Origin: Defluviicoccus sp.
Lineage (GTDB): Bacteria; Pseudomonadota; Alphaproteobacteria; Rhodospirillales; Defluviicoccaceae
Direction of reading: 5' to 3'
Length of the DNA stretch: 64,000 bases
Assembly (NCBI GenBank): GCA_029624735.1
Contig: JARSSM010000006.1
Location: 62,001 to 126,000, forward strand
In this document: piece by piece, positions 1 through 64,000 of the stretch
Position numbering within the stretch: the stretch's first letter is position 1
How the letters are laid out: every line of letters starts with the position of its first letter
Made by a program: the position numbers and the translations under genes
The notes under the pieces: model-generated
Told to the model about the DNA's origin: nothing
What the model saw: the letters and a program-made list of their open reading frames with translations, nothing else
Database searches by the model: none

Positions 1-1
1 C

Positions 2-1978
2 GATGTCGCCCGCGAGCGCCGCATCCGCATCGATGCCGAGGCCCTGGCGCGCGAGCTGGGCTGCCCCGTGGTGCCGCTGGTCGCTCACCGCGGCGAAGGT
101 TTGGATGCCCTGGGCGAAGCGATCGAGCGGGCGCTCAGCGAGCCACCGGTGCCGCCGATCGAACTCGGCTATCATAGCGACGTCGAGGCAGCGATTGCCG
201 AACTGCTGCCGCACCTTGCGCCGACGGCCGCTGCCCGAAGCGTGAACGGCCGCTGGCTTGCCATCAAGCTCCTGGAAGGCGACACCGGCGCTTACGCCCT
301 GGTCGGCGCCGACATTGTGCACCGGGCGACGGCGCTGCAGGAAGCGATTGCCGAGCGGGCCGGCGAAGATGCCGATATCTTGGTCGCCGACAGCCGCTAC
401 GGCTTTGCCAACAGCCTGATCCAGACCGCGGTCAAGCGCCTGGGCGTCGTCCACCAGACCTTGACCGACCGCATCGATCGTATCGTCCTGCACCGGCTGT
501 TCGGCATTCCGATCTTCCTCGTGGTGATGTACGCGCTGTTTCTGTTCACGATCAACGTCGGCAGCGCGTTCATCGATTTCTTCGATCAGGTTGCGGGCAC
601 GTTGCTGGTCGACGGTGGTGGGGCGCTGTTGGGCACTTTGGGGGCGCCAGAGTGGATCATCGTGCTGCTGGCGGGCGGCGTCGGCGGTGGAATTCAGACC
701 GTCGCCACCTTCGTGCCGATCATCGCTTGTCTCTATCTGTTTTTGTCGTTCCTTGAAGACTGCGGCTACATGGCGCGAGCCGCCTTCGTCATGGACCGGT
801 TGATGCGGACCATTGGCCTGCCCGGCAAGTCGTTCATCCCGTTGATCGTCGGCTTCGGCTGCAACGTACCGGCGATCATGGCGACGCGGACGCTCGAAAA
901 CCGGCGCGACCGCATTCTCACGGTGATGATGGCGCCGTTTATGTCGTGCGGTGCCCGTCTGCCCGTCTATGCCTTGTTCGCGGCAGCCTTCTTCCCGCAG
1001 GGCGGCCAGAACGTCGTCTTTGCGCTCTACCTGATCGGCATCGCGTTCGCAGTGCTGACCGGGCTGACGCTCAGGCATACGCTGCTCAAGGGCGATGCCT
1101 CGCCGTTCGTGATGGAACTGCCGCCCTATCACCTGCCGACGCTAACGGGCATCGCGTTGCGCACCTGGGACCGGCTCAAGGGGTTTGTCATCCGCGCCGG
1201 TCGGATCATCATCATCTGCGTCGTCGCTCTCAACACGCTTGGCTCGATTGCTGCCGACGGCTCCTTTGGCCATGAGAACACCGAGCGCTCGCTGCTGGCC
1301 GGCATCAGCCGGGCAATCACGCCGGTGTTCGTACCGATGGGCCTGAGCGAGGACAACTGGCCGGCGACGGTGGGGCTGTTCACCGGCATCTTCGCCAAGG
1401 AAGCGGTGGTGGGAACCCTCGATGCCCTTTACACCAGCCTCGCCGCCGCAGACGCCGGTCAGACCGAAGGCGACAACGGCGAGAGCGAGGGCTTCGATCT
1501 CGCAGCCGGCCTGCTTGCGGCGCTGGCGACAATCCCTGAGAATCTCGCCCAGCTCGCGGATGCACTGACCGACCCCTTGGGCTTCGGCATTGCAAGCACC
1601 TCCGATCCTGCCGAGGCAGCCGAGAGCCAGGGGGTGGCGGTCGGCACCTTCGGTGCCATGGCCAGCCGGTTTGACGGACAGATCGGCGCCTTTGCCTACC
1701 TCCTCGCCGTTCTCTTGTATCTGCCGTGTGTTTCAGCAACGGCCGCCATCTGGCGTGAGACGGGAGCCATGTGGACGACCTTCTCTATCCTCTGGACGAC
1801 CGGCCTTGCCTACGGTGCGGCGGTCGTCGTCTACCAGATCGGAACCTGGCAGCGGGACCCTGGCCAAGCGCTCGCATGGATCGCGGGCGTCGCCGTTGTC
1901 TTTGCCGGTAGTATCACCCTGATGCGCCAGTTTGGCTTGCGCCGTCCGTCCGCGGCGGCCGCGGTGCCGGCGGAATAG
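2..1978 (+). CDS. feoB: Ferrous iron transporter FeoB (5' truncated by window)
   Basis: Inner-membrane, GTPase-coupled Fe(II) importer. The frame is open from base 2, so the first roughly 110 residues, including the P-loop, lie outside the window; 658 residues are visible. What remains starts in the last part of the G domain (ID...LG.PVV followed by G.GLDAL). A helical GDI region follows, then the membrane domain with the conserved gate segments GFGCNVPAIMATRTLE and MSCGARLPVY near residues 285-320 of the visible part. The second gate half carries GIFAKEAVVGTL, and the C-terminal helices carry CVSATAAIWRETG. FeoC follows 10 bases after the stop, and feoA would be expected just upstream of the window. 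The family call is secure; the true start cannot be seen. Confidence 0.97.
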   Translation, partial: DVARERRIRIDAEALARELGCPVVPLVAHRGEGLDALGEAIERALSEPPVPPIELGYHSDVEAAIAELLPHLAPTAAARSVNGRWLAIKLLEGDTGAYALVGADIVHRATALQEAIAERAGEDADILVADSRYGFANSLIQTAVKRLGVVHQTLTDRIDRIVLHRLFGIPIFLVVMYALFLFTINVGSAFIDFFDQVAGTLLVDGGGALLGTLGAPEWIIVLLAGGVGGGIQTVATFVPIIACLYLFLSFLEDCGYMARAAFVMDRLMRTIGLPGKSFIPLIVGFGCNVPAIMATRTLENRRDRILTVMMAPFMSCGARLPVYALFAAAFFPQGGQNVVFALYLIGIAFAVLTGLTLRHTLLKGDASPFVMELPPYHLPTLTGIALRTWDRLKGFVIRAGRIIIICVVALNTLGSIAADGSFGHENTERSLLAGISRAITPVFVPMGLSEDNWPATVGLFTGIFAKEAVVGTLDALYTSLAAADAGQTEGDNGESEGFDLAAGLLAALATIPENLAQLADALTDPLGFGIASTSDPAEAAESQGVAVGTFGAMASRFDGQIGAFAYLLAVLLYLPCVSATAAIWRETGAMWTTFSILWTTGLAYGAAVVVYQIGTWQRDPGQALAWIAGVAVVFAGSITLMRQFGLRRPSAAAAVPAE

Positions 1979-1988
1979 GAACACCGTA

Positions 1989-2273
1989 ATGCTGCTCACC
2001 GACGTCAAGGCTTACCTGATCCGGCACAAGCGCGCGACGACAGCCGAGATCGCTGCGCACTTCGAGGTCGAAAGCAGCGCGTTGACCGGCATGCTTGAAC
2101 ACTGGATTCGCAAGGGCATGGTCCGCCCGCTCGCAGCGCCATCCGGCCGCACCTGTTGTGGCTGCACGGGATGTGGACCTGTGGCGGAGCCGATCTACGA
2201 ATGGACCGGTCCCGGTGCGGAACAGGAGGGATGCTGCCAGGGCGCACTGGTAACCGAAGGGTGGCGATGCTAA
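1989..2273 (+). CDS. feoC: FeoC-like [Fe-S] winged-helix regulator
   Basis: Small 94-residue partner of FeoB. Residues 1-50 form a winged-helix module ([24 protein letters not shown]), as in FeoC. The second half is cysteine-rich, with CCGCTGC and a later CC, matching the iron-sulfur or metal-sensing loop of the FeoC family. The ATG at 1989 is chosen because an AGGA lies 8 bases upstream and it opens exactly at the HTH; longer in-frame starts would run back into feoB. FeoC is thought to modulate FeoB stability or activity in response to oxygen and iron. The cysteine spacing differs from the enterobacterial protein, so the cluster type is uncertain. Confidence 0.8.
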
Positions 2274-2283
2274 AAGCCGGTCA

Positions 2284-4086
2284 ATGACCGAGCCCGCCCG
2301 GATCCGCAATTTCGCCATCGTCGCCCATATCGATCACGGCAAGTCCACCCTTGCCGACCGCCTGATCGAGCAGTGCGGCGCGCTTACCGAACGGGAGATG
2401 CGCGACCAGGTGCTGGACTCGATGGAGATCGAGCGCGAACGCGGCATCACCATCAAGGCGCAGACGGTGCGCCTCAGCTACACCGCCGGCGACGGCGAGG
2501 CCTATGTCCTCAATCTCATGGATACGCCAGGCCACGTCGATTTCTCCTACGAGGTGAGCCGGAGCCTTGCCGCGTGTGAGGGCTCGCTGCTGCTGGTGGA
2601 TGCGACGCAAGGGGTTGAAGCGCAGACGCTGGCAAACGCGTACCTGGCGCTCGAAAACGACCACGACATCATCCCCGTTCTCAACAAGATCGACCTGCCA
2701 GCCGCCGATGCGGAGCGCGTTCGCCGCCAGATCGCAGACGTGATCGGACTCGATGGCTCAGGTGCGGTGGCCATTTCCGCCAAGACCGGCGTGGGTGTCA
2801 GCGATCTCCTGGAAGCGATCGTCACCCGCCTGCCGGCTCCGCAAGGCGACGCTGCGGCACCGCTCAAGGCGCTCCTGGTCGACAGCTGGTACGATCCTTA
2901 CCTCGGCGTCATGATCCTGGTGCGGATCGTCGACGGTGTCCTCAAGCGCGGCATGAAGATCCGCATGATGGCAGCCGCCACCGCGCACCAGGTCGAGCAG
3001 GTCGGCGTCTTCACGCCCAAGCCGGTGCAGACCGAGGCGCTGGGACCCGGCGAGATTGGCTTCCTTACCGCGGGCATCAAGGCGGTCGCGGAGACTTCGG
3101 TCGGCGACACCATCACCAGTGACCGCCAGCCGACCGCCACCCCCCTGCCCGGCTTCAAGCCGACCCTTCCGGTGGTCTTTTGCGGCCTGTTTCCTTCCGA
3201 TGCCACCGAGTTCGAGAACCTGCGCGAGTCGTTGGCGAAACTCCGCCTCAACGACGCCAGCTTTCATTACGAGCCGGAAAGCTCGGCCGCACTCGGCACC
3301 GGCTTTCGCTGCGGCTTCCTCGGGTTGCTGCACCTGGAAGTGATCCAGGAGCGTCTCTCCCGCGAGTTCGATCTCGATCTCATCGCGACTGCGCCCAGCG
3401 TCATCTACCGCGTGCACATGACCGACGGCACCTTGCAGGAACTGCACAACCCCGCCGACATGCCGGACGTGGTCAAGATCGCCACCATCGAGGAGCCTTG
3501 GATTCGCGCGACGATCTTCGTGCCGGGCGACTATGTCGGTGCCGTCTTGCAGCTGTGCACCGAGCGGCGCGGCGAACAGCAGGAGCTGACGTATACCGGC
3601 AACCGGGCGATGGTCGTCTACCACCTGCCGCTGAACGAGGTCGTGTTCGACTTTCACGACCGGCTCAAGTCGATCTCGCGCGGCTACGCCAGTTTCGACT
3701 ATGAGGTAACCGGCTTTCGCACCGGCAACCTGGTCAAGGTTGCGATCCTCATCAACGCCGAGCCGGTCGATGCTTTCTCGTTCATCTGCGATCGTGGCCA
3801 AGCCGAAAGCCGCGGCCGCGCGATTTGTCAGCGCTTGAAGGATCTGATCCCGCGGCAGATGTTCAAGATCCCGATCCAGGCGGCGATCGGCGGCAATGTC
3901 GTCGCGCGGGAGACGATCAGCGCACTGCGCAAGGATGTGACCGCCAAGTGCTACGGCGGCGACATAACGCGCAAGCGCAAGCTCTTGGAAAAGCAGAAGG
4001 CCGGCAAGAAGCGCATGCGTCAATTCGGGCGCGTGGAAATCCCCCAGTCCGCGTTCATCGCCGCGCTCAAGCTGCCCGAAGACTGA
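2284..4086 (+). CDS. lepA: Elongation factor 4 (LepA), back-translocating GTPase
   Basis: Ribosome-dependent GTPase of 600 residues, the usual family length. G1 is AHIDHGKST at 14-22, G3 DTPGHVDF at 80-87 and G4 NKID at about 134. Domains II, III and V of the EF-G type follow, and the LepA-specific C-terminal tail ends with the basic stretch [19 protein letters not shown]. It begins 10 bases after feoC without a clear Shine-Dalgarno sequence, so it may be translated from the feo transcript or from a promoter inside feoC. That placement is unusual because lepA is a housekeeping gene, often next to lepB. No defect is visible in the motifs. Confidence 0.97.
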
Positions 4087-4102
4087 ACCCGTGTCGGGTA
4101 GC

Positions 4103-4128
4103 GGAGGGGGGCAGCACCTGCCCCCTCC
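4103..4128. terminator. Hairpin between convergent lepA and cytidylate-kinase-like gene
   Basis: A G/C-rich inverted repeat lies between the two facing stop codons: GGAGGGGGGCAG, loop CAC, then CTGCCCCCTCC, pairing with one bulged G. No T run follows on either side. It could still act as a bidirectional terminator in a GC-rich genome, but that is inferred from position and stem strength. Confidence 0.45.
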
Positions 4129-4144
4129 CCTTCAGGCGCCTCGA

Positions 4145-4855
4145 CTAGGCGACCGTCTGACCAGCTGCAACCTGGGTCGAATGCAGCTTGCGGTCGAGGC
4201 CGCGCGCGCGTGCCGCCATGACGATCATTTCGACCACGTCGTCAAACTTACGGAAATAATCCGTATTGACAATCATGTCGAAATTCGTGGGATCATTGTA
4301 GCGCGAGTGGAAAAGATCCCAGATGAACTTGCCACGGCGCTTGTTGTTGTCTTGCACTTTGCGCTTGGCTTCCGCGTACGAAATGCCTTCATCTTCGGAA
4401 ATGCGGGTCGCGCAGGCTTCAACCGAGCCGACGATGCGTACACGCAAGACGTCCCGGCCCGCCAGAATGACGTGGCCGCCGCGGCCGATGATGACGCCGC
4501 CGGTATGATAGAGGCCGCGAATCACCGTCGACAGGAAATGAACGTACTCGTCCCGGCTGACGTGCTTGCCGAAGACCGCTGAATAGATCCAGGCGTCAAC
4601 CGCATCGAGCTTTTCGTTGAGGGCCTCGATCAGCGTCGAGCTGACATTGGCCTCAGTCGCGATTGCGGTGATGATCTCCGAGCCGTAAAGCTCGATGCCC
4701 ATCCGCTCGGACACCGCCCGGGCGATCACGTCGCCGCCGGAGCCCAGGGTCCGTGAAATCGTGATGACCGGCTTGCGGGCTTGGCGGGCCCGCGTCGGTG
4801 GCTCTTCAAGCGCGCGTACGATGGCCTGGATGACCGCTTGTGCGTCGATTGCCAT
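4145..4855 (-). CDS. Cytidylate kinase-like family protein
   Basis: P-loop kinase-like protein of 236 residues, resembling the cytidylate kinase-like family (Cytidylate_kin2 type) rather than housekeeping Cmk. The N-terminal glycine-rich motif is TISRTLGSGGDVIARAV (about 32-48), followed by an IIGRGGHVIL segment and an RRGKFIWDLFHSRYNDPTNFDMIVNT segment typical of the family. Substrate specificity is unknown; close relatives are annotated only by fold. The ATG at 4855 is preferred over one at 4897: GAGG lies 8 bases upstream of it, while the upstream candidate has only a cramped GGAG. The gene faces lepA across a hairpin. No partner gene suggests its role. Confidence 0.8.
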   Translation of the reverse strand: MAIDAQAVIQAIVRALEEPPTRARQARKPVITISRTLGSGGDVIARAVSERMGIELYGSEIITAIATEANVSSTLIEALNEKLDAVDAWIYSAVFGKHVSRDEYVHFLSTVIRGLYHTGGVIIGRGGHVILAGRDVLRVRIVGSVEACATRISEDEGISYAEAKRKVQDNNKRRGKFIWDLFHSRYNDPTNFDMIVNTDYFRKFDDVVEMIVMAARARGLDRKLHSTQVAAGQTVA

Positions 4856-5032
4856 GGATCTCGCCTCAACTCCCCGCCTCAGGTTTCTTAATAACACTCC
4901 GCCATCCTGATAGCAAAGCGTCGCGTGCTATTCTGCCAAACGGCGTAGGGTCGAAACGCAGGATTGTTGGCGGCTGCCTGGCCAGCGGCCACGTGCCAGG
5001 GAACTGGTGGGGAGCGACCCGACCGCTGAAGG

Positions 5033-5875
5033 TCAGCCAGGCGAGGAACCCGGCACTTCCGCATCTGGAATTTCGTCGAAATCGGGGACATCGAAGTCCG
5101 CCGGCGCCCGGCCCTGGTTGATCTCCTTGACGCGGAACTGCCGGTAAAGGCTGCGCAGAGCGGCATAGGGATCGAGGGAATTGCGCTCGACGTCTTCGAT
5201 GCCCTCGAAGTTGGCGGATCGCGCGTCAAGCGCCGTCAAGCCAAGGCGGAGGTAGGAATAAAGCTCCCGGTCGTCGCTGCGGACACGCACCCACCACGCG
5301 AACGGGTCGAGCACGAACGAATCGACGGCGAAGCCGACCGCATCGCGCGGATTCGAGGGTCCGAGCAGCGGCAGCATCAGGAACGGTCCCTCGCCCACCC
5401 CCCACACCGCCAGCGTCTGGCCAAAATCTTCCCCGTGCTTGGCAATGCCGAAGTGATCGGCAGCCGGATCGCCAATGCCGCCGACACCGAGCGTGGAATT
5501 GATTGCAAACCGCGCGGCGGTGTCGCCGGCGCGTGCGAACTCGGCCTGCATCAAGTCGTTCGCTAAGATGACGGGCGACTTCATATTGTGCAGGACGTTG
5601 GAGACCCCGGTGCGCACCGGCGGCGGCGTCAGGGCGCGATAAAAAATCGCAGCCGGCTTCAAGAACAAAGCATCGACGGCCCGGTTGAAGGCGTAGACAC
5701 GGCGGTTGAGCGGTTCGAGCGGATCGTTGTGAGCCTCGAATTCGGCCCGCGCCTCGCGATCGCTTTCGGGCGGCACCGCGGCGCAGCCAAAGACGGCCGC
5801 AAGCGGCACCACCACCGTAATCAGCGCTGCCGCCTTGGAGCGATACCAGCTGAAAAGCGTCGTCGTGATGGGCAA
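5033..5875 (-). CDS. mlaA: Outer-membrane lipoprotein MlaA (VacJ)
   Basis: Lipoprotein of the Mla lipid-asymmetry pathway, which removes mislocalised phospholipid from the outer leaflet of the outer membrane. A signal peptide ends in a lipobox with the acylated Cys at residue 31 (AVFGC). The MlaA core is clear: DPLEPLNRRVYAFN, a central hydrophobic ring region (NSTLGVGGIGDPA) and GPSNPRDAVGF. The frame has a stop four codons before a TTG at 5875, which is the only start that leaves an intact signal peptide, so a TTG start is proposed. The usual mlaBCDEF partners are absent here. The C-terminal tail after about residue 245 is acidic and variable. Confidence 0.9.
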   Translation of the reverse strand: MPITTTLFSWYRSKAAALITVVVPLAAVFGCAAVPPESDREARAEFEAHNDPLEPLNRRVYAFNRAVDALFLKPAAIFYRALTPPPVRTGVSNVLHNMKSPVILANDLMQAEFARAGDTAARFAINSTLGVGGIGDPAADHFGIAKHGEDFGQTLAVWGVGEGPFLMLPLLGPSNPRDAVGFAVDSFVLDPFAWWVRVRSDDRELYSYLRLGLTALDARSANFEGIEDVERNSLDPYAALRSLYRQFRVKEINQGRAPADFDVPDFDEIPDAEVPGSSPG

Positions 5876-6244
5876 TTGTCCGCCTTACCTGCGCGCCAGG
5901 TGGAAAGCAGCGACTCGGTCGTTCTCGAACGCTCGGCGCGAGTAGCACACCGTCCAGGAAAAAACCAGTGTGCGCCAGCGCTGCGCCTCGACGCACGCCG
6001 GCGGACACGCGTATTCCGTTGCAGTCTTCAATCGGCTGCGTATAATAGTTGTAGTTCACAACAAATGATCCCGCTGGCGTTTGAGAGGGCGGGTCCTAAA
6101 TCGGTTGGGTGGCGCCGCCGTTTCCGGTATCCGTTGCCGTCCGCGGCGAGAGTTGGCACCTTGTGCCGAGGCGACAGCGCCCATCCGGCCCGAAAGCACG
6201 AGACGTCCCTTATCCATGAACTGCGAGATCCTGGAGTGCGCGCC
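5876..6244. other. Divergent intergenic region mlaA-metF
   Basis: 369 bases without a supported gene. It holds the likely metF promoter and a leader of about 190 bases. I looked for a cobalamin, SAM or SAH riboswitch in the leader and found no recognisable conserved boxes. Confidence 0.6.
6019..6046 (+). promoter_or_regulatory. Probable sigma-70 promoter for metF-metH
   Basis: A perfect -10 TATAAT (6041-6046) sits 16 bases after TTGCAG (6019-6024), which matches only the TTG of the -35 consensus. An inverted repeat GTTGT-agttc-ACAAC (6048-6062) lies immediately downstream, where a repressor or LysR-type protein could bind. The transcript would have a leader of about 190 bases before the metF ATG. 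Confidence 0.5.
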
Positions 6245-7191
6245 ATGACCGATCGGCTACGCTCAACGGCCTTGTTGTCCGTGGCTGCCCCATTGCCGGG
6301 CGACGTCAAGGTCTCGTTCGAGTTCTTCCCGCCCAAGACCGCGGAGATGGAAGAGAAGCTGTGGGCGTGCATCACGCGCCTTGCGACGCTTGAGCCGGCC
6401 TATGTTTCGGTCACCTACGGCGCCGGCGGCACGACACGCGAGCGCACGCATGCGACCGTCGTCCGGCTGCGAACGGAAACAGCGCTCGAACCGGCGGCGC
6501 ATTTGACCTGCGTCGGCGCCACCCGCGCGGAAATCGACGCGATTGCTGAGCGCTATTGGGCGGCCGGCGTGCGCCATATCGTCGCGCTGCGCGGCGATCC
6601 GCCCGAAGGCGCCACGCACTACCAGCCGCATCCGGGCGGCTATGCCTACGCATGCGACCTCGTTGCCGGCTTGAAACGGGTCGCGGATTTCGAGATCAGC
6701 GTCGCCGCCTACCCGGAGATGCACCCGGAGGCACCCAGTGCGCAGTTTGACATCGACAACCTCAAGCGCAAGATCGATGCTGGCGCGACGCGGGCGATCA
6801 CCCAGTTCTTCTTTGATGTCGATATCTTTTTCCGCTTTCTCGATCGCTGCCAGGCGGCCGGCATCCGTGTGCCGATCATTCCCGGCATCCTGCCGGTCAC
6901 CAATTTCGGCCAGGTCGTGCGCTTTGCCAAGCAATGCGGGGCAGCGGTGCCGGGCTGGATGGGCGAGCTGTTCACGGGCCTCGACAGCGACCCGGAAACC
7001 AGACGCCTGATCGCGGCATCGGTCGCGATCGAACAGTGCCGGGCGCTGCATGCCGGCGGCGTCAAGCAGTTTCACTTCTATACCCTAAACCGGGCCGATC
7101 TGGCGTTCGCGATCTGCCACGTCCTCGGCGTGCGGCCGAAGGCGGAAGCGCAAGCGCAGCCGACCTCCCCGGCTCGTGTCGGAGACAGCCG

Positions 7192-7195
<4 letters not shown>
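6245..7195 (+). CDS. metF: Methylenetetrahydrofolate reductase MetF
   Basis: Flavoprotein that reduces 5,10-methylene-THF to 5-methyl-THF, the methyl donor for methionine synthase. The 316-residue TIM barrel has SFEFFPPKT at 24-32 with the catalytic Glu, [14 protein letters not shown], the QFFFD segment and PIIPGILP. The ATG at 6245 starts directly before the conserved core; the open frame continues upstream but only as non-homologous sequence. The stop overlaps the start of the next gene by 4 bases (ATGA), so metF, metH-N and metH-C are probably co-translated, which makes functional sense because MetF feeds MetH. Confidence 0.95.
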
Positions 7196-8253
<1,058 letters not shown>

Positions 8254-8272
8254 TGAGGATCGGCATCGGGTC

Positions 8273-10918
<2,646 letters not shown>

Positions 10919-10966
10919 AGATGGCAAGCGCTGCACGGGCGGCGGGTGCAGGAGGTTCGCGCAACC

Positions 10967-12106
10967 TCAATTTGCCGCTGGTTTCGGCGCCGTCGCGGCC
11001 ACCACGCGGTCGCCTCCTTCGGTCCGTGCAGCGCCGAGGGCGCCACGGCAGCGGAACATCAGATGCGCGAGCGCCTCACCGCGGCGGTACTCCGTAACGC
11101 CGATTGAAAGCGTGATCACGCCCAAGGGCTGCGCCGTTGCCTTGTTGATGATCTTGCGCGAGGCAAAGGCGGTGCGGAAGGCATTCGCCATCGCGACCGC
11201 GGCCTCGGCTTCGGCGCCGGGGAGAACGATCCCGAACGAATCGCAGCCATGGCGGGCGACAAACCCGCCGCGGCCGAACGTCTTCTGCAGCTCGGCTGCA
11301 ATCATCCGCAACAGCTGGTCACCGTTGGCGCGGCCGTGGCGTTGGTTGAAGGTGGTGAAGCGGTCGATATCAAGCATCAGCACGACGAGGCGTCCGCGCT
11401 TTTCCGCCACTTCTGCGGCCGCCGACCGCAGGTTGCCGTAGAACGCCTTCCAGTTCGGGACCTTGGTCAGGCTGTCGATGCGCGAGTCCGCGAGCGCGGC
11501 GTTGGCACCTTCCCGCAAGGTTTCCAGGCGTTCGCCGGCAACGGCCAGCCTCTCGCGAAGGCCCTTCTCGCCTTCGAGAATGTGCGCTGCCGCTCTCACC
11601 ACCGCCTGCATTGTCTCTTGTGCGGTCTTGCTGTGGATTGCATTTGGCGAACAGCACAGACGCAACAGGTCACGGCCCTTGACGAGCAGGCTGTGGGCAT
11701 CGGCGATATCGGTCTCGATACCAGTGAGAACCTTGCCGAGAGAGCTGAAAGCCGCATCAACAGCCGCCGCTTCGCCATTTGAGCCGAAATGCTTTTCGAA
11801 CACCGTCTCGCAGACACTGCTGGTGATCGGCGCGCCGTCAGCGATGAGGCGGTCGATCTCTTCGACCAGTGCCGGCGGATCGCCGGCGAAGTAGCTGTTC
11901 CAGACGTGCAGGGCAGCCGCGGTCAACGGCAGGTCAAGCTCCTTGAGCTTGGCGATTGCTGCCTCGGCGTGCGCTGTTGTTGCACTCAGGAACGCATTGT
12001 CGTCCACGGGTGTGCTCGATTTACGCGAACGGGCGTGGCTCGGGGCCGCGGCGGGTTGCAGCAGACCAGGGGCAACTAACCGGGGTACGCATGCTCTCCA
12101 TCGCAT
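10967..12106 (-). CDS. GGDEF-fold protein with degenerate active site
   Basis: 379 residues. The N-terminal half (about 40-200) is helical and resembles sensor domains that precede alphaproteobacterial diguanylate cyclases (LDLPLTAAALHVWNSYFAGDPPALVEEIDRLI). The C-terminal half has the GGDEF fold: MLDIDRFTTFNQRHGRANGDQLLR and SIGVTEYRRGE. The signature motif reads HGCDSF (about 285-290) instead of GGDEF, and no RxxD inhibitory site precedes it, so cyclase activity is doubtful. It may bind GTP or c-di-GMP, or act as a scaffold. The ATG at 12106 overlaps the upstream REC-REC-GGDEF-EAL gene by 31 bases, which indicates coupling. It is the last gene of the minus-strand signalling island. Confidence 0.8.
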   Translation of the reverse strand: MRWRACVPRLVAPGLLQPAAAPSHARSRKSSTPVDDNAFLSATTAHAEAAIAKLKELDLPLTAAALHVWNSYFAGDPPALVEEIDRLIADGAPITSSVCETVFEKHFGSNGEAAAVDAAFSSLGKVLTGIETDIADAHSLLVKGRDLLRLCCSPNAIHSKTAQETMQAVVRAAAHILEGEKGLRERLAVAGERLETLREGANAALADSRIDSLTKVPNWKAFYGNLRSAAAEVAEKRGRLVVLMLDIDRFTTFNQRHGRANGDQLLRMIAAELQKTFGRGGFVARHGCDSFGIVLPGAEAEAAVAMANAFRTAFASRKIINKATAQPLGVITLSIGVTEYRRGEALAHLMFRCRGALGAARTEGGDRVVAATAPKPAAN

Positions 12107-14439
12107 TGTTGCGACGGCGCGAGAGTGAGCGTACGCGAAACCGGTGACGGTTCCGTTAAGGCTTGGGCAGCCGCCGGCTGCGCGGTTGGCTGGCAGGCCC
12201 CGCCAGCAGCGCAGCCGCTTTCACCCGGACCGGCGAGGAACGGCGCAAGATGGTTCTTGGCCAGCATCTCCATCGTAATTTCCTCGGCGGGCACCGGAAA
12301 TGACAGCAGGTACCCTTGGAAGAGGTCGCACTGCTGTGCCGCCAGAGCGCGGAGCTGCCCTGGTGTCTCCACGCCTTCGGCGACGATGACGAAGCCGAGC
12401 CCGTGCGCCATCTGGATCAGCGCCTTGACGATCTGCGAGTCATCACGGGAGGTTTCGATGTTGGCGACAAACGACTGATCGATCTTGATCGCGGTGCCCG
12501 GGAACGAGCGCAGATGGTTGAGCGACGAGTAGCCAGTGCCGAAATCATCGAGCGCGACGCGCACGCCGATATCGAGCAGCCGGCGCAGCACGGCCTGCAC
12601 GGCGTCGGGGGATTTGAGGAGGCTGCCTTCCGTCAGCTCGATCTCAAGGTAGTGCGGTGGCACGTTCGTGTCGTGCAGGATCCCCTTGATCGAGTCGAAG
12701 AAGGTGCCGTCACGGAACTGCCGTGCGGCAACGTTGACGCAGACATGAAAATCACTGAAGCCGGCATCGATCCAACGCCTTGCCTGCTCACAGGCTTCCT
12801 GCATCACCCAGCGGCCGATCGTGACGATCAGGCCGGTTTCCTCGGCGACGTGAATGAAATCGCCCGGCTTGATAATCCCCTTGCCGGGAGACTGCCAGCG
12901 CAAGAGCGCCTCCAGGCCGACCACCCGGCCCGAGTCCGCCGCGATCTGGGGTTGATACCACAGCATGAACTCGCGGCGTTCCAGCGCATGGTGCAGATCA
13001 CGCTCGATCGTCAACAGCCTGGACGCCTTGAGGTGCATGTCCATCGTATAGAATTGGAAGTTGTTCGCCCCCTCCTCCTTGGCGTGATACATCGCCGTGT
13101 CCGCACTCTTGAGCAGATCGTCGATGTTATCGGCATCCATCGGATAGATGGCGACGCCAACACTGGTGCTTGAGCGGATCTCGTCACTGCCGATCTGAAA
13201 CGGCCTGCGGAAAGCGGCCAGAATGCGCTCGCAGAAGTGGCCGACCATCGCCGGATCGGTGATTTCGTCCAGAACCATCGCGAACTCGTCGCCACCCAGC
13301 CGGGCGACGATATCGCTGGCCCGTACGGCGTTGCGCAGGCGTTCGGATACAGCCCGCAACAGTTCGTCACCGACCTGATGGCCGAGGGTGTCGTTGATCA
13401 GTTTGAAGCGGTCGAGATCGAGGAACACGAGCGCAACCGAGCGATGGTAGCGTTCCGCCCGCGCCAGGGTCTTTGACAGGAACTCCCGGAACAGGAAGCG
13501 GTTGGCAAGGCCCGTCAGCTGGTCGTATTTCGCGAGTTCGGCCAGGCGCAGCTCGCCACGATAGCGCTCCAACGCGTACCGCAAGGCTCGGTCGAGCAAG
13601 GGCACGGTCAGCTCGCTCTTGACCAGGTAATCGGAGGCGCCGGCACGCATCGCCTCCAGGTCGACCTCGCGGCTGGCGTCGCCGGTCAAGAGGATGATCG
13701 GCCCCTGGCAGCCGAGCGCGATGGCTTCGCGCACGAGTTCGATGCCGGTCCGCTCGCCGAGCCGATAGTCGATCAGGTAGACATCATGGGCCTGTTCGGT
13801 AATGCTGCGCAGCGCCTCTTCCCACTTGCTCCGCCAATCAACCTTGCAGTGGCGGCCGTAGATCTCGAACAGCATGGCGCGGGCGAGGATGTAGTCATCC
13901 TCGTCGTCGTCAACGAGAAGGATGCTCGGCGCTTCCCACGAGATCTGCCGCTTGCAGCGGCGGTGGCCGCCATGCTGCGACAGGGCGTAGCGGATGGAGC
14001 GCTCCATCAGCACCGCGGACGTCTGGCCCTTGACCAGGAAATCGGCGGCGCCGGCACGCATGGCCTCGAGGTCGAGCTGGCGGTCGGCATTGCCGGTCAA
14101 CAGGATAATCGGAACGTTGCATCCCGATGCGACCGCCGTCCGGACCAGATCCGTGCCCTCGCGGGCACCGAGGTTCTGGTCCAAGAGGAAGACGTCATAG
14201 CCGTCCGAGGAAAAGGCCTGAAGCGCGTCGTCCCACGTGCTGCACCAATCGAGCCTGAAGGCCGAGCCATACGTGTCGCGCAACAACTCCTGAGTGACGA
14301 TGTAATCGTCCTCATCGTCGTCTACGAGAAGAATGCGCGGTGGCGGCGCCGCCTGTGCCGGCGCCTCTTCGACGCCCTCCACAGCCCCGCCCACCGGCTC
14401 ATCGACGAGGAGGGGCGTCAATTCCTCCCGGTCGCGCAT
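12076..14439 (-). CDS. Tandem-receiver GGDEF-EAL response regulator
   Basis: 787-residue c-di-GMP enzyme. Two consecutive receiver domains (about 33-150 and 170-290) resemble each other closely: both start with ILLVDDDEDDYI and keep the phosphoacceptor Asp (VFLLDQNLG and VYLIDYRLG). The GGDEF motif is intact at 382-386, with an RASD inhibitory site at 373-376. The EAL domain follows with GLEALLRWQ (near 508), DDFGTGYSSL and AEGVET. Both synthesis and hydrolysis are therefore possible on sequence grounds. Its ATG shares one base with the stop of the preceding receiver gene (TGATG). The context makes it the output of the adjacent histidine kinase. Confidence 0.93.
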   Translation of the reverse strand: MRDREELTPLLVDEPVGGAVEGVEEAPAQAAPPPRILLVDDDEDDYIVTQELLRDTYGSAFRLDWCSTWDDALQAFSSDGYDVFLLDQNLGAREGTDLVRTAVASGCNVPIILLTGNADRQLDLEAMRAGAADFLVKGQTSAVLMERSIRYALSQHGGHRRCKRQISWEAPSILLVDDDEDDYILARAMLFEIYGRHCKVDWRSKWEEALRSITEQAHDVYLIDYRLGERTGIELVREAIALGCQGPIILLTGDASREVDLEAMRAGASDYLVKSELTVPLLDRALRYALERYRGELRLAELAKYDQLTGLANRFLFREFLSKTLARAERYHRSVALVFLDLDRFKLINDTLGHQVGDELLRAVSERLRNAVRASDIVARLGGDEFAMVLDEITDPAMVGHFCERILAAFRRPFQIGSDEIRSSTSVGVAIYPMDADNIDDLLKSADTAMYHAKEEGANNFQFYTMDMHLKASRLLTIERDLHHALERREFMLWYQPQIAADSGRVVGLEALLRWQSPGKGIIKPGDFIHVAEETGLIVTIGRWVMQEACEQARRWIDAGFSDFHVCVNVAARQFRDGTFFDSIKGILHDTNVPPHYLEIELTEGSLLKSPDAVQAVLRRLLDIGVRVALDDFGTGYSSLNHLRSFPGTAIKIDQSFVANIETSRDDSQIVKALIQMAHGLGFVIVAEGVETPGQLRALAAQQCDLFQGYLLSFPVPAEEITMEMLAKNHLAPFLAGPGESGCAAGGACQPTAQPAAAQALTEPSPVSRTLTLAPSQQCDGEHAYPG

Positions 14440-14909
14440 CAGACTTCAACCTTCACCGACTGGCACTCAGGAGGAAGGACGACGATCTCGATCCAGTAGT
14501 TGCAGAGCGTCTGCACGATCCGCACCAGATCATCGAACGAGACCGGCTTGGTGATGAAGGAATTCACGCCCAAGCCGTAGGTGCGCAGAATGTCCTCCTC
14601 GGCCTTCGAGGTCGTCAGCACCACGACCGGGATGCGGCACAAAACCTTGTCACTCTTGATGATCTGCAACGCCTCGCGGCCATCCATGCGCGGCATGTTG
14701 AGGTCGAGCAGGATAAGGCCGGGGAAAGGCTTGCCTTCAAGCGCGGCGTACTGGCCTTCGCGGCGCAGGTAGGCGATGAGCTCTTCGCCATCCTCGACGA
14801 AGGCGACATCGTTGCTCAAGCGGTGCTGCTCGAAGGCTTCCTTGATCAGGAAGCGGTCATCCGGATCGTCTTCGGCGACAACGATGCTGATCGGCTTGGT
14901 GGGTCTCAT
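14439..14909 (-). CDS. Single-domain response regulator (Rcp1/CheY-like)
   Basis: 156-residue stand-alone receiver. The acidic pocket is EDDPDDRF near residue 12-19, the phosphoacceptor is Asp69 in LLDLNMP, the Thr is in VVVLTTS, and the Lys is in FITKPVSFDDL. The long beta4-alpha4 insert and the DDPDD signature match the Rcp1 type that pairs with phytochrome-like kinases. It sits 2 bases after the histidine kinase gene and overlaps the next gene by one base, so it is almost certainly the kinase's partner, possibly a phosphotransfer intermediate to the tandem-receiver enzyme. Confidence 0.92.
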   Translation of the reverse strand: MRPTKPISIVVAEDDPDDRFLIKEAFEQHRLSNDVAFVEDGEELIAYLRREGQYAALEGKPFPGLILLDLNMPRMDGREALQIIKSDKVLCRIPVVVLTTSKAEEDILRTYGLGVNSFITKPVSFDDLVRIVQTLCNYWIEIVVLPPECQSVKVEV

Positions 14910-14911
14910 GG

Positions 14912-17395
14912 TTAAGCTGCCTTCGGGTTGATCTGTTTGACGGGAAGAGCAACGATAAAGGTCGTGCCCTGGTTGGGCGCACTCTGGGCCGTAATGACGC
15001 CGCCGTGACGTTCGACGAGCTTACGGCAGGTTGCGAGGCCGACGCCGGTACCTTCGTATTCGTTGCGGCCGTGCAAACGCTGGAAGATCGCGAAGATGCG
15101 GTCGAGATACTTCATCTCGAAGCCGATGCCGTTATCGGCGACGTTGATCTCACACACACGGCCGGTGCGGATCCCGAACTTCTTCTGCGCGTCGGCCACA
15201 TCATGCAGGACGGCGCTGATCGTGATCTCGCACGGCACATCCTTGCGCCGGAACTTGAGCGCATTGCCGATGAGGTTCTGGAGCAAGAGGCGCATCTGCA
15301 GCGGATCGGCATCGATGATCGGCAGCTCGCCGCTGGTCACCTTGGCCTGAGCGGACTCGATCGCGATCTGCAGGTCGCCCAGCACATCCTCGCAGGTTTT
15401 CGCAAGGTCGACCGGAACGAAGGGCTGCGCCTTGCTGGTCACGCGGGAATAGGTCAGGAGGTCGTTGATGAGCTGCCGCATGCGATGCGCCGCCTGCTGC
15501 ATGCGCTCCAGGTACATCTTGCCGTCGCCAGAGAGCTGCTCCATGTAGCGTTCGCGCAGGCGGTCACCGAACGCTTCAATCTTGCGTAATGGTTCCTGCA
15601 GGTCGTGCGCAGCGACGGTTGCAAAGTCCTGCAGCTCGCGGTTGCTGCGCTCCAGGGCCGCCTCGCGTTCCTTCAGCTCCGATATGTCGGTGTAGAGGAT
15701 GACGGTCGAGCCATCCTCGTTGTGATGTTCGTTGACGAGGATCCAGCGCCCGTCGGTCAGAGTGTGTTCGGCGACATAGCTTGCCTGGACGTGTTTCTCC
15801 AATCGCTGGCGCAAAGCCTCCTCGCGCGCTTGGCGAAGCTCCTCCTCCGGGCCATCACCCTTGATCATGGCCTCGATCTTGACCCGCATCAGATCGGAAT
15901 AGCTGAGGCCGGTCTTCACGACCTCCTTGAGGTACGGATACAGCTCGAAGAAGCGGCTGTTGCAGGTTACCGCCTTGTCGTTTTCGTTGAACAGGATCAG
16001 TCCCTGCGGGATGCTCTCGATGATCGCTTCGCGGGTGCGCGCTTCCGCGGCCGAGGCCGCAAGTTCGGCTTGCTTAATCCGCGTCGCATCGAGGATCACG
16101 CCGTCCCAGACGACGCTGCCGTCCGGCAGCCGGGACGGCCGCGCGATCGCATGTGTGTACTTGCGCTTACCGTCGCGGGAGATGATCGTCGCCTCGACAT
16201 CCCACATCTTGAGCTCATGTGAGGCGTTGGCGAGGCGCTTCTGGAAATCTGAACGGTAGACCGGGTCGAAGCAGTCAAACAGCACGTGCGGGTTGGTGAG
16301 GACCTCCTCCGGTGCAACACCGAACAGCTCCTTCACCGCATCCGAGATGAACGTATATCGGATCTCACCTTGTGGATTGATCACCCTCTGATAGACAACG
16401 CCGGGAACCGTTGTTGCCAGTGAGGAGAAGCGATCGTTGGCCGAACGCAGATCGGTACGGCGCCGCTCGTTATCGATGGCGAACCGGGCAAGCGCTGAGA
16501 GCGCTTCGATGATCCAGCAGTCCTGGTTGGTCGGCGTCTTCATCTGCTGATAATGAACGCTGAAGACGCCCAGGATCTCGCCGTCTTCGTTCACGATCGG
16601 CTGTGCCCAGCACGCTCTGATGCCGCTCTTGGCGGCGGCGTCGCGGTGGCGGGCCCACAGTGGATCCGTTGCGATATCGCGTGATACGACGCGGGAACGG
16701 CGGAAGACCGCAGCTCCCATGGCTGTTTCCTGCGGACCGATCCCGCAGCCGTCGATCGCTTTGCGGTAGTCGGGTGGCAGGTTCGGCGCCGCCACATGCA
16801 GTAGACGGCTGCCGAACGGCTGAATGAGCATGATCGAGGCCGCGGCCGGACCGATCAGCCGCTCCGCTGTCTGCACCAGCGAGCGCAGACTGTCTTCAAG
16901 CGTGGCACCGCCGCTGATCAGCTCCAGGATACCGACCTGGGCCTCGAGCAGCCGCAGCAGCTGGCCGACCTCGCCGATGATCCGGGTCATCGATGGCGTG
17001 TACTGCGGCCGCTCGTCGACGGCTTCCTCCTCCGCAGTCTGGCCCTCGATCACTTGCGCCATCATCGCCAGGCGCTTGCCGTCGATCGTCACCGGCGTGA
17101 AGCGGCAGGCGACGTTGACCGTCCGCGCGCCGGCACGAACCGGCCAGGAGCCATCGAAGGGTTCGGCGTTCTGCAGGAAGCGGCGGCAGGCGGCAAGCGT
17201 GGCGCGATCGCTCTCCGACAGCGTGCCGGCCTTGGCACTCAGATCCGCGAGATCGTTGGCCTGCCAGAGGCGGAGCGCGGCTTGATTCCCCCACCAGACG
17301 GCAGACTTGTCGAAGTCCCAAATCCAGATCGGTGTTACAAGCAGATCGAGCAGGTGAAGCTTTGCCGTCTCGATGTTGGAGGTCGGTGCATTCAT
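14912..17395 (-). CDS. Multi-sensor histidine kinase (PAS-GAF-PAS-PAS-HisKA-HATPase)
   Basis: 827-residue cytoplasmic kinase with no membrane segment. In order: a PAS-like domain (about 8-110), a GAF domain (about 150-300, SIMLIQPFG, WAQPIVNEDGEILG), a PAS domain with PAC (about 325-445), another PAS (about 455-570, PQGLILFNENDKAV), then HisKA with phosphoacceptor His597 in AAHDLQEPLRKI. The HATPase has N-box NLIGNALKF, VADNGIGF and GTGVGLATCRKL. The HDLQEP H-box and an Rcp1-like partner recall bacteriophytochrome kinases, but no chromophore domain is visible. The ATG at 17395 has GAGAG 9 bases upstream. An ATG at 17542 (GGAAG upstream) would add 49 non-conserved residues and cannot be excluded. 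Confidence 0.92.
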   Translation of the reverse strand: MNAPTSNIETAKLHLLDLLVTPIWIWDFDKSAVWWGNQAALRLWQANDLADLSAKAGTLSESDRATLAACRRFLQNAEPFDGSWPVRAGARTVNVACRFTPVTIDGKRLAMMAQVIEGQTAEEEAVDERPQYTPSMTRIIGEVGQLLRLLEAQVGILELISGGATLEDSLRSLVQTAERLIGPAAASIMLIQPFGSRLLHVAAPNLPPDYRKAIDGCGIGPQETAMGAAVFRRSRVVSRDIATDPLWARHRDAAAKSGIRACWAQPIVNEDGEILGVFSVHYQQMKTPTNQDCWIIEALSALARFAIDNERRRTDLRSANDRFSSLATTVPGVVYQRVINPQGEIRYTFISDAVKELFGVAPEEVLTNPHVLFDCFDPVYRSDFQKRLANASHELKMWDVEATIISRDGKRKYTHAIARPSRLPDGSVVWDGVILDATRIKQAELAASAAEARTREAIIESIPQGLILFNENDKAVTCNSRFFELYPYLKEVVKTGLSYSDLMRVKIEAMIKGDGPEEELRQAREEALRQRLEKHVQASYVAEHTLTDGRWILVNEHHNEDGSTVILYTDISELKEREAALERSNRELQDFATVAAHDLQEPLRKIEAFGDRLRERYMEQLSGDGKMYLERMQQAAHRMRQLINDLLTYSRVTSKAQPFVPVDLAKTCEDVLGDLQIAIESAQAKVTSGELPIIDADPLQMRLLLQNLIGNALKFRRKDVPCEITISAVLHDVADAQKKFGIRTGRVCEINVADNGIGFEMKYLDRIFAIFQRLHGRNEYEGTGVGLATCRKLVERHGGVITAQSAPNQGTTFIVALPVKQINPKAA

Positions 17396-17587
17396 CGGTT
17401 CAGCTCTCATTCGTTGCAGGCATCGGGCGCCCGGAGTTGCATCACGGCAAAATTCGGGCGGCCCTGCTGTCACGTTCCGGTCGGGTCCGTCGGGACGGAG
17501 GCCTCCTGCGGCATCAGCTGGGATGCGGCCGCTATCCACCATCCCGACGCTTCCAGGTCGCAGTTGCGTCGGTGGGAACGTGTCTTC

Positions 17588-18796
17588 TCACATATCCGAG
17601 GGTGCGAACCGCCCCTTGGTGCGAACCGCACGTCCGTCGTAGTCGTAAACGTAGGCAGCGCTTTCGAACCAGGAGAAGGGCAGTGACAGGCCGATATCTC
17701 GCGCCCGGCGCATGTTGACGGCGATATCGGGCGGTGAGATCACGCCGACCCGCAGTTCGCCGGCGGCAGCCTTGCCGGTCAGGATCTTCTCGGCATAGGT
17801 CGACGCGACGAAGGCGTTGCTCTCGAAGCTGACGCCGATCGACAGGACCGCACTGCTGTCGCCCGGCTTGACCACCTCGGGGACGACGCTCAGCACCGGC
17901 ACGCGCTCGGCAGCAAGGTTGATCGTCTCGATCTCGTTGAACACGGTCGTGCTGCCGGTGATCCAGAAAGCGCTGTTCTGCAGCTCGGGGTCAGTCTTGC
18001 GCATGCTCTGCACCGCATCGCGGATCTTGGCGACCAGCTGTTCACGCACCTGCACCGTTCCATCGACCGCGAGGTCGAGGACGTTTACGCCCTTCGCGCG
18101 CAGGAAGTCGGCCACCGGCTTGGCCTGGGTTTCGACCGCGCTGACATTGCGTGAGTCGACCAGAATGCCGATGTTCTTAAGGCTTGGCTTCAACTCCAGG
18201 ACATAGCCCATCTGCACCTGTACCGGCGTGTTGAGCGAGGTAAAGGCGAAGTTGGTGGCGGAACCCTTGTCGTAGCTCGCCATCTGGCCCAGGACCACCG
18301 GGTCCTTAGAGCAAATCGAAACCACCGGCAGGCGCTTGTCCTTGTAGTTCTGCCACAACCATGCGGTTGACTGCGAGCCCATCGACAAGATGAGGTTGTA
18401 GCCGCCCTCGGCCAGCGCCAGCGCCTGCTTGCCGATGTCGGACTTGCCGCCATAGGTGAACGCGGTGAATTCCACGTTCAGCCGCTTTTCGGCAAAGCTC
18501 TGTAGCACCGTGCTCATGGCGATGTCGTAGGCGTACGAAGCCGATGGGTAGAGAACGAAGATGCGTTTGCGGCCAACGTTCGGCGGCGCGTACTTGGGCG
18601 TGATGATCACCTGGTTGGGATCACCGGTCACCTCTGCAAACTTCCAGTTCTCCTCGACCTCCGGCGCAAAGCGAAACCATACAGCATAAGCCGGCGCGGC
18701 CGCCGCAGGGCGAGCCAGAGGGAGAATGGAAATGAAGCAAAGCAGAAGCAAAGCCACTCTTGCGCTCTGCCGTAGGAAAGCCGACCTCGGGGTCAT
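17588..18796 (-). CDS. ABC-type periplasmic substrate-binding protein, lone
   Basis: 402 residues with a cleavable signal peptide (hydrophobic 12-27, AAAAP near 33). The body resembles the ABC_sub_bind (TrpX-like) family: RIFVLYPSASYAYDIA, NLILSMGSQSTAWLWQ, the KNIGILVDSRN segment and LSIGVSFESNAFVASTYAEKI. No permease or ATPase gene accompanies it, so it may present a ligand to a sensor rather than feed a transporter. Its ATG overlaps the stop of the MFS-fusion gene by 4 bases (ATGA), tying it to that protein. The ligand is unknown; relatives are predicted to bind amino acids or small peptides. Confidence 0.83.
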   Translation of the reverse strand: MTPRSAFLRQSARVALLLLCFISILPLARPAAAAPAYAVWFRFAPEVEENWKFAEVTGDPNQVIITPKYAPPNVGRKRIFVLYPSASYAYDIAMSTVLQSFAEKRLNVEFTAFTYGGKSDIGKQALALAEGGYNLILSMGSQSTAWLWQNYKDKRLPVVSICSKDPVVLGQMASYDKGSATNFAFTSLNTPVQVQMGYVLELKPSLKNIGILVDSRNVSAVETQAKPVADFLRAKGVNVLDLAVDGTVQVREQLVAKIRDAVQSMRKTDPELQNSAFWITGSTTVFNEIETINLAAERVPVLSVVPEVVKPGDSSAVLSIGVSFESNAFVASTYAEKILTGKAAAGELRVGVISPPDIAVNMRRARDIGLSLPFSWFESAAYVYDYDGRAVRTKGRFAPSDM

Positions 18797-21252
18797 GCTC
18801 GTGCTCCCTTGGAGATAAAGAACCCATGTGAAAGTGAGAAAGTAGCGAAAGAGACTCCAAGAATGATTAACGCGAGACCGCTCCAGGCGATGACGAGCGG
18901 GTTCTGGTCGCTGAGGTAAAGGAGCTGTCCCGCCAACATCGGGCCGGCGATGTGGCCGATCCGTTCGAGGAACCGATACGCAGCGGCTACCGGACTCTGC
19001 CCGACCCGCGTCGCCAGCGCCGACGCGGCCACATGCGTGATCACCGGAGCGTTGATGCCGCCGTGACCGAAGCCGACGAGGAGAACGCCCACCAGAAGGG
19101 CGACGGTCGAGGCGTTGGCTTCCTTAAGCACGAGAAAGCTCTTGACGCCGCTCGTGAACGCAGGCGGCATCTGCAGCTCTATGTGCGCAACGCCGCCGAG
19201 ATTGAGGCCGCTGAGGCCGATCACACCGATGATGATGAGGCCGACACCGCTCACGATGGCGCCCCACAGCAAGACGTTCGTCGTCCGGCCGGTATGGTCA
19301 ACATGGCGCGACGCCAGGACGCTCGCGATCATCACGGCGGCGGCGTAGACCATCACGATCTGGCCGATATCCTCTTGCGGAAAATTCTGCTGGTTCAGCA
19401 GCAGAGGCAGCGCGAAGACGATAATCCCGGTCAGAACGGCTTTGGCTGGAATGCCAATGCACAACATCGTCGCCAGGAAGTCGCGATCGCGCACGACGAT
19501 CCCCAGTGAGCGCGCGAATTCCTTGGGCGACGCCGGCGCGAGCTTGCAGCCTTCGGGCGCGTCGTAGTGAGGCACGCAGAAGAAGACGTAGACTGCCAGC
19601 CCGATCGCCACGAGTGCAGCGATCATGAAGACGCCTTCGGCGCCGAGCGAGCCGACCAGCAGCGAGCCGATCGCCATGCCGGAGATCATGCCGCCCTGGT
19701 ACCCCATGACGATGATGGCGTTGCCTTGCGTCTTCTTGTTGGGGGGCGCCACGATCAGGATGTAGGTCTGGACGCCGATGAACAGCAGACCCTGGCCGAC
19801 ACCGGCCATCAGCCGGGCGGCGACAAACATCGCAAAGCCGGGTTCCAGCTCCAGCATCAGCATTGCGAGCCCGGCCAGCGCCAGACCGCCGTAAATCAGC
19901 GGTCGCGGATTGATCTTTTCAGCCAAGTATCCGGCCGGCAGCAGGATGAAAGCAAAGCTGACCCAGTAGGCGACAAAAGGCACCGAAACGAAAGCGGATG
20001 ACAGGCCTTCGGATGCGATCAGCGCGTCAACATGCTTTGGAAGAAAGGCATAGGTGAGATTCTCCAGGAAGATCGCACCGAAAAACACGGGCTTGACCAG
20101 GTTGAGCGCGTAGATGCCTTCCGTGCCGGAAAGCTTGCGGGCCGGCTGGCCTTCCCGGCCGTTTGCGTTGACCGAATGCGCAAGCTGCAGGAAAACGCCG
20201 GCGAGAAACGCCGAAGCGACAAAGAGTGCCGCGAAGTTCTTGATGCATCGCACGAGTTGGTCAGCCACGATCCGCGTCGGCAAGGCGACGGCAACCTCGA
20301 TGCGCTCGCGCGCTTCTGGTGGCGTCAGATCGACCCGATAGTTGTAGTCATCATCTTTGCCGACCCAGCACGCACCGACACGCCTCGGATCGGTGTGAAG
20401 CTGAACGACGCCATTGACGGTAAGGGCGGCTGCGCTGATCTCCGGATTGACCTGTCGATACTCAGCGAGCGTCCGATCGAGGCCACGGATGTCCTTGATA
20501 TTGACGTTAAACGCCACCAGATCCGAGAGCCGCTGGCCAAGCGACTGGGCGAGCGCCCGGGTCTTCGACTGCGCCCCCTCGGCATAGAGGGAAATCAGCA
20601 GCGCCACCACGCCGGCGGCCATGGTGAGAAACGTCAGGAAAAAGGCGCCGTGCAGCCAAGCGTTTCGGCGCTCCTTGATGCGCGTCAGGGCGAAGTAGAC
20701 AAAGCCGGCGAATGCCGCCGCTAACAGGAGAGCCGGCAGCGGCAGTGCGTCGAACTCGTGGCGGATATCGGCTGAGATGCGCGCGCGAGCCATCGTTACG
20801 GCAAGCGTCCCGACCCGGGCCTCGCGGCTGCGGAGCGGCAGCTGGACCTGCAGATACTTCGGGCTCTGCCGCAACTCGTAAGTTGACGAGGACGGCCGGT
20901 TGATGGCTGCCGGATCGGTGAGCAAGTCCAACCTCGAACCGGCAACGAAAACCGCCTGGCCTTGAGCATCGAAAGCGACGATTGAGACGACCGTCGGGTC
21001 GGAATCGTTGACGCGGCCGGCGACCAGCGAGAAGCCGGCGTACTGTTCGAGCGGCAACCCCAGGCGAAGCTGCTTTTCAATCGCCGTCTGCACGACAGCG
21101 CCCTGTGCCGCCATCTTCTCGACGTAGAATTGGGCAAAGGTACGGTGGGCTTCGCCGAACGCGATGTAGAGCAGCAGGGCGAGCGAAAGGCCGGCCACCA
21201 AGAACATGGTGAGCACGTTGATGATCCGGCCACTCGCCTCGGATTTTGCCAT
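18793..21252 (-). CDS. Fusion of two periplasmic sensor domains with an MFS transporter
   Basis: 819-residue membrane protein. TM1 (about 10-33) is followed by an extracytoplasmic domain of about 150 residues (VVSIVAFDAQGQAVFVAGS, Cache-like), then TM2. TM3 is followed by a second periplasmic domain of about 110 residues (LAEYRQVNPEISAAALTVNGVVQLHTD), then TM4. After about residue 375 a complete MFS permease follows (GYLAEKINPRPLIYGG, ARLMAGVGQGLLFIG, ASRHVDHTGRT). Sensor domains of this type normally sit in chemoreceptors and kinases, so the fusion suggests ligand-gated transport or transport-coupled sensing. The ATG at 21252 is chosen; a TTG five codons upstream is possible. The transported substrate is unknown. 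Confidence 0.82.
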   Translation of the reverse strand: MAKSEASGRIINVLTMFLVAGLSLALLLYIAFGEAHRTFAQFYVEKMAAQGAVVQTAIEKQLRLGLPLEQYAGFSLVAGRVNDSDPTVVSIVAFDAQGQAVFVAGSRLDLLTDPAAINRPSSSTYELRQSPKYLQVQLPLRSREARVGTLAVTMARARISADIRHEFDALPLPALLLAAAFAGFVYFALTRIKERRNAWLHGAFFLTFLTMAAGVVALLISLYAEGAQSKTRALAQSLGQRLSDLVAFNVNIKDIRGLDRTLAEYRQVNPEISAAALTVNGVVQLHTDPRRVGACWVGKDDDYNYRVDLTPPEARERIEVAVALPTRIVADQLVRCIKNFAALFVASAFLAGVFLQLAHSVNANGREGQPARKLSGTEGIYALNLVKPVFFGAIFLENLTYAFLPKHVDALIASEGLSSAFVSVPFVAYWVSFAFILLPAGYLAEKINPRPLIYGGLALAGLAMLMLELEPGFAMFVAARLMAGVGQGLLFIGVQTYILIVAPPNKKTQGNAIIVMGYQGGMISGMAIGSLLVGSLGAEGVFMIAALVAIGLAVYVFFCVPHYDAPEGCKLAPASPKEFARSLGIVVRDRDFLATMLCIGIPAKAVLTGIIVFALPLLLNQQNFPQEDIGQIVMVYAAAVMIASVLASRHVDHTGRTTNVLLWGAIVSGVGLIIIGVIGLSGLNLGGVAHIELQMPPAFTSGVKSFLVLKEANASTVALLVGVLLVGFGHGGINAPVITHVAASALATRVGQSPVAAAYRFLERIGHIAGPMLAGQLLYLSDQNPLVIAWSGLALIILGVSFATFSLSHGFFISKGARA

Positions 21253-21279
21253 CGATCGGTTTCTCAAACCTGAGAGGGC

Positions 21280-22500
21280 TTAAGCCTGCAGCAGCTTGAT
21301 CAGTTCATGGACGGTGCCGCGCCGGCAGGCGAACAGGAGATCGATGCGGTCCGCCAGGAGCGAAAACACCAGATCGTCGTAGCTCATGCCGAACTGCTGG
21401 AGGCTGGCGCAGACGAGACTGGTCTTCTCCGCCGTCGGCGCCTTGAGGTCCGGCTTCGGATTGGCCTCCAGCACGTACATCTTGCCGTGCTCGTCGGCGC
21501 GAACATCAAGACGGACCAGAGTCTCGAGCGAGAGGTCCTCGAACACCCGGCGGCCCAGGGTTTCCAACTGCCGCACTTCCTCGGCATCGGTCTCCGGCGA
21601 CAGGCCACGGACGCGGCTACGGGTGATCGGCCGCAGGTCCATCGACGTAAAGATTTTCTCGTCCGCTTCGAGGACGCGCTCGATTTCGGCGAAGACAAAC
21701 GGGCCGCTGTAGCGGTGCACCTGGCCGTAGCGGAACACGACTGGCCCGCAAACGGCGACGCAGAACTCACGACCCGGCAGGTAGCCTTCGATGAGGACGT
21801 GGTTCTCCGTCACGAGGAAGATTTCGTTGACCGCCTCGGTCAGGTCCTCGGCCCGGTCAATCACCTTGACGTGGTGCGACGCGCGGCCGGAAACCGGCTT
21901 AACGACGAAGGGCCCGGTGTGATTCTTGAACTGGCGCTTGAACGCGGTGTTCTGCTTCGGGACGAAGGGCCCGCGCGCCAAGTGCCAGGTGACGAACGGC
22001 GCGGTCGGGATGCCGCAGGCCTTGAGCGCTTGCTTGAACACATGCTTGCTGTCGAGAAGGCCGGCTGTCAGCGGGTCGTGGCCAACGTAGGGGACCCCGA
22101 ACAGTTCCAGCATCGCCGAGGCATGGGCCATTGAGTTGTAGCCCTGCACCCCGCCGGTATTGAGCCACGCCAAGTGGATCTTTTCCGCCCGCAGCCGGTC
22201 GCCCAAACGCATATCGTCGGGCAGCAGAATCACGTTGCGGCAGCCAATCCGTTCCAGGGCGCTGGCGATATCTTCGGCCACCGCCTGATAGCTTTTCCAG
22301 GAACGCGGGTTGCCAATCTGGTTGATGACGGCGCCATCTTCTGTCTTGTTTCCGCCGTAGATCACCGCCAGGTTGATCTTGGAAAGCAAAGTGTTGAGCT
22401 GTTCGTGCAACTCCTGCTCGCGGCCGACGCGGCGTGGCGGCAGCGGGGCACGCGCCTGCTTCACAGGATTTGGAGCCTTCTCCAAAAGAGTGGTGTTCAT
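21280..22500 (-). CDS. D-Ala-D-Ala ligase-like ATP-grasp enzyme
   Basis: 406-residue ATP-grasp ligase. An N-terminal Rossmann-like part (NLAVIYGGNKTEDGAVINQI, HLAWLNTGGVQGYNSMAHAS, FGVPYVGHDPLTAGLLDSKH) resembles D-alanine-D-alanine ligase. The ATP-grasp core has PFVVKPVSGRASHHVKVI and VLIEGYLPGREFCVAVCG, and the metal-binding strand is YVLEANPKPDLKAP. It is longer than housekeeping Ddl and is not next to mur genes, so a specialised peptide or amino-acid ligation is likelier than cell-wall synthesis. It is the first gene of the signalling island, 27 bases before the MFS fusion. The product is unknown; formation of a small peptide signal is only an inference from context. Confidence 0.78.
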   Translation of the reverse strand: MNTTLLEKAPNPVKQARAPLPPRRVGREQELHEQLNTLLSKINLAVIYGGNKTEDGAVINQIGNPRSWKSYQAVAEDIASALERIGCRNVILLPDDMRLGDRLRAEKIHLAWLNTGGVQGYNSMAHASAMLELFGVPYVGHDPLTAGLLDSKHVFKQALKACGIPTAPFVTWHLARGPFVPKQNTAFKRQFKNHTGPFVVKPVSGRASHHVKVIDRAEDLTEAVNEIFLVTENHVLIEGYLPGREFCVAVCGPVVFRYGQVHRYSGPFVFAEIERVLEADEKIFTSMDLRPITRSRVRGLSPETDAEEVRQLETLGRRVFEDLSLETLVRLDVRADEHGKMYVLEANPKPDLKAPTAEKTSLVCASLQQFGMSYDDLVFSLLADRIDLLFACRRGTVHELIKLLQA

Positions 22501-22827
22501 GACGGAGGCCTACCCCTTGCTGACAAACATGCGAAACAGCGTGATCGGGCGCCACGATGCCGGCTAACCCATTTGGCCGGCCCACTCTGGCAGATCGCAG
22601 TAAAGGGAGGGTTAAGTGGGCGCGCGGGCTGCGGCAGGCGGGGCGCATTCCCGAACGGCAAGGAGGATATAAACATTTATGTTTTGTAGTATTAAAATTT
22701 CTACACAATGATATGATTGCTACCTCATAAACACATCATATGTGATGTTGTTTAATCCCGCTTCGGCGACGGTCGACGTCAAGGCCAAGGGGGCACTCCG
22801 AACGGCAAACATGTTGAGAAACGCGAG
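22501..22827. promoter_or_regulatory. AT-rich divergent promoter region, ATP-grasp island / cys operon
   Basis: 327 bases between divergent genes. The stretch 22665-22760 is strikingly AT-rich against the GC-rich surroundings. It contains two inverted repeats, AAACAT-TT-ATGTTT (22671-22684) and ACATCA-TATG-TGATGT (22733-22748), and a consensus AAGGAGG (22660-22666) ahead of a 10-codon open frame (22679-22711). These are probably control sites for one or both transcription units. Confidence 0.6.
22733..22748. promoter_or_regulatory. Inverted repeat upstream of the sulfur assimilation operon
   Basis: Perfect 6-bp arms ACATCA and TGATGT are separated by TATG. The repeat lies 80 bases before the first cys-operon gene, in an AT-rich region, and is a plausible operator. 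The regulator is not identified. Confidence 0.4.
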
Positions 22828-23121
22828 ATGAAGCCGCAAATCCTGACCGCCAACCGGCTCCGCGACGGCATCGTCGTGTTCTTCACCCGCGATGGCGGCT
22901 GGTCGGAGCGGATTGACGACAGCCGGCTCAGCGACGATGAAGCGAGCCGCGCCGAAATGGTGGCTGCCGGCGAGCGCGCGGCTGCTGCCGGCACCGTCGT
23001 CGGCCCCTACCTCATCGATGCGGCCGTTTCCGGCGGGCACATCCGCGCCGACCGTCTGCGCGAACGGATCCGCGCCGCCGGCCCGACAGCGGGCAGCGAG
23101 CAGACCTTGAAATACGTTTAG
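22828..23121 (+). CDS. DUF2849 domain protein
   Basis: 97-residue small protein of the DUF2849 family, which in alphaproteobacteria is found almost always directly before the sulfite reductase gene. The N-terminus KPQILTANRLRDGIVVFF and the following WSERIDDSRLSDD are characteristic. No catalytic motif is visible. Its function is unknown, but its place between the promoter and cysI suggests an accessory role in sulfite reduction or sirohaem supply. The ATG at 22828 has GAGAAA about 10 bases upstream. The next gene starts 14 bases after its stop. Confidence 0.85.
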   Translation: MKPQILTANRLRDGIVVFFTRDGGWSERIDDSRLSDDEASRAEMVAAGERAAAAGTVVGPYLIDAAVSGGHIRADRLRERIRAAGPTAGSEQTLKYV

Positions 23122-23135
23122 GGACGACCGAACCC

Positions 23136-24791
23136 ATGTACCGCTACGACGAATTTGACGCCGCCTTCGTGCACCAGCGCGTCGAGCAATTCCGCGATCA
23201 GGTTGCGCGGCGGCTGAACGGCAGCCTGAGCGAGGATGAATTCCGCCCGTTACGCCTGATGAACGGCCTCTATCTGCAGCTGCATGCGTACATGCTTCGG
23301 GTTGCCATTCCCTACGGTACCTTGTCGTCACGCCAGCTGCGGGCATTGGCGGAAATCGCGCGCCGCTACGACAAGGGCTATGGCCACTTCACCACCCGGC
23401 AGAACATTCAGTTCAACTGGCCGGCGCTGGCGGACATTCCAGACATCCTCCTGGCGCTCGCCGAGGTCGAGATGCACGCCATCCAGACCAGTGGCAACTG
23501 CATCCGCAATGTCACTGCCGACGCTTTCGCCGGTGCCGCCGCCGATGAGATCGAGGATCCGCGCGTGACCTGCGAGATCATTCGCCAGTGGTCGACGCTG
23601 CATCCGGAATTCTCATTCCTGCCGCGCAAGTTCAAGATTGCCGTCACCGGCGCGCCAACCGATCGCGCCGCCGTTGCCGTGCACGATATCGGCCTCAAGA
23701 TCGTCCGCAACGATGCTGGCGAGATTGGCTTCGAGGTCGCCGTCGGCGGTGGTCAGGGCCGCACGCCGATGCTTGCCAAGGTCATCCGCCCGTTCCTGCC
23801 GCGGCGCCACCTGCTCTCCTACCTTGAGGCGATCTTGCGCGTCTACAACCAGCTCGGCCGGCGCGACAATCTTTACAAATCGCGGATCAAGATCCTCGTC
23901 CACGAGGTCGGCACGGAAACCTTGACCCAAATGGTCGAGGACGAATGGGCACTGATCAAGGATGGCCCGGTCGAACTGCCGGCGGGTGAGCAGGAGCGGA
24001 TCGGGCGCTACTTCGCGCCGCCGCCGTTTGCGAACCTTCCCGCCGAGGCGCCGAGATACGAGGCCGAGCGTCACCGCAACGAGGCTTTCGCCGCCTGGAC
24101 CCGGACCAACGTCGAGGCCCACCGGCAGCAAGGCTACGCAATCGTCACGCTGTCCCTGAAGCCGGCCGGCGGTGTGCCTGGCGATGCCACCGCGGAACAG
24201 ATGGATGCGATCGCGGACTTGGCCGATCGTCACAGTTTCGGCGAGATCCGCGTCTCCCATCACCAGAACCTGATCCTGGCCCATGTCCCGCGTGCCGATC
24301 TGCCGGACTTATGGCGGGCACTGGTCGCGCTCGGCCTCGCCACCGCCAACATCGGCCGCGTGAGCGACATCATCGCCTGCCCCGGGCTCGATTTCTGCTC
24401 GCTTGCCAATGCCCGCTCGATCCCGGTTGCCCAGCGCTTGAGCGAACGTTTCCGCGATCTCGACCGCGCCCACGATATCGGCGAGCTCCGGCTCAACATT
24501 TCCGGCTGCATCAATGCCTGCGGCCATCACCACGTCGGCCACATCGGCATTCTCGGCGTCGATAAGAAGGGCGAGGAGTTCTACCAGATCACGCTCGGCG
24601 GCAGCTCGGCCGAGGACGCCGCACTCGGTGCGCTGGTCGGGCCGGCTTTCGCCGCCGATCAGGTCGTCGACGCCGTCGAGACCATCATCGAGACCTACCG
24701 CGCGCACCGGCGGACCGGCGAGCGCTTCCTCGATACCTACCGCCGCGTCGGCTTGGCGCCGTTCAAGGAGAGCCTTTATGCCACTGCTTAA
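23136..24791 (+). CDS. cysI: Sulfite reductase, sirohaem/[4Fe-4S] hemoprotein subunit
   Basis: 551-residue nitrite/sulfite-reductase-family enzyme that reduces sulfite to sulfide with six electrons. The repeated ferredoxin-like/NiR-SiR architecture is present. The cluster and sirohaem ligands are Cys415 and Cys421 (CPGLDFC) and Cys458 and Cys462 (GCINAC, followed by GHHHVGHIG). The RQNIQFNW segment is the substrate-side motif of the first half. It belongs to the alphaproteobacterial type that lacks a neighbouring CysJ flavoprotein, so the electron donor is probably ferredoxin or another reductase. It overlaps the following gene by 14 bases. Confidence 0.93.
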   Translation: MYRYDEFDAAFVHQRVEQFRDQVARRLNGSLSEDEFRPLRLMNGLYLQLHAYMLRVAIPYGTLSSRQLRALAEIARRYDKGYGHFTTRQNIQFNWPALADIPDILLALAEVEMHAIQTSGNCIRNVTADAFAGAAADEIEDPRVTCEIIRQWSTLHPEFSFLPRKFKIAVTGAPTDRAAVAVHDIGLKIVRNDAGEIGFEVAVGGGQGRTPMLAKVIRPFLPRRHLLSYLEAILRVYNQLGRRDNLYKSRIKILVHEVGTETLTQMVEDEWALIKDGPVELPAGEQERIGRYFAPPPFANLPAEAPRYEAERHRNEAFAAWTRTNVEAHRQQGYAIVTLSLKPAGGVPGDATAEQMDAIADLADRHSFGEIRVSHHQNLILAHVPRADLPDLWRALVALGLATANIGRVSDIIACPGLDFCSLANARSIPVAQRLSERFRDLDRAHDIGELRLNISGCINACGHHHVGHIGILGVDKKGEEFYQITLGGSSAEDAALGALVGPAFAADQVVDAVETIIETYRAHRRTGERFLDTYRRVGLAPFKESLYATA

Positions 24792-25281
24792 GAACGGCTC
24801 CCTGGTCGACGACCCGTGGATCTCCGTCGCTGACGGCGAACCGCTGCCCGCAGAGGGCGCCATCATCGTGTCGCTGACGCGCTGGCAGAAGGAGCGTGCG
24901 AACCTCATTGCCCGTGCAAATGGCTTAGGGGTTCGCCTCGCCGCGGCGGACCATGCGGGCGCAATCGCAGCCGATCTCCCGCTCCTCGCGCTGATTGCGC
25001 TCGAGTTTCCGACCTTTCGCGATGGCCGCGCCTATTCCAGCGCGCGGCTGTTGCGCGAGCGTTTCGGCTTCAAGGGTGAGCTGCGCGCCGTCGGCAATGT
25101 GCTGCGCGATCAGCTGTTGTTCATGCACCGCTGCGGCTTTGATGCCTTCGAGGTCAAGGATACCGCGGCCGTTGATGAATGGAAGCAGGCGATGAGCGAG
25201 ATTTCCGTCTTCTATCAAGCGGCGGCCGACGGCCGGGCGACGGCCATTCAATTGCGCCAGCAGCGGCGGCCTCAATCATGA
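24778..25281 (+). CDS. DUF934 domain protein (sulfite-reduction accessory)
   Basis: 167-residue protein of the DUF934 family, often annotated as an oxidoreductase but without proven activity. Conserved features are LIALEFPTFRDGRAYSSARLL, LRAVGNVLRDQLLFMHRCGFDAF and the C-terminal EISVFYQ. It is consistently found between cysI and cysH in alphaproteobacteria and is presumed to help deliver electrons or assemble the reductase. The ATG at 24778 lies inside the cysI end; the stop overlaps cysH by 4 bases (ATGA). Confidence 0.9.
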   Translation: MPLLKNGSLVDDPWISVADGEPLPAEGAIIVSLTRWQKERANLIARANGLGVRLAAADHAGAIAADLPLLALIALEFPTFRDGRAYSSARLLRERFGFKGELRAVGNVLRDQLLFMHRCGFDAFEVKDTAAVDEWKQAMSEISVFYQAAADGRATAIQLRQQRRPQS

Positions 25282-26042
25282 AAGGGAACGAGGATGCGGG
25301 CGTTGTCGATCCCCCGCACGTGCAGCGCGCGCGTATCCGTGCGCAGGATCTGACCACCAGGTACGCCGACCTCGATACGTTTGCCTTTCTCGAGGCCATG
25401 ATCGCAGAGACGTTCTGCGGCCGGATCGCGCTCACGTCCTCGTTCGGCGCCGAAGCGGCGGTCCTGTTGCATCTCGTGGCCCAGATCGACCCGGCGATAC
25501 CGGTGCTGTTTCTCGACACCGGCAAGCTGTTCGGCGAGACGCTGCGTTACCGCGACGCGCTGACGAAGCGCCTCGGCCTCACCGATGTCCGCAGCATCAA
25601 GCCGGACCCGGCCCGGGTCGACGCACTCGATACCGACGGCGTGCTGTGGTACGGCAACCCGGAGATGTGCTGCTACATCCGTAAGGTCGAGCCGCTGCAG
25701 CGGGCGCTCGAAGGCTTCGAGTCCTGGATCACGGGCCGCAAACGCTATCACGGCGGCGAACGCGGCGCCCTGCCGAGGGTCGAGGCGACTGACGACGGCC
25801 GCTATCGGATCAATCCGCTGGTCTCGTGGACGCGCGAGGACATCGAAGCGTACAGGGAAAAGCATGCGCTGCCGCCGCACCCGCTGGAGGAGCAGGGCTT
25901 TCTGTCGATCGGCTGCATGCCGTGCACCGACCGGGTGGCGCCGGGCGAAGACTTGCGCGCCGGGCGTTGGCGCGGCCAGGCCAAGACCGAATGCGGCATC
26001 CACCTTTCGGCCAAACGCTGGCGCACGATCGGCATCGACTGA
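25278..26042 (+). CDS. cysH: Assimilatory adenylyl-sulfate (APS) reductase
   Basis: 254-residue thioredoxin-dependent reductase that converts activated sulfate to sulfite. The PP-loop is SSFGAEAAVLLHL, followed by FLDTGKLFGETLRYRD. Two cysteine pairs mark the [4Fe-4S] APS-reducing type rather than the cluster-free PAPS type: Cys131-Cys132 (EMCCYIRK) and Cys213/Cys216 (GCMPC). The catalytic cysteine is in the C-terminal ECGIH motif. It is the last gene of the operon; the sulfate-activating cysDN genes are not in the window. The ATG at 25278 gives the 4-base overlap with DUF934. Confidence 0.94.
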   Translation: MKGNEDAGVVDPPHVQRARIRAQDLTTRYADLDTFAFLEAMIAETFCGRIALTSSFGAEAAVLLHLVAQIDPAIPVLFLDTGKLFGETLRYRDALTKRLGLTDVRSIKPDPARVDALDTDGVLWYGNPEMCCYIRKVEPLQRALEGFESWITGRKRYHGGERGALPRVEATDDGRYRINPLVSWTREDIEAYREKHALPPHPLEEQGFLSIGCMPCTDRVAPGEDLRAGRWRGQAKTECGIHLSAKRWRTIGID

Positions 26043-26047
26043 GTGCC

Positions 26048-26704
26048 TCAGCCGATTTTGAGCGCGCCCACGTCGGCAGGAACGCTGACCTCCGGGAGGT
26101 TGCGCGGATCGTCCTCGGGCGGCAGCAACTGGAGCCGGACCGGTACCACGCCGGCCCAGATCGGCAAGGCATAATCGGCTTCGTCGTCCTTGGGTCCGCC
26201 GGTCCGCACCTTGGCCGAAGCCTCGTCGATCGGCAGCGCGAAGACAGCGGTTGCCTTCAGCTCCTTGGCGTTGACCGGCCGCAATGTCTGCCAGCGGCCG
26301 GGAAACAGGCCTTCGATCAGCCGTTCCAGGTGCTCGAGCTTGGCGTCGTCGTCGCACACCCGCTCGGCACGGCCGAACAGCATCACCGAACGGTAATTGA
26401 GCGAGTGGTGGAAGGCCGAGCGCGCCACCACAAAGCCGTCCAGGATGGTCACTGTCAAACACACAGGTGCGCCGTCGATGGCGCGGAGCATTCCGCTTGC
26501 TGCCGAGCCGTGCCAGTAAACGCGGTCGCCCTCGCGCCACTGCAGCGTCGGCGTGGCATACGGCAAGCCATTGATGCTGTAACCGATGTGGCACACCGGC
26601 ATTGCGTCGAGGATCGCATCGATGGTCGTGCGGTCGTAACGTCCGCGTTCATGCAGGCGCTTGACGCGGGTGCGATCGCTGGGCGGCGGTGTCTGGTCGG
26701 TCAT
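26048..26704 (-). CDS. Pyridoxamine 5'-phosphate oxidase-family flavin-binding protein
   Basis: 218-residue split-barrel protein of the FMN-binding PPOX family (FMN_bind_2/nitroimidazole-resistance type). The core reads IGYSINGLPYATPTLQWREGD, then the HGSAASGMLRAI loop expected to contact FMN phosphate, and VARSAFHHSLNYRSVMLFGRA. Substrates of these proteins are mostly unknown. The ATG at 26704 overlaps the SDR stop by 4 bases, which supports this start and a joint transcript. It faces cysH with only 5 bases between the stops. Confidence 0.85.
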   Translation of the reverse strand: MTDQTPPPSDRTRVKRLHERGRYDRTTIDAILDAMPVCHIGYSINGLPYATPTLQWREGDRVYWHGSAASGMLRAIDGAPVCLTVTILDGFVVARSAFHHSLNYRSVMLFGRAERVCDDDAKLEHLERLIEGLFPGRWQTLRPVNAKELKATAVFALPIDEASAKVRTGGPKDDEADYALPIWAGVVPVRLQLLPPEDDPRNLPEVSVPADVGALKIG

Positions 26705-27588
26705 TCGCTGCCATCCACGCGGCCGCCCTTGTGCGGCCGCATCGCTTCCCATTCCGCTTCCGTCAGCTTATCGAGGAAACAGAACTCACCGGCGCCCTGC
26801 ATCCACTCGCCGCCATCGATCGTCACGCAATCACCATTGATGAAGGTGGCGCCGTCCGAAATCAGAAACGCCGCCAGGTTGGCGAGCTCGCTGTGCTTGC
26901 CGGGCCGGCCCAAGGGATTGCTGGTCTCGAACGCAGCCGCCAAGTCGGCCCGCGGCACGAGGCGCGACCAAGCTCCTGGCGTTGGGAATGGCCCCGGTGC
27001 AATGGCGTTGAGGCGGATCCCCTTCGGTCCCCATTCGACCGCAAGCGAGCGGGTCATCGCCAGCAGGCCGGCCTTCGCCATTGCCGATGGCAGGACGTAG
27101 GGCGAACCGGTCCAGGCGTAGGTCGCGAGGATCGACAGCACCGTCGCCGGATGCTTGGCGGCGATCCAGCGCCGGCCGCACGCCAATGTCACGTACGCCG
27201 ATCCATGCAGAACGATGTTGACGACGGCATCGAGCGCCCGCGGCGATAAGGTTTCGGAGCGGGCGGCAAAGTTGCCGGCGGCGTTATTGACGAGGACATC
27301 GAGCGGCGCCTCGGCAAAGATGCGCCCAATCGTCGCGTCGACCGCCGCGGCATCGCGGATGTCGAGGACGTGCCAGGCGATCTCGCCGCCGGTATCGGCC
27401 TTGAGGCGGTCCGCCGCTTCCTCCAGCACGGAACCGCGCCGGCCGCAGATGACCAGGGACGCGCCCAGTTCGAGAAAGCGCCGGCCCATGCTCAAGCCCA
27501 GCCCGGTGCCGCCGCCGGTGACGAGGACGCGCTTGCCGCGCAGGAGGTCCGGCCGGAAGATCTCCCGCGGCTCCCCTGCCCCGCTCAC
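26701..27588 (-). CDS. SDR-family oxidoreductase, 2,4-dienoyl-CoA-reductase-like
   Basis: 295-residue Rossmann dehydrogenase. The nucleotide-binding motif is VLVTGGGTGLGLSMG, NNAAGNF is the NNAG equivalent, and the PG motif is RLNAIAPGPFPTPG. At the catalytic YxxxK site the sequence is SAMAKAG, with Ser in place of Tyr and another Tyr four residues earlier (SPYVLPS). That pattern fits 2,4-dienoyl-CoA reductases, which act in oxidation of unsaturated fatty acids. A GTG at 27588 is proposed as start because it overlaps the upstream stop as GTGA; the open frame continues further but only antisense-like. Confidence 0.85.
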   Translation of the reverse strand: MSGAGEPREIFRPDLLRGKRVLVTGGGTGLGLSMGRRFLELGASLVICGRRGSVLEEAADRLKADTGGEIAWHVLDIRDAAAVDATIGRIFAEAPLDVLVNNAAGNFAARSETLSPRALDAVVNIVLHGSAYVTLACGRRWIAAKHPATVLSILATYAWTGSPYVLPSAMAKAGLLAMTRSLAVEWGPKGIRLNAIAPGPFPTPGAWSRLVPRADLAAAFETSNPLGRPGKHSELANLAAFLISDGATFINGDCVTIDGGEWMQGAGEFCFLDKLTEAEWEAMRPHKGGRVDGSE

Positions 27589-28739
27589 AGGGCTGCCCCT
27601 GGGATTGCCGCGACGCGTGCCGTCGCCGCTTGCGCCGCGATCACATCGCAGATCTCGCGCACCGCGCCGAAGCCGCCGGGTGCTTCGGTGATGATGTTCG
27701 CGATCGCCAGCACCGCTGGGTGCGCATCCGCCGGCGCGATCGCCACGCCGCATGCCCGCATGCATTCGAGGTCGTTCAAGTCGTTGCCCATGTAGGCGAC
27801 CTCGGCGAGCGTGAGGCCGCGCTCGCGCACAAGGCGCTCCAGCACCGGCAGCTTGTCGCCAATCCCCTGCTCACACGGGATCTTGAGTTTCCGGCAGCGG
27901 GCGCCCACGACCGGATTGCCCTCCTTGGAAATGACCAGCGCGGGAAAATCGACCGCCCGCAGGAGGTCGAAGCCGAAGCCGTCACCGCGGCTGCACAGCA
28001 CCCCCTCGCGGCCGTCCTCCATGACGAGAACCCGGTTGTCGGTCATGACGCCGTCGAAATCGAGCACCAGCAGCTTGACCGGCCGCAACAGATCGGTCGC
28101 GCGCACGCCCGCGAAGCGACGCACCAGCGCGTCGGCGGCTTGCCAGTCGTCTTCGCCGCGCAGGCGCAGACCCTGCAGCGCCGGCATCGCGTAGAGCACG
28201 ACCCGGCCGGCCGGCAGCCGTGCGTCGGCCTCGAACACGCTCATGCGAACGGCGACAATGGCGCCGTTCTCGACAAAGCGGACCTGGTTCGGCGGGCCGT
28301 CAAAGGGCTGCGCCATGCCGCCGTCGTCTTGAACCCATAGCGCCTCGGTGAGCGGATGCACCGAGACGAGCGAGTCCGCGCCGCAGCGAAAAAGATGCTC
28401 GATCGCCTGATCGAGGCCAGCGGGTGTCCGCAGCGGAAAGAGAGGATCGAGGACGAGAGCGACCTGCGGCGCGAAGCCGTCACGGGCGGAAAGCTGATCC
28501 GCCGCCTGCATCAACGCCTTTGCGGCATCGCTAGGGCTAACTTCAGCCGGCATCCCGACCACGTCGGCGCCGGACTCGGCGGCGAGGCCGAGCACTTCGC
28601 TGTTGGCAGAGACGACGGCGGTACGGTCGATCGCGCGCGCGGAGCGGGCCTGCTCAATGGCCCGCTGCAGGAGCGGCCGGCCGCCAAGCGGGCGCAGGAC
28701 CGCCTGGTCGACAACCGGGATCACGGCAAGCACATCCAT
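27585..28739 (-). CDS. Cytidylyltransferase-like domain fused to KdsC-type HAD phosphatase
   Basis: 384-residue two-domain protein. The N-terminal part (1-215) has the fold of acylneuraminate/KDO cytidylyltransferases, but the nucleotide loop reads AVIPVVDQAVLRPLGGRPLL instead of the usual PARGGSK.xP.KN, so its activity is doubtful. The C-terminal part (about 217-370) is a complete KdsC-like phosphatase: LDFDGVMTDN, ISKEGNPVVGARC and YMGNDLNDLECM. Such fusions occur in NeuA-type enzymes that activate nonulosonic sugars. No KDO or sialic-acid genes are adjacent. The ATG at 28739 opens the protein; the stop overlaps the SDR start by 4 bases. Confidence 0.85.
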   Translation of the reverse strand: MDVLAVIPVVDQAVLRPLGGRPLLQRAIEQARSARAIDRTAVVSANSEVLGLAAESGADVVGMPAEVSPSDAAKALMQAADQLSARDGFAPQVALVLDPLFPLRTPAGLDQAIEHLFRCGADSLVSVHPLTEALWVQDDGGMAQPFDGPPNQVRFVENGAIVAVRMSVFEADARLPAGRVVLYAMPALQGLRLRGEDDWQAADALVRRFAGVRATDLLRPVKLLVLDFDGVMTDNRVLVMEDGREGVLCSRGDGFGFDLLRAVDFPALVISKEGNPVVGARCRKLKIPCEQGIGDKLPVLERLVRERGLTLAEVAYMGNDLNDLECMRACGVAIAPADAHPAVLAIANIITEAPGGFGAVREICDVIAAQAATARVAAIPGAAL

Positions 28740-28872
28740 GGCGGCCTCCGGGCCTGACGACGATGGGCCTGCTTACCCACGATCGCCAATCAGGTCAATC
28801 GGCCACAACCGCACGTCAGCAAGAGGGCGTGCCCTTGCGATGCCATGGCCGCTCGCTAAGATCGCCGCTGTC

Positions 28873-29274
28873 ATGGATCTGCATTCGCTCGTCATCCCCT
28901 TCTGGGTCGCAATTGGCGCGGCGCTCGGCGGTGTCGCCCGCTACGGGGTGTCCGGCCTGATTGCGCGTGGCTTCGGCGAGACGTTCCCTTGGGGGACGCT
29001 TGTGGTCAACGTCGTGGGCTCGTTCCTGATCGGACTGATCGCGGTCGTTACTGGTCCCGATAGCCGTCTCCTGGTCGGTACGGCGGCGCGCCAGTTCATG
29101 ATGGTTGGTGTGCTGGGCGGCTTCACCACCTTCTCGTCGTTCAGCCTGCAGACGCTGACCCTGATCCAGGACGGCGAGTGGCTCTATGCTGCCGGCAACG
29201 TGCTGTCCTCGGTGCTGCTGTGCCTCATCGCCGTGTGGCTCGGTGCGGTCGCTGGCAACGCAATGAATGGGTGA
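28873..29274 (+). CDS. crcB: Fluoride channel CrcB (Fluc)
   Basis: 133-residue, four-TM fluoride exporter that works as an antiparallel dimer. Family motifs are GGVARYG, the pore segment GTLVVNVVGSF and GGFTTFSSFSLQTL. The ATG at 28873 starts at the first hydrophobic helix; the open frame runs further upstream only as non-homologous sequence. The next gene is a DUF190 protein 14 bases away, a common crcB neighbour. I could not recognise the conserved fluoride riboswitch in the 130 bases before the gene. Confidence 0.95.
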   Translation: MDLHSLVIPFWVAIGAALGGVARYGVSGLIARGFGETFPWGTLVVNVVGSFLIGLIAVVTGPDSRLLVGTAARQFMMVGVLGGFTTFSSFSLQTLTLIQDGEWLYAAGNVLSSVLLCLIAVWLGAVAGNAMNG

Positions 29275-29288
29275 ATGGAGGCGTCCCG

Positions 29289-29642
29289 ATGCGGATCCCT
29301 GAGGACGCGGTGCTGGCGCGGATCTTCGTCGGCGAAGATGACCGCAGCGACGGCAAGCCTCTCTACGAGGCGCTTGTGCTGAAGGCGCGCGAGCTGGGTT
29401 TGGCCGGCGCCACTGTTCTGCGCGGACCAATGGGCTTCGGCCACGCCAGCCGGCTGCATACGGCAAAGATCCTGCGGCTCTCGGGCGATCTGCCGATGAT
29501 CATCGAGATCGTCGATGCCGAAGCCAAGATTTCCGCGTTTCTGGCCGCGATCGAGCCGATAATGGGCTCCGGCCTCGTCACCTTGGAGAAGGTCAAGGTG
29601 TTGCGCTACGGCTCTCAGCCGCTTACTCAGCGAGAGCCGTAG
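29289..29642 (+). CDS. DUF190 domain protein
   Basis: 117-residue DUF190-family protein with a PII-like ferredoxin fold. Landmarks are ARIFVGEDDRSDGKPLYEALVLKARE, the GATVLRGPMGFG turn and LPMIIEIVDAEAKI. It is frequently encoded beside crcB and is probably an accessory or regulatory protein of fluoride or ion homeostasis, but no activity is established. The ATG at 29289 has GGAGGC 6 bases upstream. Confidence 0.9.
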   Translation: MRIPEDAVLARIFVGEDDRSDGKPLYEALVLKARELGLAGATVLRGPMGFGHASRLHTAKILRLSGDLPMIIEIVDAEAKISAFLAAIEPIMGSGLVTLEKVKVLRYGSQPLTQREP

Positions 29643-29662
29643 CGATCCTGATAACCGGCTGC

Positions 29663-31351
29663 TTACGCGGCGCGAATGTCGCCGACGAAGCGATCGAGCA
29701 GTTGACGCATCTCACCGGACTGGGTGGCGAGTACCTGGGCTGCCGTGACAACCTGCGCCGTTGCCGATCCGGTCGTTGCCGTGGCTTCGGTAACGCCGGC
29801 AATATTGGCGGTCACCACCTCCGTGCCGCGGGCGGCGTTTTCGACGTTGCGCGCAATCTCCTCGGTAGCGGCGCCCTGCTCTTCAACCGCGGCCGCAACA
29901 GAGGCTGCAATCTCATTGATCTGGTTGATGGTGCCCACGATCGTCTCAATCGCGGCCACGGTCTGGTCAATCTCACCGCGGACGCAGCCGATCTGATCGG
30001 AGATCTGCTCGGTGGCGTGCGCCGTCTGTGTTGCCAGCGCCTTGACCTCGCTCGCGACAACGGCAAAGCCCTTGCCTGCATCACCGGCGCGCGCCGCCTC
30101 GATGGTCGCATTCAAGGCCAACAGGTTGGTCTGGGACGCGATGTCGTTGATGAGCCGGACGATGTCGCCGATTTTCTGCGCCGCTTCCGCGAGCCCGCGG
30201 ACCACCGCCTGCGTGCGTGCCGCTTCGTCCGCGGCACCGCGGGTGATTGCGTGCGACTGGTTCATCTGGCGGCTGATTTCCTGGATCGAGGCCGACAGTT
30301 CCTCGGCTGCCGCCGCGACGGTCTGGACGTTAGTGGATGCCTCGTGCGAGGCGGCCGCCACGGCCGAGGCCTGCCGACCGGCTTCGCTCACCGTCGTTGA
30401 CATCGCCTCGCTGGTCGTCCGCATCTCGGCCGCCGCGTTGGTGACGCTCGCAACAACCCCCTGAACGTCCGCTTCGAAGCGCGCCGCAAGCTCAGCCAGC
30501 GCTTGGCGGCGCTCCGCCTGCGCCTGCTCTTTCAAGCGCTCCTGCTCTGCGGTCAGGCGCTCCTTCTCGATTGCACCCTGGCGGAAGAATTCGACCGCTT
30601 CCGCCATGCGGCCAATCTCGTCGCCACGACGGTCGAGGCCGATCTCCGCCTTGGTATCGCCGGCGGCCAGCCGCTGCATCGCCGCTGAGAGCGTGAGGAG
30701 CGGTTTGGTCATGCCGCGGCCCAGGAAAACGCCAACAGCCACCGCCAGGACCGCAGTGGCAGCAGCGATCAGCCCAATCCGCCAGAAAGCGTCGATGATC
30801 ATCGCCTCAATATCGCTGGCGAAGACCCCGCTGCCGATAATCCACCGCCACTCCGGGAAACCGGCCACGTAGGAGATCTTGAGCCGTGCGCTGGCATCGG
30901 GCGGCCAAAAGTAGCTGTAGGGACCGCCGCCTGCCGTCGCCACTGTCTTGATCATATCCTTGAAGATCTCGGTACCCCGGGCGTCCCGGATGGCAAGAAT
31001 GTTGGTACCAACGAGTTTGGACACGGTCGGATGCATCAGCATCATGCCGTCCATATCGTTGATCCAGAAATATTGGTCGCCGTCGTACCGAAGGTGGGAA
31101 AGCGCGCGCATCGCCTGCGCCTTGGCTTCTTCGACCGTCATTTCGCCGCTCTGCGCGCGGCCATGGAAATCCGCCACCAAGGATCGAGCGACTTCGACGA
31201 CGCGGAACGTCCGGTCCATACGCTCTTCTGTGAGGTGCGTCCTAATTTCTTGGCCGGCAATAGCCACGATCCCGAGCATCCCGAGAAACGAGATACCGAT
31301 CAGCAGGTAAAGCCTGCGGCTGATCGTGAGAGTCGGCATGGACACACGCAT
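29663..31351 (-). CDS. Methyl-accepting chemotaxis protein with single Cache domain
   Basis: 562-residue chemoreceptor. TM1 is near 15-35, followed by a periplasmic sCache_2-type domain ([31 protein letters not shown]), TM2 near 195-215 and a HAMP linker. The cytoplasmic signalling hairpin has methylation-type heptads and the tip [25 protein letters not shown]. sCache_2 receptors often bind small carboxylates. The ATG at 31351 has AAGGG 9 bases upstream; the open frame extends a further 154 codons without any recognisable domain. It stands alone, away from che genes. Confidence 0.94.
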
Positions 31352-31618
31352 GAGCGAGAACCCTTGTCTGTGAAGACTTGCGGATGCGCACGACGACTGA
31401 TGCCATCCAGCCGATCGACACGGAGTCATGGACTCCAAGCTCGCGCGCGAAAACAGCAGACTACAAGCCGAACGTGAGCAATTCGTGAAGAACATCGCAC
31501 ATCGGTAGCGACTGGCGCTTCTGTGAACCAGCGCACTGCCGCACGCCGTTAACGGACTGTAAACCCGTGGTCGTGTTTCATGCCCTCGCGTAAAGGCGCG
31601 AAAGGGAGAGACCAGGAA

Positions 31619-31831
31619 ATGCTCAACCATGCGATTCTCTGGGCTTACGCGAGCGTCTGGAAGACGCCGGTAACCGGTCCCGGCATCATCATCGAGAGCT
31701 TCGACGCCTTGCACTTTGAGCCGGAACAGGTGATCTGCGAGCGAGGCGCCTTCGATCGCGTCATGCACAAAGCCCGCGCCGGCGCCTCCCCCAACACCTG
31801 GCAACGCGCCCAAGCTGCCGGTTGGTGCTGA
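31619..31831 (+). CDS. Small hypothetical protein (uncertain)
   Basis: Possible 70-residue protein divergent from the chemoreceptor. GGGAGAG lies 8 bases before the ATG, and the codons show the high third-position GC of the window. The sequence ([20 protein letters not shown] near the start, ending AAGWC) has no family I recognise. An antisense frame is also open here, so the call rests only on the ribosome-binding site and codon use. Confidence 0.35.
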
Positions 31832-32075
31832 GCATCAGGCGCAGCCTGCTGCATCGCAAACGCCGCGGACGCTACCACGTAAGGTAGCAATTGCGCCATT
31901 TGGGTGTCGCGTCGCGGCAACATCCCTACGAAAAACACTTACATAGTTTCGGCGTGAGTCCGCCATATTCGCCCGTTTTGGAGCAAGAGGCGATAAATCC
32001 TTTTGCTGCCTGCGCACACTGTGCTATGGAAATTGCAAGGGAAAGAAGGATATCAACAACGGTCGAGGGATGACC

Positions 32076-32762
32076 ATGAGAGTTGGCGGGACGGTAGGGC
32101 GCATATTTGTCGGGATTATCGTTTTTTCTGGTTTCCTTGCTCCCCGTACGATTGATCCAAGCTACCGCTCACCTGCTCACGCCCTTCATCAGCCCCTGAA
32201 CAACTTTATCGAAGAGCGTTCCGAAGCCCCGGCCGCGCTCGCCATTGAGCTGCGGAATGGGTTTCAACCGGCATCCTTGGCACCGCAAATGCATGCCGCT
32301 TCGACCTCGCTGGCGGTGCCTGACGACCTTCTGCAGCAGATCGAGTGCCTCGCTCTCAACATCTACTGGGAGGCAAAATCCGAACCGCTGATCGGGCAGA
32401 TTGCGGTCGCTGCGGTGACATTGAACCGGGTCAATCATCCCGGCTTCCCGCGGACCATCTGCGGCGTGGTGCAGCAAGGCGATGAGCATCGGCGGCACCA
32501 GTGCCATTTTTCGTGGTGGTGCGACGGCAAGGATGACACGCCGCGCGAGCGGGACGCTTGGCGGCATGCGCTTGCCCTGGCGGCCGCTGCTGTCTTTACC
32601 GGTGTCCCCGATCCCACCCGTGGTGCGCTGTGGTACCATGCGGACTACGTCCGCCCGAACTGGGCCGACGAGAAGGAGGAGGTGGCCCGTATCGGCGCCC
32701 ACATCTTTTACGCCAGTCCGCAGCGTAAGCGGCGCAGCGTAGCAGCGACTGCGGCGCTCTAA
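32076..32762 (+). CDS. SleB-like cell wall hydrolase
   Basis: 228-residue exported hydrolase of the Hydrolase_2 (SleB) family, expected to cleave peptidoglycan glycan strands. An N-terminal signal or anchor segment (about 5-25) is followed by a linker. The catalytic domain has CLALNIYWEAKSEPLIGQ, VAAVTLNRV and CHFSWWCDG. The Glu in the YWEA motif is the likely catalytic acid. The ATG at 32076 has GAGGG with ideal spacing; an ATG two codons earlier has none. Its TAA shares two bases with the stop of prmA on the other strand. Confidence 0.9.
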   Translation: MRVGGTVGRIFVGIIVFSGFLAPRTIDPSYRSPAHALHQPLNNFIEERSEAPAALAIELRNGFQPASLAPQMHAASTSLAVPDDLLQQIECLALNIYWEAKSEPLIGQIAVAAVTLNRVNHPGFPRTICGVVQQGDEHRRHQCHFSWWCDGKDDTPRERDAWRHALALAAAAVFTGVPDPTRGALWYHADYVRPNWADEKEEVARIGAHIFYASPQRKRRSVAATAAL

Positions 32763-33634
32763 GAGCCGCGCCTTTCCAGGACCACGGTCGCCCATCCCTG
32801 CGCCCGGTGGATGGACCGAAGCGCAAGGCCGATTGCACGATAGGGCGCCGCGACTTGCCGCGCGTCGGTGGCGATGAAACCGCCCAGAATGATCCATCCG
32901 CCTGCGCCTACAATCTGCCGCAGGCCGGGTGCCAGGCGCTTCAGCGGGCGCGCGAGGATGTTCGCAACCACCAGGTCAAACGGCGCCGCAGCGCGCACTA
33001 GGGGATGGTGCACGCCATCGACGCATAGCGCGTGGACGCAGGGTGCCACGCCGTTGATCCGCGCGTTGGCTTTTGTCTCGGCGACCGCATCGGGGTCGAT
33101 GTCAACGGCCAGCACCGGGCAGCGCCACAGCTTGGCGGCGGCGATGCCGAGGATGCCCGAGCCGCAGCCGACATCGAGCACGCGCCGGACGGTGTGATGG
33201 CGCAGCCCCGCCAGTGCTTCCAGGCAGCCAGCGGTCGACGCGTGATGGCCGGAGCCAAATGCCATCCCAGCCTCGACCTGGAGCGCGATGCTGCCAAGCG
33301 GTGGCGGTTCGTGAACGTGCGCGCCGTGGACGAAGAACGGGCCAATCTGCAACGGCGGCAGATCCTTGAGCCCGCGTGCAAGCCAATCCTCCTCCGCCAC
33401 CCGCTCGACCGTGACCTCGGGCACCGGCAGGCCGCTCGCGACTGCGGCGAGGTCGAGGGCGAGCGCCAGCGCAGCCCGCTCCGGCGGCCGGCCCGACAGC
33501 CCCTGCACGCACCAGCGGCCGTCACCGGCATCGAGGCTGACCACCGAGGCCGCGAGTGATTGCATGGCCGCCTCGAACGCCGGCGCTGCCGCCTGCGGCA
33601 CGGTGACGGCGACCCGCCAGACGGCGCTTGCCAT
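32759..33634 (-). CDS. prmA: Ribosomal protein L11 methyltransferase PrmA
   Basis: 291-residue SAM-dependent methyltransferase that trimethylates ribosomal protein L11. The N-terminal substrate domain is short and divergent. The class I fold has motif I VLDVGCGSGILGIAAAKL, the acidic VDIDPDAV, and the post-motif VVANILARPL (NILA for the NxxY-like site). GSGHHASTAGCLEAL before motif I is typical of PrmA. The ATG at 33634 shares one base with the uvrD stop (TGATG), indicating coupling. Confidence 0.93.
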   Translation of the reverse strand: MASAVWRVAVTVPQAAAPAFEAAMQSLAASVVSLDAGDGRWCVQGLSGRPPERAALALALDLAAVASGLPVPEVTVERVAEEDWLARGLKDLPPLQIGPFFVHGAHVHEPPPLGSIALQVEAGMAFGSGHHASTAGCLEALAGLRHHTVRRVLDVGCGSGILGIAAAKLWRCPVLAVDIDPDAVAETKANARINGVAPCVHALCVDGVHHPLVRAAAPFDLVVANILARPLKRLAPGLRQIVGAGGWIILGGFIATDARQVAAPYRAIGLALRSIHRAQGWATVVLERRGS

Positions 33635-35913
33635 CAGGCCGCTTTGACGAAGCTGTAGATGACCGTCTTGGTGCCGGCCTTCTCGAAAGCGATCGTCAGC
33701 GTCTCGCCGTCGACCGCCTGCACCTCCCCGTAGCCGAACTTCTCGTGGAAGACGCGCTGGCCCGGCGCAAAGTCCTGCTGCGGCCGTGGCCGGGCCGCCA
33801 CCCGTTCCGCCTTGCCTTCCAGGAGCGGCGGTCGCGACCAGCGCGGCGCACCTTGCCGCGGTGCGGCCGAAAAACCGAAGTCTTGGCCCAAGCCGAAGCC
33901 GCCGTGGCGGGCCGGCCGCCCCGTGACCAAGCCGCGCGGTGCGTAATGAGTCACGTTCTCGTGCGGCATTTCGGTGACGAACCGCGAGATGTTGGCGCTC
34001 TGCCAGGAGCCGTAAACCAGCCGCCGCGCCGCGTAGGAAACGATCGCCCGCTTGCGGGCGCGGGTCAGACCGACATAGGCCAAGCGCCGTTCCTCTTCGA
34101 GGGCGGCACCGCCTCCCTCCTCCAGCGCCCGCTGGTTGGGAAAAATCCCCTCCTCCCATCCCGGCAGAAACACGGTCTCGAACTCGAGGCCCTTGGCGGC
34201 ATGCACGGTCATTAAGGTGACCTTGTCGTCGGCGGCCGCTTCGTCGTTATCCATCACCAAGCTGACGTGCTCCAGGAAGCCTGCCATGCTCTCGAATTCC
34301 GCCAGCGCGCCGACCAGCTCCTTCAGGTTCTCCAGCCGGCCGGCGGCATCGGGGCTGCGGTCACGCTGCCACATCTCGACGTAGCCGGACTCTTCGAGGA
34401 CGAGCCGTGCCACTTCCGGATGGGCCATCGTGTCCAGCTGGCCGTGCCAGCGGGCGAGATCGTTGATCAGCCGGGAGACGGCCGCGCGCGCCTGCGGCCG
34501 CAGTTCGTCGGTCGCTACCAGTGCCGTCGCCGCGGCCACGAGCGAGCGGCCGTCGCGCCGCGCAAGCATATGCAGGCTGCGCAGGCTGGCGGTGCCGAGG
34601 CCGCGCTTCGGCACGTTGAGGATGCGCTCGAAGGCCAGATCATCGTCCGGCTGAACGACGACGCGGAAGTAGGCGATCGCGTCGCGGATCTCCTGGCGCT
34701 CGTAGAAGCGGACGCCGCCCACCATGCGATAGGGCATGCCGATCGTCACCAGCCGCTCTTCGAACTCGCGTGTTTGGAAGCCGGCTCGGACCAGGATCGC
34801 CATGCTGTTCAGCGCATGACCAGCGCTGCGGAGGTCCTCGATCTCCTCGCAAACGCTGCGCGCCTCGTCTTCGCCGTCCCAAGCGCCGCGCACCGTGACC
34901 CGCTCCCCCTCAGCCAGGGGCGTCCACAGGGTCTTGCCGAGGCGGCTCTTGTTGTGGGCGATCAGTCCCGAGGCAGCAGCCAGGATGTGCGGCGTCGAGC
35001 GGTAGTTGAGCTCGAGCCGGATCACCTTGGCGCCGGGGAAATCGCGCTCGAAACGCAGGATGTTGCCGACCTCGGCGCCGCGCCAGGAGTAGATCGACTG
35101 GTCGTCATCGCCGACACAGCAGATGTTGTGGTGCTGCTGCGCCAACGCCCGCAGCCAGAGGTATTGGGCGACATTGGTATCCTGGTATTCATCGACCAGG
35201 AGATAGCGGAACTGCCGCTGATACTTGGCCAGGCACTCTTCGTCCTCGCGGAACAGCGTGAGATTGTGCAGCAGCAGATCGCCGAAATCGCACGCATTCA
35301 GGAGCTTGAGCCGCTCCTGATAGGCGGCATAGAGCTTCAAGGCGACGCCGTCGCCGGCGGCAGCACCTTCCGCCGCGGTTACTTGCGCTGGCGTCAGCCC
35401 GCGGTCCTTCCAGCGGCCGATCAGCGCTAGAAACAGCTTCGCCGGAGATCGCTTGGCATCGATGTTCGCGGCCTCCAGGAGCTGCTTCATCAGCCGAAGT
35501 TGATCGTCGACGTCGAGGATGGTGAACTCGCGCCGCAAGCCTAAGCGCTCGGCATTCTGCCGCAGCATGCGCGCGCCGATGGCGTGAAAGGTGCCGACCC
35601 ACCAGCCTTCAACCGAGGTGTTAAGGATCGAAGCAACGCGCTCGCGCATTTCGCGCGCCGCCTTGTTGGTGAAGGTGACGGCAAGGATCTGCCAGGGCCG
35701 CGCCCGGCCAGTGGAGAGGATGTGGGCGAGACGCGCTGTCAGCACGCGGGTCTTGCCGGTCCCCGCCCCGGCCAGCACCAGGACCGGGCCGTCGGTCGCC
35801 TCAACCGCCTCGCGCTGCGCCTCGTTCAGCCCGTCGAGGCAGGTGAACGCGGGCGGTACCGCGGTCGGCAGCTCGGGCTGCGGGTGATCGGCGAGCGCAA
35901 ATGGATCGACCAT
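33634..35913 (-). CDS. uvrD: ATP-dependent DNA helicase UvrD/PcrA
   Basis: 759-residue superfamily 1A 3'-5' helicase for nucleotide-excision and mismatch repair. The Q motif is LNEAQREAV, Walker A AGAGTGKT, motif II LLVDEYQDTN, motif III DDDQSIYSWRGA and motif VI AYVGLTRARKRAI. The extreme C-terminus (VFHEKFGYGEVQAVDGE) is the Tudor-like domain that contacts RNA polymerase in UvrD/PcrA. The length and all motifs are normal. The ATG at 35913 directly precedes a short proline-rich lead. Confidence 0.96.
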   Translation of the reverse strand: MVDPFALADHPQPELPTAVPPAFTCLDGLNEAQREAVEATDGPVLVLAGAGTGKTRVLTARLAHILSTGRARPWQILAVTFTNKAAREMRERVASILNTSVEGWWVGTFHAIGARMLRQNAERLGLRREFTILDVDDQLRLMKQLLEAANIDAKRSPAKLFLALIGRWKDRGLTPAQVTAAEGAAAGDGVALKLYAAYQERLKLLNACDFGDLLLHNLTLFREDEECLAKYQRQFRYLLVDEYQDTNVAQYLWLRALAQQHHNICCVGDDDQSIYSWRGAEVGNILRFERDFPGAKVIRLELNYRSTPHILAAASGLIAHNKSRLGKTLWTPLAEGERVTVRGAWDGEDEARSVCEEIEDLRSAGHALNSMAILVRAGFQTREFEERLVTIGMPYRMVGGVRFYERQEIRDAIAYFRVVVQPDDDLAFERILNVPKRGLGTASLRSLHMLARRDGRSLVAAATALVATDELRPQARAAVSRLINDLARWHGQLDTMAHPEVARLVLEESGYVEMWQRDRSPDAAGRLENLKELVGALAEFESMAGFLEHVSLVMDNDEAAADDKVTLMTVHAAKGLEFETVFLPGWEEGIFPNQRALEEGGGAALEEERRLAYVGLTRARKRAIVSYAARRLVYGSWQSANISRFVTEMPHENVTHYAPRGLVTGRPARHGGFGLGQDFGFSAAPRQGAPRWSRPPLLEGKAERVAARPRPQQDFAPGQRVFHEKFGYGEVQAVDGETLTIAFEKAGTKTVIYSFVKAA

Positions 35914-36097
35914 GGCACAGATATACCATCGCCGGCGCCGTCCCGCGGCTCAAAAAACGGCGGTGCTTCAGGCTTCCCTGCCTCATCAAGCCTTTGCGGG
36001 CTTCCTGGCGGCAGCGCACGCGCGCGCACCGCACCTCCCGGGCCGCTGGGCCGAGAATCGCACCTACCAGCGGCAGCGCAGCGCGGCCGGTCTCACC

Positions 36098-36943
36098 TCA
36101 AGCAGTTGTGGGTACCGGGACCCCCAGGGTTGAGTGGACGCTGGCGACGGTCGCCGCATCGAGCTTGAGTGCCGCGGCGAGGCGGGCAAGGTAGCTCGTT
36201 TCCGCCGGTGTATCGGCCTCGATCGCCATCAGCGACGCGCTGTAAACCTGCACCGCCACCTCCGGTGTTGCGGCTGCCGACGCAAGCGCCTCGATATCCA
36301 GTGGCCGTTCCATTTCGGCCGCGAGGAAGGCCTGCTCTTCGGCGGTGCCGCCGTTGGTCGCGAGCTTGCCGGCGATGCGCTCGCGCTCCGCGGCATCGAT
36401 CTCGCCGTCGGCCTTGGCGGCGCTGATCATCGCCCGAATGGTCAGTAAGGCCATCTCGGTGGCGGCCTCATCGGTGGCGGGCGCCAAGGGCTCGGCCGGT
36501 GCCGCCTCGACGGGGGCAGTTGGCTGCGATCCGGGACCGGCGAGCGCCGGCGGCGGCGCCTCGGTTGCCGCTCCCTGCCCTTGCTGCAGCGACTTCCAGG
36601 CAATGCTGCCCAGCACGCCGAGCAGGCCCGCGCCCAGCGCGCCGCGCATCGACTTGCCGCCGCCGCCGCCCAGGAGCGCGCCTGCCGCCGCCGCAAGCCC
36701 GCCGATTGCAAGCGGGTCCCCGGCCTTGATCCTTTCCTTGGCCTTGCCGACAACGCCCTCTGCCGTGCTGCCGATGTCGCTCAGGCTGATCTTCGAAGCC
36801 TGTTCCTTGAGACCGGCGAACATGTCCGCAAGCGAGCTGCCCCCTGGTCCTTGCGCGCTGAGGGCGTTATCGAGCCGGCCTTGCAGGCTCTTGGCGACAT
36901 CCGATTGCATCAGTTTTCCCAACAGATCACGAGGATCGAACAC
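36098..36943 (-). CDS. DUF533 / TerB-like membrane-associated protein
   Basis: 281-residue protein of the DUF533 family. The N-terminus is FDPRDLLGKLMQSD, then a glycine-rich hydrophobic segment (GGLAAAAGALLGGGGG and LGAGLLGVLGSIAWKSL). A proline/alanine linker follows, then a C-terminal TerB-like helical domain with an acidic motif (AAKADGEIDAAERERI). The function is unknown. A GTG at 36943 is preferred because GGAGG lies 6 bases upstream; an ATG 13 codons earlier would read through that ribosome-binding site. Confidence 0.82.
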   Translation of the reverse strand: MFDPRDLLGKLMQSDVAKSLQGRLDNALSAQGPGGSSLADMFAGLKEQASKISLSDIGSTAEGVVGKAKERIKAGDPLAIGGLAAAAGALLGGGGGKSMRGALGAGLLGVLGSIAWKSLQQGQGAATEAPPPALAGPGSQPTAPVEAAPAEPLAPATDEAATEMALLTIRAMISAAKADGEIDAAERERIAGKLATNGGTAEEQAFLAAEMERPLDIEALASAAATPEVAVQVYSASLMAIEADTPAETSYLARLAAALKLDAATVASVHSTLGVPVPTTA

Positions 36944-37063
36944 GGTTACCTCCTCCTCCCTTGTGGGTCCCGGATCGGACACAGGAGCGGATGATGACCG
37001 CTGAAGCAGCGCGCGCCAAGGCCGAAAGCGCTGGGGCGGCGGTTCGCGCGCTGCTCTTGGCCG

Positions 37064-37777
37064 TTACCAGGTCAGGCGCATCCCCAGAAGGGCCCCATCG
37101 GGAAGCGCGCTGACAAAAACCTGCACTTCGGTTCTGTGGCTGCTCCGATTGACCAAGGCCTGGTAATCTTCCCAGTCCTGCGCCGGTGCGGCCGGTTGGG
37201 TCAGGATATTGACGACGCCCCCTGCGGTGCCGGTGGCAAAGGCGATCGCGCCGTCGGAGGGATTGCCGGCCAGCCCGATGATCAGCCCCGCCGCCGCGTT
37301 CAACGCGACGTTTGCCGCGTGCATGCTGAACGATGTCCGCTCCTCTGCCCGCGCGGCATTGCGCTCGAGTTGCTTTTCCGCTGCCTTGAGCTTGGCCAGC
37401 TTCTCGTCCCGTGTGGTTTCGGGAAGCCCGCGGATCGGTGCCGCGCCGTAGCGCGCCTCCAGGGGGCGGAACACGAGATCGGCAACGCCGATCGCGGCGA
37501 CACCGGCCTGGACGGCATTGTTGACCGCGTCGTCCTCGTGATCGGCAAGGCCGGCGACGATACCAAGGCCGATGGCGCTGCCGGCGTTGATCGTCATCCA
37601 GCTCCAGTGCCAGATCTGGCCGTGGGTTGCGCGGGCATCCAGCCGCTCGACGATGAAGGCGAGGCGCTGATCGATGACACTGTCGGTGAGGGCAGGCTCG
37701 GCCTGCACCGGTGCGGCGATGAGCGGCAGCAGGAGCGCACCGAGGACGACCTGACGCCGCATTGGCAGCGTACGCAC
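37064..37777 (-). CDS. Exported hypothetical protein
   Basis: 237-residue protein of unknown function. It has a signal peptide (RRQVVLGALLLPLIAAPVQA, cleavage near 26). A hydrophobic glycine-rich segment (INAGSAIGLGIVAG) is followed by a charged coiled-coil-like stretch (DEKLAKLKAAEKQLERNAARAEE) and another glycine-rich hydrophobic segment (NAAAGLIIGLAGNPSDGAIAF). The mix of signal peptide and membrane-like segments suggests a periplasmic or inner-membrane-associated protein. A GTG at 37777 has AGGAG 7 bases upstream; an ATG at 37762 is the alternative. Confidence 0.65.
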   Translation of the reverse strand: MRTLPMRRQVVLGALLLPLIAAPVQAEPALTDSVIDQRLAFIVERLDARATHGQIWHWSWMTINAGSAIGLGIVAGLADHEDDAVNNAVQAGVAAIGVADLVFRPLEARYGAAPIRGLPETTRDEKLAKLKAAEKQLERNAARAEERTSFSMHAANVALNAAAGLIIGLAGNPSDGAIAFATGTAGGVVNILTQPAAPAQDWEDYQALVNRSSHRTEVQVFVSALPDGALLGMRLTW

Positions 37778-37801
37778 CGGGTGGCTCCTGCTAATCAGTT
37801 A

Positions 37802-38821
37802 CTAGAAGAAACGCTCGTAGTGAATTGCGTCCGTTGGGAAACCCAATTTCTTGAGCCGGTCGATACAGGACTCGATCATCGGCCGACCGCCGCAGATGTA
37901 GGCTTCTGTGTGCTCAGCATCGCGCGCCGACAGGCTCTGGTCGATGAGGTCGGTGACCCGGCCGCGTGGCCCGGACCAGACATCCCGGTCGGCACACGAG
38001 AGCGTCACCCGGTACTCGAAGCCCGGGTAGTGCGCCTTCAGGCCGCGCATCAAGTCGGTGTAGAACAGGTCCGACTCGTGGCGCAGGCCGAACAACAGGC
38101 GGACCCTCCGGCGGCTGCGCTTCTCCAGGAGGTGCATCAGCATCGACTTGATCGGCGAGATGCCGGTGCCGGTCGCGATCATGACGATGTCGCGGTCGGA
38201 CTGTTCGTCGAGGACGAAATCACCGAACGGCCCTTCGACCTTTAGCCGCTGGCCCGCGCGCAATCGGTGGATGAAGTTGGAGCCTGCCCCGCCGGCGACG
38301 GAGCGCACACAGACCTCAAAGTGGTTTGCGTCGGAAGGCGGCGTCGAGATCGAGTACGAGCGACGGATCGGATGCGGCAGGTTGGGTACCGTGAAGACCA
38401 TGTACTGGCCAGGCCGATAGCTGAACCCGGCCGAGCCGACGTAGAAGCGCACTTCCGCCACGGTGAGGTTGAGGGGGCGGTAGGCCTCGACGACGACGTC
38501 GTGCTGATCGAGCGCCTGGCCGGTATCGCTGGCGTTGACGGGGGTGCCCCAGACGACATCGCCGCTGCCGACATCCTTCAGGCACGGCAGCCGGTGCGTC
38601 TCGGTGTCAAGCCGCATGTTGGTGAGCGTCCGTGCCTCGCGCGCGGTGAGCCCGCTCAAGGTCTCGATCCCAGCCACCACAGGGGTGGCGCAGGTCCCAC
38701 AGGCACCGGCCTTGCAAGCGAACGGCATGCCGCATTCGGCGCGCTCGGCGACGTCGTACATCCACTCGCCTTCGTCAGCCTCGACGCTCTTGCCCGAATG
38801 CTGGAATGTCACCTTTGGCAT
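37802..38821 (-). CDS. 2Fe-2S ferredoxin / FAD-NAD(P)H reductase
   Basis: 339-residue electron-transfer flavoprotein. Residues 1-90 are a plant-type ferredoxin with cluster ligands in CKAGACGTC and a fourth Cys in LPCLKD. The FAD domain has YRPGQYMVF and RRSYSISTPP. The NAD(P) domain has IATGTGISPIKSM and ends YICGGRPMIESC and HYERFF. The order matches reductases of oxygenase and CDP-glucose-type systems. No oxygenase component is adjacent, so the electron acceptor is unknown. It lies upstream of nikR in a co-directional arrangement but 109 bases away. Confidence 0.9.
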   Translation of the reverse strand: MPKVTFQHSGKSVEADEGEWMYDVAERAECGMPFACKAGACGTCATPVVAGIETLSGLTAREARTLTNMRLDTETHRLPCLKDVGSGDVVWGTPVNASDTGQALDQHDVVVEAYRPLNLTVAEVRFYVGSAGFSYRPGQYMVFTVPNLPHPIRRSYSISTPPSDANHFEVCVRSVAGGAGSNFIHRLRAGQRLKVEGPFGDFVLDEQSDRDIVMIATGTGISPIKSMLMHLLEKRSRRRVRLLFGLRHESDLFYTDLMRGLKAHYPGFEYRVTLSCADRDVWSGPRGRVTDLIDQSLSARDAEHTEAYICGGRPMIESCIDRLKKLGFPTDAIHYERFF

Positions 38822-38930
38822 TGGATCGATCGGCCCTTTCGCCTGGGGTTGCCCGGCACCGCGTACACCCGAAGGTGCCGAAGATCAACCGCGTTGCCGG
38901 CGGGAAAAGCCGAAGGCCGCTTGCGCGCGC

Positions 38931-39407
38931 TTACGTCAGCGGCCGGCTGTGGACGTGCGGCAGGTCGGCGGACTGCCCGTCCTGGTGCGCATGCCGGTCA
39001 ACGATCAGATCGGCCGGAACCATCCACAGATGGCCATGCCGCACACCACGCTGGGCGATTAGGGCGTTGGCAAACGTGCGCACATCCTCGACACGGCCGC
39101 GCAAGAGCATGGCCTCCATGCAATTATCGTGATCGAGGTGCATGTGGACGGTGGCAACGCTCAGGTCGTGGTGCACATGCTGAGCATGCACCAGCCGGCG
39201 CGGCAGTTCGCGTTCTTCGTGGTCGTAGACGTAAGTGAGACAGCCGACGCAGAAAGCCCCGGCCTCGCCCACTGCCCGCTCGCGCTCGATCCGTTCGCGC
39301 AAGAGGTCGCGGAACGCTTCGGACCGGTTCTCGTAGCCGCGCTGCTGCATGAAGGCATCGAACTGCTGCAACAAGTCATCATCCACCGTCACGGTAATGC
39401 GCTGCAT
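38931..39407 (-). CDS. nikR: Nickel-responsive regulator NikR
   Basis: 158-residue ribbon-helix-helix repressor. The DNA-binding strand and helices are RITVTVDDDLLQQFDAFM and NRSEAFRDLLRERI. The C-terminal ACT-like domain keeps the square-planar nickel ligands His77, His88, His90 and Cys96 (VHMHLDHDNC), each one residue later than in the E. coli protein. The C-terminal tail is longer and His-rich. It is divergent from the nickel uptake operon and shares a palindromic operator with it, so it should repress nikKMLQO, and possibly itself, when nickel is sufficient. Confidence 0.95.
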   Translation of the reverse strand: MQRITVTVDDDLLQQFDAFMQQRGYENRSEAFRDLLRERIERERAVGEAGAFCVGCLTYVYDHEERELPRRLVHAQHVHHDLSVATVHMHLDHDNCMEAMLLRGRVEDVRTFANALIAQRGVRHGHLWMVPADLIVDRHAHQDGQSADLPHVHSRPLT

Positions 39408-39460
39408 CGTCTGTCCTCCCGCGCCGCCATCCCGAAACCGCAGCGAAATACCGCTTGCGT

Positions 39461-39489
39461 GGTATGATCTTTTTCTGCTTTATCATACC
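39461..39489. promoter_or_regulatory. NikR operator between nikR and nikKMLQO
   Basis: A perfect inverted repeat GGTATGA-N15-TCATACC. It contains the known NikR half-sites GTATGA and TCATAC, but with 15 rather than the E. coli 16 bases between them. It sits 54 bases from the nikR start and 70 bases from the nikK start. TATGAT-like -10 boxes are embedded in both arms, so bound NikR would block divergent promoters. Confidence 0.85.
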
Positions 39490-39558
39490 GCAAACACGCC
39501 GCTCGTATCATAGCGCGGTTGCGGGCGAGCGGAACGAGCGAAAGCGAAGGGGACGGGG

Positions 39559-40335
39559 ATGCGGCGCACTCTCGGGGCGTTTACGGCGGCCTTCGTCGCG
39601 GTGGTGGCAAGTGGCCAGCCAGCGGGGGCCCACTTTCAGGAGCTTCTGCCCTCCACGGATGCGGTGGCGGAGCCGGCGCAGAGCAAGGTGACGCTCGATC
39701 TCGTCTTCACCCACCCGATGGAGCGCGGCCCGGTCATGCCGATGGCACGGCCGGCGCGCTTCGGGGTCAAGAACAACGGGACGACCGAGGACTTGGGCGC
39801 GCTCTTGAAGCCGCGCACGATCGCGGGCGCGCAGGCGTGGCAGGCCGTCTACGAGGTCAAGAAGCCGGGCAATTATGTCTTCTTCGTCGAGCCGCAGCCG
39901 TACTGGGAGGCGGGCGAGGAGAAGATGATCGTCCACTATGCCAAGGTCGTCGTCGACGGCTTTGGCCACGGCGATGGCTGGGATACCGCCGTCGGTTTGC
40001 CGGTCGAGATCAGGCCCCTCGTGCGTCCCTACGGCCTTTGGACCGGCAACGTCTTCCGCGGCATCGTCGAAGCCAAGGGCGAGCCGGTGCCGTTCGCCGA
40101 GATCGAGGTCGAGTGGGTTAACGACGGCACCATCACTCCGCCATCAGACGCCTTTGTCACCCAGGTCATTATGACCAACGCCCAGGGCGAGTTCGCCTAC
40201 GCAATGCCGCGCGCCGGCTGGTGGGGTTTTGCCGCGTTGATTGAGGCAGACCAGCCGATGCAGAGCCCCACTGGCAAGCCCGTTCCCGTCGAGCTGGGCG
40301 GGCTGATGTGGGTGCGTGCAGTCGACATGAAGTAG
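39559..40335 (+). CDS. nikK: NikK-type DUF4198 periplasmic nickel-uptake protein
   Basis: 258-residue exported DUF4198 protein. The signal peptide ends near residue 24 (GQPAGAHF), so the mature protein starts with or near a His. The beta-sandwich body has DLVFTHPMERGPVMPM and PYGLWTGNVFRGIV, and the C-terminal domain repeats the carboxypeptidase-regulatory-like fold (GEPVPFAEIEVEW). In NikKMLQO systems this protein is thought to capture or hand over Ni(II) to the membrane NikM. The ATG has AAGGGG upstream. It is the first gene after the NikR operator. Confidence 0.85.
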   Translation: MRRTLGAFTAAFVAVVASGQPAGAHFQELLPSTDAVAEPAQSKVTLDLVFTHPMERGPVMPMARPARFGVKNNGTTEDLGALLKPRTIAGAQAWQAVYEVKKPGNYVFFVEPQPYWEAGEEKMIVHYAKVVVDGFGHGDGWDTAVGLPVEIRPLVRPYGLWTGNVFRGIVEAKGEPVPFAEIEVEWVNDGTITPPSDAFVTQVIMTNAQGEFAYAMPRAGWWGFAALIEADQPMQSPTGKPVPVELGGLMWVRAVDMK

Positions 40336-40349
40336 GAACGGCGCGGCCA

Positions 40350-40973
40350 ATGGCGCACATTCCGGATGGGGTTCTCTCGGCGCCGGTGCTGATCGGCGCT
40401 GCCGCGGCAACTGCGGTCGGGGTGGCGATTGCCTTGAAGCGGCTCGATTCCGAGCGCATCCCGCAGACCGCCGTTTTGACCGCGGTGTTCTTTGTTGCGT
40501 CGCTGGTCCACATCCCGATCGGCCCGACGAGCGTGCATCCTCTCCTAAGCGGCCTGATGGGCCTCGTGCTGGGATGGGCCGCCGTGCCGGCCGTCCTCGT
40601 CGGTCTTGTCCTGCAGGCGGCTTTTTTCGGCTTCGGCGGCATCACCGTTCTTGGCGTCAATACGTTCAATATTGCACTGCCGGCGCTTCTGATTGCCGCC
40701 GTCATCGGGCCGCTCTTGCGAACCGCCGTGAACCCGAGGCGGATCGCCCTGCTGGGGGCCTTGGCCGGCGCCGTGGGCGTCGTTCTCACCGCCGTTCTGG
40801 TGTGCCTCAGCCTCGCCTTCAGCGCGCAAGAATACCGCCCGGCGCTCACGATCGTGCTGGCAAGCTACGCACCGCTGGCAGCGGTGGAAGCCGTGCTTAC
40901 GGCCGCGGCGGTCAGCCTTCTGCGCCGGGTCAAGCCGGAGCTGCTCAGCGTTGGCGGGGCTCGTCATGCGTAA
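40350..40973 (+). CDS. nikM: Nickel ECF transporter S component NikM (CbiM family)
   Basis: 207-residue, multi-TM substrate-binding subunit. The N-terminus MAHIPDGVLS corresponds to the MH-type start of CbiM/NikM, whose amino end and His bind the metal. With Ala second, Met would be removed and the His would again be residue 2. Further landmarks are HIPIGPTSVHPLLSG, the FGGITVLGVNTFNIALPALL segment and PLAAVEAVLTA. The NikR site and the nikK and nikL neighbours make nickel, not cobalt, the likely substrate. The stop overlaps nikL by 8 bases. Confidence 0.92.
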   Translation: MAHIPDGVLSAPVLIGAAAATAVGVAIALKRLDSERIPQTAVLTAVFFVASLVHIPIGPTSVHPLLSGLMGLVLGWAAVPAVLVGLVLQAAFFGFGGITVLGVNTFNIALPALLIAAVIGPLLRTAVNPRRIALLGALAGAVGVVLTAVLVCLSLAFSAQEYRPALTIVLASYAPLAAVEAVLTAAAVSLLRRVKPELLSVGGARHA

Positions 40974-41586
40974 GTGGCTGGTGCCGGCGGTCATGATCGG
41001 CGCCTTGATGGCGGCGGCCGCTTCGCCCGCGCACGCCCACAAGCTCAAGGTGTTTGCCACCGCTGTTGGCGAACGCATTGAAGGCACTGTCTATTTCGTC
41101 GGCGGCGGCCCGGCGCCAGGCGCGCGGATCCTCGTCGAAAGCACTGACGGCAAGCCGATCGAGGAACTGACGGCCGACGACGCTGGCGCCTTTGCCATTA
41201 CGGCCAAGGTGCGGACCGATCATGTCATCGTCACGGATTCCGCTGACGGTCACTCCGCCCGCACGACCATCCCTGCGAGCCTTTTGCCGACGAGCCTGCC
41301 GCTGCCCGCTTCCGTACCGGCCACGACCGCGACCGAATCCCCTGGCTCGACGGCGCCCGCGCCCACTCTAGAAGGTAGAGAAGGTAGGACGGGCGACCCG
41401 AACGCCACGGAGGCAAGCATCGCGCAGGCGGTCGCCCAGCAGGTCGCGCCGTTACGCCAGCAATTGAGCGCCTACGAAGACCAGGTGCGGCTGCGCGATG
41501 TTCTGGGCGGACTTGGCTACATCCTGGGGCTTGCAGGCCTGTTCGCCTGGATGCGCGCACGCCGGCCGACGGGAGGCGGGCGTTGA
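40966..41586 (+). CDS. nikL: Nickel ECF transporter accessory protein NikL
   Basis: 206-residue protein with a signal peptide (VPAVMIGALMAAAASPAHAH), a periplasmic beta-sandwich domain (VYFVGGGPAPGARILVES), a Ser/Pro/Thr-rich linker, a short coiled coil (AQQVAPLRQQLSAYEDQVR) and one C-terminal TM helix (GYILGLAGLFAWM). This is the layout of NikL/CbiL-like proteins that support NikM in nickel ECF systems. The ATG at 40966 lies within the nikM end, and the stop overlaps the TTG start of nikQ by 3 bases. Confidence 0.88.
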   Translation: MRKWLVPAVMIGALMAAAASPAHAHKLKVFATAVGERIEGTVYFVGGGPAPGARILVESTDGKPIEELTADDAGAFAITAKVRTDHVIVTDSADGHSARTTIPASLLPTSLPLPASVPATTATESPGSTAPAPTLEGREGRTGDPNATEASIAQAVAQQVAPLRQQLSAYEDQVRLRDVLGGLGYILGLAGLFAWMRARRPTGGGR

Positions 41587-42353
41587 CGGCCTTAGCATCA
41601 GCCGGCAGCACGGCTACCGCCCCCACCGCGGGCTTTATCGACGCTGTTTCGCCAAGCACGCGTGTCGGCGCGGCCATCGCCTTTGCCGTCGCGACGGTCG
41701 CGCTCGACCGGCTGCCGCTGCTCGCCTTGGCGCTCGCCATCGCGGTCGTCCTGGCGGCGCTCGCACGCCTGCCGGCGGCGTCAACCGCACGCCGCCTCGC
41801 CGGCATGGATGCCTTTATGCTCGCCGTCTTGGCGTTCCTGCCGTTTACCGTCCCTGGCACACCCTTGTTCGTGGTCGCCGGCCTGAGTGCGAGCGCGGAA
41901 GGCCTGCGCCAAGCTGTCGCCATCGTGCTGACCGCGAACACCATCGTGCTGGCAGTCCTGGCGCTTGTCGGCACACTCGAACCGGTGGCGCTCGGCCGGG
42001 CGCTCGCCGCCCTCAAGGTGCCGGACAAGGTCGTCCACCTGCTGTTGTTCACAGTCCGCTACATCGCCGTCCTCAAGGACGAATACGGACGGATGGTGCT
42101 GGCAATGCGCGCCCGCGGCTTTCGCCCGCGCGGCAACCGGCACACCTGGAACAGCTTCGGCTGGTTGTTCGGCATGCTGCTCGTCCGCAGTTTTGAGCGC
42201 TCGGAGCGCATTCATGCGGCGATGAAATGCCGTGGTTTTTCAGGCCGGTTTTGCCTCGTGGAGGGAGAAATCGCCTCTCCGGCCGACCTGCCTTTCGCGA
42301 CCGGCTTCGGCTTGCTGCTGGTGCTGCTGCTGGTGGCCAAGGTGGTGTGGTGA
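41583..42353 (+). CDS. nikQ: ECF transporter transmembrane protein NikQ (CbiQ family)
   Basis: 256-residue T component that couples NikM to the ATPase. There are several TM helices; the coupling motifs are ALAALKVPDKVVHLLLFTVRY and AMRARGFRPRG, followed by a second AMKCRGFSG. These two alanine-arginine-glycine helices contact the ATPase. The start is a TTG at 41583 overlapping the nikL stop (TTGA); no ATG gives a full first helix. The nikO GTG overlaps its stop by 4 bases. Confidence 0.92.
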   Translation: MTALASAGSTATAPTAGFIDAVSPSTRVGAAIAFAVATVALDRLPLLALALAIAVVLAALARLPAASTARRLAGMDAFMLAVLAFLPFTVPGTPLFVVAGLSASAEGLRQAVAIVLTANTIVLAVLALVGTLEPVALGRALAALKVPDKVVHLLLFTVRYIAVLKDEYGRMVLAMRARGFRPRGNRHTWNSFGWLFGMLLVRSFERSERIHAAMKCRGFSGRFCLVEGEIASPADLPFATGFGLLLVLLLVAKVVW

Positions 42354-43123
42354 GTTCGCCGCTGTTCGCGCTTGAGAACGTGCAGTTCGCTCGCCCGGAC
42401 GGTCGCGTCGTGCTGGCAGGGATCGACTTCGAGCTCCGGCCCGGTGAGCGCGTCGCGCTTATCGGCGGCAATGGCGCCGGCAAGACGACGCTCCTCCACC
42501 TGATGGTCGGCCTGCACCGGCCTGCGGCGGGAACGATCGTGGCGTTCGGCAGCGAACGCATCGTTGAAGCGGATTTTCACGAGGTCCGCAGGCGCGCGGG
42601 CCTGCTGTTCCAGGATTCGGATGACCAACTGTTCTGCCCGACCGTGCTCGACGACGTCGCCTTCGGTCCGCTCAATCTCGGCTATAGCCGCGCCCAAGCG
42701 CACGAGATCGCGGACGCAACCTTGCATTCGCTGGGCCTCGCCGGCTTTGCCGGGCGGATTACGCACAAGCTCTCCGGTGGCGAAAAGCGGTTGGTTTCGC
42801 TTGCAACCGTGCTCGCCATGCAGCCCGATGTGCTTCTGCTTGATGAGCCGACCAGCGGCCTCGATGCTGCCGCCAACGAGGGGCTCGTCGCGCACCTGCA
42901 GGGGCTGCCGCAGGCCATGGTCATCGTCTCTCACGACCGGGCGCTGATCACCGCACTTGCGACCCGTGTCATCGTGATGCGTGACGGCCGGCTGCACGCG
43001 GCCCGTCTGCACGCTCACCCGCACGCGCATGTGCATACCCATCCGCATCTGCACGCGGTCACGGAAACCGCGGATGAACACAAGGCGGACGATGCTCACG
43101 ACATCTTGCATGACCTGACCTGA
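42350..43123 (+). CDS. nikO: ECF transporter ATP-binding protein NikO (CbiO family)
   Basis: 257-residue ABC ATPase. Walker A is GGNGAGKT (about 39-46), the Q-loop region is LLFQDSDDQLF, the signature LSGGEKRL, Walker B DVLLLDEPTSGLD and the switch His VSHD. The C-terminus carries a run of alternating histidines (HAHPHAHVHTHPHLH) that is not part of the catalytic fold and could bind nickel. The GTG start at 42350 overlaps the nikQ stop (GTGA). It ends the nikKMLQO operon. Confidence 0.93.
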   Translation: MSSPLFALENVQFARPDGRVVLAGIDFELRPGERVALIGGNGAGKTTLLHLMVGLHRPAAGTIVAFGSERIVEADFHEVRRRAGLLFQDSDDQLFCPTVLDDVAFGPLNLGYSRAQAHEIADATLHSLGLAGFAGRITHKLSGGEKRLVSLATVLAMQPDVLLLDEPTSGLDAAANEGLVAHLQGLPQAMVIVSHDRALITALATRVIVMRDGRLHAARLHAHPHAHVHTHPHLHAVTETADEHKADDAHDILHDLT

Positions 43124-43213
43124 CCCGCGGACGGCAGGCTGCCGTACCGCTGCACCTCGAATGCAAGGAAGCAAGCGACCGAAACGCGGCTGCAAGTCTC
43201 GTTTCCGATTGCA

Positions 43214-43230
43214 ACGTTATATTATAACGT
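43214..43230. promoter_or_regulatory. Zur-like palindrome upstream of the porin gene
   Basis: ACGTTATA-T-TATAACGT is a perfect palindrome with 8-bp arms around one central base, 74 bases before the porin ATG. The core GTTATA-T-TATAAC matches the gammaproteobacterial Zur consensus core. A TATTAT-like -10 lies inside it. A zinc-dependent repressor site is the leading reading; another Fur-family or unrelated regulator is possible. Confidence 0.5.
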
Positions 43231-43304
43231 ATACCCATGCCGTTGATGACAGGCTTCGCTTAAGGCGACGCGCACAAATCGGGAAAGAAGGAGCCCAAGC
43301 CAAA

Positions 43305-44576
43305 ATGAGACCGCCTCGAAACCGCCCCTTGCTCTGGGCTGCAGCCGTTCTGATGTTACCGACCGCCGCATTGGCCGACGGCTTCGACGACTGGCTGCAG
43401 GGCGACTACGCCACCGGGACCTGGGGCGGTTTGCGGACGTCGCTTGAGGATGCGGGCGTCACCTTCGAAGGAGGGTACACGACCGACCTGATGGCGGTCC
43501 GCAACGGCAATGCCGGCTCGGGCGACGGCTGGGCTTATGCCGGCCGCATCGACTTCGGCGTCGAGCTTGATTTCGAGAAGCTCGCCGGGATTCCCGGCTT
43601 GAGCGTGTATGCCAGCGGCGCTTGGTCGTCGGGAAGCAACCTTTCCGACCAGCAGGGCGGCAACCTCTTCGCCGTGCAGCAGGTTTTTACCGGCCGTGAA
43701 ATCCGGTTGTCGCAGCTGTACGTCCAGCAGCGACTGTTCGAGGACGTCTTGACGTTGAAGGCTGGCCGCGTGACGACGGAAGACGATTTCCTCGCCTCCG
43801 ACATCTACGCCAACTACGTCAACGGCGGCATCAATGGCGTGCCGGGCAATGTCCCCGGCAGCAACTTCGGCTACACGACGGCGCCGTTTGCGCAGTGGGG
43901 CGCGGTCATTGCCGTCGAGCCGGTCGAGCACCTGCGCTTTGCCGTCGGTGTCTACAACGCGGACGAGAAAACCATCGACGATCGCAGGAACGGCACCCGC
44001 TTCACGCTCGACGCGGAAGACGGCGTGTTTGCCGTCGGTGAGGTGAGCTATGCCTGGAATCAGGTGGAGGAAGGCGAAGACGGCACCGAGCCATCATTCC
44101 CCGAAGGCCTGCCCGGCCTGGCCAAGCTCGGCATCTTCGGTGAAAGCGGCGACCGCGAGGACTTGAAGGACGGCGGCGACAAGGATGGCAATGTCGGCTT
44201 CTATGTGTCCCTGGAGCAGATGGTCTACCGGGAGGCGGACACGGCCGATCAGGGTTTGACGCCGTGGGCGGTGGTCGCCTACCAGCCGCGCGAGTCCATC
44301 AACGAGCTGCCCTTATTCTTCGGAGCCGGCCTCGTCTACAAAGGCCTGATCCCGGACCGCAACGAGGACAGCGCCGCCATCGGCTTCTTCTATGGCAAGC
44401 TTTCCGGCGACATCAATCCGGGCGGCTCGGAGAAGATCCTCGAGTTCGCCTACACGCTCCAGCTCGCGCCGTGGTTCTACGTCCGGCCGGACCTGCAATT
44501 CGTGTTCGACCCAGCCGGTGTCTCGAGTGCCGACACCGCGGTCGTCTTCGGCGGCGAAATCGGCATCACCTTCTGA
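43305..44576 (+). CDS. OprB-family (carbohydrate-selective type) outer-membrane porin
   Basis: 423-residue outer-membrane beta-barrel. The signal peptide ends near 26 (PTAALADGF). The mature start DGFDDWLQGDYATGTWGGLRTSLEDAGVTFEGG is typical of OprB-family porins. Barrel strands with alternating hydrophobic residues and aromatic girdles continue to the terminal Phe (GGEIGITF), the BAM recognition signal. The substrate is uncertain: the name comes from glucose porins, but the Zur-like upstream site and the adjacent nickel operon leave metal-related uptake open. AAGGAG lies 12 bases before the ATG. Confidence 0.88.
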   Translation: MRPPRNRPLLWAAAVLMLPTAALADGFDDWLQGDYATGTWGGLRTSLEDAGVTFEGGYTTDLMAVRNGNAGSGDGWAYAGRIDFGVELDFEKLAGIPGLSVYASGAWSSGSNLSDQQGGNLFAVQQVFTGREIRLSQLYVQQRLFEDVLTLKAGRVTTEDDFLASDIYANYVNGGINGVPGNVPGSNFGYTTAPFAQWGAVIAVEPVEHLRFAVGVYNADEKTIDDRRNGTRFTLDAEDGVFAVGEVSYAWNQVEEGEDGTEPSFPEGLPGLAKLGIFGESGDREDLKDGGDKDGNVGFYVSLEQMVYREADTADQGLTPWAVVAYQPRESINELPLFFGAGLVYKGLIPDRNEDSAAIGFFYGKLSGDINPGGSEKILEFAYTLQLAPWFYVRPDLQFVFDPAGVSSADTAVVFGGEIGITF

Positions 44577-44592
44577 GCGCGCTTGTGGCCCA

Positions 44593-44708
44593 GTGCAGCG
44601 ACCCAATCGGGCGATTCACGCCCGAGCTAGGTTGTCGCTGCACAACATATTGAATCGCGTGCACTTTCGGCACAAACAGAGCGAACATCCTGTTTGTGCC
44701 AGTGCACT
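44593..44708. repeat. Structured tandem repeat, unit A (116 bp)
   Basis: First copy of a tandem repeat with a 117-bp period. It has two hairpins. The first is GTGCAGCGAC (44593-44602) pairing with GTCGCTGCAC (44634-44643), with a nested TCGGGCG/CGCCCGA stem. The second is GGCACAAACAG (44669-44679) pairing with CTGTTTGTGCC (44690-44700), extended by GTGCACT/AGTGCAC. The 10-base loop of the second hairpin reads AGCGAACATC. It begins 16 bases after the porin stop. Confidence 0.92.
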
Positions 44709-44709
44709 C

Positions 44710-44825
44710 GTGCAGCGACCCAATCGGGTGATTCACGCCCGAGCTAGGTTGTCGCTGCACAACAGTTTGAATCGCGTGCACTTTCGGCACAAACAGGATG
44801 TTCGCTCTGTTTGTGCCAGTGCACT
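44710..44825. repeat. Structured tandem repeat, unit B (116 bp, inverted loop)
   Basis: Second copy, differing from unit A at three single bases plus the 10-base loop of the second hairpin (44797-44806). That loop reads GATGTTCGCT, the exact reverse complement of the loop in unit A. One of the substitutions turns a G-C pair of the nested stem into a G-U-compatible pair, so the fold is kept. The end of the unit overlaps the stop codon of the minus-strand gene that follows. Confidence 0.92.
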
Positions 44826-45786
44826 AGGTGACGAGCCCGGGCGATCCGGGCGGGCGGTCGCAGCGGCCGGGCGCGGCAGGGTCCTGTCCTTCGGCTTCGA
44901 AGGCGAGCCCGCCGCGCGCCGCCAGGATGCCGAGGGCGGTCTCGAACATCTGCCGCACGCCGGCGCGGACAGGAGGTGGCAGCATGGCTTCGGAGCGCAC
45001 GATCAGGTCGAAGCGATCGCCGCCGTCGTTCATCAGGCCGTCGAGTTCCAGCGCGCCCAGCCGGGTCAAGCGCACATTGATCACGAAGCGGCGGCCAAGC
45101 CCGTTGCTGCGCGCCGCCTCCCCTCGTTCCCGCCACTGAAGATAGAGCGGCGACGGGGTGGCATCGGCCGGGAGCGCGATCCACGCTTGGCGCCATTCGC
45201 CGAGCGCGTTCTCGCTCTCCTGCCGGCTGGCCGGCCGGGCAGCGTCGTCGCGTTCCAGGCGCTGAACCGATGCCTCGACGGCGCGCGCGATCGATGTCGC
45301 CCGCTCGCCGCTAGGCTCTTCCCCGACTTGACGGGAGAGCCCGACCTCACGGGAGAGCCCGACCTCACGGGAGAGAACGTCCAAGATGCGGATGGCGAAG
45401 CCGTCCAGCGTTCGCACTGCCGGACCGGTGGAGGCCGCTCCCGCGCCGCCTGCCGCTGCAGCCGTGGCTGGCATGGCCGGCGCTTGCGGAGATGCCCGCT
45501 CGTGGCGCGTTTGCGGCTGCCCAGGCCTCAAGCGCGCGTCCGGCAGCCCGCTCAGATCAACCACGACCGGGCCAGGCTCCACGGCTGTGGCGGCGGCCGA
45601 GGAATTCGGTGGCGAACCGGCAAACGCGAGCGTTCCGGAGCCTGCGGTTGGCAGGGCCGCGGGCGTTGCGGGCGCTGTTGGTGCGCGCGCAGCCGTCCCC
45701 CCGGCTGCAACCGTGCCGGTCAGGGGATGAGCGGGTCCCACCATCCCCAGCAGCGCCGTGGCGAGCGGTCCGATGGTGAGGGTCAC
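44824..45786 (-). CDS. FliK-like flagellar protein (second copy, divergent)
   Basis: 320-residue protein at the end of the flagellar operon. The first half is low-complexity Ala/Pro/Gly. The last 110 residues (FVINVRLTRLGALELDGLM and RAGVRQMFETALGILAARGGLAF) resemble the C-terminal domain of hook-length control proteins, although weakly. A true fliK is present at 57725-59281, so this may be an additional ruler-like or export-switch protein. An 18-bp triplicate (45322-45375) encodes LSREVG/LSREVG/LSRQVG in the linker. The start is a GTG at 45786. The function is an inference from position and C-terminal similarity. Confidence 0.6.
   Translation of the reverse strand: MTLTIGPLATALLGMVGPAHPLTGTVAAGGTAARAPTAPATPAALPTAGSGTLAFAGSPPNSSAAATAVEPGPVVVDLSGLPDARLRPGQPQTRHERASPQAPAMPATAAAAGGAGAASTGPAVRTLDGFAIRILDVLSREVGLSREVGLSRQVGEEPSGERATSIARAVEASVQRLERDDAARPASRQESENALGEWRQAWIALPADATPSPLYLQWRERGEAARSNGLGRRFVINVRLTRLGALELDGLMNDGGDRFDLIVRSEAMLPPPVRAGVRQMFETALGILAARGGLAFEAEGQDPAAPGRCDRPPGSPGLVT
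45322..45375. repeat. 18-bp tandem triplicate inside the FliK-like gene
   Basis: Three adjacent copies of an 18-bp unit, cccgac(c/t)t.acgggagag; the second and third are identical. They encode three LSR(E/Q)VG hexapeptides in frame, so copy-number change would alter linker length without a frameshift. Confidence 0.9.
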
Positions 45787-45811
45787 ACGATTGCGCTCTG
45801 CCCCTGCCCGC

Positions 45812-46636
45812 TCACGCGCCCGCTGCCGATGCGGTGAAACTGCACGCCGAACGCGCCGCCAGCTTTGTCGCGATCAGCTCCACATCAAGCGCGGCCAAGG
45901 CATTCGGATACCGGCTTAAGATCGACATCTGGTTGCGGATGCTCTCGCGGACCTTCGCGTCGCGACGGACGATGCCCAGGAGCGAGGGCGACAGCTTGAG
46001 AAAGCTCTCGCAGGCCTTCTGCAGCGCCCTGAACGCCGTTTGCCCCTCACGTTCCGTCGCGGCCATGTTGACGACAACGTTGATCGGCCCGTCGCCACCA
46101 TCGCGCTGGCGCATCTTGATGAAGGCGTAAGCGTCGGTGAGCGAGGTCGGCTCGTTGGTCAGCACGACGATACACGTATCGGCGGCAAGGCTGAGTTGGC
46201 GGACGTTGCGGTCGAGGCCGGCACCAAGGTCGAGAATGATATGGTCGTAGCCCTCAGCGACTGCCCGCAAGCGTTCGATCAACCATTCGATCTGCGCTTG
46301 CGGCTGATTGGCGAGCAAGCCGGAACCGGAATGGCCGGCAATGACATCGAAGCCGCCGTCGGCGTAGGGGATCACCGCGTCCGCAAGCGGCAGCGGGCCG
46401 CTCAGTACACCACCCAGATCGCGGGGCGGCATCAGGCCCAGCTGGACGTCGACATTGGCAAGGCCGAGATCGCCATCGAACAGGAGCGTGCGGGTGCCGG
46501 CCCGAGCCAGTGCATGGGCCAGCGTGATGGCAAGCCATGTCTTGCCGACACCGCCCTTGCCGGATGCGATGGCCACGAGGTGCGAAGAGCGCCCAGGTTC
46601 GATCAAGGTCGGGGCGGAAACCGGAACGAACGTCAT
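45812..46636 (-). CDS. flhG: Flagellar number regulator FlhG (FleN), MinD-like ATPase
   Basis: 274-residue ParA/MinD-family ATPase that limits flagellar number and works with FlhF. The deviant Walker A is SGKGGVGKTWLA, switch I DGDLGLANVDVQLG and switch II IILDLGAGLD. The C-terminal region replaces the long MinD amphipathic helix with KVRESIRNQMSILSRYPNA. The ATG shares one base with the flhF stop (TGATG). Confidence 0.93.
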   Translation of the reverse strand: MTFVPVSAPTLIEPGRSSHLVAIASGKGGVGKTWLAITLAHALARAGTRTLLFDGDLGLANVDVQLGLMPPRDLGGVLSGPLPLADAVIPYADGGFDVIAGHSGSGLLANQPQAQIEWLIERLRAVAEGYDHIILDLGAGLDRNVRQLSLAADTCIVVLTNEPTSLTDAYAFIKMRQRDGGDGPINVVVNMAATEREGQTAFRALQKACESFLKLSPSLLGIVRRDAKVRESIRNQMSILSRYPNALAALDVELIATKLAARSACSFTASAAGA

Positions 46637-47634
46637 CAGGAAGCCTCGCTCGACTGGGGTGTCGATCCGTTTGCGGGAAAGTCCGGTAGCAGCAAGCGCG
46701 CCAGCGACATCGGATTGATGGGCGCCAAGCCGCTTGCGACCTCAGCGTTGACACTGACGTCGGCAAACGCCAGCTGACCGGCGTCGGCCACTGCCAGCAG
46801 TCCCCCTAAGCGACGCGAAACATCGAGCCGCGTTGCCAGCAGGCGGCGGACACCGGCGGCAGCGAAACGCTCGCCGATTTCGGCCGCTTCGCCCGGATCG
46901 CCGCCGGCCGGCAGTACCAGGACCGGCTCGGCTCCGGCAGCAAGCGCCAGTTCCATCATTTCGTTCATCTCGCTTTCGGCAAAGGGGTTGGTTCCGGCGG
47001 TATCGATGATCGTGAGCGTCCCGTTCTTCTGAGGCAACGCGGCGACGAGTTCTTCCGCCGTCCCGGCCGGTGCGAACGGGACCGCGAGGATCTGCGTAAA
47101 GGCCTGCAACTGCTCGATGCCCCCTGCCCGCTTGATGTCCGCGGTGATGGCCCCGACCGCACGCCCGCTGCGCCGCGCCCGCGTCAGGATCTTGGCGGCC
47201 GCGATTGTCTTGCCGGCTCCCGGCGGCCCAACCAGCATCAGCGGCCGGACTTGAAGCCGCTCGACGATAGGCTGGAAGGTGAACGCCTCATCGAGCGCAC
47301 CGCCCAGCGCTGCCACCGTGCCGGCAGAGGCAAAGCGTGCGCCTGCCGCCGCCAGCCGCGCCGAGAGCGGAAGCGGAACGTTGTGATACGCGAGTGCCTG
47401 CTCGATCGCCGTGCCGGCATCGGGCGCAGCGGCATCATCCCCATCGTCAGCAGCGGACGCGGGAGCAGGCTGTTGGTCGCGGCCGATGTCGTCTTCGAGC
47501 GCAGCGGTCAGCCGGACGCTGCGGCCGTTCTGTGCCGAATGGGTGGCGACGATGATCGCGTCCTCGCCCATCTCGCGGCGGACGAGATCCATCGCCTTGC
47601 TCATCGAATCGGCGACGAAGGTCTTAAGCCGCAT
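46636..47634 (-). CDS. flhF: Flagellar SRP-type GTPase FlhF
   Basis: 332-residue GTPase that places the flagellum and recruits FliF to the pole. The N-terminus MRLKTFVADSMSKAMDLVRREMGEDAIIVAT is the basic B domain. The NG domain has P-loop GPPGAGKT, G3 DTAGTNPF and a degenerate TRLD at the G4 position. It is a short FlhF; the linker between B and N domains is acidic and Ala-rich. It lies 6 bases after flhA and overlaps flhG. Confidence 0.92.
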   Translation of the reverse strand: MRLKTFVADSMSKAMDLVRREMGEDAIIVATHSAQNGRSVRLTAALEDDIGRDQQPAPASAADDGDDAAAPDAGTAIEQALAYHNVPLPLSARLAAAGARFASAGTVAALGGALDEAFTFQPIVERLQVRPLMLVGPPGAGKTIAAAKILTRARRSGRAVGAITADIKRAGGIEQLQAFTQILAVPFAPAGTAEELVAALPQKNGTLTIIDTAGTNPFAESEMNEMMELALAAGAEPVLVLPAGGDPGEAAEIGERFAAAGVRRLLATRLDVSRRLGGLLAVADAGQLAFADVSVNAEVASGLAPINPMSLARLLLPDFPANGSTPQSSEAS

Positions 47635-47640
47635 TGCTGA

Positions 47641-49809
47641 TCATCCGCCCTGCTGCTGGCCGCCGGAGACCTGGCCGCCTGAGACCTGGCCGCCAGAGAT
47701 CTGGCCTACCGAACGGATGCGCGCCCGCGGGTGAATCTCGGCGTGCGAGATCACTGCCGTTAAGGGCCGGAAGCGCTCGATGATCGAGCGCACCAGCGGC
47801 CGCAACAGGGGGCCGGTCAGGAGTACCGGCGTCACGCCCGCAAGGGCCTGCTGCTCGAATTCGCGGCGAACGGCGGCGATGAACACGTGCAACCGGCTGG
47901 GCGGCAAGGCCAGCTGGCGGTCATCGCCGTTGCCAACCAGGGCCGCGCTCATCTCCTGCTCCCACTCTGCGCTCAGTGCCAGGAAGGGAACGCAGCCCTG
48001 CTCATCGACGTTCATGTCGGTGATCTGGCGCGCCAACCGGCTGCGGACGTGCTCGGTGATCTGGATCAGGCTGCGAGTCGAAGCGCAGCTCTCGGCGATG
48101 CCTTCGAGGATGGTCGAGAGGTCGCGGATCGAGATCCGCTCTGCCAGCAGGTTCTGCAGCACTTTCTGCACGCCGGTGTACGTAATCTGCGCCGGAATCA
48201 GGTCGCCGATCAGTTTCTGGTGCGTTTTGTCCAGTTCATCCAGGAGCTTGCGGGTTTCGACATAGGACAGCATGTCGGCCATGTTGTCCTTGATGACTTC
48301 CGTCAGGTGCGTGGTCACCACTGTCGACGGCTCCACCACGGTGTAGCCGCGCAAGAGCGCATCCTCCCGGTGCTGCGGATCGACCCACATCGCCGGCAGG
48401 CCGAAGGTTGGCTCGCGGGTTTTTTCGCCCGACAGCAAGATGGTGTCGCCACGCGGATCCATGATCAGCAGCATGCCGGCGCGGATTTCGCCGCGGCCCG
48501 CCTGCACCTCCCGGATCCGGATGACGTAGCCCTCAGGCTGAAGCTGGACGTTGTCCTGAATGCGCACGCTCGGCAGTACAAAGCCGAACTCGCCGGCCAA
48601 CTGACGGCGCAGCGCCTTGATCTGATCCGTCAGTTTGGCGCCGTTGACGTTGCCGCCAACCAGCGGCAGCAGCGCGTAGCCGAGTTCGAGGCGGATCTCG
48701 TCCATCTTGAGCGCGGTCGAGATGGGCTCTTCAGCCGGTGCTTCGTCGTTCCGGACGACCTTCGCCGCCGCCTCGGCCGCGGTCTTCAGAGCCTGTTTGC
48801 GCAGAAACCACCCGAGCCCGCCGATCGCCGTGGCGAGTGAAAGGAACGGCACCGCCGGCACGCCGGGCAATAGCGCAAGGACGGTGAGCAGCCCCGCACT
48901 CAAGCCCAGGACTTTCGGATTTCTGCCCAGCTGGCCGAAGACGGCGTTGTTGGTCGAGCCGGAGACGGACGCCTTGGTGACGATGATGCCGGCTGCAGTC
49001 GATGTCAGCAGGGCCGGGATCTGCGAGACCAGGCCATCACCCACCGTAAGGCGGGTGAAGTTTTCGGCCGCTGCCAGGAGGCTCATGTCCTTTTGGCCGA
49101 CGCCGATGATGATCCCCGCCAGGATATTGATGACGGTGATGAGAAGGCCCGCGATCGCATCGCCGCGGACGAACTTGCCGGCGCCATCCATTGCGCCAAA
49201 GAAACCGCTCTCCTCCTCCAGTTCGCGGCGCCGCTTGCGAGCCTCATCCTCGGTGATCAGGCCCGCGGACAGATCGGCGTCGATCGCCATCTGCTTGCCG
49301 GGCATCGCGTCGAGGGTGAAACGGGCGGACACTTCCGCGATGCGGCCCGAACCCTTGGTGATAACGACGAAGTTGACGATGATCAGGATCGCAAAAACGA
49401 TGATCCCGATCAGGAAATCGCCGCCCATGACGAAGCCGCCAAAGGCTTCGATGACATGGCCGGCCGCCGACGGCCCCTCGTGCCCGTGCGTCAGGATCAG
49501 CCGCGTGGTGGCGAGGTTGAGCGCCAGGCGGATCATCGTCGCGAGCAGAAGAATGGTCGGAAAGGCGTTGAATTCGAGCGGCTTCTCGACGAACAGCGCC
49601 GTCAGCAGGATCAACACCGAAAGCGTGATCGACACGGCGAGGCTGATGTCGAGCAGCCAGCGCGGCAGCGGCAGGATCAGCACCGCGAGCGTGGCCAGGA
49701 CGGCCAGTGCCAGTGCCATGTCGCGAAAACCGACAAGCACGCCAAGGCGGCGCTCGAGAAGCTCAAGGAGGCCGGGCGTGGCGGGCGCTGCGGCGGCGGT
49801 GTCGGTCAT
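47641..49809 (-). CDS. flhA: Flagellar export gate protein FlhA
   Basis: 722-residue export-gate subunit. Eight TM helices occupy about residues 25-330, with the FHIPEP-family signature in LEFNAFPTILLLATMIRLALN and the cytoplasmic loop MPGKQMAIDADLSAGLI. The C-terminal FlhA-C ring domain follows (LSGEKTREPTFGLPAMWVD, ILQNLLAERISIRDL-type segment). The last 20 residues consist of (GGQ[VI]S)n units encoded by a 15-bp tandem repeat, beyond the conserved end. The ATG at 49809 lies 33 bases after flbD. Confidence 0.96.
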   Translation of the reverse strand: MTDTAAAAPATPGLLELLERRLGVLVGFRDMALALAVLATLAVLILPLPRWLLDISLAVSITLSVLILLTALFVEKPLEFNAFPTILLLATMIRLALNLATTRLILTHGHEGPSAAGHVIEAFGGFVMGGDFLIGIIVFAILIIVNFVVITKGSGRIAEVSARFTLDAMPGKQMAIDADLSAGLITEDEARKRRRELEEESGFFGAMDGAGKFVRGDAIAGLLITVINILAGIIIGVGQKDMSLLAAAENFTRLTVGDGLVSQIPALLTSTAAGIIVTKASVSGSTNNAVFGQLGRNPKVLGLSAGLLTVLALLPGVPAVPFLSLATAIGGLGWFLRKQALKTAAEAAAKVVRNDEAPAEEPISTALKMDEIRLELGYALLPLVGGNVNGAKLTDQIKALRRQLAGEFGFVLPSVRIQDNVQLQPEGYVIRIREVQAGRGEIRAGMLLIMDPRGDTILLSGEKTREPTFGLPAMWVDPQHREDALLRGYTVVEPSTVVTTHLTEVIKDNMADMLSYVETRKLLDELDKTHQKLIGDLIPAQITYTGVQKVLQNLLAERISIRDLSTILEGIAESCASTRSLIQITEHVRSRLARQITDMNVDEQGCVPFLALSAEWEQEMSAALVGNGDDRQLALPPSRLHVFIAAVRREFEQQALAGVTPVLLTGPLLRPLVRSIIERFRPLTAVISHAEIHPRARIRSVGQISGGQVSGGQVSGGQQQGG
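47659..47703. repeat. 15-bp tandem repeat at the flhA 3' end
   Basis: Three imperfect 15-bp copies encode QISGG/QVSGG/QVSGG just before the flhA stop. The period is a multiple of three, so copies can be gained or lost in frame. Confidence 0.88.
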
Positions 49810-49842
49810 GATCGTCGATCGGTCCCGGGCATCGCTGGCGGC

Positions 49843-51198
49843 CTACTCCTGCAGCCCGACCAGCTGGCCGGCCGGCGGGACCGGGATCCCTTCGCTCGCG
49901 TACTGGCGCAGCTTGTTGCGCAAGGTGCGGATCGAGATGCCGAGCACCGTGGCGGCGTGGGTCCGGTTGCCGAGGCAATGCTGGAGCGTGTCGATGATCA
50001 GCGATCGCTCCATATCCGCAAGCGTGGTGCCGACCGCGACGGGTTCAACGCTTGCAGTGCCCTCGGCACGGCTGCCGGCGGCACGGCCGAGGCTGCTTTC
50101 CGGCGGACCGAGGATGATCGCCTCCGGGCCGATCGTTTCGCCGTTCGCCAGCAGTACGGCCCGATGGATGGCGTTCTCCAGTTCGCGCACGTTGCCGGGC
50201 CAGGCGTAGTCGATGAGCAGACGCTCCGCCTGCGGATTAAGCCGCCGCGCCTCGGCACCGTTAAGCTCGGCGTACTTGGCAATGAAATGACTAGCGAGAA
50301 GCGAGATATCGCCGCGCCTTTCGGCGAGCGGCGGCAGCCGCAGGCTCACAACGTTCAACCGGAAATAGAGATCCTCGCGAAAGGTTCCGTCGCGCACGCA
50401 TGCTTCAAGGTTGCGGTTGGATGTCGCAAGCAGGCGAACGTTGATCCGGATCGTTTGGCTGCCGCCGACGCGGGTGATCTCCCGCTCCTGGACCGCGCGC
50501 AGGAGCTTAGCCTGCAGGCGCGGGTCCATCTCGCTCACTTCATCCAGCAGCAGGGTCCCGCCGTGCGCCTCCTCGAAGCGGCCGGTGCGCCGGGCAACCG
50601 CACCGGTGAAGGCGCCCTTCTCGTGACCGAACAGTTCCGATTCCAACAGCGCGTCCGGGATAGCGGCACAGTTGATCGCGACGAATGGCTCCGCCGCCCG
50701 CTTGCTGCGGCCGTGCAGATAGCGCGCCATCACCTCCTTGCCGGTTCCGGAAGCGCCCAGGATCAGAACGCTCGCATCGCTTGCGGCAACCCGGTCCGCC
50801 AGCGCCAGCACCTCGGCCATGCGCGGATCGGCGTACAGCAAGGCGCGCTCGTCATGCGCAACCGCAGCCAGGATCGCGCCGATCAGCTCGGCGTGCGGTG
50901 GCAAGGGGATGTAGTCCTTGGCGCCGGCCTTGATCGCAGCGACCGCCTTGCGCGCATCGTTGCCGATGCCGCAGGCGACGACGGGAACACTGATCCGTTC
51001 CGAACGCAGGCCCGTGATCAGCGCGGCGATGTCGAGGGCAACGTCGGCGAGGATGACATCGGTGCCCTTGCCGGCGCGAACATGAGCAAGCCCGGTCGCG
51101 ATGTCGTCCGCACAAGCGACCTGGGCGCCGCGATCGCGGGCGATCTTGCTCGCCGTGCCGACTTCGCCCCCGAGCAGCCCGATTATGAGCAGCCGCAT
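49843..51198 (-). CDS. flbD: Flagellar sigma-54 activator FlbD
   Basis: 451-residue enhancer-binding protein that activates late flagellar promoters. The N-terminal receiver-like domain (1-115) lacks a normal acidic pocket (RLLIIGLLGG), as in Caulobacter FlbD, so control is probably not classical phosphorylation. The AAA+ domain has Walker A GASGTGKE, GAFTGA for sigma-54 contact and GTLLLDEVSEMD. The Fis-type HTH is THAATVLGISIRTLRNKLRQY. It lies between fliN and flhA in the operon it probably helps control. Confidence 0.94.
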   Translation of the reverse strand: MRLLIIGLLGGEVGTASKIARDRGAQVACADDIATGLAHVRAGKGTDVILADVALDIAALITGLRSERISVPVVACGIGNDARKAVAAIKAGAKDYIPLPPHAELIGAILAAVAHDERALLYADPRMAEVLALADRVAASDASVLILGASGTGKEVMARYLHGRSKRAAEPFVAINCAAIPDALLESELFGHEKGAFTGAVARRTGRFEEAHGGTLLLDEVSEMDPRLQAKLLRAVQEREITRVGGSQTIRINVRLLATSNRNLEACVRDGTFREDLYFRLNVVSLRLPPLAERRGDISLLASHFIAKYAELNGAEARRLNPQAERLLIDYAWPGNVRELENAIHRAVLLANGETIGPEAIILGPPESSLGRAAGSRAEGTASVEPVAVGTTLADMERSLIIDTLQHCLGNRTHAATVLGISIRTLRNKLRQYASEGIPVPPAGQLVGLQE

Positions 51199-51228
51199 GT
51201 GTTCATATCCTCAACGCGCCCCGCAGCC

Positions 51229-51591
51229 CTAACCGGATGCACGGTCACCCTTGACGATCTCGGTCATCGTCACGCCCAGCCGGTCCTCGACAACGACGAC
51301 TTCGCCGCGCGCCACCAGCCGATTGTTGACATAGATGTCGATCGCCTCGCCGACCTTGCGGTCGAGCTCGACGACGGCGCCGCGGCCCAGTTTGAGCAAC
51401 TGGTTGACCTCCATCGTCGCCTTGCCGAGAACAGCCGAAACCTGAACCGGAATGTCATAGACGGCTTCCAGGTCCTGGACGGTGTTTGATTCGTCTTTGG
51501 CCGCGCTCATGGTGCTCCTTGCGCTTTCCGTCGCCTGCGGCTCGTCGATTGCCGTTAGCTGCTTGAGATTAAGCGGGTTCTCGTCTGCCAT
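51229..51591 (-). CDS. fliN: Flagellar motor switch protein FliN
   Basis: 120-residue C-ring protein. The N-terminal 40 residues are a flexible extension; the SpoA domain has DIPVQVSAVLGKATMEVNQLLKLGRGAVVELDR and ends VEDRLGVTMTEIV. The size and motifs are normal for FliN. It follows fliH by 15 bases. fliM is not in the window and is probably encoded elsewhere. Confidence 0.96.
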   Translation of the reverse strand: MADENPLNLKQLTAIDEPQATESARSTMSAAKDESNTVQDLEAVYDIPVQVSAVLGKATMEVNQLLKLGRGAVVELDRKVGEAIDIYVNNRLVARGEVVVVEDRLGVTMTEIVKGDRASG

Positions 51592-51606
51592 CGCGCCCTC
51601 CGCCGC

Positions 51607-52323
51607 TCACCGCCCCGTGTTGCCAGTGCTCAGCAACAAGGTGCCCTGGGCCGAGGTGCCCGGGTCGCCTTCCTCCGCGCGCTCAACGCCGTAACCGGTC
51701 GTACGCGCGAGGATGCTGTCGATCTCGCCCCAAATGGCGCGCGGGCAGCGGATCGCGCCGCCATCGGCCCATTCGATCGTGCACGCGTCCTCCGCGACGC
51801 TCGGATCGGGAATGATCGCTACTCTGCCGGCGTAACCGCGTTCGGCGGCAAGCGCTGCGGTCCGTTCGCTGGCAGCGGCCGCGAGGCTCGGGTGGACGGC
51901 GACCGTCAGCCGCGGTTGTTGCGGGAGGTGGCGCATCACGTCTGTGAGCACGCCCTCGAGCTCGGTCAGGCCCTGGCGGCGGCAGGTTTCCGGCAGCAGC
52001 TTGCGCGCGATCGCAACCGCAAGCTCGGTCGCTTCCCGGGCGGCGGCGGCGCCGATCGCTTCCGTCTCGCGAAAGAGATCGGCCAATCGTGCCGCGATCG
52101 CCTCGCATGCCACTGTCAGCCGCCTGCGGTCGTCAGCCTCAGCCTCGGCCCGCGCCAGCGCTTGGCCTTGCGCAACGCCGTCGGCACGTGCCGCCCGGAG
52201 ATCGCTCTCGTCGAACTGCTTCGCGGGCGGTCGTTCGCCGGCAACCGAACCGCGCGCGGCAGAAGCGGACGCGGCGGTGCCACCGAACTGGCGCTCAAAC
52301 AGGTAGGGTCGGCTTGCGGCCAT
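51607..52323 (-). CDS. fliH: Flagellar export ATPase regulator FliH
   Basis: 238-residue protein in the fliH position between fliG and fliN. The N-terminus MAASRPYLFERQFGG is followed by a long charged helix (DLRAARADGVAQGQALARAEAEADDRRR), as in FliH stalks. The C-terminal domain has VAIARKLLPETCRRQGL and a TVAVHPSLAAAASERT segment typical of FliH/HrpE. Identity is clear from context plus fold; sequence conservation is low, as usual. The ATG at 52323 starts at the conserved N-terminus. The fliI ATPase gene is absent from the window. Confidence 0.85.
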   Translation of the reverse strand: MAASRPYLFERQFGGTAASASAARGSVAGERPPAKQFDESDLRAARADGVAQGQALARAEAEADDRRRLTVACEAIAARLADLFRETEAIGAAAAREATELAVAIARKLLPETCRRQGLTELEGVLTDVMRHLPQQPRLTVAVHPSLAAAASERTAALAAERGYAGRVAIIPDPSVAEDACTIEWADGGAIRCPRAIWGEIDSILARTTGYGVERAEEGDPGTSAQGTLLLSTGNTGR

Positions 52324-52339
52324 TGCGTCCTGAACTCCG

Positions 52340-53362
52340 CTAGTAAACCAGCTCGTCGCTGCTGTCGCCGCCACTGCTGAGAATGATCTCGTTGGCATCG
52401 GCAAGCGACTTGGCGGTCGCCACAATGGCGGACTGAGCCTCATCGACATCGCGCAGCCGGACCGGCCCCGTCGCGGCCATGTCGTCGCGCATCATTTTCG
52501 CGGCGCGCTCCGACATGTTGGAAAAGAAGATTTCCTTCATGGCCTCGGACGCGCCCTTGAGCGCGATCATGAGCTGCTCCTTCGGTACCTGGCGCAGCAG
52601 AACCTGAACGCCGGACGGATCGAGACGCTGCAGATCCTCGAACGTGAACATCAGCTGCTTGATCTGCTGCGCCATGTCTGGTGTCCGCTCCTCCAAGGCC
52701 GCCATGAAGCGGTTTTCCGTGCTGCGGTCGAAGCTGTTGAAGATCTCTGCCATCAATCCCTTGGAATCCGCCCGGTTGCTGCGGGCGAGATTGGTCATGA
52801 ACTCGGTCCGGAGCGTCTTCTCGACGTGGGCAAGAATATCCTTCTGCACCGTCTCCATCCGCAGCATGCGCATGACGACCTCCATCGCGAAGTTCTCGGG
52901 CAGGAGCGCCAGGACGCGCGCTGCATGCGATGGCTTGACCTTGGTCAGGATGACAGCGACGGTCTGCGGATATTCGTTCTTGAGGTAGTTGGCGAGAACG
53001 GCCTCGTTGACGTTGCCGAGCTTGTCCCACATCGTCCGACCGGAGGGACCGCGGATTTCCTCCATGATCTGCTGGACGCGCTCGGGATTCATCACCTTGG
53101 TCAACAGCCGCTCGGTCGACTCGAACGTGCCGACCAGGGACCCTGACGTTGAAAGCTGCTCGGAAAAGCTCTTAATCAGCTCCTCGACGAGGCTCGCATT
53201 CACCGTCCCAAGTGTCGCCATGTAACTGGAGAGCGATCTGATCTCCTCGTCATCCATCATCTGAAGAATCTTGCCAGCTTGCGCTTCCTGGAGCGACAGC
53301 ATAAAGACTGCTGCCTTCTGCGGCCCCATCAAGTCTCGCATTTCTGTCTTGGTGCGGCTCAC
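52340..53362 (-). CDS. fliG: Flagellar motor switch protein FliG
   Basis: 340-residue rotor protein with N, M and C domains. EYPQT (near 129-133) is the EHPQR-type motif of the middle domain, and the charged torque helix lies near [27 protein letters not shown]. The C-terminal region [16 protein letters not shown] contacts the stator. The start is a GTG at 53362 with AGGAAG upstream. It follows fliF by 9 bases. Confidence 0.96.
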
Positions 53363-53371
53363 GGGAGCTTC

Positions 53372-55015
53372 CTAGTCTTCTGCATGGAGCCAGGTCCGCA
53401 GGATGGCGAGCGCCTGTTCCGGGTGCCGCTCGACAAAATCGCCCAGCTTCTTGACCGACGATGCCTTCACCCGCCCCTCCACCTGCTCAAGATCGACCAT
53501 GTCCTCTCCGGGTGGCGGCAGAGAAGCAGGACCGCTGCCAGCCGGGCCGGCGAGCGCCACCGGTTGGCCTGCTGCGCCGACCAGCTGCGGCTGGGCCGCT
53601 CCGCCTGCGACGGGAACACTCGCCAGCAGACGGGAAACAATCGGCCGTACCACCAGCAGCAGGACGAGGAGCGCCAGCACGCTGAGTGCCGTAAACTTGC
53701 CGATGCGGAACAGGTCGTCCTTGTCGAGACCGAAGAAGAGGCCCGTGTCGACCTCGGCGCCGCCGTTCACGTCGGCAAAGCGCATGTTGACCACGTCAAC
53801 CGTGTCGCCGCGTTCCGCATTGAAGCCGACGGCGCCCCGCACCAGCGCCCGCAGCTGCTCAAGCTCTTCTGCCGAACGTGGCTGGTAGGTCGCGGTATCG
53901 TTGGCCGGGTCGGGAACGTAGTTGCCGTCCACCAGCACCGCGACCGAGAGTTTTTCGATCGATCCGATCTGGCGCACGCTGTTGATCACTTTGCGCGAAA
54001 TCTCGTAGTTGATCGTTTCGTCGTTGCGGGTGTCGCTTGACGTGCTCGCCGCGGCACTGCCGGCTGCTCCGCCGGCGTTCGGCAATTCGTTGGCCACCGT
54101 CACTGGCGGGACGTCATCGTGCTCGTTGCTGACGCCTTTCTGCTCGACGTTGCGGCTCGAACGGACAACCTGACCGTCAGGGTCGTAACGCTCCTCGGTC
54201 GTGTTGACGCGGTCGAAGTTCATCGCCACGGAGACTTCCGCCCGCACCCGGTTCGGGCCGACGACGCGCTCCAGCAGCTGCTCGATCGTGCGCGCGAGCT
54301 GCCCCTGCAGCTCAAGCCTGCGCTCCTGATTGGTTGCGCCGCTGGTGGCTGGATCGAGATCGCCATCGTTGCGCCGGCTGAGCAACGTGCCGCGGTTGTC
54401 GACCAACGAGATCCGATCGCTGCTCAAGCCCGGCACGGCTGAGGCGACGAGATTCTGGATGGCGACCACCTGCGCCGGTTCGAGACGGGCAGCGCCGCGC
54501 ATCTGCAACAGGATCGACGCGCTGGGTTCCTGGCGATCGCGGCTGAACAGCTCGCGCCGCGGCATGACCAGGTGGACACGCGCGTTCTTGACCGTGCCGA
54601 TGGAGCGGATCGTTCGCGCCAGTTCGCCTTCGAGCGCGCGTACCAGGTTCACGTTCTGGAGAAAAGTCGTGCTGCCGAGCGCGCTGTTGGCATCGAACAA
54701 CTCGTAGCCGAGGCTGCCGCCGCCCGGGATGTTCTGCTCGGCGAGTTCGACCCGGGTTCGAGCGACCTCATCGCGTGGCACCAGAACGGCGGTGCCGCCG
54801 CCCTGCAGCCGGTAGGGCACGGCCTTAGCTTCGAGATGGGCGATGATGCGCGATGAATCGCTCATCTCGAGGTCGCCGTAGAGGAGCGCGTACTCGGGCT
54901 CGGAAATCATCACGGCGAGCCATGCGAAGAAGCCGAGCGAGCCGAGCGCGACGACGGCCAGCGCCGCCAGGCGTCCTGCTCCCAAAGCACGTGCGAGCCT
55001 TCGCAAATTCGCCAT
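53372..55015 (-). CDS. fliF: Flagellar MS-ring protein FliF
   Basis: 547-residue MS-ring protein. TM1 is near 18-38 (LAALAVVALGSLGFFAWLAV), then ring-building motifs (GSLGYELFDANSALGSTTFLQNVN and ARVHLVMPRRELF), and TM2 near 450-470 (ALSVLALLVLLLVVRPIV). The C-terminal tail that binds FliG ends SVKKLGDFVERHPEQALAILRTWL. It is somewhat shorter than enterobacterial FliF. The ATG at 55015 is followed by a basic N-terminus. A 196-base gap with an inverted repeat (CCTTGG-AAT-CCAAGG, 55119-55133) precedes it and may hold a separate promoter. Confidence 0.95.
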   Translation of the reverse strand: MANLRRLARALGAGRLAALAVVALGSLGFFAWLAVMISEPEYALLYGDLEMSDSSRIIAHLEAKAVPYRLQGGGTAVLVPRDEVARTRVELAEQNIPGGGSLGYELFDANSALGSTTFLQNVNLVRALEGELARTIRSIGTVKNARVHLVMPRRELFSRDRQEPSASILLQMRGAARLEPAQVVAIQNLVASAVPGLSSDRISLVDNRGTLLSRRNDGDLDPATSGATNQERRLELQGQLARTIEQLLERVVGPNRVRAEVSVAMNFDRVNTTEERYDPDGQVVRSSRNVEQKGVSNEHDDVPPVTVANELPNAGGAAGSAAASTSSDTRNDETINYEISRKVINSVRQIGSIEKLSVAVLVDGNYVPDPANDTATYQPRSAEELEQLRALVRGAVGFNAERGDTVDVVNMRFADVNGGAEVDTGLFFGLDKDDLFRIGKFTALSVLALLVLLLVVRPIVSRLLASVPVAGGAAQPQLVGAAGQPVALAGPAGSGPASLPPPGEDMVDLEQVEGRVKASSVKKLGDFVERHPEQALAILRTWLHAED

Positions 55016-55118
55016 CGTGGTCCCCGCTGCCGGGGAGGATGGGACGCGGAACCGCCCGCGCGCTCCCTGGTCAGCTGGCCAACGCTACCGAACTCCCGGT
55101 GAACAAGCGGTTAACTGC

Positions 55119-55133
55119 CCTTGGAATCCAAGG
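55119..55133. promoter_or_regulatory. Inverted repeat between flgE and fliF
   Basis: CCTTGG-AAT-CCAAGG, perfect 6-bp arms, lies in the 196-base gap 104 bases before fliF. It lacks a T run. It may be an operator or part of a terminator for flgE; the sequence alone does not decide. Confidence 0.35.
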
Positions 55134-55211
55134 ACAAAGCGCGCGCGCTGAACCCATCCCACGCCGCCTTAAGCGGGGGATGCGCTCAGCAGCGGATCGC
55201 CGGTGCCACGC

Positions 55212-56909
55212 CTATCGCTTGATGCGCACGAGTTCCTCCAACATCTCATCGGCGGTGCTGATGATCTTGGTCGCCGCCGAATAGGCGCGCTGGACGACGA
55301 TCATGCGCGAGAACTCGTCGCCGATGTCGACGGTTGAGGATTCCAGAGATGACTGGATGATCGAACCGGCGGCGCCGCTGTCAGCCTCGCGCAGGGATGG
55401 CCCGCCCGATTCCTCGGTAACCGCGTAACTGTTGCCGGCAACCGCCTGCAGGCCGGTCGGATTGACGAATGTCGCCACCGGCATCTTGAACACCGGCCGG
55501 CGTTCGCCGTTGTCGAACAGTGCGTAGACGAGTCCATCCTTGCCAACGCTGACGCCGCTGTAGCCGCCATAACGGGTGCCGTCGCGTTCGATGAGGTTGG
55601 TCGTGAACTCGGTCCCGAACTGGGTGATGCCGTCGGCCCTGTCCGCCTGGCCGAAGTTCAGGCTGATCGTGCTGGCGGCCGTGCCGTCCATGTCGGCAGC
55701 CCCGTTCGTGAAGCCAACAATCCTTAAACTCGCGGCACCGAAGCTCTGCGGCAGGCCCTTGGTGCCGAACACCAAGCCGGCATCGCTCGTCTGCGGCTGC
55801 GCGATCGTGAAGGACGGCGTGGTGAGCAGGCCCTGCTGGGTCGCGGGAGTGCCGGTACTGTCAGCACTGAGACTGGTGGCATCGATTGTGATGTCGCCAA
55901 GGCCGGTCCCTGCCCCGGCCGTAAAGACCACGGTCGTCTTGTCGCTGCCCTTGAGGTCGACCTGATGTGCGCCCGCAGCCGATCCGAAGTCGGCATCGGT
56001 CGAACTGACCGCGGCCACAAGGTTGGCAACGGTTTCTGAAAGGGTCTGACCGATCGTAACGGTCCCTGCCCCGCCGCCGGAACTGGCGAAGGTGTAGGTG
56101 TTGCCGTTGATGCTGACACTTGCGCCGTCCATCGGCTGCGCGGTGAATTCCAGCTGGCCGGCGCTGCGGTAGATCTCTCCGTCAGCATTGAGGAGACTGG
56201 CGACCGCGGTACCGGCGGGCGGCTCGACCGAAAGATCCCAAGCATTTGCCGCCTGCTTGGTGAAGGTAAAGCGCGTCCCCAGGGCGTTGCCGAGGGAATC
56301 GAACAGCTGCACGTCGATGCCGCGGCTTGAACCATTTTCCTCGGCAGCCGGCAGATTGGCGCTCAGCGCGACCTTGGTCGTCGCCGCGGCGGTACCGCTG
56401 AAGCGGTTGAGATTGATGGTCTCGAGGAAGTCGCGGGAGATGATGTTCTGGTTGGTCATCGAGGCGGCGCTGCCGTTGGGCAACACGACCTCGCCCAGGC
56501 TGTTGGTTGGCCAGCCCTGCAGGTAATAGCCGGCTCCGTTGCGCAGGAATCCCTTGGCGTCGGTCGAGAACGAGCCGGAGCGGGTGAACAGATAAGGATC
56601 GGTCGCCGTTGGTTCGCTCGATCGGTTGACCAGGAAGAAGCCGTTTCCGGAGAGGGCCAGATCGGTTGTCGAGGCCGAGGACTGCAGCAGGCCCTGGACG
56701 TTGACGTTCCCTTGCGCGCTCGCCTGTACGCCGCCGGCCGAGTAGCGCGTCTGCGAGCCCTGGCGGGTGACCAGTGTCTGGAAGTCAACAGTGGTTCCCT
56801 TGTAGCCGACCGTATTCACGTTGGTGATGTTGTCGGCAATCGTCCCCATCGCGCTTGACTGCGCCGCAAGGCCGGAGACGCCGGAAGTCAACGCACCGAA
56901 TAAGCTCAT
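55212..56909 (-). CDS. flgE: Flagellar hook protein FlgE
   Basis: 565-residue hook subunit. The N-terminal D0 heptads and rod-hook signature are SLFGALTSGVSGLAAQSSAMGTIADNITNVNTVGYKG. The D1/D2 core has LSGNGFFLVN and TRSGSFSTDAKGFL. A long Gly/Thr/Ala-rich variable insert occupies about 230-400, and the C-terminal D0 helix is SSVDIGDEF-like, ending VVQRAYSAATKIISTADEMLEELVRIKR. It is longer than E. coli FlgE because of the surface insert. It lies 68 bases after flgD. Confidence 0.95.
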   Translation of the reverse strand: MSLFGALTSGVSGLAAQSSAMGTIADNITNVNTVGYKGTTVDFQTLVTRQGSQTRYSAGGVQASAQGNVNVQGLLQSSASTTDLALSGNGFFLVNRSSEPTATDPYLFTRSGSFSTDAKGFLRNGAGYYLQGWPTNSLGEVVLPNGSAASMTNQNIISRDFLETINLNRFSGTAAATTKVALSANLPAAEENGSSRGIDVQLFDSLGNALGTRFTFTKQAANAWDLSVEPPAGTAVASLLNADGEIYRSAGQLEFTAQPMDGASVSINGNTYTFASSGGGAGTVTIGQTLSETVANLVAAVSSTDADFGSAAGAHQVDLKGSDKTTVVFTAGAGTGLGDITIDATSLSADSTGTPATQQGLLTTPSFTIAQPQTSDAGLVFGTKGLPQSFGAASLRIVGFTNGAADMDGTAASTISLNFGQADRADGITQFGTEFTTNLIERDGTRYGGYSGVSVGKDGLVYALFDNGERRPVFKMPVATFVNPTGLQAVAGNSYAVTEESGGPSLREADSGAAGSIIQSSLESSTVDIGDEFSRMIVVQRAYSAATKIISTADEMLEELVRIKR

Positions 56910-56977
56910 TCACATGCCTCCCTTGGCGCTGTCGCAGCGCGCGCTCGGGCGTCGCTGCGGCAGCATCGATTGCTTGT

Positions 56978-57700
56978 TCACAACAAATCCGCGAGCGCGG
57001 CGAGGACCGAAGAAGCGCTCTCAGTTTCGGCGGCAGCGGGCGGTTTGGTAACCGTGAGCACGCTCTCAAGTGGAACCTCGAACCCGCCGAGATCGAGCGT
57101 GACCGTGCCTTGGTTGAACCCGGCCGCCTGCACCGTGCCGGTCAACGTCGTCGTCACCGGGATCTGGCTGCCGTCCTCGCGGCGGGCATCGACGCTCACG
57201 GTGTAGAGACCATCGGCGAGCTGGGTGCCGTTGCCGTCGCTGCCGGTCCAGACGAAATCGTGGCTGCCTTTCTCGGTCTCGCCTGCGGTTGAGAACACGG
57301 CACGGCCCTGGCTGTCCGTGATGGTGACGGTCGTCTTCGCCGCCGGCTCGGTGAGGGCGTAGGACGCGCTTGCCGAGCCGTTCTCAAGTTTGAGGGTGTC
57401 GCTCTCAACCTGAACCGTCTTGCCGAGGTAGTTGACTGCCCCCGCAGCGTCTGCGCCCTTCTGCGCCGCCAGCAGATCTTCGAGGTGGCTGTTGCCGTAG
57501 ATCTGCTGCTCGACGCTGGCAAACTGGACGAGCTGCGACGTGAACTCGTGGGCGTCGAGCGGCTCAAGCGGGTCCTGGTGCTGGAGCTGGGAAACCAGAA
57601 GCGTCAGGAACTTGTTAAGATCATCTTGCAGTTGTTTGCGGTCGCTGGTGGCCTGCTGTCCCGTGACCGCGCTGCTGCCAGATACACTATCGAGAATCAT
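56978..57700 (-). CDS. flgD: Flagellar hook capping protein FlgD
   Basis: 240-residue hook cap. The N-terminal FlgD signature is FLTLLVSQLQHQDPLEPLDAHEFTSQLVQFASVEQQ. A Tudor-like/FnIII pair follows, with VWTGSDGNGTQLADGLYTV, then a variable C-terminal extension. The ATG at 57700 directly precedes it. It stands 24 bases after fliK, in the usual fliK-flgD-flgE order. Confidence 0.95.
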   Translation of the reverse strand: MILDSVSGSSAVTGQQATSDRKQLQDDLNKFLTLLVSQLQHQDPLEPLDAHEFTSQLVQFASVEQQIYGNSHLEDLLAAQKGADAAGAVNYLGKTVQVESDTLKLENGSASASYALTEPAAKTTVTITDSQGRAVFSTAGETEKGSHDFVWTGSDGNGTQLADGLYTVSVDARREDGSQIPVTTTLTGTVQAAGFNQGTVTLDLGGFEVPLESVLTVTKPPAAAETESASSVLAALADLL

Positions 57701-57724
57701 GCCTTTTTCATCCCCTTTCGGCGG

Positions 57725-59281
57725 TCACGCCACAACATCGAGCTGACCGCGCGCGTTCACTGGCCGATGCGGTTCCGCGCTCCGCACGGTGTCTTTGAGG
57801 TCGCTTTCCTCAGCGCGGATGGCCGGCGCGCGCGCATCACCAGCCTGCGGCACAAACATCTGGGCGTTACTGCGGCCGCCCTGCTCGCTCTGCATCTCGA
57901 AGCTGAGGCTGTCGGCGTCGGGCTTGAGGCCAGCGTCTTGAAGCGCCTGCTGCAGAGCGCGGCTCTCCGCCTTCAGCGCGTCCAGGGCTTCGCGGTTCTC
58001 GGTGAGCACGAGTGCGCTGACCCGGCCGTCGCGGCCGACCTCAAGCCTGACTTCGACGTGGCCCAGCGATTCCGGATCAAGGCGGATCTCGATCCGGTTC
58101 GTACCGCTTTGCGCCGCGCGCGCGATGTGCACGGCAACCTGATCCGGTGTCGACTTGAGGGCGATGCCGGTTCGCGTTCCGGCCCTTTCCGTTACGCCAA
58201 AGCGGCCGCTGATATTTCCATCGCGAAACGCGAAGCTTCCTGTCTCGTTGCCGCCGGCGGCCAGATCGGCGGCCGCAGTCGCGGTAACAAGCGCTGCCGG
58301 AGCGCCCAGGGTGCCTGCGTCCGTGCGCGACGGCTGGGTAAGCGACGGCGTGAGCGCCTGCTCCTGGGACGCGGAGCCCGCTTGTGCGGCTGAAACCGTT
58401 GAGCCAAGTGCCTCAGCGCCAAGTTGCGCTGCCCCGTGCCCCGCCGGTCCGTGCCCTGCTGGCCCGTTTGCTGGCCCTTGGGCTGCGGCCGTTGCAACCG
58501 TCTGATTGCCGGCCGCCGCAACCCCAGGCACCTGATCACTGACGACGCTGAGGCGCACCGGTGTTCCGGCCGCAGCCATGACCGCGCGCGTAAAGTTCGC
58601 CGCTTCCGCTGTCTGCTTGCCGTCTGGACGCCCCACTGCAGAAGCCTCGGCAGCGGTTGGTTCGGCGACCATTCCTGTTTGGGAGCCACGAACCGAACGC
58701 GAGGCAGGACCCCGAGAGGGTTGCGCAGCGCCCGCTTCGGCCGCAAGTCGCGCGTCCTGCGCCGATGAGGCCGGCGCGCCGGCTGCTAGCGCGCTGGTCC
58801 CGTTGGCGGCACCCGGCGCGGCTGGAGCAACTGGCGCGAACGTGCCTTCAAGGACGTTTGCTTGCGGCGATGGTTCCGGTGACGGCGCGGCTGGCGGTGT
58901 CGGCACCAACGGCAGGGCTGTGGGAATAACCCCCTCTTCGTGCGGCAAGGCAGCCGGCGCCGGTACGGTCGACCCTTCTTCGTCGGCCGCCGGATCGTCG
59001 GCCTCAGGCGCTGAGGATTCATGCAACTCTGGTTCATGGTCGCGCGTGCGCGCCCGCGTTTCGGAATCGGCCCAGCGCTCCTTCGGTTCCGACGCCTGCT
59101 GTGCGCTTTCTGCCGGCTCGTGCGCGTGCGGGGTCAGGAGCCGGCTGCGTGCAAGGGTGTCGGTGAGAAGCGCCGCAAACCGGCCTTTGCGAGCATCGTC
59201 CGTGCCGCTGCCGGTGACGGCCGACCCGCTCTGAGGGGTGGTCTCGCGCAGGGCGGATGCTGGGAGTGGCTGAAGGAACAC
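57725..59281 (-). CDS. fliK: Flagellar hook-length control protein FliK
   Basis: 518-residue secreted ruler protein. The N-terminal and central regions are disordered and rich in Ala, Pro and Gly. The C-terminal Flg_hook domain (about 395-485) has IALKSTPDQVAVHIARAAQ, IEIRLDPESLGHVEVRLEV and LQQALQDAGLKPDADSLSFEM. A GTG at 59281 has GGAG 8 bases upstream and is preferred over a TTG two codons earlier, which would be too close to it. A sigma-54 promoter lies 41-56 bases upstream. It is the first gene of the flagellar operon. Confidence 0.92.
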   Translation of the reverse strand: MFLQPLPASALRETTPQSGSAVTGSGTDDARKGRFAALLTDTLARSRLLTPHAHEPAESAQQASEPKERWADSETRARTRDHEPELHESSAPEADDPAADEEGSTVPAPAALPHEEGVIPTALPLVPTPPAAPSPEPSPQANVLEGTFAPVAPAAPGAANGTSALAAGAPASSAQDARLAAEAGAAQPSRGPASRSVRGSQTGMVAEPTAAEASAVGRPDGKQTAEAANFTRAVMAAAGTPVRLSVVSDQVPGVAAAGNQTVATAAAQGPANGPAGHGPAGHGAAQLGAEALGSTVSAAQAGSASQEQALTPSLTQPSRTDAGTLGAPAALVTATAAADLAAGGNETGSFAFRDGNISGRFGVTERAGTRTGIALKSTPDQVAVHIARAAQSGTNRIEIRLDPESLGHVEVRLEVGRDGRVSALVLTENREALDALKAESRALQQALQDAGLKPDADSLSFEMQSEQGGRSNAQMFVPQAGDARAPAIRAEESDLKDTVRSAEPHRPVNARGQLDVVA

Positions 59282-59320
59282 GGACAAGGCTCCAAGGGGT
59301 TTGCTGCCGCTAGCCAGGGG

Positions 59321-59336
59321 AGCAACTCCGGTGCCA
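59321..59336 (-). promoter_or_regulatory. Sigma-54 promoter for the flagellar operon
   Basis: On the minus strand the sequence is TGGCAC-CGGAG-TTGCT: the -24 element and the -12 element match the RpoN consensus at every key position with the correct 5-base spacer. Transcription should start near 59310, about 30 bases before the fliK GTG. The operon encodes its own probable activator, FlbD. Confidence 0.85.
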
Positions 59337-59540
59337 ATCCGGCTCGCGCCATAACATATTGGAATAATTACTGAACTAGCGACTCCTCGGAAAAGCGGTG
59401 GGCGCCTGTATGGACCTTAAGTGGAATAACCTGCCGGCTCTACCCGGTAAAAAATGCCGCGCCGACAAAAAACCACTTTTAATGCGCTACTCGCGGTGGT
59501 AGTATACCTTTGGGGGTTGTAGCTGAAAGTGAGTGCCGCG

Positions 59541-59963
59541 ATGGATGTCACTCTCGATCGCCAGTTTCACTCAGATATCCGGCGCCATTCGCCCGCTCCG
59601 ACCACGCCCCCGCGCGAGGCGACGCCCGCTGCGCCGGTAAGCGTGCAGTCGGCGGCGGCGGTCGTGGCCGTTAACCAGCCTGAAAAGCCTGCGCATTCGG
59701 TCGAGGACGAGGACCGGGAAGATGCGCGCGCCAGGCGCCAGGAGCTGGAGTCCGACACGCCTACGGGCAGCGGACGATATGCCCGCAAGCTCGTCTATGA
59801 GCGTGAGCTTGATCGCACGTTCCTCGATGTCGTCGATCGCGACGATGAAGAGCGGCTGTTGATGCGCATGCCACCTGAGAAGTTGGTCCGCTTTCTGGCC
59901 GACCACAGCCACGGTCTAGCGCGCCCGGAATCGGCAGCGCCACAGCTCGACCTGATGGCCTGA
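59541..59963 (+). CDS. FlaG-like protein
   Basis: 140-residue protein divergent from fliK. The first 70 residues are disordered and Ala/Pro-rich. The end (RKLVYERELDRTFLDVVDRDDEERLLMRMPPEKLVRFL) matches the FlaG pattern of two strands, a vvD.....v...P motif and a terminal helix. FlaG influences flagellar filament length in other bacteria. The ATG at 59541 has GTGAG 7 bases upstream; a GTG at 59529 is possible. The similarity is weak but the location beside a flagellar operon supports it. Confidence 0.6.
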   Translation: MDVTLDRQFHSDIRRHSPAPTTPPREATPAAPVSVQSAAAVVAVNQPEKPAHSVEDEDREDARARRQELESDTPTGSGRYARKLVYERELDRTFLDVVDRDDEERLLMRMPPEKLVRFLADHSHGLARPESAAPQLDLMA

Positions 59964-60111
59964 GGTCGACCCAGGCCTGGAGGCAAAAGGGGGCGCCGCG
60001 CACGGAGCGCCCGGGCGGCGCGTGTGCCGTGATTTGGTTTGTCCCGCGCCCCCTCGCTGAAGCGGCCAGTGCCTTGCCTGTTGCCTGTACTGCCCGGCCG
60101 TAGCCGCAAGG

Positions 60112-60384
60112 CTATTGGCTCAGGCGGTAGAAGACCGGCCCGGACGTATAGCTGGTGCAGGTCAGGCGATAGTTGACGTAGGCTTCCGGTTCGTCACCGG
60201 TGGTCTGAATCGGCGCGGTGAACGTCTCCACTGCGTGCCAAGTGATGCCCCTGTCAAAAGACCGTTGCAGGACCGTGGTGGCGGCGAAGTTTCCGTGCAG
60301 GCTGAGGTTAAAGCGATCCTTGAGGCTCACCTGGTCCGAGCTGCCGGCTGAGGTGAAGAATCCATCAACGAGTGCGATCGTCAT
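60112..60384 (-). CDS. Phage-structural-type hypothetical protein
   Basis: 90-residue beta-rich protein. The pattern FNLSLHGNFAATTVLQRSFDRGITW, then ETFTAPIQTT and the end YRLTCTSYTSGPVFYRLSQ, resembles small beta-sandwich proteins found in tailed-phage and prophage structural modules. No other phage gene is close by on this strand. The ATG at 60384 is the only start giving the full fold. Family membership is from memory of the pattern, not from a search. Confidence 0.6.
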   Translation of the reverse strand: MTIALVDGFFTSAGSSDQVSLKDRFNLSLHGNFAATTVLQRSFDRGITWHAVETFTAPIQTTGDEPEAYVNYRLTCTSYTSGPVFYRLSQ

Positions 60385-60696
60385 GAGCGCATATTCCTAT
60401 TTCGCTGTTGACGACCGGACGCCGACGATGGTCGCGACGCCCCAGCAACTTGAGGGAACCAGGCAGAGCGCTTCCTCCATCGGCGGGAGTCGCGGCCCCG
60501 TCTGCAGCCGGTCTTGACGAATCAATATAGGTTTTTCATCCTGATGACAAGACTTTTTTCATGTTCGGCCATCGATCGGCTCGGTCCGGCCATTGTGGCC
60601 TTCCCTGGCTTCGCGACATTGGGTTGACGAACACCGCCCAGTTCTGCGCACTGTTGGGAGCAAACGAAAGCGATGAGGTGATCGAGGGAGGGCTCA
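60385..60696. other. Intergenic region
   Basis: 312 bases between a minus-strand small gene and a plus-strand small gene. A short AT-rich stretch (about 60520-60560, with a TTTTTT run) may hold promoters for either side. I see no gene I can support; a short minus-strand frame across it overlaps the next real gene and lacks a ribosome-binding site. Confidence 0.5.
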
Positions 60697-60867
60697 ATGC
60701 CACGTAAACCCAATTATCATGCCGACCGGATGGAACGCGAACGCGCCAAGGCCGCGAAGCGCGCCAAGCGCGACGAGGCGCGGTCCGAGCGGACAGCTAA
60801 GAACAAGCCAGGGGAGGACCAAGGAACAGAGACGCAGGCAGAAGGCAGCCCGCGCGAGGACCAATAG
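60697..60867 (+). CDS. Small conserved basic protein (MPRKPNY family)
   Basis: 56-residue, very charged protein beginning MPRKPNYHADRMERERAK and continuing with alternating Lys/Ala/Arg, then an acidic tail. Short proteins with the same N-terminus are widespread in alphaproteobacteria and have no known role; a nucleic-acid-binding or purely helical protein is possible. GGGAGGG lies 6 bases before the ATG, which is strong support for translation. Confidence 0.75.
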   Translation: MPRKPNYHADRMERERAKAAKRAKRDEARSERTAKNKPGEDQGTETQAEGSPREDQ

Positions 60868-60999
60868 TGGCTGGGTTCCAACAGCTCATTCACCGCGCCA
60901 CCATGAGCGCTTGACCAGCGGCGCGCGTGGCATCGGTAATGGCCAGCCCCCTTTCAACCAACCGGCGCAGCCGCCAGCACTGTTTACAAGGGACTTACG

Positions 61000-61266
61000 A
61001 TGGAAACCGCTGAACTGGTCCTGAGTTATGCAGCACTCGGCTTGATCGTCGGCTTCGGCTACTACGGATCGATGCAGTGGATAGCGATGTTGGCCGCAGG
61101 CGGGGCACCGGCATGGACCGGCAAGCTCGTCGGCGGCCTTCGCCTCGCCGCTGCGATCGTGTTCTTTCTCTGGCTGGCCTCGGTCGGGGCACTGCATGTC
61201 CTCTCCGCCTTCGCCGGATTCCTGGTTGGCAGGCAGATCGCTTTCAGCCTCGGTGGTATCGACTGA
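61000..61266 (+). CDS. Small three-TM protein, AtpR-like
   Basis: 88-residue membrane protein with three hydrophobic helices (about 6-30, 43-62, 64-80). The pattern GLRLAAAIVFFLWLASVG, then HVLSAFAGFLVGRQIAF resembles AtpR, the small subunit encoded in N-type ATPase operons, with its conserved Arg in helix 2 and GF.xxR at the end. No ATPase genes are nearby, so it would be an orphan. AAGGGA lies 6 bases before the ATG. Confidence 0.5.
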   Translation: METAELVLSYAALGLIVGFGYYGSMQWIAMLAAGGAPAWTGKLVGGLRLAAAIVFFLWLASVGALHVLSAFAGFLVGRQIAFSLGGID

Positions 61267-61377
61267 GGGCCTCCGCGGGCGCCTGAAAAGGGAACAAATC
61301 GCAAACAGTTATTTAGTTTATATCACTTACTAAAAAACATTCGCCTTCGAGCCCCGGCCGTGCTAGACCCTTTGCCT

Positions 61378-64000
61378 ATGGTCACAGCGATGCGCCGGTA
61401 TGAGTTCAGTGAGCGGCTTGCCGAGATCCTCGATCTGTCGCGGCGCGATGTCCGCTTCCGTGTCACGCTCATGATCACGGAGGGGCTTGTTCCGCCCGGC
61501 CCACGCGGCCCAGGCGCGCCGCCGGCAACGCCCGACTACGCCGCCGATCTTCTCATCGGCGTCATGGCGGCGCCGCAGCAAAGCCACACCGTCGATGCGA
61601 TCCGCTGCTATCGCGCTTTGCAGCCGACCGCCCTTGCCAGCGATGCGGCTGCACCCGGCGTCAGCGTTGGCGCGACGCGTTACAGAACAGCGGCCGAAGA
61701 TCGTCCGCCGGTACCGCTCCTCGCCGGAAGGCTTTCCTTCGGTTCCGCGCTCGCCCATCTGCTCGATCACGCCCGCGACAGCGGGACATGCGCCCTGCTT
61801 GCGCAGGAGCTGTTTGGCATCTGGGTCAGCCGCGGCTTTCCCGTCGCTGCCGTGCAAGTTGCGCGCTGGGCGGACGGCCGGCGCAGCATTCTGACCCAAC
61901 GCTACGAGATGGCGGCAGGCAGCCGCCCCCCCGCATGGCTTGATCCCGACCGGGGCGGCACTGCCGATCCCGGCCTGTTTCACAGTGTTTTTCTGCCGGC
62001 GAGCAAGCTGATCGCGATCGGCGCTCTTACGGCAGTCCCGCAGGAAAGGAAACGAACCGTGCTTGAACTCGGCCCGACGCTTAGCAACCTCGCCAATCTC
62101 GCCAGCCTGGCGCGCGAGCGGCGCAACCGCCGCCCGTGGCAGAAGTTCCTCGCGACCGCTGCCAAGGCCAAGGAGACGCTTGACAAGCTGGAAGAGCGGC
62201 CGAGCCGTCTCACTGAAGTTGCGGATTTCGGCTCCAATCCCGGCAATCTGCGCATGCTGAGCTACGTTCCGGCGACACTGGCGCCCGCAGCAGGGCTGGT
62301 CGTCGTGCTCCACGGCTGCACCCAGACGGCAGCCACCTACGACTACGGCACCGGCTGGTCGCAGCTTGCCGACCGCTACGGCTTTGCGGTGCTGCTGCCC
62401 GAGCAGCGGCGCGGCAACAACCCCTTGCGCTGCTTCAACTGGTTCAAGCCGGGCGACATGGAGCGCGATGCGGGCGAACCGCTGTCGATCCGCCAGATGG
62501 TCGAGCACATGATCGTCAGCCACGCGCTCGACCGATCGCGCGTGTTCGTCACCGGCCTTTCGGCCGGCGGCGCGATGACCTCGGTCCTGCTCGCCACCTA
62601 CCCCGACGTGTTCGCCGGCGGTGCCATTATCGCCGCCGTTCCGTACAAATGCGCCAATGGCTTACAGGAAGGCTTTGAAGTCATCTTTCAGGGCTGCGAG
62701 CGTCCGGCACAGGAATGGGGCGACCGGGTCCGCTCGGCCTCTCCGCACGCCGGTCCATGGCCCAAGGTCTCGGTCTGGCATGGCGATGCGGATCAGACGG
62801 TCAAGCCCGCGAACGCGGAGGAGATCCTCAAGCAGTGGGCCGACGTCCACCGGCTGCCAGCGCTGCACTCGGCCGAAGAAACGCTGAACGGCCATCGCCG
62901 CCGGGTCTGGCGCAATGCCGAAGGTGAGGATGTCATGGAGGCGTATACGATCGCCGGCATGCCGCACGGGGCACCGATCCATCCGTTCGGGCCCGATGGC
63001 TGCGGCGTAGCCGGCCCGTTCATTCACGATGTCGGTCTGTCCTCAACCCTCCTCCTTGCCCGCTCCTGGGGCCTTGCCGTGGGCGCACCGACAGCAGCCC
63101 CTGCACCCGAAGCCGAGCCGGCGCGGGAGCAAGCTTCCACAACGGCAGCTCCGCCGCCGCGGACGGCGCCGCGCGTCATCAAGGATGCAATCGTGATCGA
63201 GACCACGCCTGCTCCCGCAAAAGCCGGCCGGCCTGCGAAGGAACCACCAGCGGCCGGCCGTGCCGAGAAGAGGCCGGAGCCAAAGCCGGCGCTCGACTTG
63301 GGCGCGCTCGTAAGCCAGTCGCTCGCCGCAGCCGGGCTCTTCAAGGGGCGCGGCACCGAGGGAGCTGCGAGCGGCGGCGGCCCGCTCGGGATCGACATCG
63401 AAGGCATCCTCACCAAGTCATTCGAAGCGGCGGGTCTCCTGAAACCGTCACCGGAACAGCCGCGCAGCGGCACCGGCGGCCAGGGATCGGCACTCGGCAT
63501 CGATATCCCAGCGATCCTGGCCAAATCGTTCGAGGCTGCGGGGTTGTTGAAGGGTGCGCAGCAAGCGTCAGCGCAACCGGCGGGTGGCCTTGCCGGCAGC
63601 GGCTGGGAGGGTGATGGCTGGCAATGCCTATCCACCGGATCCGCCGATGCCGCCTCCGGCCCGGTGCTGTTCGGCTACGCTTCATCGGGCATTGGCTGCG
63701 ATGTCGGCAGCAAGGTCCGCTCGGTCTCGCGCCAGCTCACCCTCGGGCGCGCGCCCTGCTTGCGTTACGTTCGCAAGCTCGACTTGAGCGCTGCCGTGAA
63801 CATGCTGACAACGGCCGCGTTCACCGTGCTTGTTGACGGCATCGTCGTCGACGAGGTCTCCGCCGTCGGCATGGATTACGCCGAGAACGAATGGACGGAG
63901 CGCGACGGGATCGATCTCGCAGGCTTTGCCGGCCGCACGGTCACGCTCACCTTCGAGGTCAGCGCCAACGCCAACGTCTGCCTGGAGGTGTTCGCCAAGG
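61378..64000 (+). CDS. Winged-helix-like module fused to PHB-depolymerase-family esterase (3' truncated)
   Basis: A stop-free frame of 874 codons that runs off the window end. Residues 5-75 look like a winged helix (YEFSERLAEILDLSRRDVRF, MITEGLVPPGPRG), and up to about 225 the sequence resembles small phage-type DNA-binding proteins. From about 228 an esterase of the PHB-depolymerase family follows: VVVLHGCTQTA oxyanion loop, catalytic Ser395 in GLSAGG, acid near 470 in HGDADQTV and His530 in GMPHG. A Pro/Ala linker, three approximately 20-residue repeats and a beta-sandwich-like C-terminus follow. AAGGAAACGAACC before a GTG at 62059 is an internal ribosome-binding site, so the esterase may also be made separately. 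Confidence 0.75.
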   Translation, partial: MVTAMRRYEFSERLAEILDLSRRDVRFRVTLMITEGLVPPGPRGPGAPPATPDYAADLLIGVMAAPQQSHTVDAIRCYRALQPTALASDAAAPGVSVGATRYRTAAEDRPPVPLLAGRLSFGSALAHLLDHARDSGTCALLAQELFGIWVSRGFPVAAVQVARWADGRRSILTQRYEMAAGSRPPAWLDPDRGGTADPGLFHSVFLPASKLIAIGALTAVPQERKRTVLELGPTLSNLANLASLARERRNRRPWQKFLATAAKAKETLDKLEERPSRLTEVADFGSNPGNLRMLSYVPATLAPAAGLVVVLHGCTQTAATYDYGTGWSQLADRYGFAVLLPEQRRGNNPLRCFNWFKPGDMERDAGEPLSIRQMVEHMIVSHALDRSRVFVTGLSAGGAMTSVLLATYPDVFAGGAIIAAVPYKCANGLQEGFEVIFQGCERPAQEWGDRVRSASPHAGPWPKVSVWHGDADQTVKPANAEEILKQWADVHRLPALHSAEETLNGHRRRVWRNAEGEDVMEAYTIAGMPHGAPIHPFGPDGCGVAGPFIHDVGLSSTLLLARSWGLAVGAPTAAPAPEAEPAREQASTTAAPPPRTAPRVIKDAIVIETTPAPAKAGRPAKEPPAAGRAEKRPEPKPALDLGALVSQSLAAAGLFKGRGTEGAASGGGPLGIDIEGILTKSFEAAGLLKPSPEQPRSGTGGQGSALGIDIPAILAKSFEAAGLLKGAQQASAQPAGGLAGSGWEGDGWQCLSTGSADAASGPVLFGYASSGIGCDVGSKVRSVSRQLTLGRAPCLRYVRKLDLSAAVNMLTTAAFTVLVDGIVVDEVSAVGMDYAENEWTERDGIDLAGFAGRTVTLTFEVSANANVCLEVFAK
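63292..63552. repeat. Three degenerate 20-codon repeats in the esterase tail
   Basis: Copies at 63292-63345, 63385-63444 and 63493-63552 encode LDLGALVSQSLAAAGLFK, LGIDIEGILTKSFEAAGLLK and LGIDIPAILAKSFEAAGLLK. The last two differ at only three of 20 residues. They alternate with Gly/Ser/Pro linkers and look like short amphipathic helices, perhaps for binding a granule surface or a partner. Confidence 0.85.

Follow-up and report, generated by a model that had tools for sequence, protein, structure and literature searches.

An inverted hairpin loop in a tandem pair of mobile CTAG-ended repeats of Defluviicoccus

How can a hairpin loop come to be read backwards in one unit of a tandem repeat while the stem around it is unchanged? 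The question is raised by a pair of structured units lying between two convergent genes of Defluviicoccus sp., in a stretch of 64,000 nt analysed here as a whole (the window: contig JARSSM010000006.1, positions 62,001 to 126,000, assembly GCA_029624735.1, genome code G000). The pair is probably a two-copy array of a non-coding, mobile, 121-bp double-hairpin repeat with CTAG ends, resembling REPs/REPINs or MITEs, whose loop was inverted by template switching during or after growth of the array.

The tandem pair and its neighbours

The two 116-bp units, at 44593-44708 and 44710-44825, have a period of 117 and differ by substitutions at unit positions 20, 56 and 57 in addition to the loop change; coordinates and comparison agree in this with the original prediction. 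The loop AGCGAACATC at 44680-44689 is the exact reverse complement of the loop GATGTTCGCT at 44797-44806, both being enclosed by the perfect 11-bp arms GGCACAAACAG/CTGTTTGTGCC. This part of the prediction was also borne out by a repeat finder, which returned 44669-44700 and 44786-44817 as an inverted pair of 32 nt with 100% complementarity. The chance expectation of the pattern within the window is 0.00. Both units fold well above shuffled sequences (z ~ -8), and the structure is strong as RNA or as DNA.

The natural unit is 121 bp long with a CTAG-type foot at either end, and tandem neighbours share feet. With its feet, copy 1 covers 44590-44710 on the plus strand, from CCAG (a degenerate CTAG, 44590-44593) to the CTCG at 44707-44710, the junction foot common to both copies. 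It consists of a predicted hairpin 1 (44593-44643), the linker AACATATTGAATCGC (44644-44658) and a predicted hairpin 2 (44659-44707), in which arms at 44669-44679 and 44690-44700 enclose the loop in its derived, inverted orientation. Copy 2, also on the plus strand, covers 44707-44827 between CTCG and CTAG feet, with a predicted hairpin 1 at 44710-44760 and arms and loop at 44786-44817; here the loop has the orientation typical of the family, and the segment carries an A-to-T variant common to copy 1. An unpaired 3-nt TTC bulge in the lower stem of hairpin 2 (44666-44668 in copy 1) keeps the same direction in both copies, and the flip is therefore confined to the part within the 11-bp arms. 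An IHF-like match in the linker was spotted by eye only.

Both copies carry a GTTC loop allele unseen elsewhere in the family, as reverse complements of each other, together with a scarce CTAGG variant, which argues that the flip took place locally. Their linkers carry different variants (ATAT in copy 1, AGTT in copy 2), both found family-wide, so that the pair cannot have arisen by simple duplication of one unit alone.

The upstream gene (43161-44576, plus strand), which ends 16 bp ahead of the element, encodes a porin as predicted, of the OprB family. The convergent gene (44824-45786, minus strand), taken at first for the last gene of a flagellar operon, is a 320-aa ORF with no Pfam match; it adjoins FlhG-like and FlhF-like genes, and an FlhA-like gene is also found in this neighbourhood. 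The array ends on a CTAG (44824-44827); read on the minus strand, the TAG in it (44824-44826) serves as stop codon for this ORF.

Copies, targets and mobility of the family

Copies were read across the source genome (3.40 Mb, 28 contigs) and that of a sister species of the same genus (G001). Together the two genomes hold 108 copies at 96 loci, about 50 of these loci in the source genome and a similar number in the sister species. The suggestion that the pair might be a REP/MITE-like sequence is thus upheld: the element is dispersed in two species. It was undetected in nine further family genomes, three from the genus and six from elsewhere in the family, and in the viral contigs, plasmids and phages searched. 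In the 121-bp family unit, CTAG is followed by hairpin 1 (51 nt, counted from the G of CTAG), a linker of 15 nt, hairpin 2 with its 3-nt bulge and a closing CTAG. The feet vary to CTCG, CGAG and CCAG, and the terminal inverted repeat CTAGTGCA...TGCACTAG is 8 bp long counting the feet. Array neighbours share one foot (CTCG at most junctions in the source genome), hence the 117-bp period. One copy, at C19:91314, has lost hairpin 2.

A diverged copy (~79% identity to the others) lies between the genes for enolase and an FtsB-like protein and is nearly unchanged in both species (G000:C22:155212-155327, G001:C45:116963-117078). Common to both as it is, it was considered as a progenitor RNA gene, but this candidate was rejected, since none of the weak matches in two other genomes fell on a corresponding element.

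A second palindromic family, F2, has about 20 copies over the two genomes (loci L228-L252 in G000 and L227-L255 in G001, e.g. L246, G000:C1:65670-65741). Its unit likewise has 121 bp, CTAG at both ends, two hairpins, 3-nt bulges and a linker, also of about 15 nt, similar in sequence to that of the first family; several F2 copies abut a first-family element and share its foot. The bulge has been lost or filled, leaving a perfect palindrome, in copies of both families (first family, G000:C13:51845 and C20:243544; F2, L249, L251 and L256). The alignment score between the families is 66, as against a mean of 44.7 (sd 7.2) and a maximum of 71 for 1000 shuffles, which is suggestive only of homology. 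Self-comparison of 864 kb revealed no third family of this CTAG-ended 121-bp kind. Another repeat of ~130 bp with inverted ends CGTCATTGCGAGGAGCG...CGCTCGCAATGACATG has three copies in the same 864 kb (e.g. G000:C11:27000-27130).

The element is mobile: most sites are common to the two species, whose orthologous flanks are 94.6% identical, and some are occupied in one species only. In the sister species the two flanks of the window site join directly at one CTAG, with no element between them. Ten readable empty sites carry CTAG (5), TTAG (3), TTAA (1) or TTAC (1). When occupied, the five non-CTAG targets (among L191-L205) have CTAG at the right end in all five cases and at the left end in four, the fifth having CTAA. 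Since CTAG ends are found even at TTAG, TTAA and TTAC targets, the element, and no simple duplication of the target, seems to determine the ends. Judging from these sites, the element appears to replace YTAR-type targets, as if overwriting them. At two sites the whole element is oppositely oriented in the two species (G000:C2:25576 and G001:C15:45884; G000:C19:91314 and G001:C7:44959), which could reflect in-place inversion or two independent insertions into one target.

CTAG itself is about eightfold rarer than expected in 864 kb of the source genome (C11, C20, C1 and the window; 327 against 2772). The terminal TAG of the element is the in-frame stop codon of a neighbouring gene at 27 of 57 merged sites, compared with 74 of 300 free CTAG sites (p = 0.001), and in the 864 kb one free CTAG in four is a stop codon. 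Among 81 scored sites, 36 lie between convergent genes and 6 between divergent genes, gene positions at most sites coming from our own codon-usage scoring and not from annotation.

Orientation of the loop and origin of the flip

All single copies, and all copies that end an array, have the loop GATGTACGCT or a variant of it. A search for both orientations in the genome and its relatives recovered the other orientation only in three arrays of the source genome; all copies of the sister species are unflipped. The flipped copies (C6:106593, in the window; C16:99495 and 99378; C17:95591 and 95474) are each followed by another copy. Over the two species, flipped loops are found in 5 of 12 non-last array copies and in none of 93 single or last copies (Fisher p = 8e-6). 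As copies within one array are not independent, the count was also made by locus: 3 of 7 arrays contain flips, against 0 of 89 single loci (~2e-4, by hand). Scored as members of the loop family, the flipped loops reach 12 to 18 bits once reverse-complemented but -10 to -16 in their present direction. No flipped loop was seen in hairpin 1, nor was any inverted loop found among the F2 copies read. At the sites orthologous to the flipped arrays, the sister species has no element (window), one unflipped copy (C16) or a pair without a flip (C17); it follows that the flips are derived in the source species, as is much of the growth of the arrays. At least two independent flips, and probably three, have occurred.

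Most likely the loop was inverted when the DNA polymerase slipped in copying the hairpin, an event recorded in tandem copies only, and not by a genetic switch. After the split from the sister species, one copy would have occupied the CTAG that lies between the convergent genes as the stop of the minus-strand gene, and the TAG stop would have been restored by the CTAG at the end of the element itself. The single copy would then have become a tandem pair with one common 4-bp foot. During or after this pairing, a polymerase engaged on hairpin 2 may have changed strands inside one 11-bp arm, read the 10-nt loop in reverse and returned in the other arm, so that only the loop would be inverted and stem and bulge left intact. 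Inversion of a loop (spacer) has been attributed in published work to inter-strand template switching across short inverted arms (PMC8604942, PMC8794818). Other products expected of hairpin misreplication are also present in the family, namely removal or filling of the bulge, loss of hairpin 2 and the oppositely oriented sites, for which two insertions are also possible. The prediction that template switching or recombination across the inverted arms flipped the loop appears correct, recombination at a cruciform not being distinguished from template switching. Template switching alone should also flip single copies, where none is seen, and the link with arrays therefore needs an extra assumption. 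We favour the idea that flips are tied to arrays because extra copies of the arms lie nearby during array formation. There is a slight chance that the inversion is a by-product of replication or amplification of the element, for example of hairpin-primed copying in array growth by a non-RAYT mobiliser that would give its YTAR target a CTAG at either end; flipped loops would then be signs of recently made array copies.

Perfect 11-bp arms around a short core have the shape of tyrosine-recombinase core sites, and a site-specific recombinase inverting the 10-bp core would account for flips on more than one loop allele. Such a miniature invertible site, one of the functions first proposed, is nonetheless very improbable: orientation is near-fixed, with no flip in any of the 93 single or last copies or in the sister species, and no promoter-like site is found in the region. 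It is improbable, too, that the flip is an assembly or library artefact of tandem hairpins. The assemblies of both species appear to break at element repeats, several copies lying at contig ends in each, and array structure rests on these drafts, probably short-read; moreover, all flips are in arrays, the hardest sequences to assemble, and in one of the two assemblies only. A false join would nevertheless require an overlap of only 11 bases, and the array copies have substitutions of their own. By the original prediction, a single orientation in all other copies, and a flip seen in one assembly alone, would have counted against inversion; the flips are indeed restricted to the source genome, yet they are spread over three arrays and at least two loop alleles and are not a one-off. 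These flips might, on the other hand, mark a transposed lineage and not local inversion, the flipped loop belonging to a subfamily of its own whose members insert next to copies already present; the near identity of the C16 middle copy and the C17 copies, with one flipped allele in common, is in keeping with this. Such a subfamily is unlikely given three flipped alleles and a window pair that has the GTTC allele in both orientations, which requires a local flip.

The element might also be a structured RNA or a transcription terminator under selection, the orientation of its loop being of no consequence. The frequency of sites between convergent genes suits this idea, as does the divergence between orthologs, which is ~5% in stems against 8-11% in loops and linker (flanks, 5.6%). 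Changes on both sides of a pair are few, amounting to 8 cells compared with 162 cells of broken pairs, and at least three of the eight come from the copy with hairpin 2 deleted and are therefore alignment noise. The preserved stems had been read as a sign of selection on structure; with stems at about half the divergence of loops and linker but so few two-sided changes, selection on base pairing is not demonstrated, and the asymmetry could result from weak selection or from repeated correction of the arms by template switching. Neither of the specific roles put forward was recovered: no intrinsic terminator (GC-rich hairpin with T tract) occurs in 44400-45000, there being no U tract, and no Rfam match reaches the gathering score in the window. 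As the site is also empty in the sister species, a selected RNA or terminator seems a poor prospect. We infer template switching as the mechanism and array growth as its occasion, with no benefit to the cell, and the element is best viewed as a repeat, selfish or neutral, that the genome tolerates at gene ends.

Mobilisation and relation to known systems

Searches for a mobiliser covered the RAYT and DDE_Tnp_1 transposase families. The genome has no match to PF01797 (Y1_Tnp), to which controls respond, and none to DDE_Tnp_1; a mobiliser of either kind was rejected, no intact match being present. No gene cassette flanked by hairpin-1 copies was found. C-terminal RAYT-like fragments VHFNPVKHGLVPAAADWPYSTFK, missed by the Y1_Tnp profile, lie beside unrelated palindromes containing CGTCGGAT...ATCCGACG at G000:C11:146092-149221 (L264).

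With 108 copies, a sister species and empty sites, the family offers naturally occurring material for polarising a loop inversion and linking it to the growth of tandem arrays. REP-like, CTAG-ended and of fixed 121-bp length, it is accompanied by a second family of like architecture, and no transposase could be recognised among the families searched. An inverted loop, the case cautions, is not always a switch.

REP doublets, REPINs and BIMEs are likewise dispersed and extragenic, with two hairpins per unit and a location at gene 3' ends, and they too can form tandem clusters of almost identical units (PMC3116915, PMC3733652). The element is palindromic, multicopy and extragenic, forms an inverted pair with mirrored feet and lies mostly at gene 3' ends, as expected of the REP type. 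GTAG REPs, too, often supply the TAG stop codons of neighbouring genes with their termini (PMC3733652). However, the element ends in CTAG and not in an unpaired GTAG or CGTC tag, its hairpins are of ~50 nt instead of 20-40, and its unit is a fixed 121 bp made of two different hairpins. A RAYT is expected for GTAG REPs, CGTC REPs being said to lack one, whereas no intact Y1_Tnp gene was detected in this genome. Bacterial MITEs with a structured interior (RU/ERIC type) are similar in size, in being non-coding, in their short terminal inverted repeat (here CTAGTGCA) and in insertion polymorphism between species. In contrast to these, the element has no matching transposase among RAYT and DDE_Tnp_1, and its target is not simply duplicated, CTAG being found on both sides in four of the five TTAG/TTAA/TTAC cases. 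Finally, as in published inversions of inverted-repeat spacers (PMC8604942, PMC8794818), the spacer alone changes, inside perfect arms of more than 9 bp; whereas the spacers in the examples consulted are of 2-5 and 7-8 nt, the loop here is 10 nt long, lies within a mobile repeat and is tied to tandem arrays.
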